Source of the DNA: Thiohalomonas denitrificans | Lineage (GTDB): Bacteria > Pseudomonadota > Gammaproteobacteria > Thiohalomonadales > Thiohalomonadaceae | Reading direction: 5' to 3' | DNA: 64,000 bases | NCBI GenBank assembly: GCA_020725115.1 | Contig: DYFR01000017.1 | Span: forward strand, 16,807 to 80,806 | Part shown: positions 1-64,000 of the stretch, piece after piece | Numbering within the stretch: the stretch's first letter is position 1 | How the letters are laid out: each line of letters starts with the position of its first letter | Notes under the pieces: model-generated | What the model was told of the DNA's origin: nothing | The model's input: the letters and a program-made list of their open reading frames with translations, nothing else | Databases searched by the model: none | Position numbers and translations under genes: made by a program

Positions 1-195
1 GAGCCCACCGGCAACCTCGACGCCGCCACCGGCGGGCGCATCATCGACCTGCTGTTCGAGCTCAACGCCGAACAGGGCACCACGCTGATCCTGGTTACCC
101 ACGACGACAAGCTGGCCGGGCGCTGCGGCCGCCGCCTGCATCTCGACGGCGGCCGGGTGGTGGCGGATGAATCTAAGAACGGCGTCCGCAAATGA
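1..195 (+). CDS. ABC transporter ATP-binding protein, C-terminal part (LolD/YbbA-like), truncated by window start
   Basis: Frame 1 reads EPTGNLDAATGGRIIDLLFELNAEQGTTLILVTHDDKLA (Walker B-adjacent D-loop and H-switch); stop TGA at 193-195; followed by an FtsX-like permease. Confidence 0.85.
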   Translation, partial: EPTGNLDAATGGRIIDLLFELNAEQGTTLILVTHDDKLAGRCGRRLHLDGGRVVADESKNGVRK

Positions 196-405
196 ACGCG
201 AATGGACGCAACACAGATGAACCTGAACACATCAATTGAATCTCGCCAAGACGCCAAGTACGCGAAGAAAATCGCAAACAAGGCCTGGTTGGCAGGAGCA
301 AGCGGAGCGCATCCATCGATCGCGCTGGGTGCAATTGTTTTTTTCTTGGCGTGCTTGGCGTCTTGGCGAGAGTAAAAGTCTTTAGATTTGCGTTCATTTG
401 CGGAC
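184..405. repeat. Nested intergenic inverted repeats: outer GTCCGCAAATGAACGC..GCGTTCATTTGCGGAC, inner TCTCGCCAAGACGCCAAG..CTTGGCGTCTTGGCGAGA
   Basis: Direct reading of complementary arms 184-199/390-405 and 241-275/343-371. Confidence 0.85.
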
Positions 406-422
406 TGACTGCGGTTATTACG

Positions 423-2915
423 ATGAATCGACTGAAACTGGCCTGGCGTCTCCTGCTGCGCGACTGGCGCGCCGGCGAGCTGCGCATCCTGTTCGCCGCC
501 CTGGTGATCGCCGTGGGCGCCACCTCGGCCATCGGCTTCTTCACCGATCGCCTGCAACGGGCCATGGGCAGCCAGTCGGCGGAGCTGCTCGGCGCCGATC
601 TGATCCTGCGCTCGCCGCGTCCCGTCGCCGAGACCTGGCTCACACACGCGACCACACTGGGCCTGCGCCACAGCGAGGCACTGGAGTTTCCCAGCATGGT
701 GCTGCGCGGCGACGAGATGCGCCTCGCCGGCATCAAGGCGGTGCAGGACGGCTATCCGCTGCGCGGCAGCCTGCGCATCAGCGACACCCCCTGGGGCGTG
801 GAACGCGCCGGCGACGGTATCCCGCCACCGGGCGAGGCCTGGGCGGAGGCGCGCCTGCTGCCGCTGCTCGGCCTGGAGGTCGGACAGGCGCTCACCCTGG
901 GCGACATCGAACTCAAGGTGACCCGGGTGGTCGCCTTCGAGCCGGGCGGTGGCGGCAATTTCGCCGCCCTGGCACCGCGCCTGCTGGTGAATCGTGCCGA
1001 CATTGAACACGCCGGCATCCTCGGCCCCGGCAGCCGCATCAGCCGCAATTACCTGTTCGCCGGCGAGATCGCCGCGCTGGAACGCTACAAGCGCTGGCTC
1101 ATGCCGCAACTGGAGCCGAGTCACCGCCTGGTGGATGTGCGCGAGGATCGTCCCACGGTGGGCGCGGCGCTGGAGCGCGCGGAGCGCTATCTGGGACTGG
1201 CCAGCCTGGCGGCCGTGCTGCTTGCCGGCGTCGCCATCGCCATGGGAGCGCGCCGCTACAGCGAGCGCCACTTCGATGTCAGTGCCATGCTGCGCTGCCT
1301 GGGCGCCAGCCAGGACGACATCCTCGCCCTCTACCTGCCGCAACTGCTGCTGCTCGGCCTGATCGGCAGCGGTGTCGGCGTCGCCCTCGGCGCCCTGGTG
1401 CAGGCCGGGCTGTTCCAGTTGCTGCACGAGCTGCTGCCGGTACGCCTGCCGCCGCCCGGCCTGTTGCCGGCCCTGCTGGGCCTGCTCACCGGCCTGGTGG
1501 TACTGGCGGGCTTCGCCCTGCCGCCGATCCTGCGCCTGCGCCAGGTGCCGGCGCTGCGCGTCCTGCGCCGCGAACTGACGCCGCTGCCGCTGCGGGCCTG
1601 GCTGGTGTACGGCGCCGCCATCGGTGCCATGACCCTGCTGATGGGACGCTACACCGGCAGCGCCACCCTCACCCTCAGCGTGCTGGGCGGTGCGGCCGCC
1701 GCGCTGATACTGCTGGGCGTGCTGGCCTGGCTGCTGCTGCGCGCCAGTCGCGCCCTGCGCCACGGCGCCGGCGTGGCCTGGCGCTATGGCCTGAACAATC
1801 TGTGGCGGCGGCCCTGGGCCGCCAGCGGCCAGATCCTCGCCTTCGGCCTGACCCTGATGGCCATGGCGCTCATCGCCCTGCTGCGCAACGACCTGCTCGC
1901 CACCTGGCAGGCGCAGCTGCCGGAACGCGCGCCCAATCACTTCGTGGTCAACGTGTTGCCGGACGAGGTGGCGCGCTTCGAATCCTTCCTGCAGGACCAC
2001 GCCATCGACAGCGCCCAGCTCTATCCCCTGGTGCGCGGTCGCCTCACGGCAGTCAATGACACGCCGGTGGAGCAGGTGCTGGCGCCGGGCGACGACGGCG
2101 GCGGCGCGGTCAACCGCGAGCTGAATCTCACCTGGAGCAACACCCTGCAGGAAGACAACGCCATCGTCGCCGGCCGCTGGTGGACGGCACAGGATGCCGG
2201 ACAGCCGCTGGTCTCGCTGGAGGCAAAACTGGCCGAGCGGCTCGGCGCCCGCGTCGGCGACCGTCTGCTGTTCACCTTCGGCGGCGGCAGTGAACTGGCG
2301 GTGCGCGTCGCCAGCCTGCGCACGGTGAAGTGGGATTCCTTCAAGCCCAACTTCTTCGTCATCTTCGCCCCCGGCGTGCTGGATGCCCAACCGGCCACCT
2401 GGATGACCAGCCTGTATGCGGCGCCGGAGCAGCGCGCGGCCATGGCGCAGATGGTGCGCGAGTTCCCGGCGGTGACGGTGATCGATCTGGAGCGGCTGAT
2501 GGAACAGGTGCGGCGCATCATGGAGCAGGTGACGCTGGCGGTGGAGTACGTGCTGATCTTCGTGCTGCTGGCGGGCTTTGCCGTGCTCTACGCCGCCTTG
2601 CAGTCCAGCCTGGACGAGCGCCTGTACGAAGGTGCGCTGCTGCGCACCCTGGGCGCCAGCCGCTACCAGCTGCGCGCCGGCCACCTGGCCGAATATGCCC
2701 TGCTCGGCCTGCTCGCCGGCCTGTTCGCCGCCGCCGGCAGCGAGCTCATCGCCTGGCAGCTGTATACGCGGGTGTTCCAGCTCGACTACGTCTTCAAGTG
2801 GCCGCTGTGGCTGCTGCTGCCGCCCATCGGCGCGGCCCTGATCGGCGCCGCCGGCTACTGGGGCACGCGCCATGTGGTGCGGCGCAGCCCGCTGGCGGTG
2901 CTGCGGGCGCTGTAG
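423..2915 (+). CDS. FtsX-like ABC transporter permease (YbbP-type, large)
   Basis: Long ORF with multiple TM segments and two FtsX-like regions; internal ATG at 423 preferred over 351 because 351-371 lies in a repeat arm. Confidence 0.85.
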   Translation: MNRLKLAWRLLLRDWRAGELRILFAALVIAVGATSAIGFFTDRLQRAMGSQSAELLGADLILRSPRPVAETWLTHATTLGLRHSEALEFPSMVLRGDEMRLAGIKAVQDGYPLRGSLRISDTPWGVERAGDGIPPPGEAWAEARLLPLLGLEVGQALTLGDIELKVTRVVAFEPGGGGNFAALAPRLLVNRADIEHAGILGPGSRISRNYLFAGEIAALERYKRWLMPQLEPSHRLVDVREDRPTVGAALERAERYLGLASLAAVLLAGVAIAMGARRYSERHFDVSAMLRCLGASQDDILALYLPQLLLLGLIGSGVGVALGALVQAGLFQLLHELLPVRLPPPGLLPALLGLLTGLVVLAGFALPPILRLRQVPALRVLRRELTPLPLRAWLVYGAAIGAMTLLMGRYTGSATLTLSVLGGAAAALILLGVLAWLLLRASRALRHGAGVAWRYGLNNLWRRPWAASGQILAFGLTLMAMALIALLRNDLLATWQAQLPERAPNHFVVNVLPDEVARFESFLQDHAIDSAQLYPLVRGRLTAVNDTPVEQVLAPGDDGGGAVNRELNLTWSNTLQEDNAIVAGRWWTAQDAGQPLVSLEAKLAERLGARVGDRLLFTFGGGSELAVRVASLRTVKWDSFKPNFFVIFAPGVLDAQPATWMTSLYAAPEQRAAMAQMVREFPAVTVIDLERLMEQVRRIMEQVTLAVEYVLIFVLLAGFAVLYAALQSSLDERLYEGALLRTLGASRYQLRAGHLAEYALLGLLAGLFAAAGSELIAWQLYTRVFQLDYVFKWPLWLLLPPIGAALIGAAGYWGTRHVVRRSPLAVLRAL

Positions 2916-2939
2916 GCAAGGCTGCTGGCCCTCTGCCGC

Positions 2940-3710
2940 TCAGGCCTTGCCCGCCGCCGTACTCAGCCGCAACTCCGGCAGGGAGACCACGGCAGGTTCC
3001 ACCGCATGGCGCACCGCCAGGGCATAGATCTGCAGCAGGTCTTCCTCGGTGACGTCAATGTAAGAGTCCAGCTCCGACAGGGCATACACCAGATCGCTGT
3101 GGGCGATGACCAGCTCTTCGCCCGCCCGCGCCGTCGCAACCGGCACGGGCGGTGCCGCGGGAAACAGGGCGCGCGGATAACGGCGCCACGGGAAGGGATA
3201 GTTGACCAGCACGGCGGCGGCCAGCAGCACCAGCACATTCACCAGCACCGGCTCCAGCAGGAAACCGTAGCCCAGGGCGTGGATCTGGGGACCGCCCACC
3301 ACGGCCACCAGCGCCGTCGCCCCACCCGGCGGATGCAGGCAGCGCAGGTAGTACATCACCGCTATGGACAGGGCCACCGCCAGCGGCGCGGCGAGCAGTG
3401 GTTCGGCCAGCCACTGGGCACAGGTCACGCCCACGGCGCCGGACAGCAGATGCCCGCCCAGCAGCGGCCAGGGCCGCGACAGGTTGCCGTGGGGCACGGC
3501 GAACAGCAGCACCGCCGAGGCCCCCATCGAACCCATCACCAGCGCGGCGCCGTGCAGGTCGAGCACCCCCGCGCTGATCCAGAACACCAGCAGGATGCCG
3601 ATGAAACCACCCAGGGCCGAGATCAGCTTCTCGTGGTGACTGGCGGGGTGATCGTCCTGGCGCAGACACAGCAGGAGTTTTTCATACACGCTTGCACCTG
3701 TCCGCCGCAT
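2940..3710 (-). CDS. HPP family membrane protein
   Basis: LHPPGGATALVAV motif and multiple TM helices. Confidence 0.85.
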   Translation of the reverse strand: MRRTGASVYEKLLLCLRQDDHPASHHEKLISALGGFIGILLVFWISAGVLDLHGAALVMGSMGASAVLLFAVPHGNLSRPWPLLGGHLLSGAVGVTCAQWLAEPLLAAPLAVALSIAVMYYLRCLHPPGGATALVAVVGGPQIHALGYGFLLEPVLVNVLVLLAAAVLVNYPFPWRRYPRALFPAAPPVPVATARAGEELVIAHSDLVYALSELDSYIDVTEEDLLQIYALAVRHAVEPAVVSLPELRLSTAAGKA

Positions 3711-4048
3711 CAGCCGGTACTCCAGGCGCGTGGGCGCTTCATGCCGGCGATCTTGCAGGCCTGCTTCACATAGCCATAGGGGAACAGTTTGAACAGATGG
3801 TTCTGTGCCTTGCGGCCATAGCCCAGTTCATCGGCGAGGAACCTGATCGTGAAACGGGCATCCGGTGCGACCTGATGTTCCGCATAGTAGCCGCGCATGA
3901 AACGGAATACCTGCCAGTGCTCCTCGCTCAAATCCAGCGACTCCTGCCAGGCCAGCTGCCGGGCCACATGCTCGTCCCAGTGATTCGGCTCCACCAGGTA
4001 GCCCTCGTCATCGGCAAGCACGGTATATCCCTCTTTGTCGGCAATCAT
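3710..4048 (-). CDS. TusE/DsrC/DsvC family sulfur relay-like protein
   Basis: LAWQESLDLSEEHWQVFRFMRGYYAEHQVAPDARFTIRFLADELGYGRKAQNHLFKLFPYGYVKQACKIAGMKRPRAWSTG. Confidence 0.85.
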   Translation of the reverse strand: MIADKEGYTVLADDEGYLVEPNHWDEHVARQLAWQESLDLSEEHWQVFRFMRGYYAEHQVAPDARFTIRFLADELGYGRKAQNHLFKLFPYGYVKQACKIAGMKRPRAWSTG

Positions 4049-4192
4049 GCTGGGTTCTCCTCACGGCGATTGCTGGCGGACTCATGCCGCCAGTCATTGA
4101 CCTGGATCATGGTATGGGCGCTCCATAAATCGGACAAACGATATTTTCCGCATGTTAATATTCAATAATCCGATATAAAGCAGAGGCCGCGC

Positions 4193-5050
4193 ATGGAGAT
4201 CGAATTCGCCCGCACCTTTCTTGCCGTGGCCGCCAGCGGCAATTTCGTCGGTGCCGCCGCCCGCCTGCACGTCACCCAGTCCACCGTGAGCGCGCGCATC
4301 CAGGCGCTGGAGACCCAGCTGGGGGCGCGGCTGTTCCGCCGCGGCCGCGGCGGCGCCGAACTCACCCTGGCGGGCAAGCGCTTCCTGCGCCATGCCAAGA
4401 CCCTGGTGCAGACCCTGGAACAGGCACGCCACGAGATCGGCCTGCCGGCGGGCTTTCGCGGCAGCCTGACCCTTGCCGCGCGCATCGCCCTGTGGGAAGG
4501 CTATCTGCCGCACTGGGTGGGATGGATGCGGCAGGAGGCCGCAGACATATCGCTGCGCATGGAGATCGGCATGGAGGAGGAAATGATGCAGGGGCTGGTG
4601 CAGGGCACCATCGACATCGGCGTGATGTACACGCCGGAGAGCCGCCCCGGCCTCGGCATCGAACGGCTGTTTGACGAAACCCTGCTGCTGGTCAGCACCA
4701 ACCCCGCCCGCGGCTGGCCCGATCCCGGTTACGTTCACATCGACTGGGGCCAGGAATTCCATGCCCAGTTCAGCACCCACCACGCCGACATCCCGCCGCT
4801 GGCCCTGACCGCCAATATCGGCTGGCTGGCCATGCAGTGCCTGCTCAACAACGGTGGTTCGGCCTATCTGCCGCTGCGCTTCGTGCGCCGCATGCTGCAG
4901 CAGGAGCGCCTGTACCTGGTGCAGGGCAGCCCGCTATTCACCATGCCGGCCCATATGGTCTACCCCATCGATCGGCGCGAACCGCACCTGGCCACGGCAC
5001 TGCGCGGCCTGCGCCAGCTGGCCATCGAGGAGCAACGCTGGGCGAAGTGA
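4193..5050 (+). CDS. LysR family transcriptional regulator
   Basis: N-terminal LysR HTH (FLAVAASGNFVGAAARLHVTQSTVSARIQALETQLGARLFRR). Confidence 0.95.
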   Translation: MEIEFARTFLAVAASGNFVGAAARLHVTQSTVSARIQALETQLGARLFRRGRGGAELTLAGKRFLRHAKTLVQTLEQARHEIGLPAGFRGSLTLAARIALWEGYLPHWVGWMRQEAADISLRMEIGMEEEMMQGLVQGTIDIGVMYTPESRPGLGIERLFDETLLLVSTNPARGWPDPGYVHIDWGQEFHAQFSTHHADIPPLALTANIGWLAMQCLLNNGGSAYLPLRFVRRMLQQERLYLVQGSPLFTMPAHMVYPIDRREPHLATALRGLRQLAIEEQRWAK

Positions 5051-5060
5051 GTGTGCCGCT

Positions 5061-5726
5061 TTATCTGGCGCGAAACCGCACCTCGGTAAACAGCCTGCCC
5101 TCGAACAATGCCTCCAGCACGAGCTGTCCGGGTTGCTGCCGCACGCTGAAACCCGGCTGCTCCGGCGGCTCGATCTGCATCACGCGCAGCCCGGCCGGAT
5201 ACTCCAGTTCCAGCGTCACGCGCAGCGGAAAATAGCCGTCGAGAAAGCGGCGCTGGAACGGGCCGTTGCGCAGCACATACTCCTCGCCCTCACGCCGCAA
5301 CAGGCGCACCTGCGCAGCAATGCACAGTGACGCGCCGTGTGTGATGTCTTCCAGCTGTACCGACTGCCCCTGCACCCAGGCCCTGCCGACACCGCCGGCC
5401 GACACCACATGCAGGTCGCGCATCTCACGGTAGCTGTACACCACTTCGGCCAGCGGCACCGGATCCAGCTCGTCGTGGCATTGCGTCAGTTCCAGCCAGC
5501 CGTCGTCGACGCTGGACGCCGTGATGCGCAGGCGGCTGCGCGAATGGGGGATGCGCTTGTCCGGCGCCACGGCAAGAAACTCCAGCTCGCCGCTGTTGAC
5601 GTCGAAATCGTAAGGATGCGCGCGGCTGTCGTCCTCGAACCAGCGCTCAAGATCTTCCGCCGTCGGCTCCGCCGCCGCCAGCGGCAGTACCAACAGCAGC
5701 GGCAACACGGGTAGCCGGCACTTCAT
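5061..5726 (-). CDS. Hypothetical exported protein co-operonic with soxXA
   Basis: Signal peptide-like N-terminus; 4-bp overlap with soxA start. Confidence 0.7.
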   Translation of the reverse strand: MKCRLPVLPLLLVLPLAAAEPTAEDLERWFEDDSRAHPYDFDVNSGELEFLAVAPDKRIPHSRSRLRITASSVDDGWLELTQCHDELDPVPLAEVVYSYREMRDLHVVSAGGVGRAWVQGQSVQLEDITHGASLCIAAQVRLLRREGEEYVLRNGPFQRRFLDGYFPLRVTLELEYPAGLRVMQIEPPEQPGFSVRQQPGQLVLEALFEGRLFTEVRFRAR

Positions 5727-6484
5727 CGCCGTATGCCCGGTGTTTCGATGGGCAGGCCGTTGCCGCGCGCGTTGAGATACACCTCCAGCGCGATGAACTC
5801 TTCCGAGCCCACCTCATGGGGCATGGCGCGCAGGGTGGCGTAACAGTCGCGGAACTTGCCGTGCAGGCTGGAGATATCACCGATCAGCAGGCGGTGAGCA
5901 GGAAAGGCATTGCTGTGTCCCTGGTTGAGCACCTGGTCGCGCAGGTTCAGATCCACGTAGCGATCGTGGCAATGATGACAAGCCATGTCGAGCTGGCCGA
6001 TGCGCGTGTGATACAACGCCTTGCCGCTTTCATGCCAGGGGCGCAGCGGGCCACTCACATCGACGTTCACCTTCTCGCCGCGGGCCAGATGACGCACAAA
6101 GGTCTCCAGCCTGATCAGATCCGGCTCGTCGTAGGTGAGGGGAAACTCGTCGAGATGATGTTCACGGCAGTCGTTGATGCGCTGCTGCAGGGTAAGCGGG
6201 CCCTGGTGCTCGGGGCTGAACACCGGATAACGGGCAATGGCCCTGGCGTCGAGTCTGCTGCCGCCTTCACCATGACAGCCGACGCAGGAGTTGCCGTTAT
6301 AGCCGGGCGTGTGAAACAGCACGCCGCCCTCCTCCACGGTGAACATGCCGGGATTCTCGAAACTGTCGTCCTGCATCGCCTGCATCTGCTCCGGCAGATA
6401 GGCGTAACCCGAGACCGGCTTTTCCCAGGCAAGCGACGGCAGCGGCAATAGCGCGGTCAGCACCATGATCAGCACACGCGTCAT
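5723..6484 (-). CDS. soxA: Sulfur oxidation c-type cytochrome SoxA (diheme)
   Basis: CVGCH and CHHCH heme motifs plus FRDCYATLRAMPHEVGSEEFIALEVYLNARGNG. Confidence 0.9.
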   Translation of the reverse strand: MTRVLIMVLTALLPLPSLAWEKPVSGYAYLPEQMQAMQDDSFENPGMFTVEEGGVLFHTPGYNGNSCVGCHGEGGSRLDARAIARYPVFSPEHQGPLTLQQRINDCREHHLDEFPLTYDEPDLIRLETFVRHLARGEKVNVDVSGPLRPWHESGKALYHTRIGQLDMACHHCHDRYVDLNLRDQVLNQGHSNAFPAHRLLIGDISSLHGKFRDCYATLRAMPHEVGSEEFIALEVYLNARGNGLPIETPGIRR

Positions 6485-6927
6485 TTGAGCGTCACCAGAT
6501 AGGCCACCACATCCTCCACTTCCTGCGCCGTGAGTATGGTGGTGGCGAATTCGGGATGGGGCCGGTGATAGCGACCGGGGTCACGGTAGAAGGCCGGCAT
6601 GATGGTCTCGGGATTCACCACCTTTTCGTCCACCACCCGCAGGCGCAGCTCGCCGGCACTGAGGCGTGCGCCTGCCCCGAACAGCGGCGGCGCCAGGGTG
6701 CCGTGCATGGGATGCTCGGGGATCGGCATCAGATGGCAGGCGATACAGTTGCCCTTCTCGCGCGAGGCGGCAATCGCACGTCCGCGTACGGCATCCCCCC
6801 GCAGGCCGCCGAGTGGGGCCTCGATGGCGAAATTCTCCACCCGCCAGGGCAGATAGGCCTCCTCTGCCCCCAGCGGAGCCGCCATCACGAGACAAAGAAA
6901 GAAGGCCGTTGCTGCTGTGCGCATCAT
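6481..6927 (-). CDS. soxX: Sulfur oxidation c-type cytochrome SoxX
   Basis: CIACH motif, PETIMPAFYR and TAQEVEDVVAYLVTLK; 4-bp overlap with soxA. Confidence 0.9.
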   Translation of the reverse strand: MMRTAATAFFLCLVMAAPLGAEEAYLPWRVENFAIEAPLGGLRGDAVRGRAIAASREKGNCIACHLMPIPEHPMHGTLAPPLFGAGARLSAGELRLRVVDEKVVNPETIMPAFYRDPGRYHRPHPEFATTILTAQEVEDVVAYLVTLK

Positions 6928-7132
6928 CGGAGGAACAGTGTCGGATACCAGCGGCCAGTGTAGTGCATATCGCCGGGAGATGAACTCGCAGCGGCGGCAC
7001 TGCAATTCTGCTTATGCGCCGATAACGATTATTTGCCGTCATCTTCGGCCCCCAACCGTTAGAATCGACGGTCGACCGGCAGCGCGGCTGTCCCACACCA
7101 CACACTGTTTTATCAACTCGGAGACCAAACAC

Positions 7133-7801
7133 ATGCGATTGATTCTTCTGGGCGCCCCCGGCGCCGGCAAAGGCACCGTGGCCAAGCTGCTCACCGCCCT
7201 CGACGGCTCGGTACAGATTTCCACCGGCGACATCCTGCGCGGCGCCGTCAAGGAAGGCACCGAGCTGGGCAAGAAGGCCGACGCCTTCATGAAGGCCGGC
7301 GACCTGGTGCCGGACGAACTGATCCTCGGCATCATGGGCGAGCGCCTGCAGCAGCCGGACTGCGCCAATGGCTTCCTGCTCGACGGCTTCCCGCGCACCA
7401 TCCCGCAGGCCGAGGCGCTGGGCGGCATGCTGGACAAGCTGGGCATCAAGCTGGATTTCGCCGTGAACCTGGATGTGCCGCGTGAAGTGATCCTCGATCG
7501 CCTGACCACCCGCCGTACCTGCTCCAACTCCGCCTGCCAGGAGATCTACAACGTCAAGAGCAAGCCGACCAAGGTCGAGGGCAAGTGCGACAAGTGCGGC
7601 AGCCCGGTGATTCAGCGTGATGACGAAACCGAAGAGGCCATCAGCAAGCGTCTCGATACCTACAACGAGAAGACCGCGCCGCTGGCCGACTACTACCGCA
7701 AGCTCGGCATGCTGCTCGACATCAACGCCACCTCCAGCGAAACCGTCGTGGCCACCATCAAGAGCAAGCTCGGCGTCGGCTGCTGCGGCAGCTGCGCGTA
7801 A
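7133..7801 (+). CDS. adk: Adenylate kinase with Cys-type (zinc) LID and Cys-rich C-terminus
   Basis: MRLILLGAPGAGKGT P-loop; DGFPRT; LID CSNSAC...CDKCG; ends GVGCCGSCA. Confidence 0.95.
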   Translation: MRLILLGAPGAGKGTVAKLLTALDGSVQISTGDILRGAVKEGTELGKKADAFMKAGDLVPDELILGIMGERLQQPDCANGFLLDGFPRTIPQAEALGGMLDKLGIKLDFAVNLDVPREVILDRLTTRRTCSNSACQEIYNVKSKPTKVEGKCDKCGSPVIQRDDETEEAISKRLDTYNEKTAPLADYYRKLGMLLDINATSSETVVATIKSKLGVGCCGSCA

Positions 7802-7823
7802 CAACGTCAAGGCAAAGGCATAA

Positions 7824-7910
7824 ATCCAACGCAGAGACGCAAAGGCGCAGAGGACGCAGAGAAAAGCCATTCCATGATTTTCTCTGCGCCTCCGCGTCTC
7901 TGCGTTGGAT
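7824..7910. repeat. Family A hairpin (ATCCAACGCAGAGACGC...GCGTCTCTGCGTTGGAT)
   Basis: Near-perfect complementary arms; six further full copies in window. Confidence 0.9.
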
Positions 7911-7935
7911 GTTGGGTTTGAAGTGGCCGGCGTTT

Positions 7936-8020
7936 GGTGGATGCGCTGCGCTTATCCCCCTACGAAATCTGCTCCTGCTTAAGTAGTCTTTGCGGTCCTT
8001 TGCGTCTTTGCGTTGAAGGC
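7936..8020. repeat. Partial intergenic repeats: half of GGTGGATGCGCTGCGCTTATCC family followed by half of TTTGCGTCTTTGCGTTGAAGGC family
   Basis: Sequence match to 56811-56879 and 50783-50817 copies. Confidence 0.7.
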
Positions 8021-8039
8021 TTTTTGTTCAGATAAAAGA

Positions 8040-8075
8040 AAAGGGGCAGCCTCGCGGCTGCCCCTTTTTTATTTC
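8040..8075. terminator. Bidirectional rho-independent terminator between adk and efp
   Basis: AAAAGGGGCAGCCTCGCGGCTGCCCCTTTTTTATTT. Confidence 0.9.
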
Positions 8076-8089
8076 ACCGTGCGGCGCGC

Positions 8090-8647
8090 TTACTTGGCGC
8101 GGCTGCGGTACTCGTCGGTGCGGGTGTCGATTTCGATCCTGTCGCCGATCTCGACGAAGGCCGGTACGGAAATTTCGTAGCCGGTGTTGAGCTTGGCCAC
8201 CTTCATCACCTTGCCGGAGGTGTCGCCCTTGGCGGCCGGCTCGGTGTAGACGATTTCGCGCACCACGGTGGTGGGCAGGTCCACGGAGATGGCCTTGCCG
8301 TTGTAGAAGGTCACCTGGCACTGCATGCCGTCTTCCAGGTACTTCAGCGCGTCGGCCATGTTATCCGCTTCGATCTCGTACTGGTTGTACTCCTCGTCCA
8401 TGAACACATACATGGGATCGGCGAAGTAGGAGTAGGTGACGTCCTTGGTTTCCAGGATCACCGTCTCGAACTTGTCGTCGGCGCGGTACACCGTCTCCAT
8501 GGCGGCGTTGGTGAGGAGATTCTTCATCTTCATCTTCACCACGGCGGCGTTGCGGCCCGACTTGTTGAACTCGGCCTTCAGCACGACCATGGGGTCATTG
8601 CCAACCATCATGACCTGGCCGGCGCGGATTTCCTGTGCGGTTTTCAT
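8090..8647 (-). CDS. efp: Translation elongation factor P (Arg32 type)
   Basis: [46 protein letters not shown]; residue 32 is Arg. Confidence 0.97.
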
Positions 8648-8683
8648 AGTGAGGGTACTGTCTGGGTGGAAAAGAGGGCGGAA

Positions 8684-9847
8684 TTATAAAGGTTTTGCAC
8701 AAAAAAACACCAGATTCGTAACCAAATCGCCCAAAACCGACATTTGTCGCCTCCACAGCTCGGCGTGTACCGCATAGGCGGCGCGGTGGGCGAGGAAGCC
8801 GTCCCAGTGTTCCGCCATGCCTTGCTCGCGATTCCAGGCCTGCCACAGGTCGCGCAGCGCCGCCGCCTCCCGCGCCCCCAGCCCGGCGCAGTAACGATGC
8901 AGAAAGGCGTCCAGTTTGTCCGTATGGGCGTCCTCGTCCTGGCGGTAGGGCTGCCACACCAGCGGCCGGCCGGCCCATAGCGCGCGTACGAAGGAATCCT
9001 CGCCACGGACGAAGTTGAGGCCGCAGGCCCACAGCAGGTGGTCGTAGCGATCCTGTTCCAGGAAGGGCAGCACGTGCACCGCCAGTGCACCGGCGCCGCA
9101 GACATCTCCCGCCCCTGCCTCCGCCACGCCATAGTGAGCGCCGATGCGTCGTGCCAGCGCCCCCTCCGGCACCAGCACACGCAGCGGCCGGGCGGAATGC
9201 TCCCAACGGTGCAGCAGCGGGGCGATATGAGCGCAGTCGTAGGCGAACAGCGACAGGCGCAACTCGCCCTCCCGGCCCGGCGGCAGCCCGAGGTCGGCCC
9301 AGAAGGCCGCCTGCGCTGCCGCGTCGGCCTGGAAGGCGTGGCGCGCCTCCAGCAGGCCATGCTCGCAGAGCAGGCCGCCGGTGCCGGGCACAAAGCCGGG
9401 AAAGAAGAAATGCCGGGTCAGCGGCAGGCCCGGCTGCGGCGAGGGCAGGCCGTGACAGCCGGCCACCCAGTCTTCCGCGCTCAGGTGCTCCACCGTGACC
9501 CAGCGCGGCCTTTCCGCACACGCCGCCATGGCGCGCAGATAGGCCTCGGGCAGGGTGCAGGCGAAGGTGTCGATCACGACCTCCGCAACGTCGCCGGGTG
9601 CGACCGCAGGGAACGGCGCGGTCCAGTGCCGCACCTCGACACCGCGACTGTACTGCACCGCCTGCGCCGGGTCGATCTCCGGGTTGATGCGGCGGAAACT
9701 GGCCAGATCATCCACCCACAGGCGGACCTGCAAGCCGTGTTCGCCGGCCAGCTGCCGCGCCAGGCGCCAGCAGATGCCGATGTCGCCGAAGTTGTCGACC
9801 ACCGAACAGAAGATGTCCCAGCGCGGCGCGGGCACGCTCAATCCCAC
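8684..9847 (-). CDS. earP: EF-P arginine-32 rhamnosyltransferase EarP
   Basis: WDIFCSVVDNFGDIGICWRLARQL...GLNFVRGEDSFVRALWAGRPLVWQPYRQDEDAH; adjacent to efp. Confidence 0.93.
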   Translation of the reverse strand: MGLSVPAPRWDIFCSVVDNFGDIGICWRLARQLAGEHGLQVRLWVDDLASFRRINPEIDPAQAVQYSRGVEVRHWTAPFPAVAPGDVAEVVIDTFACTLPEAYLRAMAACAERPRWVTVEHLSAEDWVAGCHGLPSPQPGLPLTRHFFFPGFVPGTGGLLCEHGLLEARHAFQADAAAQAAFWADLGLPPGREGELRLSLFAYDCAHIAPLLHRWEHSARPLRVLVPEGALARRIGAHYGVAEAGAGDVCGAGALAVHVLPFLEQDRYDHLLWACGLNFVRGEDSFVRALWAGRPLVWQPYRQDEDAHTDKLDAFLHRYCAGLGAREAAALRDLWQAWNREQGMAEHWDGFLAHRAAYAVHAELWRRQMSVLGDLVTNLVFFCAKPL

Positions 9848-10155
9848 ATCACGTCACAGCCGGCCCGCGCCGAGGCATCGAGCAGGTCCAGCAGCGGCAG
9901 GGCGCGCAGACTCAGCGGTGTGGGTGGCTCCTTTTCTTCCTCTTCCTGCTCCTCCTCGTCCCCGGCATCCGCCTGCGGGGTGGCGCTGTGCGCCGCCAGC
10001 GCCGTCTGCAGGCGCGCCCGTGCCGCCGGGATGTCGGCGGCCAGCAGGGCGCCGGGCACGGTGGCACTGTGCCCCATCATTCTGAGCAGGGCCTGCGCGA
10101 CGTCGCCAAACAGAGTGATGTCGGCATAGGCGCGGCTGTGGAAGGTCACCAGCAT
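9838..10155 (-). CDS. DUF1840 family protein
   Basis: MLVTFHSRAYADITLFGDVAQALLRMMGHS; acidic linker. Confidence 0.85.
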   Translation of the reverse strand: MLVTFHSRAYADITLFGDVAQALLRMMGHSATVPGALLAADIPAARARLQTALAAHSATPQADAGDEEEQEEEEKEPPTPLSLRALPLLDLLDASARAGCDVMWD

Positions 10156-10184
10156 GTCGGGATGTCCATGAACGTTGGCAGGGG

Positions 10185-10622
10185 TCAGCAGCGCGTGCAC
10201 TGCTCCACCGGCAGGCCGCGCCGCAGCCAGCCGGGACCGGCAGCGCTGCCGGCCATGCCTTCCTTGATGTTGTAGACCTGGGTGAAGCCCTGCGCCTCCA
10301 GAAATTTCTGTACCTGGGTGGTGCGGTTGCCGGTGCGGCAGATCAGGCCGATGGGTGCATTCCTGTCGCCGCCCACCCGCTGCAGCACATCACGCAGAAA
10401 ACCCTGCGCGCCCTGCGGGTGGCGCATGTCGATCAGGCTGGCGCCCTGAACCACGCCGGTCTGCCGCCATTCCGGCGGGGTGCGGATATCGATGATGGTG
10501 AGCCGGCCCGCCGCCGCCGCGGCCAGCGCCTCGGGCGCCGCCAGCGTCTCCCCGGCCGCCTGCGCGACCCAGGGATGGAACAGGCCCGCCAGGGACAACA
10601 CCATGAATGCAAAACGCTTCAT
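10185..10622 (-). CDS. Exported rhodanese-like domain protein
   Basis: Signal peptide, IIDIRTPPEWRQTGVVQGA, active-site loop ICRTGNRT. Confidence 0.9.
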   Translation of the reverse strand: MKRFAFMVLSLAGLFHPWVAQAAGETLAAPEALAAAAAGRLTIIDIRTPPEWRQTGVVQGASLIDMRHPQGAQGFLRDVLQRVGGDRNAPIGLICRTGNRTTQVQKFLEAQGFTQVYNIKEGMAGSAAGPGWLRRGLPVEQCTRC

Positions 10623-10702
10623 CGCAGATACCTCATGAAAATCCTGTGACCGATTAAAGACTGCGTCCACCACGGCGAGTTCCCGCTGCCCCGCAAACAG
10701 CA

Positions 10703-10722
10703 AGGGGGCTTGCGCCCCCTTC
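10703..10722 (-). terminator. Hairpin downstream of small ORF 10732-10845
   Basis: AAGGGGGCTTGCGCCCCCTT. Confidence 0.55.
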
Positions 10723-10731
10723 TGTCGACAC

Positions 10732-10845
10732 TCAGTCCTGCGAATTGCAGGTCTTCATCAACCGCGTAATCTTCACGCCGAGAAACGTGAACACGATGAT
10801 CGAGCCGATGACGGAAAGAATGGCTCCGATGGCGGTGGCATCCAT
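10732..10845 (-). CDS. 37-aa single-TM small membrane protein
   Basis: MDATAIGAILSVIGSIIVFTFLGVKITRLMKTCNSQD; followed by hairpin; divergent from symporter. Confidence 0.6.
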   Translation of the reverse strand: MDATAIGAILSVIGSIIVFTFLGVKITRLMKTCNSQD

Positions 10846-11049
10846 AATTTTATCTCTTGAGTAATGGTTAAGTGTGGAGTGTGGTGGCCGCCACGCTGGG
10901 CGGCCGCGCAATCTAGCGAAACCATCACATGGTGTAAACCTTGAATTGTTCGCGTGTTTCTTGCGCCGCATGATCGACACGGCATACATGATTTGAAGCA
11001 TGCCCCTGCATCGTGTAGGGTGAAGCGCATCCCCCGTCACGGAGTATGC

Positions 11050-12453
11050 ATGATTGTCGCCAGTTTTCTCGGCTTCCTGTTGATCTTTGTCGGCATCGGC
11101 CTGTGGTCGATGCGCCGCAGCCGCCGCAACAGCATCGACTACCTGCTCGCCGGCCGCAACGTCCCCGCCTGGCTCACCGCGCTGTCCGCGGTGGCCACCA
11201 ACAACAGCGGCTACATGTTCATTGGCCTCATCGGTTACACCTATGTCACCGGTCTGGCGGCGATCTGGATGATGCTGGGCTGGATCATCGGTGACGTCAT
11301 CGCCTCCAGCTTCATCCACCGCCAGGTGCGACTGGCCACCGAACGCCACGACGTGCATACCTTCAGCGGCCTGCTGTCACGCTGGCAGGGCGGCAACTAC
11401 CGCGTGTTGCGCTTCATCAGCGGCCTGCTGATCCTGCTGTTTCTCGGCACCTACGCCGCAGCCCAGCTCTCCGCCGGCAGCAAGGCACTGCAGGTGCTGT
11501 TCGACTGGCAGCACTGGGCCGGTGCGGTGATGGGAGCGGTGATGGTGTTGCTGTATTCCTTCGCCGGCGGTATCCGCGCCTCCATCTGGACCGACGCAGC
11601 GCAGTCCATCGTGATGATCGGAGCAATGTTCCTGCTCATGGCCACGGCGCTGTACAGCCTGGGCGGCTGGTCCGCCTTCGTTGCCGGCCTGCACGCCGTC
11701 GATCCCGGCTACATGCAGCTGTTCCCGGTCATCGAGGGTTACGGGCCGTGGCTCGGCCCGCTGCTGTTCGTGGCCGGCTGGCTGTTCGCCGGCTTCGGCG
11801 TGGTGGGCCAGCCGCACATCATGATCCGCTTCATGGCCCTGGACGATGCCGGCAACCTCAATGTCGCGCGCGCCTGGTATTACGGCTGGTTCACGCTGTT
11901 CTGGAGCACCGCCATCATTGTCGGCATGGGTGCACGCCTGCTGTTGCCGGAGGTGGCCAGCTTCGACGCCGAACTGGCACTGCCGACACTGGCACTGCAG
12001 CTGCTGCCCGAGGTGCTGGTCGGCGTGATCCTCGCCGGCATCTTCGCCGCCACCATGTCCACCGCCGACTCGCTGATCCTGAGCTGCGCCGCCGCGCTGA
12101 CACGTGACTTCCACTGGCAGAAGCAGGATCACTACTGGCTCACCAAACTCGGCACCGTCGCCGTCACTCTCGCCGCCCTCGCCATCGCACTGGCCGGCGA
12201 CAAGAGCGTGTACGACCTGGTACTCGACGCCTGGGGCGTGCTGGCCGCCGCCTTCGCGCCGTTGCTCACGGTCTATGCCCTGGGGCAGCGCGTCAGCGAA
12301 CGCCTGGCCGTCGCCATGCTGCTGGCTGGCGTGCTCGCCATGTACGGCTGGAGTCTGCACGGTCCAGTGGCCGTGTATGCCGTGGCGCCCGGCATTTGTG
12401 CCGGGCTGCTGGTATTCACTGTGGCAAAGATGTTCAGCCGCCGGCTTCGATGA
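11050..12453 (+). CDS. Sodium:solute symporter (SSS/PutP-like)
   Basis: SIDYLLAGRNVPAWLTALSAVATNNSGYMFIG; FGVVGQPHIMIRFMA; IFAATMSTADSLIL. Confidence 0.92.
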   Translation: MIVASFLGFLLIFVGIGLWSMRRSRRNSIDYLLAGRNVPAWLTALSAVATNNSGYMFIGLIGYTYVTGLAAIWMMLGWIIGDVIASSFIHRQVRLATERHDVHTFSGLLSRWQGGNYRVLRFISGLLILLFLGTYAAAQLSAGSKALQVLFDWQHWAGAVMGAVMVLLYSFAGGIRASIWTDAAQSIVMIGAMFLLMATALYSLGGWSAFVAGLHAVDPGYMQLFPVIEGYGPWLGPLLFVAGWLFAGFGVVGQPHIMIRFMALDDAGNLNVARAWYYGWFTLFWSTAIIVGMGARLLLPEVASFDAELALPTLALQLLPEVLVGVILAGIFAATMSTADSLILSCAAALTRDFHWQKQDHYWLTKLGTVAVTLAALAIALAGDKSVYDLVLDAWGVLAAAFAPLLTVYALGQRVSERLAVAMLLAGVLAMYGWSLHGPVAVYAVAPGICAGLLVFTVAKMFSRRLR

Positions 12454-12640
12454 GCGGACGCAGCACCTGTTCGTAACACTGCCGCTGTTTCGGCGACAGG
12501 CCGGCGAGGTTGCCGTCGTTGGCCAGCAGCAGCTTGGCCACCCCGATAGCCTGTACCGGATCGAGACCGCATTCGCCGGCCAGGGAACGGATCGCCGCCG
12601 GATCGTCATCGTGCAACAAATTGAGTTGGCGCAAATTCAT
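12434..12640 (-). CDS. Conserved-looking small hypothetical protein (68 aa)
   Basis: MNLRQLNLLHDDDPAAIRSLAGECGLDPVQAIGVAKLLLANDGNLAGLSPKQRQCYEQVLRPLIEAGG; reads as a real soluble protein. Confidence 0.55.
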   Translation of the reverse strand: MNLRQLNLLHDDDPAAIRSLAGECGLDPVQAIGVAKLLLANDGNLAGLSPKQRQCYEQVLRPLIEAGG

Positions 12641-12742
12641 GACGCGTAGCCTACGCCATCACACCACGGCCCGCCCAGAGGTTTTTAATCCTGCCGCGAC
12701 CCGGTAAGCTAGCCGCTCAAATCGACAGTTCAGGAGAGCACC

Positions 12743-13480
12743 ATGTTTGAAAACCGTGAAGGCCAGCAGGCCCCCTTCGTCGTGTTCCGCACCCGCCGTG
12801 GCCACGAGTGGGTCGACATCACCAGCGACGACATCTTCAAGGGCAAGACGGTGGTGGTGTTCTCCCTGCCCGGCGCCTTCACCCCCACCTGCTCCTCCTC
12901 GCACGTACCGCGCTACAACGAACTGGCGCCGGTATTCCGCAAACATGGCGTCGACACCATCGCCTGCATCTCTGTCAACGATACCTTCGTCATGAATGCC
13001 TGGCAGGCCGAACAGAAGGCCGACGAGATCCTGTTCCTCCCCGACGGCAACGGCGAGTTCACCGAAGAGATGGGCATGCTGGTGGACAAGGACGACCTCG
13101 GCTTCGGCCAGCGCTCGTGGCGTTACTCCATGCTGGTGAAAAACGGCGTCATCGAAAAGATGTTTGTCGAGCCGGACAAGCCGGGCGATCCGTTCGAGGT
13201 GTCCGACGCCGACACCATGCTGGCCTACATCGCGCCCAACGCCAGGAAGCCGCTGGAAGTGGTGATCTTCACCCGCGAGGGCTGCCCCTACTGCGTCAAG
13301 GCCAAGGGCCTGCTGCAGGATCGCGACATCCCCTACGAGGAACTGGTGCTGAACCGCGACTACACCGGCCGCGCCCTGCGCGCCGTCAGCGGCGTCGACA
13401 TGGTGCCGCAGGTGTTCATCGACGGCGAACACATCGGCGGCTCCGACAAGCTGGAAGCCTGGCTGGCACAACACAACTGA
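12743..13480 (+). CDS. Hybrid peroxiredoxin (Prx5)-glutaredoxin
   Basis: [18 protein letters not shown] plus C-terminal Grx [11 protein letters not shown]. Confidence 0.93.
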
Positions 13481-13488
13481 TCCATTGC

Positions 13489-13559
13489 GTGGGAGCCCGA
13501 TTTATCGGGCGAAGCGGCCTTGCCGAACGCCGATGCCGCTCGATAAACCGCGCTCCCAC
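13489..13559. repeat. REP-like inverted repeat GTGGGAGC...GCTCCCAC
   Basis: Complementary arms; second copy at 14522. Confidence 0.75.
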
Positions 13560-13587
13560 AACCACAGCACCGCTACCGGAAACCATC

Positions 13588-14502
13588 ATGCCCACTCCGC
13601 AATCCGCCATCCTCGCCCTGGACGGTCCGCTCGGCCTGTTCCTGGTATTGCACCTCAAGCCCGGCGCCGATGACGCCGTGCGCCAGGCCGCGGCCGCGTT
13701 CCCGGCACTGCTGGACGACATCTCTTCTGCCGCACCGGAGGCACAACTGGTCGGCACGCTGGCCTTCGGTCCGCAGCAGTGGGATCGCCTGAGCAGCACG
13801 CGGCCGAAACTGCTCAAGCCCTTCGGCCCGCTCGACGGCGGCACGCTGCGCGCCCCGGCCACCGGCGGCGATGTGCTGCTGCACCTGCACTCGGCACGCG
13901 CCGATCTCAATTACCTGGTCGCCAACCGCTTCGCCGCACCGCTCAAACCGTGGATCGACCGCGCCGAAGAGACGCCGGCCTTCCGCTATCTCGACGCACG
14001 CGACCTCACCGGCTTCATCGACGGCACGGAAAATCCGCAGGAACAGGACGAGCGGCGCGAGGCGGCGCTGATCGGCGACGAGGACGCGGCATTCGCCGGC
14101 GGCAGCTACATCATCGCCCAGCGCTACGTGCATCACCTGGAACGCTGGAACACCATGCCGCAGCAGGAACAGGAAGGCGTCATCGGCCGCAGCAAGCCCG
14201 ACTCGGTGGAACTGGACGATGGCGTCAAGCCGCCCACCGCCCACATCGCCCGCGTGGTGATCGAAGAAGACGGCGAGGAGCTGGAGATCGTGCGCCACAG
14301 CCTGCCCTACGGCTCGGCCTCCGGCGAGAGCGGCCTGTTCTTCCTCGCCTGCTCCCGCGACCTGACCATCTACGACAAGATGCTGCGCAACATGTTCGGC
14401 CTCAGCGGCGACGGCCTGCATGATCGTCTGATGGAATTCACCGAAGCGGTGAGCGGCGGCTATTTCTTCGCGCCGTCAGTGGAACAGTTGCAGCAACTCT
14501 GA
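13588..14502 (+). CDS. Dyp-type peroxidase
   Basis: TGFIDGTENPQEQ, GGSYIIAQRYVHHLERWNTMPQQEQEGVIGRSK, SGLFFLACSRDLTIYDKML. Confidence 0.95.
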   Translation: MPTPQSAILALDGPLGLFLVLHLKPGADDAVRQAAAAFPALLDDISSAAPEAQLVGTLAFGPQQWDRLSSTRPKLLKPFGPLDGGTLRAPATGGDVLLHLHSARADLNYLVANRFAAPLKPWIDRAEETPAFRYLDARDLTGFIDGTENPQEQDERREAALIGDEDAAFAGGSYIIAQRYVHHLERWNTMPQQEQEGVIGRSKPDSVELDDGVKPPTAHIARVVIEEDGEELEIVRHSLPYGSASGESGLFFLACSRDLTIYDKMLRNMFGLSGDGLHDRLMEFTEAVSGGYFFAPSVEQLQQL

Positions 14503-14521
14503 CCGCAGCTCGGACGGTTCC

Positions 14522-14590
14522 GTGGGAGCCCGGCTCGCCGGGCGATGCGCCCCATCCGACGCCGTCATCGCCCAATGAATTGGGCTCCCG
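14522..14590. repeat. REP-like inverted repeat (GTGGGAGCCCGG...TTGGGCTCCCGC)
   Basis: Same family as 13489-13559. Confidence 0.6.
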
Positions 14591-14599
14591 CCATGCGAA

Positions 14600-14668
14600 G
14601 CCCGTGTTCTTCCTCGCCTGCTCCGACGGCCTGACCAGCTACAGCAAGCTGCCGCTGTTCTCCAGCAC
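14600..14668 (+). pseudogene. Remnant duplicating Dyp-type peroxidase 3' segment
   Basis: gtgttcttcctcgcctgctccgacggcctgaccagctacagcaag closely matches 14336-14380 in the intact DyP gene; PVFFLACSDGLTSYSK vs GLFFLACSRDLTIYDK. Confidence 0.7.
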
Positions 14669-14670
14669 CA

Positions 14671-15093
14671 CTAGTTCAACCTTTCCCCCCTGCGAAGAAA
14701 TTTATCCAAAAGGCGCTTCAGTATTTCGGTGTCCTTTGTTTCGCACTCCCATATCACGATAACTCGCCAACCAAGGCGCGCCAACGCCTCCATATTTTCC
14801 TTGTCGCGTTCAATATTTCGTTTTAGCTTACTGTCCCAGAATTGAATATTGCTTGACGGCCGAGATGCACGCTTACACCCTGGATGCTGGTGCCAGAAAC
14901 ATCCGTGGACAAAAATGCATGTTTTGTATTTCGCCAACACGATGTCGGGCTTGCCAGGCAAGTCCTTCTTGTGGAGACGAAAACGAAAGCCCAATGAATG
15001 GAGCGCCTGACGAACCACCAACTCTGGTTTAGTGTTTCTTTCATGCACAGATGACATTACGCGAGAACGATCCGCCTGAGATAGCTTATCCAT
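14671..15093 (-). CDS. vsr: Very short patch repair endonuclease
   Basis: RSRVMSSVHERNTKPELVVRQALHSLGFRFRLHKKDLPGKPDIVLAKYKTCIFVHGCFWHQHPGC. Confidence 0.95.
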   Translation of the reverse strand: MDKLSQADRSRVMSSVHERNTKPELVVRQALHSLGFRFRLHKKDLPGKPDIVLAKYKTCIFVHGCFWHQHPGCKRASRPSSNIQFWDSKLKRNIERDKENMEALARLGWRVIVIWECETKDTEILKRLLDKFLRRGERLN

Positions 15094-15105
15094 CGGATAC
15101 GCTTA

Positions 15106-16902
15106 CTACGGACGGGCTTTGAAATTCATACCCAAACCCGGCCGCGATAGTGACATTCCTATTCTCTGAAGAAGATTCAATGCATATTCAGAGCGTAGCT
15201 GCGCTACTACGGACGCATCTCCCCAAACGACTTTTAGTTCGCCCTCTATCTCACGCAGAGTCCCAAGAGTAAATCCATTTGAGGAACTAAATCTTCCCTT
15301 ATCACGGGCAAACTTCTGCTCCCAGTCTGGATTACTTGTAACGTTTCCTTCTCTATATATGCTGAATGTACAAATATCGCCATCGACGTCAAGGAATAGA
15401 AATGCATTATTAGTGGCATTTTTTAGCGCGGTTCTGTCGGCAACCTTCTGCAACCTGACTGCAACAAAGGGGATGCTGTCACCTAAACCAATTCCTGTCC
15501 GTTTTTGATCAGGAACCATATCACATGCAGGGGAAAGACAAACCCAAAATCCAGGCCCACCCTCTTCGCCGGAATCTACATTCCGGAACACATGGCCTGT
15601 CGTTAAGTGTGATCTGTCTACCGGTTTGGTACTCGAAAAACAATTGAAGCGCTTCAGCGATTCATTTGTACCTACGTCGGCCATATTCAGGCCGCACTTC
15701 CTCATCACTTCGTCACTACCCATTGGAGAAAAGTAATCTCTCAACTCCTCCGCAAAACTTGCCAGGCGAGCACTTAATTCATCCCCGAGCGCTTCCCAGT
15801 GCCTATTAATGGTGCTCTGAATGACAGCCCTATTATCAACGGGGTCGGATTTCAAAAAGTCATTTAGCCATTCAGCTTGAAGATGTCTATTTTTGAGGAT
15901 TGCTGTTTCGGCGTTCAACCCGCGCTGATCAATCTCAGCTCTCATCCTTGTAAGCAACAAGCGATGGGGCGACGGAAACGAAGTTCTAATTGCATTTATG
16001 AGAGATATTTCGAATTGGTCTGGGGCGCACTCCTTCGGAAGCACTGTTATAAACAACTTATCAGTTCGTATCCAGTTGACACCATCGGAACTCCCTATAT
16101 GGACACTTCCTAGATCATCTGGTGAGAACTGCCTAATCAACTGCTCCTGCTTCTTAGAAACAATCCATTTAGCCAGTTTTCCAAGGTCAATATTTAAACC
16201 TTCCGGCCTGCCCAACCAAAGCTCCCGTAATCGCGCCCCGTCTTCTAAACTGAGAATGCCGCAAGGATTACCAGGAAAATCAGATCGGACTTGTAGGTAC
16301 GTATTTTCGGATATCTCCGCCTCCAACTTAGCCGTAATACCTTCATGCCCTTCCTCCCACTCATCCAATGCATCTATCAATGAAGATTTTTCAATTTCAT
16401 CATTAATAGATAACGCCGGATCTGTATGTGTGAGGCCAAGTGCGATTTCTCTATTAACTTTCTCTAGGTCACCCTGGTAACCTTTAGTGTGCACAATCAC
16501 CAAATTAAAATGGTCGCTTTGAGCAAGCTTCCTAAGAATGTTAATAGCTGCATCTCCGCTCCCATCATTACCATCCAAATGGTAATCGAGCACCAAAAGG
16601 TCAGAATGGTCGAGATGCGTTGCGATACCCTGTTCAGAGGTTGACGTTATCTTCTTGCCGTCATGTACATCTACCAGCCACGGCTTACTTCTATTTCGTG
16701 CAAATTTAAGTAGTTGGCGAACAGCCTTAACCTCTCCCGTATTACCTTTATTCCAGGCATCCTTATCTCCAGCCTCTTTTGCCGCTAAACTATCTAGCGT
16801 CGGATATTCATCATCAACCACAACTACAGTCCGGATTGGATCTATAAAAACGTCCCGAATGAAACGATCATGAATATCCGCTCCAGCCGAAGCACTACTC
16901 AT
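15106..16902 (-). CDS. Receiver-domain protein with large uncharacterised C-terminal region
   Basis: RTVVVVDDEYPTLDSL acidic pair, LLVLDYHLDG phospho-Asp, VIVHTKG; 8-bp overlap with upstream ATPase gene. Confidence 0.8.
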   Translation of the reverse strand: MSSASAGADIHDRFIRDVFIDPIRTVVVVDDEYPTLDSLAAKEAGDKDAWNKGNTGEVKAVRQLLKFARNRSKPWLVDVHDGKKITSTSEQGIATHLDHSDLLVLDYHLDGNDGSGDAAINILRKLAQSDHFNLVIVHTKGYQGDLEKVNREIALGLTHTDPALSINDEIEKSSLIDALDEWEEGHEGITAKLEAEISENTYLQVRSDFPGNPCGILSLEDGARLRELWLGRPEGLNIDLGKLAKWIVSKKQEQLIRQFSPDDLGSVHIGSSDGVNWIRTDKLFITVLPKECAPDQFEISLINAIRTSFPSPHRLLLTRMRAEIDQRGLNAETAILKNRHLQAEWLNDFLKSDPVDNRAVIQSTINRHWEALGDELSARLASFAEELRDYFSPMGSDEVMRKCGLNMADVGTNESLKRFNCFSSTKPVDRSHLTTGHVFRNVDSGEEGGPGFWVCLSPACDMVPDQKRTGIGLGDSIPFVAVRLQKVADRTALKNATNNAFLFLDVDGDICTFSIYREGNVTSNPDWEQKFARDKGRFSSSNGFTLGTLREIEGELKVVWGDASVVAQLRSEYALNLLQRIGMSLSRPGLGMNFKARP

Positions 16903-19867
16903 AATTTGCCCCTTTGAAATCTATTATGAAGTTTGCGCCGGATAGCTTGCGCATGCCGTTTTCGGTTGCATAACTAATCGTGTGCCCACCTGACGCCAAG
17001 TTTGCCCGACAAAGATAAAGTCCTACACCTCGTCCACCGCGAATCTTGCGGGTAAAAAACAGGGTGAATAGGTTTTTTAGGTCATCTTTCTCAACACCTG
17101 GCCCATCGTCAGAAATTACAACTTTGCCGTCTATAACATCCAAAGATATGGTCTTTGAACTTGCGCCTGATTGATTGACCCAATACGCGGCATTATTTAT
17201 AAGATTAATAAACACTGGGTAAATACGTGATGCTTGTTCGTATACATTGAACCGACCGAATGCAGGACTCACCTCAAGGGTTATGCCACGTCGTGCGAGG
17301 GAATCTCCCATAAAACCTTTTACGTATTCTACGATTTGCTCCCCGCTAATCCATTTTCTGATCTTCTCACCGGAGAGCTTTAATGGAGAAAGAAACCGTA
17401 GTCTATCAACAAGTGCTTGATGCGCGGTCCGGATCGAAACGAAAGTGTTGGTGTTTTTTACAGCTTCCGGTAGAGCCTCCAGCCCTCTAGAGATTGTCAT
17501 CTCCAGCCCCTCAATTTCATGACCAATGATCTCTACAGTAATACCGAGCTGTGCCAGCGCATTTAGCCTGTCAAGCTCTTGGCGTAGTTCCGCAGATTCT
17601 TCCATTGTGAAGCTAACGAGGGTTTCAATATCGACGCTTTCCTGAAGGCTCTTTAGTGTTGAGATATATGGTTCAAAGAGTTCGGAATTATCGCTATCTT
17701 GCTTCTCTCTCTCTAATTCAAGTGCGTCAAGGACTTTTGTAAGAGAGGATCTACCGTGCTCTAGGTCGTCCAGCAATGGCAGTGTTTCGGTGTGATAGCG
17801 CTTGTTACGCTCATCCACCAAGTCGGAAACGCGCTTGATCTCTGCGCTGAGGATATCTTTTGCTTCAATTGACCATTTACGCAATCGGTGTTGTATATAT
17901 GCGGCATTGCGACTGATCTCGGAATACGCTGCATCTCTAGACGACTTAGGTTTGACTTTTTCTATGGCGTGGGAAATCGAGTCGATTAGTCGAACAATAA
18001 GCTCATTGGCACGACTGTCACTGTTACGGAACTCCCGATATTCAGATTCAAGGTTCCCTAGATTGTTTGGGGGAGGGCCAAGAGCAAGCGTTGCTCGGCG
18101 TGCCTTAAGTGCAGAAAGCCGTTCTCGCATCGCCAAGAGTTCTGTTTCCGTGGCCGGCAGATCGTCCTCGTGCGCCAAATTAGCAAGTTGCTCGAGTTCA
18201 TTTTCAATCAACAGAATCTCCGGCAAGTTAGCAGCTAAATGGCTACGAAACTCTCTTCGTTTTCTGGACCGAACCTTCTTCTGCGCGTCGTCTGCCTTTT
18301 GTTTTGCGTACGTTTGACGGAGTTCTGGAAGTACCTGCTTTCGAATATCTGAGTCAGTTCCATAGAAGCGCTTAGCGCTCTCCATGAGAATATTAATGAC
18401 GATGTCACGAAAAATTTTAGCCGCCTTATTATCAATGATCCCTTCGCGACCTGCCTTATCACGAAGGTTTGGGTTTTCTTGTCGTGTCAACGCTACCCGG
18501 CCAAAAAGCCGTCTATTTGACCAAAACCACCGACCCGCATGCATACCTCGACGTTTTTCGATTTCAAAATAGTCGTTATCCTCTCGACCATATGGCATAA
18601 CTCGAAGGCCATTTCTAAACATTAGCAATCCGCCATATTTAGAAACCTGTTCCAATAGTTTCGCCTGCACCTCGGCGGAATGAGTAGAACCTCCTAACGT
18701 CGCCTCGAAAGCCCCAAGTCGCAAATGGAATTCTCCTACCATAGAGTCCGCTCGTGTCGGAACTGCAAATGGAGGATTTATAAGAACGTCCCCAGGCAAC
18801 AACTTTCCGAATGCCTTCACTCTACCTTTGAAAATCCCATTTATATCAATGACTCCATCAATAACGTGCTCTAGGTCTTCGAGATTCTTATAACCAAATT
18901 CCCTTTCATCCGAGATTATGGGGCGACTTAACTCACCCTCCCAAGCAGTTACAGAATAATTAAAGTCGTCTGCACCAAAATCACTGTGCGCCTCAACGGC
19001 GTCAACAAATGGATCTGTGAAATTTGACAGCGTCTGGAAAAACCTCTCTTGTGCGTACTTGAATGTATCGCTTTCGTTCGTACTACTAGATGTTTGAAGC
19101 TGAGCTTCAAGGTCATAGACGATGTTGGCCATCAGCATCGCTGTCCCGTTAGGTGAAGTAGCTGCCCACACAGGCCAGTTTTCGATATGTCGTTCACTAA
19201 AGGCTGTGCCAATTAATGTCTGTTCTATCGCCGACTTTGTAGAAGCCCGCCCCTCCTGCTTCTCGAGATCGTCGTACGCGGCCCACGCCATCGCGATCCG
19301 CTCATCCCGCGCCTTATCCGCCCCATCGCCCCATACATTTCCCATCATTTTGTCAAATAGGTGAGGGATATGTGTCCAAAGGGAACCTTTGACGTCGAAC
19401 TCAACAACCGGAATTTCTATGTCCTGTAAATATAGAAATGGATTTTCGAACAGACGCCAATCAATCAGTGCAGCAACAAATGGGGTGGTTTTACGTTTCG
19501 AAATTAGAAGAAGGAGAGAACCTAAATACCCCGAAGAAAGGCGACCTATGCCCTTTTGTCCTTGCTTCTCACGGTAGGGAAGTCCGTTGCGATCCGCCTC
19601 AGGAACTCCAGTGGTCGTTGCTTTTGATTCGGTACCTATGACCAACCATTTTTCGATGAATTCCTCTCGACTCATGCCGTGGCCATTGTCCAGAATGGCG
19701 GCAATCGGGACATCTCCATCAAAGATGTGCAGTGCAACTTCCCGAGCGTAAGCATCGTAGGCATTTTTCCAAAGCTCGGAAACCGCCGTTGGACAGTCGG
19801 CTATCTGCTCGCGACCTAAATGGTCGACTGTTCTCGCACGAGTTCTGAATGCAATGGAATCAACCAT
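16895..19867 (-). CDS. Dual GHKL ATPase: N-terminal MORC/MutL/Hsp90-like ATPase, C-terminal histidine-kinase-like HATPase
   Basis: N-term: TAVSELWKNAYDAYA, AILDNGHGM, REKQGQKGIGRLSSGYLG; C-term: VEIIGHEIEGLEMTI, FINLINNAAYWV, VVISDDGPGV, FTLFFTRKIRGGRGVGLYLCR. Confidence 0.88.
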   Translation of the reverse strand: MVDSIAFRTRARTVDHLGREQIADCPTAVSELWKNAYDAYAREVALHIFDGDVPIAAILDNGHGMSREEFIEKWLVIGTESKATTTGVPEADRNGLPYREKQGQKGIGRLSSGYLGSLLLLISKRKTTPFVAALIDWRLFENPFLYLQDIEIPVVEFDVKGSLWTHIPHLFDKMMGNVWGDGADKARDERIAMAWAAYDDLEKQEGRASTKSAIEQTLIGTAFSERHIENWPVWAATSPNGTAMLMANIVYDLEAQLQTSSSTNESDTFKYAQERFFQTLSNFTDPFVDAVEAHSDFGADDFNYSVTAWEGELSRPIISDEREFGYKNLEDLEHVIDGVIDINGIFKGRVKAFGKLLPGDVLINPPFAVPTRADSMVGEFHLRLGAFEATLGGSTHSAEVQAKLLEQVSKYGGLLMFRNGLRVMPYGREDNDYFEIEKRRGMHAGRWFWSNRRLFGRVALTRQENPNLRDKAGREGIIDNKAAKIFRDIVINILMESAKRFYGTDSDIRKQVLPELRQTYAKQKADDAQKKVRSRKRREFRSHLAANLPEILLIENELEQLANLAHEDDLPATETELLAMRERLSALKARRATLALGPPPNNLGNLESEYREFRNSDSRANELIVRLIDSISHAIEKVKPKSSRDAAYSEISRNAAYIQHRLRKWSIEAKDILSAEIKRVSDLVDERNKRYHTETLPLLDDLEHGRSSLTKVLDALELEREKQDSDNSELFEPYISTLKSLQESVDIETLVSFTMEESAELRQELDRLNALAQLGITVEIIGHEIEGLEMTISRGLEALPEAVKNTNTFVSIRTAHQALVDRLRFLSPLKLSGEKIRKWISGEQIVEYVKGFMGDSLARRGITLEVSPAFGRFNVYEQASRIYPVFINLINNAAYWVNQSGASSKTISLDVIDGKVVISDDGPGVEKDDLKNLFTLFFTRKIRGGRGVGLYLCRANLASGGHTISYATENGMRKLSGANFIIDFKGANYE

Positions 19868-19903
19868 TATATTTGGCGCCCCAAATTAATTTCTCAATTC
19901 GCC

Positions 19904-20989
19904 CTACCGCCCGCATGACAGGCCCTCGGCAACCGCGCGAAGAAGTACCTCTCCCAACTTTATTGGAACAGCATTACCGATTTGGGCGCCCGCTGCCATT
20001 AGTCCGCCTTTAAATACATAGTCATCTGGAAACGTCTGAAAACGAGCTGCTTGCCTTACAGTTATTCCATGGTGCTGCACGGGGTGTACAAAGCGACCCT
20101 TCGACGGATTGATGCATGCAGTCGTCATCGTTGGCCCTGGTTCTTTAGGGTTAATTCTTCCATAAACATCATTATGTCCCCCATGGCCAATGTGACATAG
20201 CAACGTACGTCCGGAGTCGTGCCGACTTCCACCATTAGCTGGCGTTTCCATAAACACTTTTACCAGCTGTTCTGTATGCATCATATGAACATCATTGGTA
20301 TCGTCTTTTGGCGCTCCCCGAAATATTTTTGCCTTTTCAGCAGTCACCCATGGCAATAGTTTAGGGCTTTCCTTTCGCTGGCGTTCATCACCATGCGTGG
20401 CTTGAGGAGGCCAAACAGAAGTATCGAAGTCGACGTCTTTGTGTACTCCAAGAATGAAAACCCGCTTCCTTCTCTGCGGGACACCAAAATCTCTTGCATC
20501 AAGGAGGACGCGCTCAAACATTCTGTAATTGGCTTTTTTTCCCTCTTCGTACAGCTTATCCAAGAACTTGCGATGACGCTCCCACAGCAACCCAGGTACG
20601 TTTTCCATCAGGAATGCCTTCGGCTTAAGAACCCTTACAAACTCGAAGTACCGCAAAACCAACTGATTTCTAGGATCATCAACGCCCGCATCGTTTATAC
20701 GATGCACAGAAAATCCTTGGCATGGCGGGCCACCCAACACAAGATCACATGTTGTGCTGTTATGGAAATGCGCCTTTTTAATCGTTCTTGGGTTAAGCTC
20801 GCGAATATCTTTGTGGTATAGAGTCGTAGCCCCTTCTTCGCCAACGATATTGTGTCGGTAGGTTTCACATGCATGCGTGTCAAATTCGACGGCAGCAACA
20901 ACTGTTAAACCTATATTCTTGGCTGCGAGTGAGAACCCACCCGCGCCCGCAAAGAGGTCGACACAATTCAGCATTTCTTTGTACGTCAC
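19904..20989 (-). CDS. DNA (cytosine-5-)-methyltransferase (Dcm-like)
   Basis: VDLFAGAGGFSLA, GGPPCQGFS, MENVPGLL, FGVPQRRKRVFILG, QIGNAVP. Confidence 0.97.
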   Translation of the reverse strand: MTYKEMLNCVDLFAGAGGFSLAAKNIGLTVVAAVEFDTHACETYRHNIVGEEGATTLYHKDIRELNPRTIKKAHFHNSTTCDLVLGGPPCQGFSVHRINDAGVDDPRNQLVLRYFEFVRVLKPKAFLMENVPGLLWERHRKFLDKLYEEGKKANYRMFERVLLDARDFGVPQRRKRVFILGVHKDVDFDTSVWPPQATHGDERQRKESPKLLPWVTAEKAKIFRGAPKDDTNDVHMMHTEQLVKVFMETPANGGSRHDSGRTLLCHIGHGGHNDVYGRINPKEPGPTMTTACINPSKGRFVHPVQHHGITVRQAARFQTFPDDYVFKGGLMAAGAQIGNAVPIKLGEVLLRAVAEGLSCGR

Positions 20990-21009
20990 TGTTCGTTTTC
21001 TTGGGATGT

Positions 21010-21315
21010 TTATGCGTTGCGCTTGCGTGGCCGAATTGCGAGCTCCAGATCTAGGGCGCGCAATACTGCGATGAAATTTGACAACTTTGGATTACCGTCA
21101 TCAGAGAGTGCGCGGTAAAGACTTTCGCGAGAAAGCCCCGTTTCCCGTGAAAGATATGACATACCCTCCTTGGCGCGAACTACATCCTTGATTGCTGCCA
21201 GCATTAGGCGTCCATCGCCATCTTCTATAGCAGCATTGAGATAATCGATAATCTTTTCAGTCGTATCCAAGTAATCAACCGGATCAAAAAGCGCTGAATG
21301 CGTTTTAATTTCCAT
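21010..21315 (-). CDS. HI1420-type addiction module antidote / HTH protein (orphan)
   Basis: AAIKDVVRAKEGMSYLSRETGLSRESLYRALSDDGNPKLSNFIAVLRALDLEL; no toxin gene found next to it. Confidence 0.85.
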   Translation of the reverse strand: MEIKTHSALFDPVDYLDTTEKIIDYLNAAIEDGDGRLMLAAIKDVVRAKEGMSYLSRETGLSRESLYRALSDDGNPKLSNFIAVLRALDLELAIRPRKRNA

Positions 21316-21482
21316 ACCAGCATCCTCCGGATGATGTTCAATCCCTATCGAAATCCGACGCTTTTTGTATTCTTTCTCCGTCGAATTTTGACGAGAATGT
21401 GCGTTTCCGTCTGAGGTGTCAAGTGTGGGCTACACCTTGTGTATCCGCAGGCAGATGAGTGCACACCATTACCTCACGGAAG

Positions 21483-21518
21483 GGATGATGGGTTTCGCTT
21501 TCACTCTACCCATCATCC
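21483..21518. repeat. Perfect 11-bp-arm inverted repeat GGATGATGGGT-N14-ACCCATCATCC
   Basis: Direct reading. Confidence 0.9.
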
Positions 21519-21590
21519 TGCGGAACCACTTATGGCGACCACCGCGCCCCCTGGCTTGGCGTGAGGCGTTGGTATGCTCCCCATTTCGAC

Positions 21591-21890
21591 CTACGCAGCC
21601 CGCGGCTGAATCTCCTTTTCCAGGGTCGCACCTACGGCGTCGCGCACTACATCCAGATCGTAGGCATTCTGCAGGTTGAGCCACAGCTCGGCCGTGGTAC
21701 CGAAATAGCGCGCCAGGCGCAGCGCCGTATCGGCCGAGATGGAGCGCTTGCCGAGCACGATTTCATTGATGCGTCGCGGCGCCACATGGATTTCCTTGGC
21801 CAGACGGTACTGGCTGATCTCCATGGGCTCCAGAAAATCCTTCAACAGAATCTCGCCGGGATGGATGGGCTGTAGTTTTTTGCGCGCCAT
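21591..21890 (-). CDS. higA: HigA family antitoxin (fused in frame to truncated HigB upstream)
   Basis: MARKKLQPIHPGEILLKDFLEPMEISQYRLAKEIHVAPRRINEIVLGKRSISADTALRLARYFG. Confidence 0.92.
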   Translation of the reverse strand: MARKKLQPIHPGEILLKDFLEPMEISQYRLAKEIHVAPRRINEIVLGKRSISADTALRLARYFGTTAELWLNLQNAYDLDVVRDAVGATLEKEIQPRAA

Positions 21891-22060
21891 ACCCGCCTCC
21901 TGGTGATAATCGACAATTTCCACATCGTGTGCGTTGCCCGCATCCCAGTGGAAGCAGATACGCCATTGGTCATTGATACGAATGCTGTAGCAACCCTTCC
22001 TGTCACCGTGCAACGCCTCCAGCCGGTTGGCAGGCGATTGGCGTGCGCAAGGGAACCGGG
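21891..22060 (-). pseudogene. Truncated HigB/RelE-like toxin C-terminal half, stop codon lost
   Basis: [47 protein letters not shown] then MARKK; compare intact HigB at 45595-45873. Confidence 0.8.
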
Positions 22061-22079
22061 CGCAGATATTGCGCAAGAT

Positions 22080-22334
22080 TCAGTCATACCAGTCGACCAC
22101 CTGGAGCTGCGGCACGCGGCGGAATTCGCGCAGATTGCGGCTGACCAAAGTCGCACCGTTGGCCAGGGCGGTTCCGGCGATCAGAGTATCGATGGGACCG
22201 ATGGGCTGCCCCGATGCTTCCAGCGCAGCACGGATGGCCGCTGCCTGCGAGGCTGCCGGGCGATCGAAGGGCAGGATGGTGACCAATTCGAGCAGCGCAT
22301 CGAATTGGGCGCGCCGCCGGGCCGGCTCTAACAA
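22080..22334 (-). pseudogene. 5'-truncated VapC/PIN toxin
   Basis: QFDALLELVTILPFDRPAASQAAAIRAALEASGQPIGPIDTLIAGTALANGATLVSRNLREFRRVPQLQVVDWYD lacks N-terminal MxxLDTN region. Confidence 0.8.
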
Positions 22335-22337
22335 GTG

Positions 22338-22387
22338 GGGTCAGAACATAGATGTAGCTAATATTAGAGGAATCTGTGTTCTGACCC
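22338..22387. repeat. Inverted repeat GGGTCAGAACA...TGTTCTGACCC
   Basis: Perfect 11-bp arms; sits exactly at vapC truncation point. Confidence 0.85.
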
Positions 22388-22631
22388 TGACGGCTCCCAT
22401 CCGTGGTATGGGAAAGGGCCTCCCACAACGATTCCGTGAGTACTTGGTCGTAAAGGCCGTCAGGCAATCCCATTGCTCTTGCCTTCCTCATGGTGATTTT
22501 GTTGTGGGAAGTAGCCGGGCCCTATTTTTCAGATTACTCACCTGGCGTTTGAAGAGGCACAGAACTTGTTGATGGTTTCGAAACCAACCCTGTCGCTCTA
22601 TCCATCCCGTACCACAACGAGCGATCCAGCC

Positions 22632-23012
22632 TCATAATTCTGTCTGCAATATAAGCTTCTCGCCTTTCTTGGCAACGGGCTCAACGATCTTCTGCAAGCC
22701 ATGGCCTGGATTCTTTTCCAGCCGCGTTACCAACAAGCCAATCAGCTCGAGAGCTTTCACGTCCCGCGACAGCGCGGCACGCTCGCGGTGCAGATTCTCG
22801 GACAAGCGCGCCAATGTGACGCCATTGGTCTTGCGAACCTCCCGCAATACCTTCAGGCGATTGGCGGACATCAGCGCCTGGAACGATTCTGGTTCGAGGG
22901 TGATGACCTTGGGGGATTTCGCGATCGGCTCGCCCCGATCGGCGGCGCGCGCGACGCTGCGGGCGCGCTCGAAGAAGTCTTTGGTTGTGCCTTCTTTAAC
23001 GACAGTGCTCAT
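22632..23012 (-). CDS. MarR/HTH-like putative antitoxin (HVO_A0114/TumA-like)
   Basis: LEPESFQALMSANRLKVLREVRKTNGVTLARLSENLHRERAALSRDVKALELIGLL. Confidence 0.65.
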   Translation of the reverse strand: MSTVVKEGTTKDFFERARSVARAADRGEPIAKSPKVITLEPESFQALMSANRLKVLREVRKTNGVTLARLSENLHRERAALSRDVKALELIGLLVTRLEKNPGHGLQKIVEPVAKKGEKLILQTEL

Positions 23013-23086
23013 CGGCAATTACCCTCCATTCTCTTCCGAACCGCTCCATAGTGGATTCGATATGTTCGACGCGGTTTCGGCTTCGT

Positions 23087-23530
23087 TCACGGCTTTTCCA
23101 TGTGCCTCAATTCTGTCAGCGCATCGCGTGGAGAGAGAATGTGCAGATCGCCCAGTGGACGCAGACAAAGCAGATCGTCATCGCCACTGATCAGACGGGT
23201 TGCCCCTCCTGCCAGCGCGGCATGAATGAACGCATCGTCTTTTACATCCCGCGAAAACGACTGCGTTGCAAGTTCTGCGGAAACCTCCACCCACATCGCG
23301 CTGGCATCCAGCTCAAGGAGAATGCGCCGTCTCCGTTCGATCGGCAGATAGCGATCAAACTTGGGTTTCCATATGCGTGTTTCGATCTCTGAAAAAGTGG
23401 CCTTGGAAAATATCAAACGGCCGTCGGCCAGCAAGCTGTCCACCAACTCGGCAGGCACGCTGTGTGGAAGCAGCGCTGCGCTCAACAGCACATTGGTATC
23501 AACCACGACCTTTGCGTAGTCTCCCGACAC
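23087..23530 (-). CDS. PIN domain toxin
   Basis: VVVDTNVLLSAALLPHS...DDAFIHAALAGGATRLISGDDDLL. Confidence 0.88.
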   Translation of the reverse strand: MSGDYAKVVVDTNVLLSAALLPHSVPAELVDSLLADGRLIFSKATFSEIETRIWKPKFDRYLPIERRRRILLELDASAMWVEVSAELATQSFSRDVKDDAFIHAALAGGATRLISGDDDLLCLRPLGDLHILSPRDALTELRHMEKP

Positions 23531-23536
23531 CGTCGA

Positions 23537-23788
23537 TCAGCTTTCGTCTTCCAGCAGCTTGGCCAGCTTTTCTTCGGTCAATCCTGCGGCGGCTGCATGG
23601 TCGGCGCTTTCCCGCAAGGTCTTGCGCAGGCGATCCGCATAGAAGGCCCGCATGGCCTCGTAATCCTCCGCGCTGACCATCACCCCGACCACGCGGTCGT
23701 GGCGCATCACGCGCACCGGCTCGCGCTGCACGCGGTCCAGAAATTCCCCGAATCGGGTCTTGGCTTCATTGGCGGTATAGGTCTGCAT
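23537..23788 (-). CDS. Phd/YefM family antitoxin
   Basis: MQTYTANEAKTRFGEFLDRVQREPVRVMRHDRVVGVMVSAEDYEAM. Confidence 0.9.
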   Translation of the reverse strand: MQTYTANEAKTRFGEFLDRVQREPVRVMRHDRVVGVMVSAEDYEAMRAFYADRLRKTLRESADHAAAAGLTEEKLAKLLEDES

Positions 23789-23834
23789 GGCATCGGCCCT
23801 CAACTATCGGCAGGACAGTTGCACCAACTTTAGA

Positions 23835-23888
23835 CGAATCGCGCGATTCGGTCAAATCGCGCGATTCGGTCGGTGACAGCTTGTCACC
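23835..23888. promoter_or_regulatory. Tandem palindromic operator-like sites upstream of phd/PIN genes
   Basis: CGAATCGCGCGATTCG; second AATCGCGCGATTCGGTC 18 bp downstream; then GGTGACA-GCT-TGTCACC. Confidence 0.65.
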
Positions 23889-23997
23889 GATTGCTCTACA
23901 ACGGCCCAAATCAACTCGGCATCAACGCCCGAACTCGATGGCTTCCCTGAACACCTGGTCGCGAATCTTCGGCTGCCCGGAGGGAGGGGCAGAGGCA

Positions 23998-27786
<3,789 letters not shown>

Positions 27787-27938
27787 GTGCGCTACATCTT
27801 GTTGAAAGGATGCGTGATCCTATCACGGCCGGTGTCGCTGCCGGCAGCGAAGGCTGTAACTTTGAACCTGTCGTCAGTATGCTGTTACCCCTGTAGCTAC
27901 ACTTTGTGCCCCGCTGAGGAAGGAATCGGATACCGCAC

Positions 27939-30332
27939 ATGGAAAACGCCTATCGCATCATCTTTTCCGGCCGCCTGCTGGAGGGCTACGAGCCTGATGA
28001 GGTCAAGCGCAGCCTGGCCAGCCAGCTGCGCCTGACTCCGCAGAAGATCGAGGCCTTTTTCTCCGGCGAGAAACAGGTACTGAAGCATGCCGATTCAGCG
28101 GCAACGGCCCAACGCTACATGGAGATGTTCACCCGCGCCGGACTGGTGACGGAGATGGAGACGCCGGACGACATTGCGCAGCGCAAGACCCTCCATGATG
28201 CATCGCGCCCCTCCAGGGCTCCGCGCGCACTGCCGCCGCTAAAGCCCTGGAAAACCGGCTGGCTTTACCGCCCTGCCCTGCGACTGGTGGCGCTGTTCGA
28301 GCTGGGCACGGTGCTGGCCTGGCTGGCGCTGCTGCCGACCCTGTTCATCGTGCTGTTGCATCCTGATCTGCTTGCCGCCCGCCTGTTTGCCCTGATCCCC
28401 GCCGCCTCCGTCGCCGCTGCGGCCTATGCCTTCATCGTGGTATTCGGCCTGCTGCTGGCGGCCCTTCTGCTCAAGCCACTGCTGGCGCTGCGCCACCCCG
28501 ACGACCCCACCGTGCCGCTGTCGCCGGAGCGGGAGGAGGATCTGTTCGCCTTCGTCGCGGATATCTGCGAGACCATCGCCGTGCCCCCGCCGGCGGAAAT
28601 CCTGCTCAGTAATGACGCCACGCTGAATGTGCGTTTTCAGGACGACATCACCAGTGGCCTGCTCAAGGGCCAGACCGTTCTGGTGCTGGGCCTGCCGCTG
28701 CTCGCCAGCCTGAACGTGCGCCAGCTGGCGGCGGCCATCGCCCAGGCCATGCACGGCTGGGCGCCGCGCGAGGCGCCGCGCACCGCGCGGCTGATCGAAC
28801 GCATCGTCGACTGGATGCAACGTGCCACCCACCGGCCGGACATCATCGACCGCCGGCTGGAACGCTGGCGCGACAACTCCCCGCGCCTGGCCCCGCTGTA
28901 CGACCAGGCGCTGCGCCTCATCGCCTGGTCGCGCCTGCCGCTACGCATGAACCTGTGGCTCAGCCGCCTGCTGGCCGGTCGGCTGTTGCAGCGTCGCGTC
29001 ACCCGGGCCGACGCCGCTGCCCGCCGCCTCGCCGGCAATACCGACTTCCGCCGCATGCTGGAACAGAGCCGGATACTGGCCCATGCCGCGCAAAAGACCA
29101 TCCCCGCCCTGAACCGCATGTGGCGCGATCGCAACGAGCTGCCGGACAACATCGCCATGGCCGTGGTGGCCCAGGCCTCGCACCTGCCCGCCGAGATTCA
29201 TGAACAGCTGCGTCAGCGTCAGGCCCGGCAGATCACGCAGACCGGCTCGCTGCTGCCCGGCGACGGCCAGCGTCTGGCCTTTCTCGATCTGCAGCAGGAG
29301 GAAGGCCGCTATCGCTGCACCTCCGACAGCGCGCTGCTGTTCCGTCGCTTCGGCAAGCTGATGCACAGCGTCACCATGCGCTATTACCACCAGCACCTGC
29401 GCCTGCCGGTCACCACCCACAATCTGATCCGTACCCCGCCCAAGGGCAGCCGAGAATACGAGGCCAATCACGTCATCGCCTGCTACTTCGGCAGCCTGTA
29501 TGCCGACTTCGCCCCGCTCGGCTTCGAGACGCGCTTCAGCCAGATGCCCGCCGATACCGAGGCCGCCATACAGCACTGGACGCTGTCCCTGACGCTGATG
29601 GAGAAAGAGCGCGCCAAGGCGCGCGCGGCGATGACCACCCTGCACCAGTGCGATGACGACCTGATCACCGTGAGTAACCGCGAGCTGATGCACCGCGCCG
29701 GCTACGGCAACTATCTGGGCGAGCTGCCGCTGCTGAAGAAACAGCGCGACGAGATCCACGAAACCTGCCGCGAATACGAGGCGAAATACGACACCGCACT
29801 GGAGGACGTGGGCAAGGCCGTCACGCCCTACATCGGCCGCCTCGCAGCCACGCTGGCCCTGCTGACCATTCCGCAGGGACAGGCACGCATCGAGAACGGC
29901 GCGCAGCTGCATGCCGAGGCCGAGGCACTGGTGATCAACGCCGGCGCCCGCATCGAACACATCTATCCGCAACTGCGCAATCTGCGCCTGCAGACCCTGT
30001 TGCTGGAATCGCTGCTCAGCCACGATTCGCCGCGCGCCAAGCGCAAGCTGCGCGACCTCATTACCGAAAAATCCGACGACATCAACCGCACCCTGAAGGG
30101 CATCGACGTGGCCCTGCGCAGCGTGCCGTTTCCCTTCCCCTCGCAGCAGAAGTACCGCAACCTGATGCAGTGGGTGCTGCGCAACGCCCAGCCCGGGAGC
30201 AGCCCCGCCGCTGCCCTCGACCGCGGCACCGACGCCGTGCAGAACCTGCGGCTGATCCAGCGCCTCATCGTCGGTCGACTCTGCGCCATCGCCCTGCAGG
30301 TGGAAAAGGCCTTCAACCTCAAGGCTCCGTAA
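27939..30332 (+). CDS. Large membrane protein with M48-peptidase-like architecture but no evident HExxH
   Basis: N-terminal YRIIFSGRLLEGYEPDEVKRSLASQL domain, TM helices, NVRQLAAAIAQAMHGW at the position where HExxH would be expected. Confidence 0.6.
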   Translation: MENAYRIIFSGRLLEGYEPDEVKRSLASQLRLTPQKIEAFFSGEKQVLKHADSAATAQRYMEMFTRAGLVTEMETPDDIAQRKTLHDASRPSRAPRALPPLKPWKTGWLYRPALRLVALFELGTVLAWLALLPTLFIVLLHPDLLAARLFALIPAASVAAAAYAFIVVFGLLLAALLLKPLLALRHPDDPTVPLSPEREEDLFAFVADICETIAVPPPAEILLSNDATLNVRFQDDITSGLLKGQTVLVLGLPLLASLNVRQLAAAIAQAMHGWAPREAPRTARLIERIVDWMQRATHRPDIIDRRLERWRDNSPRLAPLYDQALRLIAWSRLPLRMNLWLSRLLAGRLLQRRVTRADAAARRLAGNTDFRRMLEQSRILAHAAQKTIPALNRMWRDRNELPDNIAMAVVAQASHLPAEIHEQLRQRQARQITQTGSLLPGDGQRLAFLDLQQEEGRYRCTSDSALLFRRFGKLMHSVTMRYYHQHLRLPVTTHNLIRTPPKGSREYEANHVIACYFGSLYADFAPLGFETRFSQMPADTEAAIQHWTLSLTLMEKERAKARAAMTTLHQCDDDLITVSNRELMHRAGYGNYLGELPLLKKQRDEIHETCREYEAKYDTALEDVGKAVTPYIGRLAATLALLTIPQGQARIENGAQLHAEAEALVINAGARIEHIYPQLRNLRLQTLLLESLLSHDSPRAKRKLRDLITEKSDDINRTLKGIDVALRSVPFPFPSQQKYRNLMQWVLRNAQPGSSPAAALDRGTDAVQNLRLIQRLIVGRLCAIALQVEKAFNLKAP

Positions 30333-30594
30333 ACGAGGCCGTTTGCGCCGTAAAACATCTCTTCGCAGGACTTGTGGCGCGTCGGCAGGTTATTGCCATC
30401 ACAGATCAGTTCGACGCTGTATGTGTTGCTTCTCGGCGCAGCGGACACATCGACCATGAAGAGGCCGGGAAGGAAGGGGTTCTGGATACTCTCGGGCGAA
30501 AGGTACATGGCATCTCTCCGTTGTTTGCGTTATAGGAGATACCATACGCGGCACAGGGTGTACCGCCAGTAGGGACGGGGCTGCGGGGCTTCGA

Positions 30595-31914
30595 TTATGA
30601 GGAAGGTAGCTTGAGCCGGTGATAGCGCCCGATATTCGCGGCGACAGCATCCGGCACGCCAGCCTGCTTGGCAAACTCAGCCCAGCGGGCAACCACATCC
30701 ACGACCTCGTCGATTATTCGTTGTGGCCGTGAGAGATTGATGGCGCGCCCAACAGCAATAATATCCTCCCGGCTGAAATGATCGCTCTTTCCGTTGATGG
30801 TCATCTGGTGCTGGTTTGTCCATTGCCCACCGGGATTATGGGCGTACATCACATCGAACGCAGGGGACAAGTGCCAGTCGCCTGCCTGATCCATCAGGAA
30901 GGCGACATTCTTGGTGTGATCATCCTGGTTGCGCGCTACCACATTGAAAACCATGCGGCGGAACTGCTGCACGGCCTCAGCCTTGGTCAGGCGCAGTTGT
31001 CGCATCACAAGGAAGGCCTGCTCGTAACCGTAGGCTCGCGGCATATTGAAGTCGTAGTGAGCAATCGCGCAGAGAGATTGCATGTGTATCTTCGCTCCGT
31101 CCACACGGTCGAACCGCTTGGTCAGAAAATGGGCGCGGCCATTCTCCTGCAGTAGGCGGCATTCGGACATCTCAATGCCGGCGGCCCTGGCCATGAGGTG
31201 GTAGGCGTACTCAATGCGCCCATACCCTTCCGTTTCGCCAAGCTCCAGGTCGGAAACGCCATCGAACTTGAGAAGCCAGTAATCGTAGCCCTCTGGCACA
31301 GGCGCCTGACCAGACAGGAGATGCCCCTCACCGTTCATGGCGATAATGGCCTTGGCGCGGGCGCCGCCGGCAGAAGTGCCAACACGCAGGATGTCGCGCA
31401 TGGCTTCCGCATCCTGTGCCTCACCGGTCCCGAGATGTGCGTCGAGGCGCGAGCGCTGAGTAATAATCTCTTTGGCCAACCCGACCAGTTCTGATATCTC
31501 AATAGGCACTGAGCGATCCAGAGCCGCGTGATTTGTTGCCGGCTGGAACTCCAGGGCGCCCATGCCGCGCGTGCCGGTATAGCAAAGCCGCTCGACCGGC
31601 GAGAAGGAGTCAGCAGGCCGGCCTTGCCGAGCAAGCCAGGCGTTGATGATGGCCGTGCCAAACTTGTCCGGCAGCACATCCGCAAGAAGGCCGGGCAGTC
31701 CGTGGAAGGTGTCGCGGCTGATGCTGGGAAAGCTGAAGACCTGGCCGGAGGCTCCCGGCCCGGCGGGCATCATGATCGGCGCGAGATCGTAGCCTGTCGC
31801 CAGAAAGGAGGGGTCGAACTCAAAACTGCCAATCTCTCGCGCAGCATCCCACAGGACGGCGCCGACGCGATGGCCCCAGAGGTGGACCGTGGCGACCGGT
31901 GCGGGCGTTACCAT
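30595..31914 (-). CDS. hipA: HipA-like serine/threonine kinase toxin
   Basis: LLADVLPDKFG, GTSAGGARAKAII, LLKFDG, NVVARNQDDHTKNVAFLMD. Confidence 0.95.
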   Translation of the reverse strand: MVTPAPVATVHLWGHRVGAVLWDAAREIGSFEFDPSFLATGYDLAPIMMPAGPGASGQVFSFPSISRDTFHGLPGLLADVLPDKFGTAIINAWLARQGRPADSFSPVERLCYTGTRGMGALEFQPATNHAALDRSVPIEISELVGLAKEIITQRSRLDAHLGTGEAQDAEAMRDILRVGTSAGGARAKAIIAMNGEGHLLSGQAPVPEGYDYWLLKFDGVSDLELGETEGYGRIEYAYHLMARAAGIEMSECRLLQENGRAHFLTKRFDRVDGAKIHMQSLCAIAHYDFNMPRAYGYEQAFLVMRQLRLTKAEAVQQFRRMVFNVVARNQDDHTKNVAFLMDQAGDWHLSPAFDVMYAHNPGGQWTNQHQMTINGKSDHFSREDIIAVGRAINLSRPQRIIDEVVDVVARWAEFAKQAGVPDAVAANIGRYHRLKLPSS

Positions 31915-32324
31915 GTTCCGCCCCGCTTCTTAGGGTTGGCGACCGGTTTGCTCGCCTTGGCGACGGTTCGCTGCCCCCCTTCCTGTTTGGCGCTTTTCAC
32001 GATGGCGCGCAGCTGCCCTTGTAAGGCGGGGCGGGCACGCTGGCGGGCAGGGGTATGACGGGCGATGGCGGCCATTGGGCTTGCGGCAGGCTCAGGCAGG
32101 AAATTATCGAGGAGGGAGAGGGCGTCCAGTTCGCGCAGGACAGCAATAAGCGTTTCGAGTTTGCCCCGTCCAGCCTCCAACGCGGAAATCGTGTTTTTGC
32201 TGATGGCGGCGTGCTGAGCGACCGTCTCAATGGTCATATTCTTGCGCAAGCGTAACGCCCGCAGGCGTTGCCCAAGGATTTGGGTAATGGCACCATCCGA
32301 TAGTACATGCCAGTCATCGTTCAT
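31908..32324 (-). CDS. hipB: HipB-like HTH antitoxin with basic C-terminal tail
   Basis: ILGQRLRALRLRKNMTIETVAQHAAISKNTISALEAGRGKLETLIAVLREL; overlaps hipA. Confidence 0.88.
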   Translation of the reverse strand: MNDDWHVLSDGAITQILGQRLRALRLRKNMTIETVAQHAAISKNTISALEAGRGKLETLIAVLRELDALSLLDNFLPEPAASPMAAIARHTPARQRARPALQGQLRAIVKSAKQEGGQRTVAKASKPVANPKKRGGTW

Positions 32325-32736
32325 AACGCCCACCGTTTTGGCAATTACGGCACTAAATGCCGACCAAGGACCAAGAATGTGGGAATTATAGCACGGGCGG
32401 TGCAATGAACAACGCCCGCTACCCGCATCATCTCCTGCCGCAATACTGGAGCCTGGTGGATGGCCACTGAGACCACTCCATGCCGGTCCGGCAACCCCCC
32501 CGTGCTCTATTGATGGTCGGGATACCCTCGGAAGTGACCTGCCCACCGATGCGCAACTCTACTTTCACCTGTTGCGGCGCCAGGCAACCCCTCTGCTCAC
32601 GTGCCAGAACCTGCCCTCCCGACAGGCTCGTGCGCCGCGGTGATCTGGCTGCCTCCCCGGTTGGACAGGCATCACCTTGCACTATCCCCCGGGTGCATTA
32701 GAGTTAATCGTCTACCCCTCTATGGAGGACACGGCC

Positions 32737-32961
32737 ATGGCCAGCGAAACCCTGCTCCATATCGACGAATCCCTCAACGGCAACCAGCGCGAGGAACTGC
32801 TCGCCTGGCTCGGCAACCGCCCGGAAGGCCTGCATGCACACATGCAATCCGGCAAGGATCACCTGCTGTTCGTCGCCTTCAATCCGGAAGAGATGTGTCC
32901 GCACGATCTGGTGGCCATCGTCAACGAACGCGGGTTGCATGCCCAGCTTATCGACCTGTAG
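32737..32961 (+). CDS. Small hypothetical protein (~74 aa), HMA-fold-like
   Basis: MASETLLHIDESLNGNQREELLAWLGNRPEGLHAHMQSGKDHLLFVAFNPEEMCPHDLVAIVNERGLHAQLIDL; GGAGG RBS. Confidence 0.65.
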   Translation: MASETLLHIDESLNGNQREELLAWLGNRPEGLHAHMQSGKDHLLFVAFNPEEMCPHDLVAIVNERGLHAQLIDL

Positions 32962-33074
32962 ACCCGGCACTTTCACCGTTCAGCCGCAGGGGTGAACGGT
33001 GAATGCCATGCCGCAATCCATCTGCAACTATCTAAAAATCAAACACACCGAACTTAACCATGGTTTGGTGGTGT

Positions 33075-33395
33075 CTAATCCTGGGCAATGAACTTGAGCC
33101 CGGCGATGGACGCGATGAGGGTGCAGAGAAAGAATGCGCGCCAGAAGCTAAGCGGATCCTTGAAGAATACGATACCGATAATCGCCGTACCAAAGGCGCC
33201 GATACCGGTCCACACCGCGTAGGCGGTGCCCAGCGGAATCGTCTGCATGGCCTTGGACAACAGCCAGAAGCTGATACCGCCGAGCACCAGGGTCGACAAG
33301 GTCGGCCCAAGGCGGGTGAACTGTTCGGACATCTTGAGGCTGGTGGTAAATCCCAGCTCAAAGAGGCCGGCCAGCAGCAGATAATTCCATCCCAT
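33075..33395 (-). CDS. Small multidrug resistance (SMR) family transporter
   Basis: GLFELGFTTSLKMSEQF...TIPLGTAYAVWTGIGAFGTAIIGIVFFKDP. Confidence 0.9.
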   Translation of the reverse strand: MGWNYLLLAGLFELGFTTSLKMSEQFTRLGPTLSTLVLGGISFWLLSKAMQTIPLGTAYAVWTGIGAFGTAIIGIVFFKDPLSFWRAFFLCTLIASIAGLKFIAQD

Positions 33396-33844
33396 CAGAT
33401 CAGCACTTCCACCTGCAGTACCGTGCCGTCCACACCGGTCACCTTGACCCGGCTACCCGCCGCGCAATCGGCGCCGTTGATCTTCCAGATGGAATCGTCG
33501 ACGTGGATCTTGCCCTGGCCATTGACGATGGGTTCGTCCAGGGTGAAGGTGCGGCCCACATACTGCGCGCCGCGGCGGTTGAGGGTGGGACGATCGGTAT
33601 GGATCGGGCGCTTCTTCAGGTAATTGCGCCCCAGCACCGTGGCGACGATCGACAGCACGGCAAAACCGAACACCTGATACTCCCAGCCCATGCCCGGCGC
33701 CATCAGGACAGCGCCGCCGACAATGGCGGCGGAGATGCCCATGAACAGCAAGTAGGTGCCGGGGGTGAACACCTCCAGCACCACGAACAGCACGGCGAGG
33801 ATCCACCAGTGCCAGTGAGTCAGCTGCTGGAACATTTCGCCCAT
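33395..33844 (-). CDS. NfeD-like membrane protein
   Basis: TM helices plus C-terminal OB-like GRTFTLDEPIVNGQGKIHVDDSIWKINGADCAAGSRVKVTGVDGTVLQVE. Confidence 0.88.
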   Translation of the reverse strand: MGEMFQQLTHWHWWILAVLFVVLEVFTPGTYLLFMGISAAIVGGAVLMAPGMGWEYQVFGFAVLSIVATVLGRNYLKKRPIHTDRPTLNRRGAQYVGRTFTLDEPIVNGQGKIHVDDSIWKINGADCAAGSRVKVTGVDGTVLQVEVLI

Positions 33845-33848
33845 GGCA

Positions 33849-34781
33849 TCAGCCCCGCTTCGCCTGCTGCTGCGCCAGCGAATTCTTGGCCAGCTCGGCG
33901 ATGCCGCCGATGGCGCCGATGACGCCGGAGGCCTCCAGCGGCATGAACACCACCTTCTGGTTGTCGGCCGAGGCGATCTGCTGCAGCGCCTCGACGTACT
34001 TGGTGGCGACGAAGTAATTGATGGCGTTGATGTCGCCCTTGGCGATGGCCTGCGACACCATGTGCGTCGCCTTGGCCTCGGCCTCGGCCAGACGCTCACG
34101 CGCCTCCGCCTCGCGCCAGGCCGCCTCGCGCTTGCCTTCGGCCTCGAGGATGGCCGACTGCTTCTCGCCCTCGGCGCGCAGGATCGCCGCCTGGCGGTGG
34201 CCCTCGGCCTCCAGGATCGAGGCGCGCTTTTCACGCTCGGCCTTCATCTGCCGCGCCATGGAATCCACCAGGTCGCGCGGCGGTGAGATGTCCTTGATCT
34301 CGATGCGCGTCACCTTGACGCCCCACGGCGTGGTGGCGTCGTCGACCACATGCAGCAGCTGGGCGTTGATCTTGTCGCGCTGCGACAGCAGCTCGTCCAG
34401 ATCCATGGATCCCATCACGGTACGGATGTTGGTCATGGTGAGATTGAGGATGGCGTGCTGCAGCTGGTTCACCTCGTAGGCCGCCTTGGCGGCATCGAGC
34501 ACCTGGAAGAACACCACGCCGTCCACCCGCACCATCGCGTTGTCCTTGGTGATCACCTCCTGTGACGGCACGTCGAGCACCGTCTCCATCATGTTCATCT
34601 TCGCACCGAGGCGATCGATCACCGGGATGATGAAGTGCAGGCCCGGCTCCAGCGTGCGCGTGTAGCGACCGAAGCGCTCCACCGTGTACTCCATGCCCTG
34701 CGGCACCGATTTGACGCCGAGAAATACCAGCACCACGGCGAGGACAAGCAGGAACAGAACGAATGCGGCGAAACCTTCCAT
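33849..34781 (-). CDS. SPFH/stomatin family protein (QmcA-like)
   Basis: VPQGMEYTVERFGRYTRTLEPGLHFIIPVID; GVKVTRIEIKDISPP. Confidence 0.93.
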   Translation of the reverse strand: MEGFAAFVLFLLVLAVVLVFLGVKSVPQGMEYTVERFGRYTRTLEPGLHFIIPVIDRLGAKMNMMETVLDVPSQEVITKDNAMVRVDGVVFFQVLDAAKAAYEVNQLQHAILNLTMTNIRTVMGSMDLDELLSQRDKINAQLLHVVDDATTPWGVKVTRIEIKDISPPRDLVDSMARQMKAEREKRASILEAEGHRQAAILRAEGEKQSAILEAEGKREAAWREAEARERLAEAEAKATHMVSQAIAKGDINAINYFVATKYVEALQQIASADNQKVVFMPLEASGVIGAIGGIAELAKNSLAQQQAKRG

Positions 34782-34862
34782 GGGTGACTCCTTGATGGCT
34801 GTTGGATGGCGCCCATCCTAGCACCTGCCCGCACCGGGCGGGAATGGCGTAAAATCCGCGCC

Positions 34863-35639
34863 ATGAACGTCAAGCCCCCCAAATCCCTGCTGCGTCTGGT
34901 CGGCCAGGCCATCGCCCACTACGGCATGATCAAGGAAGGTGATCGCGTCCTGCTCGGCCTGTCCGGCGGCAAGGACTCGCTGTCGCTGCTGCACGTGCTG
35001 CGCCATCTGCAACGCGCCGCGCCGGTGCACTTCGAGGTGGGCGCCATCACCGTCGATCCGCAGATCCCGGCCTTCAATCCGGCGGCGCTCAAGCCCTATC
35101 TGGCGGAACTGGGCGTGCCGTATTTTTTCCAGGAACAGCCGATCATGGACGACGCGAGCAAACACGCCGCCGACCCCGGCTTTTCCTTCTGTGCCTTCTG
35201 CGCGCGCATGAAGCGCGGCATCATCTACAGTACGGCGCGGCGCGAGGGCTATAACGTCATCGCCCTGGGCCAGCATCTGGACGACCTGGCGCAAAGCTTC
35301 CTCATGTCGGCCATGCACCGCGGCCAGCTGCGCACCATGAAGGCCCACTACACCATCGACGCCGGCGATCTGCGCGTGATCCGGCCGCTGGTCTATGTGC
35401 GCGAACGCCAGACCGCGGCCTTCGCCGAGGCGGCGGAGCTGCCCATCGTGCCGGAAAACTGCCCGGCCTGCTTCGACATGCCCACCGAGCGCGAACACAT
35501 GAAGCAGCTGCTGCTGGACGAGGAAGGCCGCTACAAGCACCTGTTCCGCAACCTGCTGCACACCATGCGCCCGTTGATGGGTGATCGTGTCGATGGCCGC
35601 GATGCCGGCGACGAAGACGGCGACACGGACGGCATGTAG
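34863..35639 (+). CDS. ttcA: TtcA-like tRNA 2-thiocytidine biosynthesis ATPase
   Basis: LLGLSGGKDSLSLLH PP-loop; CAFCARMKRG and CPACF. Confidence 0.87.
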   Translation: MNVKPPKSLLRLVGQAIAHYGMIKEGDRVLLGLSGGKDSLSLLHVLRHLQRAAPVHFEVGAITVDPQIPAFNPAALKPYLAELGVPYFFQEQPIMDDASKHAADPGFSFCAFCARMKRGIIYSTARREGYNVIALGQHLDDLAQSFLMSAMHRGQLRTMKAHYTIDAGDLRVIRPLVYVRERQTAAFAEAAELPIVPENCPACFDMPTEREHMKQLLLDEEGRYKHLFRNLLHTMRPLMGDRVDGRDAGDEDGDTDGM

Positions 35640-36517
35640 TGCATCCGCTCGCCCTGTTCCTGCTGCGCTTCGTCGCCCGCCTGCCGCTGTCCGTGCTGCA
35701 CGGTGCCGGCACACTGCTGGGCTGGCTGTCCTGGCTCGTTCCCAATCCGAACAAGACCGTCGCGCTGCGCAACCTGGAGCTGTGCTTTCCGCAGCAGGGG
35801 CGTGCCGCGCGCCATGCGCTGGCACGGCGCTATCTCATCGAGGCGGGCAAGACCCTGACGGAAACCATCGCGCTGTGGCTGGGCGATCCGGAACGGCTGC
35901 GGGCCTATACCCGCGAGGTGCGCGGCGGCGAACTGCTGGAGCAGGCGCTGGCGCAGGGTAAGGGCGTCATCATCGTCTCGCCCCACATCGGCTCGTGGGA
36001 GTACGTGGGCCTGTACTGCGCCGCACTGCATCCCATGACCTGCCTGTACCGCCCGGCGCGCAAGCAGGGACTGGAGAGCGTGGTGGTCAGCGGCCGCGAG
36101 CGCATGGGCATGCGCCTGGCGCCCACCGACACGCGGGGGGTGCGCATCCTGTTGCAGGCGCTGAAGGGCAATGAGCTCATCGGGATATTGCCGGATCAGG
36201 ATCCGCGCGACGAGGCCGGCGCCTTTGCGCCGTTCTTCGGCGTCCCGGCCAAGACCATGACCCTGCTGCCGCGCCTGGCGCACAAGAGCGGCGCCCCGGT
36301 GCTCTTCGCCTGCGCCGAACGCCTGCCCCGCGGCCGCGGCTTCCGCCTGCATTTCCTGCCGGCGCCGGAAGGCCTTGCAGGCAACGACACCATCGCGGCG
36401 GCCGCCGCGCTCAATCAGGGCGTGGAACAATGCGTGCGCATCGCGCCGGAACAGTATCAGTGGGCCTACAAGCGCTTCCGCACCCGGCCGGAAGGCGAGG
36501 CGTCGCTGTACCTTTGA
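35639..36517 (+). CDS. Lysophospholipid/lipid A acyltransferase (LpxL-like)
   Basis: SPHIGSWEYVGLY, GILPDQDPRDEAGAFAPFFG, YQWAYKRFRTRPEGE. Confidence 0.9.
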   Translation: MHPLALFLLRFVARLPLSVLHGAGTLLGWLSWLVPNPNKTVALRNLELCFPQQGRAARHALARRYLIEAGKTLTETIALWLGDPERLRAYTREVRGGELLEQALAQGKGVIIVSPHIGSWEYVGLYCAALHPMTCLYRPARKQGLESVVVSGRERMGMRLAPTDTRGVRILLQALKGNELIGILPDQDPRDEAGAFAPFFGVPAKTMTLLPRLAHKSGAPVLFACAERLPRGRGFRLHFLPAPEGLAGNDTIAAAAALNQGVEQCVRIAPEQYQWAYKRFRTRPEGEASLYL

Positions 36518-36528
36518 GGCAGATACAG

Positions 36529-36622
36529 GAGTAAAGAGGAAAGATACAAGTGGCTTAAAACAACACGAGCGCAGCGAGCTCATTCCCTTGTATCTTGCCA
36601 CTTGTATCTTGTATCTCTGTTC
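36529..36622. repeat. Inverted repeat AGATACAAGTGGC...GCCACTTGTATCT with core TTAAAACAACACGAGCGCAGCGAGCTCATTCCC
   Basis: Complementary arms; core shared with 63904-63937. Confidence 0.85.
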
Positions 36623-36623
36623 T

Positions 36624-37577
36624 TCAGTACGGCCTCTCGCCCCCGTCCGGCCGCGTCTGGAACATGCGCTGGCCCCACATGTACTGCTCCGGCGCCAGCA
36701 TCACCAGTTCCTCGAAGGCGGCGTTGAGCCGCCCGGCATCGGCCGCGTGATCGCCGCTCGGCACCCCCGCCAGCGGCGGCAGGATCTGCACCACGTAGCG
36801 CTGGTCGCTGGCGCGGTACCAGGTGGTGCAGGGTATGAGTTGCGCCTGGCACAGCCGCGCCAGGCGGAACGGCGCGGTAAGCGTGCACTTGGGCACGCCG
36901 AAGAAGGGTGCGAACACCGCCTCGCCGCCGTGGCCGTCCTCGTCCACCGGATAGAAGAACACCCGCCCCGCCTTCACCTCGCGGATCACCGGGCGCATGC
37001 CTTCCTCGCGGGTATAAAGCCGGCAGCCGAAACGGGTGCGCCGGTGCGACATCAGCCATTCGATGAGCGGGTTGCGCATGCGGTTGGCATAGGTCACCAG
37101 GGGCCAGCGGCCGGACAGGGCGATGCCGCCGAAGTCCATGCCGTGGGAGTGCACCGTCACCAGGATCGCCCGCCCGCCGCCGGCAAGCACATTGGCCAGG
37201 TGCTCTTCGCCCTCGATGACGATGCGGGAGAAAAAGCGCCGCCGGCTCGCCCACCAGAACAGACCGAAATCGGCCAGCGCTGCGCCCTGGGAGCGAAAGC
37301 TCGCACGCAACACCTCCTCGCGCCGCACCTCGTCCCAATGATTGAACGACCAGGCCAGGTTGAGGCGGGCGATGCCGCTGCGCTTGGCATTGCGGCGGTA
37401 CGACTGCGCACCCAGCCAGGCACCGAAGCCGCGACGCACTGCCGTCGGCAGCGCGCCGAACAGTGCATGCAGTCCCAGGCCCAGCCAGATCCCCCAGTAG
37501 CGCGGCGCCAGAAAGCGGCGCGGCAATGGCGGCGGATACAGGTGGGGGGTGTCGTTGGCCATGTCAGCGCAGCTCAC
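36624..37577 (-). CDS. Lipid A biosynthesis lauroyl/myristoyl acyltransferase (LpxL/LpxM-like)
   Basis: VTVHSHGMDFGGIAL, FYPVDEDGHGGEAVFAPFFG, EQYMWGQRMFQTRPDG. Confidence 0.9.
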   Translation of the reverse strand: MSCADMANDTPHLYPPPLPRRFLAPRYWGIWLGLGLHALFGALPTAVRRGFGAWLGAQSYRRNAKRSGIARLNLAWSFNHWDEVRREEVLRASFRSQGAALADFGLFWWASRRRFFSRIVIEGEEHLANVLAGGGRAILVTVHSHGMDFGGIALSGRWPLVTYANRMRNPLIEWLMSHRRTRFGCRLYTREEGMRPVIREVKAGRVFFYPVDEDGHGGEAVFAPFFGVPKCTLTAPFRLARLCQAQLIPCTTWYRASDQRYVVQILPPLAGVPSGDHAADAGRLNAAFEELVMLAPEQYMWGQRMFQTRPDGGERPY

Positions 37578-38445
37578 TGAGCAGTTGATCGATCATGCGT
37601 TCCGCCTGGCTGCCATAGCCGCCGCCGAACATGTGGTAGTGATTGAGCACGTGATACAGGTTGTACAGCGTCTTGCGCGCACGATAGCCGGCGTCCAGCG
37701 GCCAGGCCTCGTTATAGGCGGCGTAAAATGCAGGACTGAAGCCGCCGAACAGCTCGGTCATCGCCAGATCCGCCTCGCGCTCGCCATAGTACACCGCCGG
37801 GTCGAAGATTACCGGCTCGCCGACGGCGCTCACGGCGTAATTGCCCGACCACAGATCGCCGTGCAACAGCGAGGCTGCCGGGGTGTAACCGGCGAACAGA
37901 TCGGGCATGCGATCAAGCAGTTCCTCGCCGCGCCGGTGCAGCCGCCGGTTGCCGCCCTTCACCGCGAGATCCAGTTGATGGCCGAGGCGGCGTTCGCACA
38001 TGAACTCCATCCAGTCCATGCTCTGCTCGTTGGGCTGCGGCGTGGAGCCGATGGTGTTGTCGCGGAGCCAGCCGTACTCCTCGCGCACCACACGATGCAT
38101 TGCCGCCAGCTGCCGCCCCAGTGCCTCCTGCGCACCATGTCCCGACAAGTCCAGCCACTCCAGCACCAGAAAGGCCTGGCCCTCTGCGACGCCGTGGCAC
38201 AAAGGCCGCGGCACGCGCACCGTATGCGTGGCGGCAATCTCGTTCAGGCCGTCGGCCTCGGCGGCGAACATGTCGAGCCGGTCGGCCTCGTTGAGCTTGA
38301 CGAACCAGCGCCGAGCGCCGTCGTCCAGCACGTGGGCGGCATTGATGCAGCCGCCGCCGATGCTGCGCTCACCGCGCAACACGAAGGGCTCGCCGCCAGC
38401 GCGGCGGATCTCGGCGGCAATGGCATTCCACAGATCGACGGTCAT
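37564..38445 (-). CDS. Fructosamine kinase family protein
   Basis: INAAHVLDDGARRWFVKLNEAD, LLHGDLWSGNYAV, FDPAVYYGEREADLAM. Confidence 0.93.
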   Translation of the reverse strand: MTVDLWNAIAAEIRRAGGEPFVLRGERSIGGGCINAAHVLDDGARRWFVKLNEADRLDMFAAEADGLNEIAATHTVRVPRPLCHGVAEGQAFLVLEWLDLSGHGAQEALGRQLAAMHRVVREEYGWLRDNTIGSTPQPNEQSMDWMEFMCERRLGHQLDLAVKGGNRRLHRRGEELLDRMPDLFAGYTPAASLLHGDLWSGNYAVSAVGEPVIFDPAVYYGEREADLAMTELFGGFSPAFYAAYNEAWPLDAGYRARKTLYNLYHVLNHYHMFGGGYGSQAERMIDQLLSELR

Positions 38446-38481
38446 GACCCGCCCGCCAAGTGGCGTAAAACTGCAAAACCA

Positions 38482-38564
38482 TTCAACGCAGAGGCGCAGA
38501 GACGCGGAGGAAAAACATCTGATTCACCTCTGCGTTCTCTGCGCCTCTGCGTCTCTGCGTTGGA
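38482..38564. repeat. Family A hairpin
   Basis: TTCAACGCAGAGGCGCAGAGACGCGGAG...CTCTGCGCCTCTGCGTCTCTGCGTTGGA. Confidence 0.9.
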
Positions 38565-38571
38565 TTTGGTT

Positions 38572-39567
38572 TTATGCATCCATGTCCCACCGTGCCATGA
38601 CCGCGCCGAACACCTCGTCCACGGTGATCAGCTGCATGCAGCGGTTGTCGGTGCAGGTCTTGTGGCGCGGGGTGCCGTAGCAGGGACCGCATTCGATGTC
38701 GTGGCTGAGCAGGCGCACCTGGCCCGGCGCGCCGTAGGGGGCGGTCTGGGTCGGCCGCGTCGGGCCGTACAGGCCGAGCACGGCGGTGCCCACGGCGGCG
38801 GCGATGTGTACCGGGCCGGTGTCGGTGCATACCAGCAACTCGGCCCGGGCCATCACCCCGGCCATGGCCGGCAGGTCGGTGCGGCCGGCGAGATTCAGGC
38901 CGCCGCCTGCCGCCACGGCCGCGGCGAGCGCCGCCTCGTTGGGCGCACCGGTGATCACCGTCGCCACCCCGGCGGCCGTGAGTCGTTGATTCAGCTCGAC
39001 CCAGCGCCCCAGCGGCCAGGCACGGATGTTCACCCGGTTGCCGCCGCTGTGGCTGTTGCCCGGATGCAGCACCACGAAGCGCGGCGGCAACCCGGCGGGG
39101 GGCGGCGCCGGCACCAGTCGCGGCAGGGCGTCCGGCGCCGTCAGGCCGGCGGCAGCCAGCACCGCGCGATGGTTCTCCACGCCATGGCGATCCTGCCAGA
39201 TCGCGCCGTCACCGTAGCCCACCACCCGCTCCGCCCGCAGGGCGTGGACAAAGCGGCGGAAATAGGCGGCGCTCTCCAGATTGAGCACCAGGGCATAGGG
39301 CTCGCGACGTGAACTGCGCACCAGGGCCCGCTTCACCGGCGACAGCCAGATCGGCAGCTTGCGGTGGCGCAGGCGGTGGATGTGGGCGATGCGCGGGTCG
39401 GCACCGAACAGCGCCGCCGACCCCGGCGTGGCCAGCCATTCGATGCGGGCATCGGGCCAGCGCGCCAGGATCGGGGCGAGCACGCAGGTGGCCAGCACGG
39501 TGTCGCCCACCGCACCGCAGCGGATTACCAGCACCCGCGGCCCTGCCTGTCTTTCCCGATCAACCAT
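38572..39567 (-). CDS. Glycosyltransferase family 9 (heptosyltransferase-like)
   Basis: VLVIRCGAVGDTVLATCVLAPILARWP; CTDTGPVHIAAAVGTAVLGLYGPT. Confidence 0.92.
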   Translation of the reverse strand: MVDRERQAGPRVLVIRCGAVGDTVLATCVLAPILARWPDARIEWLATPGSAALFGADPRIAHIHRLRHRKLPIWLSPVKRALVRSSRREPYALVLNLESAAYFRRFVHALRAERVVGYGDGAIWQDRHGVENHRAVLAAAGLTAPDALPRLVPAPPPAGLPPRFVVLHPGNSHSGGNRVNIRAWPLGRWVELNQRLTAAGVATVITGAPNEAALAAAVAAGGGLNLAGRTDLPAMAGVMARAELLVCTDTGPVHIAAAVGTAVLGLYGPTRPTQTAPYGAPGQVRLLSHDIECGPCYGTPRHKTCTDNRCMQLITVDEVFGAVMARWDMDA

Positions 39568-39654
39568 TACGCGTGCACTCGCTTAAAGCGGCCGATTATA
39601 GCGACCTGCGCCCGCTGGTCACCAAACTTACCGTAGCCAGTGTGTATGATTGTC

Positions 39655-39730
39655 GTCCGCAAATGAACGCGAATACACGCAAATGAATACGGGCCTTATC
39701 ATTCGCGTGTATTCGCGTTCATTTGCGGAC
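39655..39730. repeat. Family B inverted repeat GTCCGCAAATGAACGCGAATACACGC...GCGTGTATTCGCGTTCATTTGCGGAC
   Basis: Near-perfect arms. Confidence 0.92.
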
Positions 39731-39762
39731 TAATTCATTTCCTGTTGGGAGTACAGACAGCC

Positions 39763-40314
39763 ATGGCCAAGGTCCTGCCCGAAATCGACGCCGAACTGGC
39801 CGCCTGGATGGCGGCGCAGCCCCTGTTCTTCAACGCCACCGCCCCGCTGGCCGCCGATGGCCACGTCAACCTGTCGCCGCGCGGGCTGGACACCTTCCGC
39901 GTGCTCGGCCCGCACGAGGTGGCCTGGCTCGACCTGACCGGCAGCGGCAACGAAAGCGCCTCCCATCTGGTGGAGAACGGCCGCCTCACGGTGATGTTCT
40001 GCGCCTTCAGCGGCCCGCCGCGCATCCTGCGCCTGTACGGCCGCGGTGAGGTGGTGCTGCCGGGCAACCCGGCCTGGGCGGAACTGCGGCCGCTGTTTCC
40101 CGACTTTCCCGGCGTGCGCCAGATCGTGCGCCTCGCGGTGGAGCGGGTGCAGACCTCCTGCGGCGCCGGCGTGCCGCTGATGGACTATCGCGGCCCGCGC
40201 GACGAACTGCTGGCCTGGGCGCGCAACAAGGGCGAGGACGGCATGGCGGAGTACCGGCGGCAGAAAAATGCCGTCAGCATCGACGGCCTGCCGGCGCCTG
40301 GTTTGGGTTCATAA
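39763..40314 (+). CDS. Pyridoxamine 5'-phosphate oxidase family protein
   Basis: NLSPRGLDTFRVLGPHEVAWLDLTGSGNESASHLVENGRLTVMFCAFSGPPRILRLYGRGEV. Confidence 0.9.
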   Translation: MAKVLPEIDAELAAWMAAQPLFFNATAPLAADGHVNLSPRGLDTFRVLGPHEVAWLDLTGSGNESASHLVENGRLTVMFCAFSGPPRILRLYGRGEVVLPGNPAWAELRPLFPDFPGVRQIVRLAVERVQTSCGAGVPLMDYRGPRDELLAWARNKGEDGMAEYRRQKNAVSIDGLPAPGLGS

Positions 40315-40325
40315 AGGCAAACACC

Positions 40326-40405
40326 CAACGCAGAGGCGCAGAGGCGCAGAGAATCGGCATTCATGACCTCCGCAGTTCTCTGTGCCTCTGCGTCTCTGCG
40401 TTGAG
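40326..40405. repeat. Family A hairpin
   Basis: CAACGCAGAGGCGCAGAGGCGCAGAG...CTCTGTGCCTCTGCGTCTCTGCGTTG. Confidence 0.9.
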
Positions 40406-40485
40406 GATTTGATGTTTTTGCGCCTCTGCGACAGGTTTTCCCTTGTGTATACTGCACGACAATTATCAACAACCCGGACATCCCC

Positions 40486-41937
40486 TTGAACGCCTCCAAA
40501 CGCAGCTCCCTGGACGACTGGGTTCGCCGCATCAGCGAAGAGGAGATGCCGATCTTCGGCCACACCGTGCAGCAGGTGGTGAGCGTGGCCGAAAACGAAA
40601 ATGCCTCCACCGCCGAGCTGGCCCGCGTCATCCTGCAGGACGCCTCCATGACGGCGCGCGTGCTCAAGCTGGCCAACAGCGTCTACTACAATCCCCACGC
40701 GCAACAGATCAGTACCATCAGCCGTGCCGTGGTGGTACTGGGCTTTACCACGGTGCGCAGCATGTGCCTGTCCATCGCCCTGGTGGATTCCTTCGTGCAG
40801 GGGGCGCCGCGCGACCGCCTTACCCGCGAACTGGCCCGCTCCGTCCACGCCGCAGTACAGGCGCGCACCATCGCCCTGGCCCGCGGCGTCGATTCGCCGG
40901 AAGAGGTGTTCATCGCCGCCCTGCTCTATCACCTGGGCGATCTGGCCTTCTGGTGCTTCAGCGGCGAGGCCGGCGACCAGCTCGACGCCCTGCTGAAACA
41001 GACGGGCTATACGGCGGATCAGGCGGAAATGGAGGTACTGGGTTTCCACCTGCGCCAGCTCACGGCCAGCCTGGTGAAGGAGTGGCGCATCAATGACCTG
41101 CTCATCACCGCCCTGAAACACCCGGACAGCAAGGACCTCCGCTGCCGCATCATCATGCTCTGCCACCAGCTGGCACGGGCGGCGGAAAAAGGCTGGGAAA
41201 GCCCCCAGGTGCAGGAGCTTACCCTGCAACTGGCGGAGTTGACCGGCCAGAGCGACAAGACCGTCAGCACCCATCTGCACCAGAACGCCCGCGATGCCGC
41301 GCGCATCGCCGGCTACTATGGCGCGGCGGCCGCGGCGGCGGTGATCCCGTTGCCCCGCGGCGAGCGGGTGGTGACCGAGGAGGAGCTCAGTCTGCCGGAG
41401 TACCCCCAGCCGGACGGCATGCTGCAGCTGCGCATCCTGCGCGAACTGGCCCTGCTGCTGGATGAGTCCCAGTCCAACTTCAATCTGCTGCTGGAGCTGG
41501 TGCTGGAAGGGATCTACCGCGGCACCGGCATGGATCGCACCCTGTTCGCCCTGCTCACCCCGGATCGGCGCGGCCTGCGCGCCAAGTTCGCCCTGGGCGG
41601 CGGGCGTGACAGCCTGACCGACACCTTCCAGTTCGTCCGCCACCCGCAGGAGGACAACCTCTTTTTCCACCTGCTGGACAAGCCGGCCGCGCTCTGGTTC
41701 GACCCCGCCAAACGGCAGGAGCAGCGCCGCTGGGCCACGCCCCAGCTTGCCCGCGCCGTGGGGCTGGCCCCCTTCTTCACCGCCCCCATCGTCGTCAACG
41801 GCAACGCCATCGGTCTGTTTTTCGCCGATCGCGCCTTGAGCGAGCGGGCCCTGGACGAGGAAAGTTTCGAGAGTTTCAAGCACTTCGCCCAGCAGGCCGG
41901 GCTGGGGCTCAGTCACCTGGCGCCGCGACGCCGATAA
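40486..41937 (+). CDS. HDOD domain signalling protein with C-terminal GAF-like region (TTG start)
   Basis: LARVILQDASMTARVLKLANSVYYN...ISRAVVVLGFTTVRSMCLSIAL. Confidence 0.88.
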   Translation: MNASKRSSLDDWVRRISEEEMPIFGHTVQQVVSVAENENASTAELARVILQDASMTARVLKLANSVYYNPHAQQISTISRAVVVLGFTTVRSMCLSIALVDSFVQGAPRDRLTRELARSVHAAVQARTIALARGVDSPEEVFIAALLYHLGDLAFWCFSGEAGDQLDALLKQTGYTADQAEMEVLGFHLRQLTASLVKEWRINDLLITALKHPDSKDLRCRIIMLCHQLARAAEKGWESPQVQELTLQLAELTGQSDKTVSTHLHQNARDAARIAGYYGAAAAAAVIPLPRGERVVTEEELSLPEYPQPDGMLQLRILRELALLLDESQSNFNLLLELVLEGIYRGTGMDRTLFALLTPDRRGLRAKFALGGGRDSLTDTFQFVRHPQEDNLFFHLLDKPAALWFDPAKRQEQRRWATPQLARAVGLAPFFTAPIVVNGNAIGLFFADRALSERALDEESFESFKHFAQQAGLGLSHLAPRRR

Positions 41938-42162
41938 CACAGCGGTCCTGGCCGGGCAACACTTTTTGCTGCCAAACCAGAATTCTTATACACAGTCAAC
42001 GGGCTCCTCGCTGATTCGCACGGAAAATTCTGCCCCCAGTCCATAAGCGCCCGTTAATATTACGCAATACATTGAATATAAAAGAGATTATGCTCTGCTC
42101 AAATTCTCGCCAGTTTAACAAAACTGTAGCAGTGATGCGGTTCCGGGCCACTTGATCCCAAT

Positions 42163-42197
42163 TCATCCACAAAGTTATCCACAGGATTTGTGGATAA
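42163..42197. promoter_or_regulatory. Cluster of DnaA-box-like 9-mers (TCATCCACA, TTATCCACA, inverted TGTGGATAA)
   Basis: Direct reading at 42163-42171, 42175-42183 and 42189-42197 in an AT-rich intergenic upstream of priA. Confidence 0.6.
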
Positions 42198-42318
42198 TCC
42201 AGGTTCCGCAGACAGTACAAGGGGTTAGGTGATATTACGCAGATTTCCCCTGAAACTATGTCACTAAGTGAGCCTGTTCCTTCTGCCTTCCGTCCCCCGC
42301 CTTCGGTACACTCCGCCC

Positions 42319-44505
<2,187 letters not shown>

Positions 44506-44536
44506 GAAAAAAAGCGGCCAGGAACACTACACCCTT

Positions 44537-44595
44537 GCCGCAGAGACGCAGAGGCACAGAGAAACTCGATGGCATTTCTCTGCGTCTCTGCGGCG
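44537..44595. repeat. Family A hairpin (GCCGCAGAGACGCAGAGGC...)
   Basis: Complementary arms. Confidence 0.85.
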
Positions 44596-44749
44596 GGTTT
44601 GGTCTTTAGCTCGTTTTAGCCGCGTCTTCGCCGCAAACACCGGCTTACACCGCGCGCGGCTCCACGTCACGCGCAATGCGCCCGGGGGTTGTGGAGACCA
44701 TTTAAGAGCACTATTATTAGTGTCATTAAAGTATGTCTGGAGAACGCCC

Positions 44750-45004
44750 ATGGCACATGCAATCCTGGCCGAAACCACGGCGAGCATTTCCGAACTGAAG
44801 AAGAACCCGATGGGCACGGTCGCCGCCGGCGAGGGCTTTCCTGTGGCGATCCTGAACCGCAACGAACCTGCCTTTTATTGTGTCCCGGCCGAGGCTTATG
44901 AAGCCCTGATGGACCGTCTGGAAGACCTGGAACTCAATACCCTGGCCGATGCGCGCCTGAAGGACGGCAAGGAGCCGGTGAAGGTTACGCTGGATGAGCT
45001 ATGA
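44750..45004 (+). CDS. Phd/YefM family antitoxin
   Basis: AETTASISELKKNPMGTVAAGEGFPVAILNRNEPAFYCVPAEAYEALMD. Confidence 0.92.
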   Translation: MAHAILAETTASISELKKNPMGTVAAGEGFPVAILNRNEPAFYCVPAEAYEALMDRLEDLELNTLADARLKDGKEPVKVTLDEL

Positions 45005-45275
45005 GCTGGCCTTCCACCCGGACGCCCTCGCCGAGTGGCGCGCACTCGACAACTCCGTACGTACCCAATTCAAGAAAAAGCTGGCAGAACGGCTGGAACA
45101 TCCCCACGTCCCGGCGGCACGTCTGGCCGGACGCCAGAACCGCTACAAAATCAAGCTGCGCACCGTGGGTTACCGCCTGGTCTACGAGGTCGTCGACAAC
45201 CGCCTGCTGATCATCGTCGTTGCCGTGGGGAAACGCGAGCGTAACGCCGTTTACAAGGCCGCCGCCGGCCGCTAA
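44994..45275 (+). CDS. relE: RelE family toxin
   Basis: YELAFHPDALAEWRALDNSVRTQFKKKLAERLEHPHVPAARLAG...YKIKLRTVGYRLVYEV. Confidence 0.95.
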   Translation: MSYELAFHPDALAEWRALDNSVRTQFKKKLAERLEHPHVPAARLAGRQNRYKIKLRTVGYRLVYEVVDNRLLIIVVAVGKRERNAVYKAAAGR

Positions 45276-45287
45276 GCAGGCGATCAC

Positions 45288-45584
45288 TCACGCTGCGCGC
45301 GGCTCCACCTCGCGCCCGATGCGTTCGGCCAGTTCGGCGCTGGCGACCTTGAGGTCGTAGGCAGTTTGCAGGTTCATCCAGAAATCCGGACTGGTGTGGA
45401 AATAGCGTGCCAGGCGCAGGGCGGTATCCGGCGTGATGGCGCGGCGCTCGTTGACGATCTCGCCGATGCGCGTCGCCGGCACGCGCAGGGCCTGGGCCAG
45501 GGCGTGGGCCGACAGACCGAGCGGGGCAAGGTACTCCTCGCGCAGGATCTCGCCGGGATGGATGGGGCGCATTTTGTTGTTCAT
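45288..45584 (-). CDS. higA: HigA family antitoxin
   Basis: MRPIHPGEILREEYLAPLGLSAHALAQALRVPATRIGEIVNERRAITPDTALRLARYFHTS. Confidence 0.95.
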   Translation of the reverse strand: MNNKMRPIHPGEILREEYLAPLGLSAHALAQALRVPATRIGEIVNERRAITPDTALRLARYFHTSPDFWMNLQTAYDLKVASAELAERIGREVEPRAA

Positions 45585-45594
45585 GGCGGTTTTC

Positions 45595-45873
45595 TCAGTG
45601 GTAATCGACTATTTCCACGTCGTGCGCATCGCCGTCCTGCCAGCGGAAACATACCCGCCACTGGTCGTTGATGCGGATGCTGTATTGGCCGGCACGGTCT
45701 CCGGTCAGCTTTTCCAGCCGGTTGCCGGGCGGGCTTTTCAAGTCATCGAGGCCGGCAGCGCTGTCCAGCATTTGCAGTTTGCGTTCGGCCTGCGCCTGGA
45801 AGGCGCGGAATCGCCGCGGGCTCCCTCCCTGGTACAGCGCCTGCGTATCCTTGCAGCGAAACGACTTGATCAT
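45595..45873 (-). CDS. higB: HigB (RelE/ParE-fold) toxin
   Basis: [39 protein letters not shown]...[30 protein letters not shown]. Confidence 0.95.
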
Positions 45874-45882
45874 GCGCAGAGC

Positions 45883-45903
45883 GTATAACGCCTAGCGTTA
45901 TAC
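45883..45903. promoter_or_regulatory. Palindromic operator candidate GTATAACGC-CTA-GCGTTATAC upstream of higBA
   Basis: Perfect 9-bp arms, 10 nt upstream of higB ATG. Confidence 0.75.
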
Positions 45904-45931
45904 GTCAACCAGGCGGACAGCCTGCTGTTAA

Positions 45932-46020
45932 GGGGGCAAGTGATCAGGGACAAGAGACAAGGCAAATCTGTATACTTCACGCGCCGGGAAGTCTCTTAAG
46001 TCCCTTTTCTCTTTGCCCCT
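45932..46020. repeat. Imperfect inverted repeat GGGGCAAGTGATCAGGGACAAGAGAC...GTCTCTTAAGTCCCTTTTCTCTTTGCCCC
   Basis: Complementary arms with mismatches. Confidence 0.6.
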
Positions 46021-46040
46021 TTACTCTTGTATCCGACCCC

Positions 46041-47801
46041 ATGAAACACCACCTGCAACAGCTCATCAGCACCGCCCTCGACACCCTCCGCGCCAGCGGC
46101 GCGCTGGACTGCACGGCGCCCGACTCCATCGTCATCGAGCACACCCGCGACAAGAGCCACGGCGACTTCGCCTGCAACGTGGCGATGCTGCTGGCCAAGA
46201 GCGCCAAGCGCAAACCGCGCGAGCTGGCGGAACTGATCGTCGGCGCGCTGCCGGAATCCGGCAAGGTGAGCAAGGTGGAGATCGCCGGTCCCGGCTTCAT
46301 CAATTTCTTCATGAGTCCGGCGGCCTTCACCACCGTGGTGGGCGAGGTGCTGGAGCGCGGCGAGGCCTTCGGTCGTTCCACCCTGGGCAACGGCAAGCGC
46401 GTGCAGGTGGAGTTCGTCTCCGCCAACCCCACCGGCCCGCTGCACGTGGGCCACGGCCGCGGCGCGGCCTACGGTGCCACCGTCGCCGACCTGCTCGCCG
46501 CCGTCGGCTTCCAGGTGCACCGCGAGTACTACGTCAACGACGCCGGCCGCCAGATGGACATCCTCGGCACCTCGGTATGGCTGCGCTACCTTGACCTGTG
46601 CGGCGAGACCATCCCCTTCCCGGTCAACGGCTACAAGGGCGACTACGTGTGGGACATCGCCGCCAGCCTGCACCGCGAGAATGGCGATGCCTTCCGCCAT
46701 CCGGCCGCGGCGGTATTCCAGGACATCTCCCCCGACGAGCCGGCCGGCGGCGACAAGGAGATCCACATCGACGAACTCATCGCCCGCGCCAAGGAACTGC
46801 TCGGCGCGGCCAGCTACCGTCAGGTGTTCGACCTGGGCCTGAACACCATCCTGGCCGATATCAAGCAGGATCTGGAGGAGTTCGGCGTCGCCTACGAGGA
46901 GTGGTATTCCGAGCGCACCCTGGTGGAGAGCGGCAAGGTGGACGAGGCGATCAAGCGTTTGCAGGCTGCCGGCCACGTCTACGAGCAGGAGGGCGCGCTG
47001 TGGTTCCGCTCCACCGCCTTCGGCGACGAGAAGGACCGCGTGGTGGTGCGCGACAACGGCGTGAAGACCTACTTCGCCTCCGACATCGCCTACCACATGG
47101 AGAAGCTGGAGCGCGGCTTCGAGCGCGTCATCGACGTGTGGGGCGCCGACCACCACGGCTACGTGCCGCGCGTGAAGGCCGCCCTCACCGCCATGGGCGA
47201 CGACCCGAGCAAGCTGGATGTGCTCTTGGTGCAGTTCGCCATCCTCTACCGCGGCGGCGAGCGCGTGCAGATGTCCACCCGCTCCGGCTCCTTCGTCACC
47301 CTGCGCGAGCTGCGCGACGAGGTGGGCAACGACGCGGCGCGCTTCTTCTACGTGCTGCGCAAGTGCGAACAGCACATGGACTTCGACCTCGACCTCGCCA
47401 AGTCGCAGTCCGCCGACAATCCCGTTTACTACATCCAGTACGCCCACGCCCGCGTCTGTTCGGTGATGCGCCAGCTGGGCGAAAAGGGCCTCAGCTATGA
47501 CCAGGCGGCGGGACTGAAGCACCTGCACCTGCTCACCGAGTCCCATGAGCAGGAGCTCATTCAGGCGCTGACCCGCTACCCCGAGGTGGTGGAAGCGGCG
47601 GCGCTGTCCCACGAGCCGCACCAGCTGGCCCACTACCTGCGCGAACTGGCCAACGGCCTCCACACCTACTACAACGCCCACCAGTTCCTGGTCGACGACT
47701 CAGGCCTGCGCGATGCGCGTCTGGCCCTGATCAATGCCGTGCGCCAGGTGATCCACAACGGCCTGTCCCTGCTCGGCGTGTCCGCGCCGGAGAGCATGTA
47801 G
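46041..47801 (+). CDS. argS: Arginyl-tRNA synthetase
   Basis: [35 protein letters not shown]. Confidence 0.98.
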
Positions 47802-48412
47802 TGGCCACCCGCGATTACAAGAAGCGCACCCAGGCCAGGCGCGCCCCGGCGAAGAGGGGCGCGGTACCGGGCTGGGTCTGGCTGCTGGCCGGCCTCGCCG
47901 TCGGCCTGCTGGTGGCCTTCCTGATCTGGCTGGACAAGCTGCCCACCCCCAAGCCGGCACCGGCCAGGACCGCGGTGGAAAAACCCGCCCCCGCCCGGGC
48001 CGAGTCCAAAGATACGCGCAGCGTGAAGAAGGAAACACCGCCCAGGGCCCCGGACGCCCAGGCCAGGGAAGAACGCAAGTTCGCCTACGATTTCTACACC
48101 CTGCTGCCGGAGATGGAAGTGCCGGTGCCCGACAACGAGCCGGCGGCACGCGGCCTGCCGCCGGCCCCGGTGGCCCCCGGCAGCTACGTGGTGCAGGTGG
48201 GCGCCTTTCGCACGCTGAAGGACGCCGACGCGCGCAAGGCGGAACTGGCCCTGCTCGGCATCGTCTCCTCCATCCAGGTCATCACCATCGACGACAACAC
48301 CCTGCACCGCGTGCGCATCGGCCCCCTCAACGACCTGAACCGTCTGGATCAGGTGCGCAATACGCTAAAACAACACGAAATCCCCTTCATGCTGCTGCGC
48401 GAAAAGGGCTGA
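47801..48412 (+). CDS. SPOR domain protein (FtsN-like)
   Basis: N-terminal basic plus TM; C-terminal GSYVVQVGAFRTLKDADARKAELALLG. Confidence 0.9.
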   Translation: MATRDYKKRTQARRAPAKRGAVPGWVWLLAGLAVGLLVAFLIWLDKLPTPKPAPARTAVEKPAPARAESKDTRSVKKETPPRAPDAQAREERKFAYDFYTLLPEMEVPVPDNEPAARGLPPAPVAPGSYVVQVGAFRTLKDADARKAELALLGIVSSIQVITIDDNTLHRVRIGPLNDLNRLDQVRNTLKQHEIPFMLLREKG

Positions 48413-48660
48413 CGCTCCGCGTCCAAAAGAGTGCAAGGAATCGACTATTCACAAAAAATTCATGCGCTTTATTGGTGCCATGTACTGATGACTCTGCGTA
48501 ACCGGATGATTTATTGATATTTATCAAATTCGGCCTCTTGCCCCTATTCCTGATAAGCGCTATAAAGATTCCCCTTACCCTGCCGTCCACCAGAAGACGT
48601 ACATCATTGGGGTAACACCATTCGGCGCCCTCACCGGCGCCACGGAAAAGGAGGGGAATT

Positions 48661-50682
48661 ATGGACATGGTCTTCAAGCCCGGCATCGGGCTGCTCAACC
48701 GTTTGCGCTATCCGCACAAATTCCTGCTCATCGGCGTCATCTTTCTCGCGCCGCTGGTGGTGATGGGGTATCTGCTCATCGCCGAGGTCAACCAACGCAT
48801 CAGTTTCATGGAGCAGGAGCGGCTCGGCGTCGAGTACATCGCCCAGCTGCGCAAGCCGATCGCGGACATCCAGCAGCACCGCGGCATGAGCGCCGCCTTC
48901 CTCAACGGCGATGCCAGCTTCCGCGAGCGCATGCAACAGCGCCAGGAGGCCATCGACAGCCAGTTTGCCGTACTGCGCGGCATTGACCAGCGCCTGGGCA
49001 GTGCACTGAAGACGGGTGAAAAACTCGCTGCGGTGGAGCGCAATTGGGCGACACTGAAGCGCGAGGTGACCGGCTACACCGCGCCGCAAAGTTTCGAGCG
49101 CCACACGGCCCTGATTGGTGAGCTGCGCGATTTCATCACCTACATCGCCGACACCTCCAACCTGATCCTCGACCCGGAGCTGGACAGCTACTACCTGATG
49201 GATCTGATGGTGGCGCGCCTGCCGGCGCTCACCGAAGGCATGGGCCAGTCGCGCGCCATCGGTTCCGGCGTGGCGGCCCGGCATGAGTTCACGCCGCAGT
49301 CCTGGGCCCAGCTGGCGATCCGCGTCGACCGCATCCGTGAGGCGGAAAAGGCCATGGCCTACAACCTCGACACCGCCCTGCGCGAAAACCCGGCACTGAC
49401 CGACAAGCTGCAGAAGCCCGGTGCGGCGGCAACCGGCACCGTGGCCAGCTACGCCCGTCTCATCAACGGCATGCTGGAAAAGGATCAGGTCACCATCACC
49501 GCCGCCGAGATATTCGAACAGAGCACCCGCGCCATCAACGACGTATTCGGGCTGTTCGACATCATCGTTCCCACCCTGGATCAGTTGCTGGTGCAGCGCA
49601 TCGCTGAATACAACACCATCAAACAGACCACCCTCGGCGTCATGCTGCTGGTGCTGCTGGCCATGGTTTATATCTTCACCGCCTTCTATATGGCGGTGCT
49701 GCGTTCCATCGCCGACCTGAAGGATGCCATTCATCGCATGGCCGAAGGCGACCTCACCGTCCAGCTCACGCTGCAGACGCGTGATGAAATCAGTCACATC
49801 GCCGATCAGGTCAATGCCATGGGCAACCGCTTCCGCGAGCTGGTGGGGAATGTGTTGCGCTCCACCCACCAGGTGTCGGCGGCGGCCGAGGAATTGTCCG
49901 CCGTCAGCGAGCAGACCAACCAGGGCATCAATGAGCAGCTGGCGCAGACCGACCAGGTAGCCACCGCGGTCAACCAGATGAGCGCCACCGTGCAGGAAGT
50001 GGCGCGCAGCGCCGCCTCCACCTCCGATGCCACGCGCAATGCCCAGCAGGAATCGCATACCGGCCACGGCGTGGTGCGTGACACCGTCAGCACCATCAAT
50101 GCCCTGGCCACAGAGATCCGCGGCGCCGCCACCGCGGTACGCAAGCTGGGTGAAGACAGCGAGGAGATCGGCAAGGTGCTGGATGTGATTCGCACCATCG
50201 CCGAACAGACCAACCTGCTCGCCCTCAATGCCGCCATCGAGGCCGCCCGCGCCGGCGAACAGGGCCGCGGCTTTGCCGTGGTGGCCGACGAGGTGCGTAC
50301 CCTGGCCGGACGCACCCAGCAGTCCACCCAGGAAATCCAGGCGATGATCGAACGCCTGCAGGCCGGGGCGCGAACCGCAGTGCAGGCCATGGAATCCAGC
50401 GAGAGCAAGACCGAAGAGGGCGTGTCCATGGCGGCACGGGCCGGCGATGCGCTGGAATCCATCACCCGCTCGGTGGCCACCATCGCCGACATGAGCGCGC
50501 AGATAGCCAGCGCCGCCGAGGAACAATCCACCGTCGCCGAGGAGATCAACCGCAACGTGACGCAAATCGCCTCGGTATCCGATCAGAACGCCGCCGCATC
50601 CACCCAGACCGCCTCATCCAGCACCGAGCTGGCGCGCCTGGCCGAGGAACTGAATGGCATGGTGGCGGTGTTCCGGGTTTGA
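48661..50682 (+). CDS. Methyl-accepting chemotaxis protein
   Basis: Two TMs, HAMP, signalling tip [42 protein letters not shown]. Confidence 0.97.
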
Positions 50683-50698
50683 TGGGGAAAAACAAAAA

Positions 50699-50817
50699 TC
50701 CAACGCAGAGGCGCGGAGATCACAGAGCAATAATGTAAAAGACTTTCTCTGCGTCCTCTGCGCCTCTGCGTTGAAGATCTGAAGTCCTTTGCGTTCTTTG
50801 CGTCTTTGCGTTGAAGG
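50699..50817. repeat. Family A hairpin (50699-50774) followed by partial copy of CTTTGCGTCTTTGCGTTGAAGGC repeat
   Basis: Complementary arms. Confidence 0.88.
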
Positions 50818-50832
50818 CTTTTGACTTGAACC

Positions 50833-51345
50833 TCAGCCGCGGAAGGCGATGATGCCGAACAGCACCAGCAGCACCGTCACCACGGCGACGCCGCCCACCG
50901 CGACAGAGTTGTAGGTCTGCGCCAGCTTGCGTTGCAGGCGGGCCGCCTCCTGACCCCGTACCACCAGTGCCGATTCCAGTTCGTGCTCGCGTTGCATGGT
51001 CTGCTGCAATTGCCGCCGCAGGCCTGCCAGCTCGTCTTCCAGCTGACGCCGCGCCTGATCCCGCTCGGCGATGGCGGCGATGCTCTGGCTGTCGACCGGA
51101 GTCTCGCCCAGGGTGACCATGCCCGGCTCCTGTTTTTTCTGCACAAAGTTGAGGGCATGTTCATGTGCGCTCCGCTCGGCATAGAGGCGGGGCGGCACCA
51201 GATTCATCTCGCCCATCTTCGCCTCCAGCCGTTCCTTCGAGGCGGCAATGTCGCCCGCCGTAGTCATGATCAGGCGCCGGTAGGTATCGACGTAGGCCAT
51301 GGCATCGCTGGCCATGAATTTGCGCACCGTCTCACTCATCTTCAA
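50833..51345 (-). CDS. Hypothetical coiled-coil, C-terminal tail-anchored membrane protein
   Basis: Coiled-coil ERDQARRQLEDELAGLRRQLQQTMQREHELE and terminal TM VAVGGVAVVTVLLVLFGIIAFRG. Confidence 0.7.
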   Translation of the reverse strand: MKMSETVRKFMASDAMAYVDTYRRLIMTTAGDIAASKERLEAKMGEMNLVPPRLYAERSAHEHALNFVQKKQEPGMVTLGETPVDSQSIAAIAERDQARRQLEDELAGLRRQLQQTMQREHELESALVVRGQEAARLQRKLAQTYNSVAVGGVAVVTVLLVLFGIIAFRG

Positions 51346-53246
51346 TCTTCCAGGTAGGTGTAGCCGGCCAACCCGGCATCCAGCGCCTCGGCGTAACGGT
51401 CGTACTCATCGGGAGGCAGCGCCGCGGCGCCCAGTTTAGCCTGATAGGCCGTGCGCAACAGCGCGGTATCGAAGTTCACGTAGCGCAGCACCTTGTCCAC
51501 GGTATCGCCATGCTGTTGCGCCGACAGATTGTAACTGCCGTCGGGCAGCAGCTCGACATTCACGGAATCGGTGTCGCCAAACAAATTGTGCAGATCGCCC
51601 AGAATTTCCTGATAGGCGCCGAGCAGAAATATGCCGAACAGATACGTCTCGCCGGGGCGCAGTTCATGCACCGGCAAGGTGCTCTCCAGACTGTCGTGAT
51701 CGATGTAATGATCGATGCGTCCATCGGAGTCACAGGTGATGTCCTGCAATACCGCGCGCCGTGTCGGCGCCTCATTCAGACGCTGCAACGGCACCACCGG
51801 AAATATCTGGTCGATACCCCAGGCATCGGGCAAGGACTGGAACAGGGAAAAATTGCAGAAATACTTGTCGGCCAGTTTTTCGTTCAGCTCGTCCAGCACC
51901 TCGCGGTGGGCGCGCACGCCAGGCTGCAGGCGGGTACGCACCTGCTGGCAAATGGCAAAATACAGCTCCTCGATACGGGCACGCTGCTCCAGAGAGATCA
52001 CACCGTGCTGATACATGCCGTGTGCCTCGGCCAGCCAGTGCACTGCATCGTGCCAGGTCTCGACCAGGGAGCGCGCACTGCCGCCGTGATCCTGCAAGTT
52101 GCGCAGCCCCTGCCACAGGTTGTGGATGATCAGCGGCTCGTCATCGGCCGCCGCAACCACCTGCACGGGCGCGGGGGCCTGCTCCTGATCGATCACCTGA
52201 GTGAACAGCACTGCATGGTGGGCCGTCATGGCGCGGCCCGACTCGGTAATGATGTGCGGATGCGGCAGTCCCTGCTCCTCGCAGATTTCCCACAGGGCAT
52301 GCACCACGTCATTGGCATATTCCTGCACGCCGTAATTCATCGAGCAGTCACTGCGCGAGCGGCTGCCTTCGTAGTCAATACCAAGTCCGCCGCCCACATC
52401 CACATAGCGGATGTCCACCTCCATGGCACGCAGCTCGGCATAGTGCCGGGCACATTCACGCATGCTGCGCTGGATGTCACGGATGTTGGCCACCTGCGAG
52501 CCCATGTGAAAGTGAATCATCTGCAGGGAACCCAGCATGTCGACTTCGCCAAGGCGCTGCACCACGTGCAGAACCTGCGCCGCGGACAGGCCGAACTTGG
52601 CCTTCTCGCCCCCGGTGTTCTGCCACTTGCCGGTGCCGATGGACGCCAGACGTACCCGCACGCCCAACAGCGGCATGATGCCCAGCGCCTTCGACTCCTC
52701 GATCACCAGCTCCAGCTCCGACAGCTTTTCCACCACGATGAATATACGCAGCCCGAGGCGCAGGCCGATCAGCGCCAGACGGATATATTCGCGATCCTTG
52801 TAGCCATTGCACACCACGGTGCCGCCCTCCCGGTCGGCCAGGGCCAGCACCGCCATCAGCTCCGGCTTCGACCCTGCCTCCAGGCCGACACGACGCCCGC
52901 CGTGGCGCAGGATTTCCTCCACCACGCTGCGCTGCTGATTCACCTTGATGGGATAAACGGCGGTGTAACCGCCACGGTAGTCATCCTCCACCATGGCGCG
53001 CTGAAAGGCATGGCACAGCACATCGACACGGTCACGCAGGATGTCGCTGAAACGCACCAGCACCGGCAGCGTCAGTCCGGCCTGACGCAGTTCTGCCGCC
53101 AGTACGGAGCAGTCGATGCCCGTATGGGCCTGATTGCGATCCGGTCGCGCGATGAGGTGGCCGGCACCGTTGACGTCGAAATAGCCGCCACTCCAGTGCG
53201 GAATGCCGTAGGTTTCACGCGCCTTGTCCTGATCCCATTCGCTCAT
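51342..53246 (-). CDS. speA: Biosynthetic arginine decarboxylase
   Basis: VYPIKVNQQRSVVEEILRHGGRRVGLEAGSKPELMAVLA; FHMGSQVANIRDI; YVDVGGGLGIDYEGSRS. Confidence 0.97.
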   Translation of the reverse strand: MSEWDQDKARETYGIPHWSGGYFDVNGAGHLIARPDRNQAHTGIDCSVLAAELRQAGLTLPVLVRFSDILRDRVDVLCHAFQRAMVEDDYRGGYTAVYPIKVNQQRSVVEEILRHGGRRVGLEAGSKPELMAVLALADREGGTVVCNGYKDREYIRLALIGLRLGLRIFIVVEKLSELELVIEESKALGIMPLLGVRVRLASIGTGKWQNTGGEKAKFGLSAAQVLHVVQRLGEVDMLGSLQMIHFHMGSQVANIRDIQRSMRECARHYAELRAMEVDIRYVDVGGGLGIDYEGSRSRSDCSMNYGVQEYANDVVHALWEICEEQGLPHPHIITESGRAMTAHHAVLFTQVIDQEQAPAPVQVVAAADDEPLIIHNLWQGLRNLQDHGGSARSLVETWHDAVHWLAEAHGMYQHGVISLEQRARIEELYFAICQQVRTRLQPGVRAHREVLDELNEKLADKYFCNFSLFQSLPDAWGIDQIFPVVPLQRLNEAPTRRAVLQDITCDSDGRIDHYIDHDSLESTLPVHELRPGETYLFGIFLLGAYQEILGDLHNLFGDTDSVNVELLPDGSYNLSAQQHGDTVDKVLRYVNFDTALLRTAYQAKLGAAALPPDEYDRYAEALDAGLAGYTYLED

Positions 53247-53332
53247 GACTATGCCGCCGAAGTTGAAGATGTCACTGTACCGGGTGACAATATAGGCCAA
53301 TAAACTTTTGCGGAACAGCAACCGGAGCAGCC

Positions 53333-54196
53333 ATGGCCCTCGACGACAAGAACTGGTTCACCGAAAACCCCACGGCGGACGGCTCCACCCTCTCCCTCAG
53401 GATCACCGGCAAGCTGCACGAGGAACAGACCGCCTTTCAGAAGATCGAGGTCTACGGCACGGCAGGGTTCGGCAATCTGATGGTCATCGACGGCTACATC
53501 ATGCTCACTGCGCGCGACAACTATCTGTACCACGAGATGATGGCGCATCCGGTGCTGTTTACCCACCCCAATCCGAAGCGCGTGCTGATCATCGGCGGCG
53601 GCGATTGCGGCACCCTGCGCGAGGTGCTGCGTCACCCGTCGGTGGAAAAGGTGCAGCAGGTGGATATCGATGCGGGCGTGACCCGCGCCTCGGAGAAGTT
53701 CTTCCCCGAACTGTGCGAATCGAACAACGATGCGCGCGCCGAGCTGCACTTCGCCGACGGCATCAAGTGGGTCAAGGACGCCACGCCGGGCAGTTACGAC
53801 GTGATCATCGTCGACAGCACCGACCCGGTGGGCCCGGCCATCGGTCTGTTCTCCGAGCCGTTCTTCCGCGACTGCCACAAGGCACTGGGCGACGACGGCA
53901 TCATCGTGCAGCAGAGCGAATCACCGCTGCTCAACATGCAGATCCTCACCGACATGCACCAGGCCATGCGCGGCGCCGGCTACGCCGACGTGCAGACCCT
54001 GCACTTCCCGCAACCGGTCTACCCCTCCGGCTGGTGGACCTGCACCATGGCCGGCAAGCGCGCCTTCGACGGCTTCCGCAGCGCCGACAGCGCGAACAAA
54101 TCCTTTCCCACCCGGTACTACAGCGCCGAGGTGCATCAGGGCGCACTGGCCCTGCCGCCGTTCATGAAGGACGCATTCGAAAAGATCAGGGGCTAG
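53333..54196 (+). CDS. speE: Spermidine synthase
   Basis: TAGFGNLMVIDGYIMLTARDNYLYHEMMAHPVLFTHPNPKRVLIIGGGDCGTLREVLRH. Confidence 0.97.
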   Translation: MALDDKNWFTENPTADGSTLSLRITGKLHEEQTAFQKIEVYGTAGFGNLMVIDGYIMLTARDNYLYHEMMAHPVLFTHPNPKRVLIIGGGDCGTLREVLRHPSVEKVQQVDIDAGVTRASEKFFPELCESNNDARAELHFADGIKWVKDATPGSYDVIIVDSTDPVGPAIGLFSEPFFRDCHKALGDDGIIVQQSESPLLNMQILTDMHQAMRGAGYADVQTLHFPQPVYPSGWWTCTMAGKRAFDGFRSADSANKSFPTRYYSAEVHQGALALPPFMKDAFEKIRG

Positions 54197-54222
54197 GGGC
54201 TAGGGGCTAGGGGCTAGCCCTT
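54188..54222. repeat. TAGGGGC heptamer tandem repeat, four units then inverted GGGCTAGCCC
   Basis: aggggctaggggctaggggctaggggctagccctta; fills the gap between two convergent stop codons. Confidence 0.95.
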
Positions 54223-54676
54223 AGTCACACCAGCGCTCCACCTCCTGTTGCGCCCGCCGTTCGGAGGCGGCGCGCTCCGCATCGCTGAGGGTACGACGCT
54301 CGCCCTGCTTGTCCAGGTCATACAGGCTGCCTGCGCTCTGGTAACGCCGCAAACGATCGCGGGCGAGGCTACAGTTGCGCTCACGCCTGGCCTGTTCCTC
54401 GCGGCTCTTCTGCTGCTGCTCCTTCTTCTGCGCCCGCTCCTCGTCGAAGGCGCGCAACAGGCGCTGCTCCTTGTCGCGCCGAGCCGCCTCATCCTCCACT
54501 GGCGCCTCATCACCCGGCGACGGGGACTTGATTTGCATCTCCTGCGCCTGCATGCGTGCCGGCGGCCGCTCGCCATAATGCACCCGGCCCTGCTCATCGA
54601 CCCACTTGTAGACGCCCGCTGCCGACGCCAGCGACGTCCAGCCGAGGAGCAGCAACAGAACGATCCGTGTATTCAT
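54221..54676 (-). CDS. DUF4124 domain protein
   Basis: Signal peptide then GVYKWVDEQGRVHYGERPP. Confidence 0.88.
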   Translation of the reverse strand: MNTRIVLLLLLGWTSLASAAGVYKWVDEQGRVHYGERPPARMQAQEMQIKSPSPGDEAPVEDEAARRDKEQRLLRAFDEERAQKKEQQQKSREEQARRERNCSLARDRLRRYQSAGSLYDLDKQGERRTLSDAERAASERRAQQEVERWCD

Positions 54677-54740
54677 GGGAGCCTCCGTTTCGAGTTTCGC
54701 AAAATGAAAATCCTTAAACGCCAAGGTTACATGAACAAAA

Positions 54741-54810
54741 CATCCAACGCAGAGACGCGGAGTTTATGAACGTGTTTCCTCTGCGCACTCTGCGCCTCTG
54801 CGTTGGATGT
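54741..54810. repeat. Family A hairpin
   Basis: ATCCAACGCAGAGACGCGGAG...CTGCGCCTCTGCGTTGGAT. Confidence 0.9.
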
Positions 54811-54846
54811 TGTATGTTCCTTTGCTGAAACCTGCGGCCTGGCCTC

Positions 54847-55644
54847 TCACGCGCCGGTCAACCGCTCCAGACGCAGGCGATCGCGCTCGTCGAACAGACA
54901 GCGGGCGCCGCGCCACACCGCCACCATGGTGCCGAAGCCGGTGCCGGCGGTGATGAGGAACATTACCAGTATCTGGTATTTCACCGCTTCCAGCGGCGGC
55001 GTGCCGGCGAGGATCTGGCCGGTCATCATGCCGGGCAGGCTGACGATGCCGGCGGCAGCCATGGAATTGATCATCGGGATCATGCCGACGCGCATGGCCT
55101 CGCGCCGCAGGTCGCTCACCGCCTCCATCGCGCCCTGGCCCATGAGCAGGCGCGCCTCGATCACCGCGCGCTGTTGCCAGGCGCCATTGGTGAGACGATC
55201 CATGCCCAGCGCAATGCCGTTCATGGTGTTGCCCAATACCATGCCGAGCAATGGAATGGCGTATTGCGGGGTATACCAGGGGTCGTTGCCGATGATCACG
55301 ATCAGGGCCATCACCGTGACGGTGAACGATGACACGAACATGGCGCTGGTGCCGACGCCGTAGCCGCGCCAGCCGCTGAAGCGGCGCTGCTGCCGTGCCA
55401 TCACCTCGCGCCCCGCCACCAGCAGCATGATCAGCGCCATCAGACTCACCCACCACCACTGGGCGTTGTCGAACAGCACCTTGAGCACCAGGCCGATGAG
55501 CAACAGCTGGATGGTGGTGCGCAGTGCAGCCACCAGCAGCTTGCGCTCCATGGCCAGTTGCAGGCGCCAGGACAGCCCGGCCAGCAGCAGGACCAGCAGC
55601 GCCGCCAGACTCAAATCGAAGGGAGAAAGCGTGATGACATTCAT
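54847..55644 (-). CDS. fetB: Iron export ABC transporter permease (FetB/UPF0014)
   Basis: AIPLLGMVLGNTMNGIALGMDRL; SLPGMMTGQILAGTPPLEAVKYQILVMFLI. Confidence 0.92.
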   Translation of the reverse strand: MNVITLSPFDLSLAALLVLLLAGLSWRLQLAMERKLLVAALRTTIQLLLIGLVLKVLFDNAQWWWVSLMALIMLLVAGREVMARQQRRFSGWRGYGVGTSAMFVSSFTVTVMALIVIIGNDPWYTPQYAIPLLGMVLGNTMNGIALGMDRLTNGAWQQRAVIEARLLMGQGAMEAVSDLRREAMRVGMIPMINSMAAAGIVSLPGMMTGQILAGTPPLEAVKYQILVMFLITAGTGFGTMVAVWRGARCLFDERDRLRLERLTGA

Positions 55645-55661
55645 CCTATAAATCTCAATCA

Positions 55662-55803
55662 GTCCGCAAATGAACGCAAATAGACGCAAATATTCTGGGT
55701 ATCGTGCAGGTACGCCCCACATACTCGGCGGGAGGAGCGGTGCGCCTGGTTAACGACTGTATCCCTCGCCTATATTCGCGTCCATTCGCGTTTATTGGCG
55801 GAC
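55662..55803. repeat. Family B inverted repeat
   Basis: GTCCGCAAATGAACGCAAATAGACGCAAATAT...ATATTCGCGTCCATTCGCGTTTATTGGCGGAC. Confidence 0.85.
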
Positions 55804-55822
55804 TCAACTGCTGTCATTAGGT

Positions 55823-56410
55823 TCACGCCGCCTCCTCCAGCCGGCCGGCCACGATGCGGATCTGGCGGCTGGCCACGCGCTGCATCTGCGCCGGGTCGTG
55901 GCTTACCCACAGCACCGCCGCCTGATGTTCTTCACGGTAGGCGGCCACCATGGCCTCGACACGTTGCACCGCGGTCGGATCGAGAGCAGCGGTAGGTTCA
56001 TCCAGCAGCAACACGCGCGGTCTGTTGGCCAGCAGACGCAGCAGTGCCAGGCGCTGGCGTTCGCCGGTGGAGCAGCGCGCCACCTGCCAGTCCAGCGTCT
56101 CGCGGTCGAAGCCCAGGGCCTGCCAGCGCGCATCGTCCACTTCCGCAAAATGCTCGCCTACCCGTTCGCGCCACCACTGGCTTTCCGCCGGCAGCAGGCC
56201 CACCTGGCGGCGCCACTCCCATGGCCTGTAGTCACGCGCCTCGCGCCCGTCCAGCCACACCCGGCCCTCGTGGGGATCGAGATCGGCAATGGCGCGCAGC
56301 AGCAGGCTCTTGCCCGCGCCGGACGGCCCCGACAGACAGACACACTCCCCCGCCGCCACTTCCAGCGCAGGGATGCTCATGGAGTGGCTCGCCACTCCCT
56401 CAAGTCGCAA
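55823..56410 (-). CDS. fetA: ABC transporter ATP-binding protein (FetA-like)
   Basis: LSGPSGAGKSLLLRAIADLDPHEGRVWLDG; CSTGERQRLALLRLL; LLLDEPTAALDP. Confidence 0.9.
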   Translation of the reverse strand: MRLEGVASHSMSIPALEVAAGECVCLSGPSGAGKSLLLRAIADLDPHEGRVWLDGREARDYRPWEWRRQVGLLPAESQWWRERVGEHFAEVDDARWQALGFDRETLDWQVARCSTGERQRLALLRLLANRPRVLLLDEPTAALDPTAVQRVEAMVAAYREEHQAAVLWVSHDPAQMQRVASRQIRIVAGRLEEAA

Positions 56411-56544
56411 CAGGTTCAGGATCGTCTCCCGCTTGGAATTGCCTATTCATCCCCCACCTTGGGGAAAGACGCCGCCATCGACTATGGTTAGCGGACACGG
56501 ATTCATTCTACGGGATCAGCAACGGAAAACAGAACGAGGCCAGC

Positions 56545-56781
56545 ATGAGTGAACCTGAAATCACCCAGAAAAAACCCTACGCGCTGGAACTGGAAGCCGG
56601 CGATTACTGGTGGTGCGGCTGCGGCCGCTCGAAGAACCAGCCCTTTTGCGACGGTTCCCACCAGGGGACCGGTCTCACGCCACAGAAATTCACCCTGACC
56701 GAGAAGGGCAAGGTCTGGCTGTGCGGCTGCCGCCGCAGCGGCAAGGCACCGCACTGCGACGGCACGCACAAGGGGTTGTAG
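56545..56781 (+). CDS. Double CDGSH iron-sulfur protein
   Basis: CGCGRSKNQPFCDGSH and CGCRRSGKAPHCDGTH. Confidence 0.95.
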   Translation: MSEPEITQKKPYALELEAGDYWWCGCGRSKNQPFCDGSHQGTGLTPQKFTLTEKGKVWLCGCRRSGKAPHCDGTHKGL

Positions 56782-56810
56782 GAAGTCCCCGGCAGGATTG
56801 GCACAGTTCC

Positions 56811-56879
56811 GTAGGGTAGATAAGCGCAGCGCATCCACCATGCAGCGTTGGTAGATGCGCTGCGCTTATCCACCCTACC
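56811..56879. repeat. Inverted repeat GTAGGGTAGATAAGCGCAGCGCATC...GATGCGCTGCGCTTATCCACCCTAC
   Basis: Near-perfect arms; half copy at 7936. Confidence 0.92.
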
Positions 56880-56901
56880 AACTTGCCACTTTCCCGAAGG
56901 C

Positions 56902-56933
56902 AAAAAAATGGCGGGCATCTCGCGATGCCCGCC
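56902..56933 (-). terminator. Rho-independent terminator downstream of amtB
   Basis: On minus strand GGCGGGCATCGCGAGATGCCCGCCATTTTTTTG. Confidence 0.9.
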
Positions 56934-56959
56934 AATGCGCCTTGGGGAGGAGAAGGGCG

Positions 56960-58207
<1,248 letters not shown>

Positions 58208-58221
58208 CGTCGCATCCTCCG

Positions 58222-58563
<342 letters not shown>

Positions 58564-58581
58564 TCATACCTCCTGTGGATT

Positions 58582-58605
58582 GGCCCGCCGCGTCTGCGGC
58601 GGGCC
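58582..58605. promoter_or_regulatory. GC-rich perfect hairpin between porin and glnK (possible processing/attenuation element)
   Basis: GGCCCGCCGC-GTCT-GCGGCGGGCC. Confidence 0.6.
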
Positions 58606-58612
58606 TTATGGA

Positions 58613-59311
58613 TTAGAAGCTGATGTCGTGCTTCCAGCTCACCACGAAGCGCGGGTCATCGGCGTTCTTGATGTCATTCTTTTCCATGGCAAAACTGAAC
58701 GCGCCCTTGGCCACACCGATGCGGTAGTGGGTGTAATCGGTCGACGCGGAATCCTCGTAGTCATAACGACCGACCAGGGCCACGACGCTGGTGTCGTCAT
58801 TCAGCGGGAAGTCACCGGCCAGGCTGTAGTACTTGTCGTTCTTCTTGGCGCTGGAAGCCTCCTTGCCGACGGTATAACCAAGGAAGGCAGTGATCGGGCC
58901 ATAGCTCACGCTGCCCTGCAGCTCGGTGAAATCGGCCTCGACCTTGGAGCCGCTCGATGCGTTGACCGGATAGTAGTAATACATCGCACCCACGGTGTAA
59001 CCGACATCGCCGACACTGCCGCTGTAACCGCCGTAGATGTCCATCTCGTAGGAACCCGGGGCCGTGCTCGAATCCTTGGCCGTCAACGGGGCAATATTGG
59101 ATGCCCAGACACCCAGGTAGAAACCGGCCTCGTTGGTGTAATCAAGACCACCCTGCACCGCCGCTGCATCGGCAGTCTGGGTCACGCCGCGCCAGATGTA
59201 GTTGTTGGTCACGGCCACATTGCCGGCCACTTCAGCAGCAGCCTGGCCGCTGGCCAGCAGACCCAGGGCAATGGCGGAACCGAGTACGGACTTGCGGAAG
59301 ATGGTGTTCAT
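58613..59311 (-). CDS. TorF family putative porin
   Basis: Signal peptide; EVAGNVAVTNNYIWRGVTQTADAAAVQGGLDYTNEAGFYLGVWASNI. Confidence 0.92.
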   Translation of the reverse strand: MNTIFRKSVLGSAIALGLLASGQAAAEVAGNVAVTNNYIWRGVTQTADAAAVQGGLDYTNEAGFYLGVWASNIAPLTAKDSSTAPGSYEMDIYGGYSGSVGDVGYTVGAMYYYYPVNASSGSKVEADFTELQGSVSYGPITAFLGYTVGKEASSAKKNDKYYSLAGDFPLNDDTSVVALVGRYDYEDSASTDYTHYRIGVAKGAFSFAMEKNDIKNADDPRFVVSWKHDISF

Positions 59312-59561
59312 TGTTTCTCTCCTGAGGTTGGAATGAATTGCGGGTCAATACCTGCGCAAGGGAGTTATTGCATCGCCCGTGCCAACTGAAAATTTCTTTG
59401 TATTTCATGGAATTGTTGCGTTGCGGTGACGCCGGCGCAAAAAACGCCGCACCAGGATGAGACGCGTCCATTTGCCTGATGCACCGTTTTGGCGCATGCA
59501 AATGCACGGTGATCGCGTACACTTGCGACACCATCAACACCACTCAACACGGAAAGCTGTC

Positions 59562-59804
59562 ATGGATCACCACTTCATCGACGACCTGGCGCAACGCCTC
59601 GCCAACGCGCTACCGCCGGGACTGCACGCACTCAGACAGGACATCGAACACAACTTCAACGCCGTGCTGCGCGCACGACTGGAAAAGCTTGATCTGGTGA
59701 CGCGCGACGAGTTCGACGCCCAGGCACGCGTGCTGGCGCGCAGCCGTGTCAGGCTGGAGGAACTGGAGAAGAAAATCGCAGAGCTGGAACAGCGCCTGTC
59801 GTAA
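59562..59804 (+). CDS. ubiK: Ubiquinone biosynthesis accessory factor UbiK (BMFP family)
   Basis: DDLAQRLANALPPGLHALRQDIEHNFNAVLRARLEKLDLVTRDEFDAQARVLARSRVRLEELEKKI. Confidence 0.92.
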   Translation: MDHHFIDDLAQRLANALPPGLHALRQDIEHNFNAVLRARLEKLDLVTRDEFDAQARVLARSRVRLEELEKKIAELEQRLS

Positions 59805-59888
59805 CACGGTTACTGCGGGGTGCAGCGCCCCGACAATTTGCAGCGGGCAACATCAGGGATGCCCGGAAGAAACAACGGAAAGGAAGCC

Positions 59889-61391
59889 ATGTCACTCGCC
59901 ATCGTGCACAGCCGTGCCGCCGTGGGCATCGATGCCCCGCCGGTCACGGTGGAAATCCACCTCGCCAACGGGCTGCCTGCCCTGTCCATCGTCGGCCTGC
60001 CCGAGGCGGCGGTGAAGGAGAGCAAGGATCGCGTGCGCGGCGCCCTGCTCACTTCGCGCTTCGAGTTTCCCGCCCGCCGCATCACCATCAACCTGGCACC
60101 CGCCGACCTGCCCAAGGAGGGCGGCCGTTTCGACCTGCCCATCGCCGTGGGCCTGCTCGCTGCCTCCGGCCAGGTGCCACGCGATGCGCTGCCGCGCTAC
60201 GAATTCCTCGGCGAGCTGGCCCTGTCCGGCGAGTTGCGCCCGGTGCGCGGCGTGCTGCCTGCCGCGCTGAAGGCACGCGCACTGGGCCGCACCCTTATCG
60301 TCCCCAGCGCCAATGCCGACGAGGCGGCGCTGGTGCGCGACATCAACGTACTGCCAGCCAGCCATCTGCTGGAAGTGTGTGCCCACCTGCATGGACATAC
60401 CCTGCTCGCACCGCATAGCGCCCGAGTGCCGGACAACCCTGCCGCAGATCTGCCCGATCTCGCCGACGTGCGTGGCCAGCACCAGGCGCGGCGGGCCCTG
60501 GAAGTGGCTGCCGCCGGCGCGCACAGCCTGCTCATGCTCGGCCCGCCCGGCACCGGCAAGACCATGCTGGCCAGTCGCCTGCCCGGCATTCTGCCGCCGC
60601 TGAGCGAGGAAGAGGCACTGGAGGCCGCCGCCATCGCCTCCATCAGCGATCAGGGTTTCAGCGTGGAGCGCTGGGGACAACGCACCTTTCGCTCACCGCA
60701 CCACACGGCTTCCGGTGTGGCCCTGGTAGGCGGCGGCAGCCAGCCACGGCCGGGCGAGATATCCCTCGCCCACCACGGCGTGCTGTTTCTCGACGAGCTG
60801 CCGGAGTTCGACCGCAAGGTACTGGAGGTGCTGCGCGAGCCGCTGGAGTCGGGCCGCATCACCATCTCGCGCGCCGCACGCCAGGCGGAGTTTCCCGCCC
60901 GCTTCCAGCTGGTGGCGGCGATGAACCCCTGTCCCTGCGGCTACCTCGGCCACACCAGCGGGCGCTGCCACTGCACCCGTGAACAGATCCAGCGCTACCG
61001 CGCCCGCATCTCCGGGCCGCTGCTGGATCGCATCGACCTGCAGATCGAGGTACCCAGCCTGCCGCAGGAGGCGCTGCGCGCCGCCACGGATCAGGCCGAG
61101 AGCAGCACCGTGGTACGGGAACGGGTGATGGCCGCGCGGGAGCGGCAACTGGAACGCCAGGGAAAACCCAACAACACTCTCAGCAACCGTGACTGCGGCA
61201 AGCTGTGTCAATTGGGCGACCGGGAACTGGATCTGCTGGATCGTGCGGTGGACAAGCTGGGGCTGTCGGCACGGGCCTATTTCCGCATCATCCGCGTGGC
61301 GCGCACCGTGGCCGACCTCGCCGACAGCAAGACGGTGGAACTGCCCCACCTCACCGAGGCCCTGGCCTACCGGCGGCTGGATCGGGGCTAG
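59889..61391 (+). CDS. comM: YifB/ComM family Mg chelatase-like AAA ATPase
   Basis: VEIHLANGLPALSIVGLPEAAVKESKDRVR; GPPGTGKTMLASRLPGILPPL; MNPCPCGY. Confidence 0.95.
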   Translation: MSLAIVHSRAAVGIDAPPVTVEIHLANGLPALSIVGLPEAAVKESKDRVRGALLTSRFEFPARRITINLAPADLPKEGGRFDLPIAVGLLAASGQVPRDALPRYEFLGELALSGELRPVRGVLPAALKARALGRTLIVPSANADEAALVRDINVLPASHLLEVCAHLHGHTLLAPHSARVPDNPAADLPDLADVRGQHQARRALEVAAAGAHSLLMLGPPGTGKTMLASRLPGILPPLSEEEALEAAAIASISDQGFSVERWGQRTFRSPHHTASGVALVGGGSQPRPGEISLAHHGVLFLDELPEFDRKVLEVLREPLESGRITISRAARQAEFPARFQLVAAMNPCPCGYLGHTSGRCHCTREQIQRYRARISGPLLDRIDLQIEVPSLPQEALRAATDQAESSTVVRERVMAARERQLERQGKPNNTLSNRDCGKLCQLGDRELDLLDRAVDKLGLSARAYFRIIRVARTVADLADSKTVELPHLTEALAYRRLDRG

Positions 61392-61440
61392 GCATTACTC
61401 ACCGCACACACGCAAAGAACGGAAGAAACTTCAAAATCCC

Positions 61441-61506
61441 GCCGCAGAGACGCAGAGACGCGGAGGAGAATCATTTATGAGCTCCGCGCCTCTGCGTCTC
61501 TGCGGC
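61441..61506. repeat. Family A hairpin (GCCGCAGAGACGCAGAGACGCGGAG...)
   Basis: Complementary arms. Confidence 0.88.
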
Positions 61507-61531
61507 AAATTGGTTTCGCTTTCTGGGGCGT

Positions 61532-61702
61532 TCAGCCCAGCACTCCCGCCAGCCAGGCCAGGGTTTCGTCCTGCCATACCAGCAAGCCGGCTGCTGCAGC
61601 CACCAGCAGCAGCCCACGCAGCCAGCGCCTGCTGCCGCGGCGCCGTTTGAACAGGCTGCGCTCGCGCCAGCGGCGTTCCGCCTTGTCGAGATCGTCCAGC
61701 AT
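61532..61702 (-). CDS. 56-aa single-TM protein (absent from supplied ORF list)
   Basis: MLDDLDKAERRWRERSLFKRRRGSRRWLRGLLLVAAAAGLLVWQDETLAWLAGVLG; AGGGGA upstream. Confidence 0.6.
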   Translation of the reverse strand: MLDDLDKAERRWRERSLFKRRRGSRRWLRGLLLVAAAAGLLVWQDETLAWLAGVLG

Positions 61703-61835
61703 TGGCCGATTCCCCTGTTTGGGTAAGGGCCATCAGGATGAACCAGGACGCCGTCCGGTACAAGTGCGCTGTGACCCGGCCGCCACGCTGCTACAATACG
61801 CCCCCGTTTGACTACCCTTCCTGCCGAAACCGCCC

Positions 61836-63845
61836 GTGTCCGATCTCAATCCGCGCCAGCATGAAGCCGTGCGCTACATCGATGGCCCCCTGCTGGTTCT
61901 GGCCGGCGCCGGCAGCGGCAAGACACGCGTCATCACGCAGAAGATCGCCTGGCTGATCCAGTCCTGCGGCATGTCGCCGCAGCACATCGCCGCCGTCACC
62001 TTCACCAACAAGGCCGCGCGCGAGATGAAGGAACGTGTCGGCAAGCTGCTGGCCGGCAAGGAAAGCCGCGGCCTGCGCGTCTCCACCTTCCATACCCTCG
62101 GCCTCGACATCATCCGCCGCGAGGGCAAGCACCTGGGCTACAAGCCTTCCTTCTCCATCTTCGACGCCACCGACAGCGCCAACCTGATCAAGGAGCTGCT
62201 GCGCAAGGAAAACGTCAACGAGGATCTGCTGAAGGAGCTGCACCGCCAGATTTCCAGCTGGAAGAATGCCTTCACCACGCCGGAGCAGGCGCTCACCCTC
62301 GCCGCCAGCGACGGCGAGATGCGCGCCGCGCGTATCTACGGCGAATACAACCGCCACCTCAAGGCCTACAACGCCCTCGACTTCGATGACCTGATCATGC
62401 TGCCGGTGCTGCTGTTCATGCAGCACCCGGAGGTGCTGGAGCGCTGGCAGAACCGTACACGCCACCTGCTGGTGGACGAATACCAGGACACCAACGCCAC
62501 CCAGTATCAACTGGTGAAGCTGCTGGTGGGCGCGCGCGGCGCGCTCACCGTGGTGGGCGACGACGACCAGTCCATCTATGCCTGGCGCGGCGCGCAGCCG
62601 GAAAACCTGGCCCTGCTCAACACCGACTTTCCCAACCTCAAGGTGATCAAGCTGGAGCAGAACTACCGCTCCACCGGCCGCATCCTCAAGGCCGCCAACC
62701 AGCTCATCGCCAGCAACCCGCACGTGTTCGACAAGAAACTGTGGAGCGAACTGGGCTACGGCGATCCGATCCGCATCGTCTCCTGCGCCGACGAGGAGGA
62801 CGAGGCCGCCAGGGTGGTGGGGCAGATCATCGCCCACAAGTTCAGGCACCGTACCGAGCACCGCGACTACGCCATCCTCTACCGCGGCAACCACCAGTCG
62901 CGCCTGTTCGAAAAGGCGCTGCGCGAACAGCGCATTCCCTACACGATTTCCGGCGGCACCTCGTTCTTCGCCTACACGGAAGTAAAGGATGTGATGGCCT
63001 ACCTCAAGCTGCTGGTGAACCCCGACGACGACACCGCCTTCCTGCGTTCGGTGAACACGCCGCGGCGCGAGATCGGCCCGGCCACCCTGGAAAAACTCGG
63101 CGCCTACGCCGGCGGGCGCGGCATCAGCCTATTCACCGCCTGCTTCGAGCTCGGCCTCAAACAACAGCTGTCCGAACGCGCCTACGAACGCGTGGAGCAA
63201 TTCGCCCACTGGCTGGTGGACATCGGCGATCGTGCTCGCCGTGGCGATCCGCTGGAGGCGATCCGCGACCTGGTGCGCGAGATCGATTACGACACCTATC
63301 TGAAAGACACCTCCAACGACATCAAGGCCGCCGAGCGGCGCATGGGCAACGTCTACGAACTGCTCGACTGGATCAAGCGCCTGGCCGAAAACGAAGAGGG
63401 CGGCGAACCCGACATCACCCTGCTGGTAAACAAGATCTGCCTGCTCGACATGCTCGATCGCAATGATGAGGAAAGCGCCGGCGACAACGTGCGCCTGATG
63501 ACGCTGCACGCCGCCAAGGGCCTGGAGTTTCCCCATGTGTTTCTGGTCGGCGTGGAAGAGGAACTGCTGCCGCACCGCAACAGCATCGAGATGGACACCA
63601 TCGAGGAAGAACGGCGTCTCGCCTACGTCGGCATCACCCGCGCGCAAAGGACACTCACCCTCACCGTCGCCACCCGCCGCCGCCGCGGCGGCGAACTGGT
63701 GCGCTGCGAACCGAGCCGCTTTCTGCAGGAATTGCCGCCGGAGGATCTGGAATGGGAAGGCACCGGCGTGGAACTCGCGCCCGAGGTACGGCAGGAACGC
63801 GGCAAGGCGCAGCTGGCCAATCTCAAGGGAATGTTGGGCGGCTAG
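61836..63845 (+). CDS. rep: ATP-dependent DNA helicase Rep (GTG start)
   Basis: LAGAGSGKTRVITQKIAWLI; VDEYQDTNATQYQLVKLL; VVGDDDQSIYAWRGAQPENL. Confidence 0.96.
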   Translation: MSDLNPRQHEAVRYIDGPLLVLAGAGSGKTRVITQKIAWLIQSCGMSPQHIAAVTFTNKAAREMKERVGKLLAGKESRGLRVSTFHTLGLDIIRREGKHLGYKPSFSIFDATDSANLIKELLRKENVNEDLLKELHRQISSWKNAFTTPEQALTLAASDGEMRAARIYGEYNRHLKAYNALDFDDLIMLPVLLFMQHPEVLERWQNRTRHLLVDEYQDTNATQYQLVKLLVGARGALTVVGDDDQSIYAWRGAQPENLALLNTDFPNLKVIKLEQNYRSTGRILKAANQLIASNPHVFDKKLWSELGYGDPIRIVSCADEEDEAARVVGQIIAHKFRHRTEHRDYAILYRGNHQSRLFEKALREQRIPYTISGGTSFFAYTEVKDVMAYLKLLVNPDDDTAFLRSVNTPRREIGPATLEKLGAYAGGRGISLFTACFELGLKQQLSERAYERVEQFAHWLVDIGDRARRGDPLEAIRDLVREIDYDTYLKDTSNDIKAAERRMGNVYELLDWIKRLAENEEGGEPDITLLVNKICLLDMLDRNDEESAGDNVRLMTLHAAKGLEFPHVFLVGVEEELLPHRNSIEMDTIEEERRLAYVGITRAQRTLTLTVATRRRRGGELVRCEPSRFLQELPPEDLEWEGTGVELAPEVRQERGKAQLANLKGMLGG

Positions 63846-64000
63846 TAGGGACTAGGGATCAGGAGCTAGGGGCTAGGGAGAAGCGCGCTGCGCGCACGAT
63901 TTATTAAAACAGGCACGAGCGTAGCGAGTACATTCCCTAGCCCCTATAGCCCCTAGCCCCTAGCCCCTAGCCCCTAGCCCCTAGCCCCTAGCCCCTAGCC
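63846..64000. repeat. Large inverted repeat: degenerate TAGGG-rich left arm, core TTAAAACAGGCACGAGCGTAGCGAGTACATTCCC, right arm of tandem TAGCCCC heptamers running off the window
   Basis: Direct reading; heptamer shared with 54188-54222, core shared with 36555-36587. Confidence 0.92.

Follow-up and report, generated by a model that had tools for sequence, protein, structure and literature searches.

The signature domains HEF_HK and Response_reg_2 were defined in 2021 by Bellieny-Rabelo, Pretorius and Moleleki, who reported a linkage of 91.6% between them, noted methylases upstream and Vsr downstream of the pairs, and described Response_reg_2 with a conserved lysine in beta5 (PMC8011034). The same study found R-M genes to be over-represented near the two domains and suggested that the pair regulates the neighbouring R-M genes. 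Iyer, Abhiman and Aravind (2008, PMC2292703) had earlier assigned paraMORC ATPases to R-M operons that also encode cytosine methylases and nucleases of the Vsr superfamily. The literature that we searched contained no functional test of a role in phage defence for paraMORC or HEF_HK systems. Any novelty implied in the preliminary description of the locus presented here is not supported, since the pair and its linkage to R-M genes were published in 2021 (PMC8011034), and the layout of the Thiohalomonas operon is already known since then. What is added here is a structural match to DHp-CA modules, the optional nature of Vsr, a core of three genes and the swapping of nucleases beside it.

The window, which is the whole stretch of DNA that was analysed, comprises 64,000 nt of Thiohalomonas denitrificans (GCA_020725115.1, contig DYFR01000017.1, positions 16,807-80,806, forward strand). 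It carries an operon of four minus-strand genes, transcribed in the order C5 methyltransferase, HEF_HK kinase, Response_reg_2 receiver and Vsr, with intergenic gaps of 36 bp, -8 bp and 12 bp, respectively; all operon coordinates given below are window positions on the minus strand. GC content is 45-50% across 15-21 kb of the window and 60-70% outside. The first gene (19904..20989) encodes a C5 cytosine DNA methyltransferase of 361 aa (PF00145 DNA_methylase, 1e-60; TIGR00675 dcm), whose relatives in the PDB are M.HaeIII, M.HhaI and DNMT1. The second (16895..19867) encodes the HEF_HK protein of 990 aa, which Pfam, AlphaFold and Foldseek divide into an N-terminal GHKL/S5 ATPase, a long coiled coil and a C-terminal DHp-CA part. 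The third (15106..16902) encodes the Response_reg_2 protein of 598 aa, with a receiver-like domain, a helical middle and a C-terminal beta-rich domain (PF19192, AlphaFold), and the last (14671..15093) encodes an accessory Vsr T:G mismatch endonuclease of 140 aa (PF03852, 1e-32; TIGR00632, 5e-45). Enzymes of the Vsr family nick DNA at mismatches and repair the T:G mismatches that arise from deaminated 5-methylcytosine. Searches of the genome (40 contigs, 91% complete) returned one C5 methyltransferase and one Vsr, both in the operon. No restriction endonuclease domain, which a Type II R-M system would have as its cognate enzyme, was found within the operon by Pfam, PADLOC or other profile models; PADLOC, whose models do not cover the receiver protein, gave only generic MTase, Vsr and REase_II matches. 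The gene positions and gaps, the lower-GC block and the lack of a recognisable restriction endonuclease thus agree with the preliminary description, as do the two GHKL modules of the 990-aa protein and the positions of the His, the Asp pair and the candidate phospho-Asp presented below. Toxin-antitoxin-like genes adjoin the operon (window 21010-23530, Pfam): a HI1420-type antidote (21010-21315), a degenerate-looking in-frame fusion of the C-terminal half of HigB to a HigA-type HTH (21591-22076), an HTH regulator (22632-23018) and a PIN_3 protein (23087-23530).

Analysis of the HEF_HK protein located an N-terminal GHKL domain at residues 27-130 (19478..19789; PF13589 HATPase_c_3, conservation), a HEF_HK/DHp-like helix at residues 773-830 (17378..17551; PF19191, 7.6e-6) and a C-terminal HATPase_c catalytic domain at residues 879-971 (16955..17233; PF02518, 5e-15). 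The Pfam scores of the last two exceeded their cut-offs (26.8 bits against 24.1 for PF19191 and 56.2 against 26.4 for HATPase_c). The candidate phospho-His is H783 (17519-17521), in the motif GHEIEG, and it was invariant in all 84 kinase homologues, together with E31, N35, K471, N888, N892 and D920; K471 belongs to the S5 region and lies outside the GHKL span 27-130. Comparison of the AlphaFold model (pLDDT 81, low at residues 744-777) with the PDB by Foldseek showed that the C-terminal half matches DHp-CA structures of histidine kinases, including CpxA, HK853 and ZraS (E about 8e-9, probability 1.0), while the GHKL-S5 part of Hsp90 aligned over about 540 columns (E about 5e-8). Sequence profiles agreed with these structural matches, and no nuclease fold was found in the model by the same Foldseek search. 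The protein therefore carries the DHp His and complete CA domain of a canonical two-component kinase, and also a GHKL + S5 ATPase module of the paraMORC kind with intact motifs, as judged from the Hsp90 alignment and from E31, N35 and K471. On these models it is a genuine DHp-CA histidine-kinase module behind an Hsp90/MutL-like ATPase; both predicted ATPase sites look usable, and the candidate His falls in the DHp helix. In four loci (L014, L036, L055 and L066), the kinase gene was interrupted or frame-broken, with another ORF inside it in L014.

The receiver-like domain of the partner protein covers residues 23-159 (16426..16836; PF19192 Response_reg_2, 4e-17). Its score was 63.3 bits for a cut-off of 27, and all 71 homologues examined with Pfam matched the same model. 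Residues D30, D31 and D106, the last (16585-16587) being the candidate phospho-Asp of the motif DYHLDG, were invariant in 88 of 88 receiver homologues, and position 139, which is T139 in this protein, was Thr or Ser in all of them. The receiver profile matched that of canonical REC domains with an E of 4e-5, compared with 0.1-0.5 for control regions. However, no conserved Lys was found at residues 132-215 among the homologues, and no beta5 strand was predicted after beta4 in the AlphaFold model (pLDDT 90.8), so that of the acidic pair, phospho-Asp, Thr/Ser, beta5 Lys and (beta-alpha)5 fold of a canonical receiver, the set is incomplete; phosphorylation of this receiver is plausible but not assured.

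The C-terminal beta-rich domain (residues 437-586, 15145..15594) was delimited from the AlphaFold secondary structure and conservation. It contains an invariant C460-D461 pair and is directly followed by an invariant R587 in the homologue alignment, and this candidate domain may be the best place for the predicted output activity. Residues ~200-598 had been singled out beforehand as a place to look for a nuclease or other effector fold, and none was found there. A nuclease in residues 200-598 was rejected, the 71 homologues sharing no Pfam domain beyond the receiver; Foldseek comparison of the middle and C-terminal parts with the PDB gave no match better than E 0.15, and no sequence match to the PDB was found for residues 200-598. 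A MazF/PemK fold was hinted at by one weak Foldseek match of the C-terminal domain (E. coli MazF 5ck9, E 0.34, prob 0.84) and by a motif resemblance seen by eye, and it was rejected when hhalign against PemK profiles performed no better than with shuffled or reversed profiles.

We then compared 89 loci, of which 80 were from species genomes, three from plasmids and six from viral contigs (IMG/VR). The kinase and receiver genes were adjacent in 89/89 loci, a value that is measured from one partner since the loci were collected by a receiver search (the viral contigs by a kinase search). A C5 methyltransferase was present in 85/89 loci and, in 80 of these 85, it was encoded on the same strand at a distance of no more than 120 bp. 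Vsr was present in 35/89 loci, on either side and on either strand. Co-occurrence in other genomes had been set beforehand as a test of the proposed association, and its result is a close linkage of the pair to Dcm and a looser one to Vsr. Vsr as the nuclease of the system was rejected as a general rule (54/89 loci do not carry it). Since Vsr is optional or swapped for other nucleases, the core consists of three genes, i.e. those of the C5 methyltransferase, the kinase and the receiver. The nucleases found beside Vsr-free operons were HNH_2, HNH, AspBHI_N + Mrr_cat, NOV_C and MvaI_BcnI; an Mrr_cat nuclease also adjoins a Vsr-bearing operon in L026. RE_AspBHI_N + Mrr_cat nucleases adjoin the C5-methyltransferase operon in L033 (10854-12149), L044 (8826-10136), L046 (4510-5805) and L058 (3153-4556), and AspBHI-type nucleases are a family that cuts 5-methylcytosine DNA. 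Many loci had no recognised nuclease among the scanned neighbours. Pairwise distances were correlated at 0.84 between kinase and receiver and at 0.37 between kinase and methyltransferase, and one group of six loci had a clearly different methyltransferase, which argues that the pair acts as one unit and that the methyltransferase is more exchangeable. The DHp-CA fold, the invariant His and Asp and the near-universal presence of the methyltransferase support the earlier proposal that a phosphorelay-like pair is embedded in this modification operon. The further suggestion that the pair may serve as the effector arm is one for which receiver residues 200-598 yielded no nuclease or other effector fold.

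Comparison of the insertion site with two genomes of the same genus, G125 (L162) and G504 (L161), showed that about 6.8 kb separate metH from the Dyp-type peroxidase gene in both, and no full kinase match was found in either. This interval, from metH to TSUP/Dyp-peroxidase, corresponds to about 14500-24000 of the window. It contains a BsuBI/PstI endonuclease and an N6 methyltransferase, i.e. an R-M system, in G125, and a radical-SAM and a RES-domain protein in G504. Different genomes thus carry different cargo at this site, among it another R-M system, and the site is a cargo hotspot. Homologues were also located in prophage surroundings, marked by an antitermination Q neighbour and a phage portal, and on IMG/VR contigs (L053, L093 and L089-L094); six IMG/VR contigs carry operon homologues, while tblastn found none in curated phage genomes. 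The alternative cargo and the prophage-context homologues are the main indirect evidence for defence.

The explanation that we favour, at a little below an even chance, is a horizontally mobile, methylation-coupled signalling module with a three-gene core and an optional Vsr, whose role would most likely be restriction-type defence; a defence role as such is likely but unproven. Counted in favour of this module were the linkage and tight same-strand packing of the core genes (89/89, 85/89 and 80/85), the distance correlations and DHp-CA structural matches, the invariant H783, ATPase sites and D30/D31/D106 with the match to the canonical REC profile, and the low-GC island with an R-M system at the same site in G125, neighbour nuclease swaps and viral or prophage homologues. 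Counted against it were the receiver that lacks a conserved beta5 Lys and a predicted beta5 strand, its C-terminal 400 residues from which no effector activity could be read, and PADLOC, which does not model this protein; the many loci in which no nuclease was recognised among the scanned neighbours were also counted against it, so that cleavage is only presumed.

In such a module, the methyltransferase would mark host DNA at its own target, as expected from its family, and the GHKL/S5 ATPase at the N-terminus, together with the coiled coil, may engage foreign or unmodified DNA as a clamp of the MORC/MutL/Hsp90 type. Closure of the clamp would then activate the DHp-CA part, leading to autophosphorylation of H783 and transfer of the phosphate to D106, for which the anatomy is present and the chemistry is presumed. 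The phosphorylated receiver could act as the output by way of its helical middle region and its beta-rich C-terminal domain or, alternatively, could activate a partner nuclease in those loci that encode one. Vsr would repair the T:G mismatches that deamination of 5-methylcytosine produces at the sites modified by this methyltransferase. The gene content, the co-occurrence, the invariant residues and the kinase fold come directly from the analysis; the transfer of phosphate, the sensing of DNA, the action of the effector and the protection against phage are all presumed steps. A more specific version, in which the receiver is a new phospho-switched effector whose beta-rich output domain, with its invariant Cys-Asp, is turned on when the MORC-like clamp detects unmodified DNA, is somewhat unlikely; if true, it would mean restriction by phosphorelay and not by a dedicated restriction enzyme.

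The pair could also be a two-component system that regulates the expression of neighbouring R-M genes and has no direct effector role (Bellieny-Rabelo et al. 2021), as its HK/REC-like anatomy and the over-representation of R-M genes nearby (PMC8011034) would suggest. We consider this unlikely, because Response_reg_2 is the only Pfam domain common to the receiver family, in which no DNA-binding output domain was found, and because many loci consist just of methyltransferase, kinase and receiver, with no recognised nuclease to regulate. Quite improbable is an ATP-dependent restriction complex of the BbrUII/HgiDII or paraMORC style, in which the kinase-like half would only dimerise or sense nucleotide and phosphotransfer would be unused. 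The match of the N-terminus to the BbrUII/HgiDII model (3e-16, residues 12-112), the PADLOC REase_II match (3e-9) and the receiver without a beta5 Lys are consistent with such a complex, whereas the invariance of H783 (84/84) and of D30/D31/D106 (88/88) and the lack of any nuclease fold found in the kinase or receiver protein argue against it. A selfish or housekeeping epigenetic island, in which a signalling pair unrelated to defence is attached to an orphan methyltransferase and Vsr repair, is very unlikely, since the pair is kept with the methyltransferase across distant taxa (85/89 loci) and an R-M system is swapped in at the same genomic site, although Vsr accompanies C5 methyltransferases in general and the operon holds the only Vsr and the only C5 methyltransferase found in the genome.

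Returning to the favoured signalling module, comparison with the described systems showed that the locus has the PF19192 receiver, the adjacent gene with PF19191 and HATPase_c and the nearby C5 methylase of the HEF_HK/Response_reg_2 systems (PMC8011034). It shares with them both signature domains, an N-terminal HATPase_c_3, an upstream C5 methylase and a Vsr directly downstream of the receiver, and it does not differ from them in kind, except that the receiver subfamily lacks the published conserved beta5 Lys. With paraMORC (PMC2292703), it has in common the N-terminal GHKL + S5-type ATPase, encoded in one operon alongside a cytosine methylase and a nuclease of the Vsr superfamily, but paraMORC1-5 as described have neither a histidine-kinase DHp-CA half nor a receiver partner. 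The operon, unlike those of paraMORC, carries no helicase and no RE-fold nuclease other than Vsr. BbrUII/HgiDII-type restriction enzymes have a related N-terminal GHKL domain (NF050001, 3e-16), but the operon protein scores 58.9 bits for a family cut-off of 550 and the match is limited to residues 12-112. Detocs, a defensive two-component system, reportedly uses a phosphorelay from a histidine kinase to a receiver-effector in phage defence; it presumably consists of different proteins and has no DNA methyltransferase or MORC-like ATPase. The evidence presented here narrows the question to a three-gene core in which the predicted kinase is intact, the His and the Asp of the pair are invariant and the candidate output domain has no relative of solved structure. 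Should the pair act as sensor and effector, it would tie the recognition of a DNA mark to two-component signalling, and since we know of no other restriction-like system driven by a phosphorelay, it would be the first.
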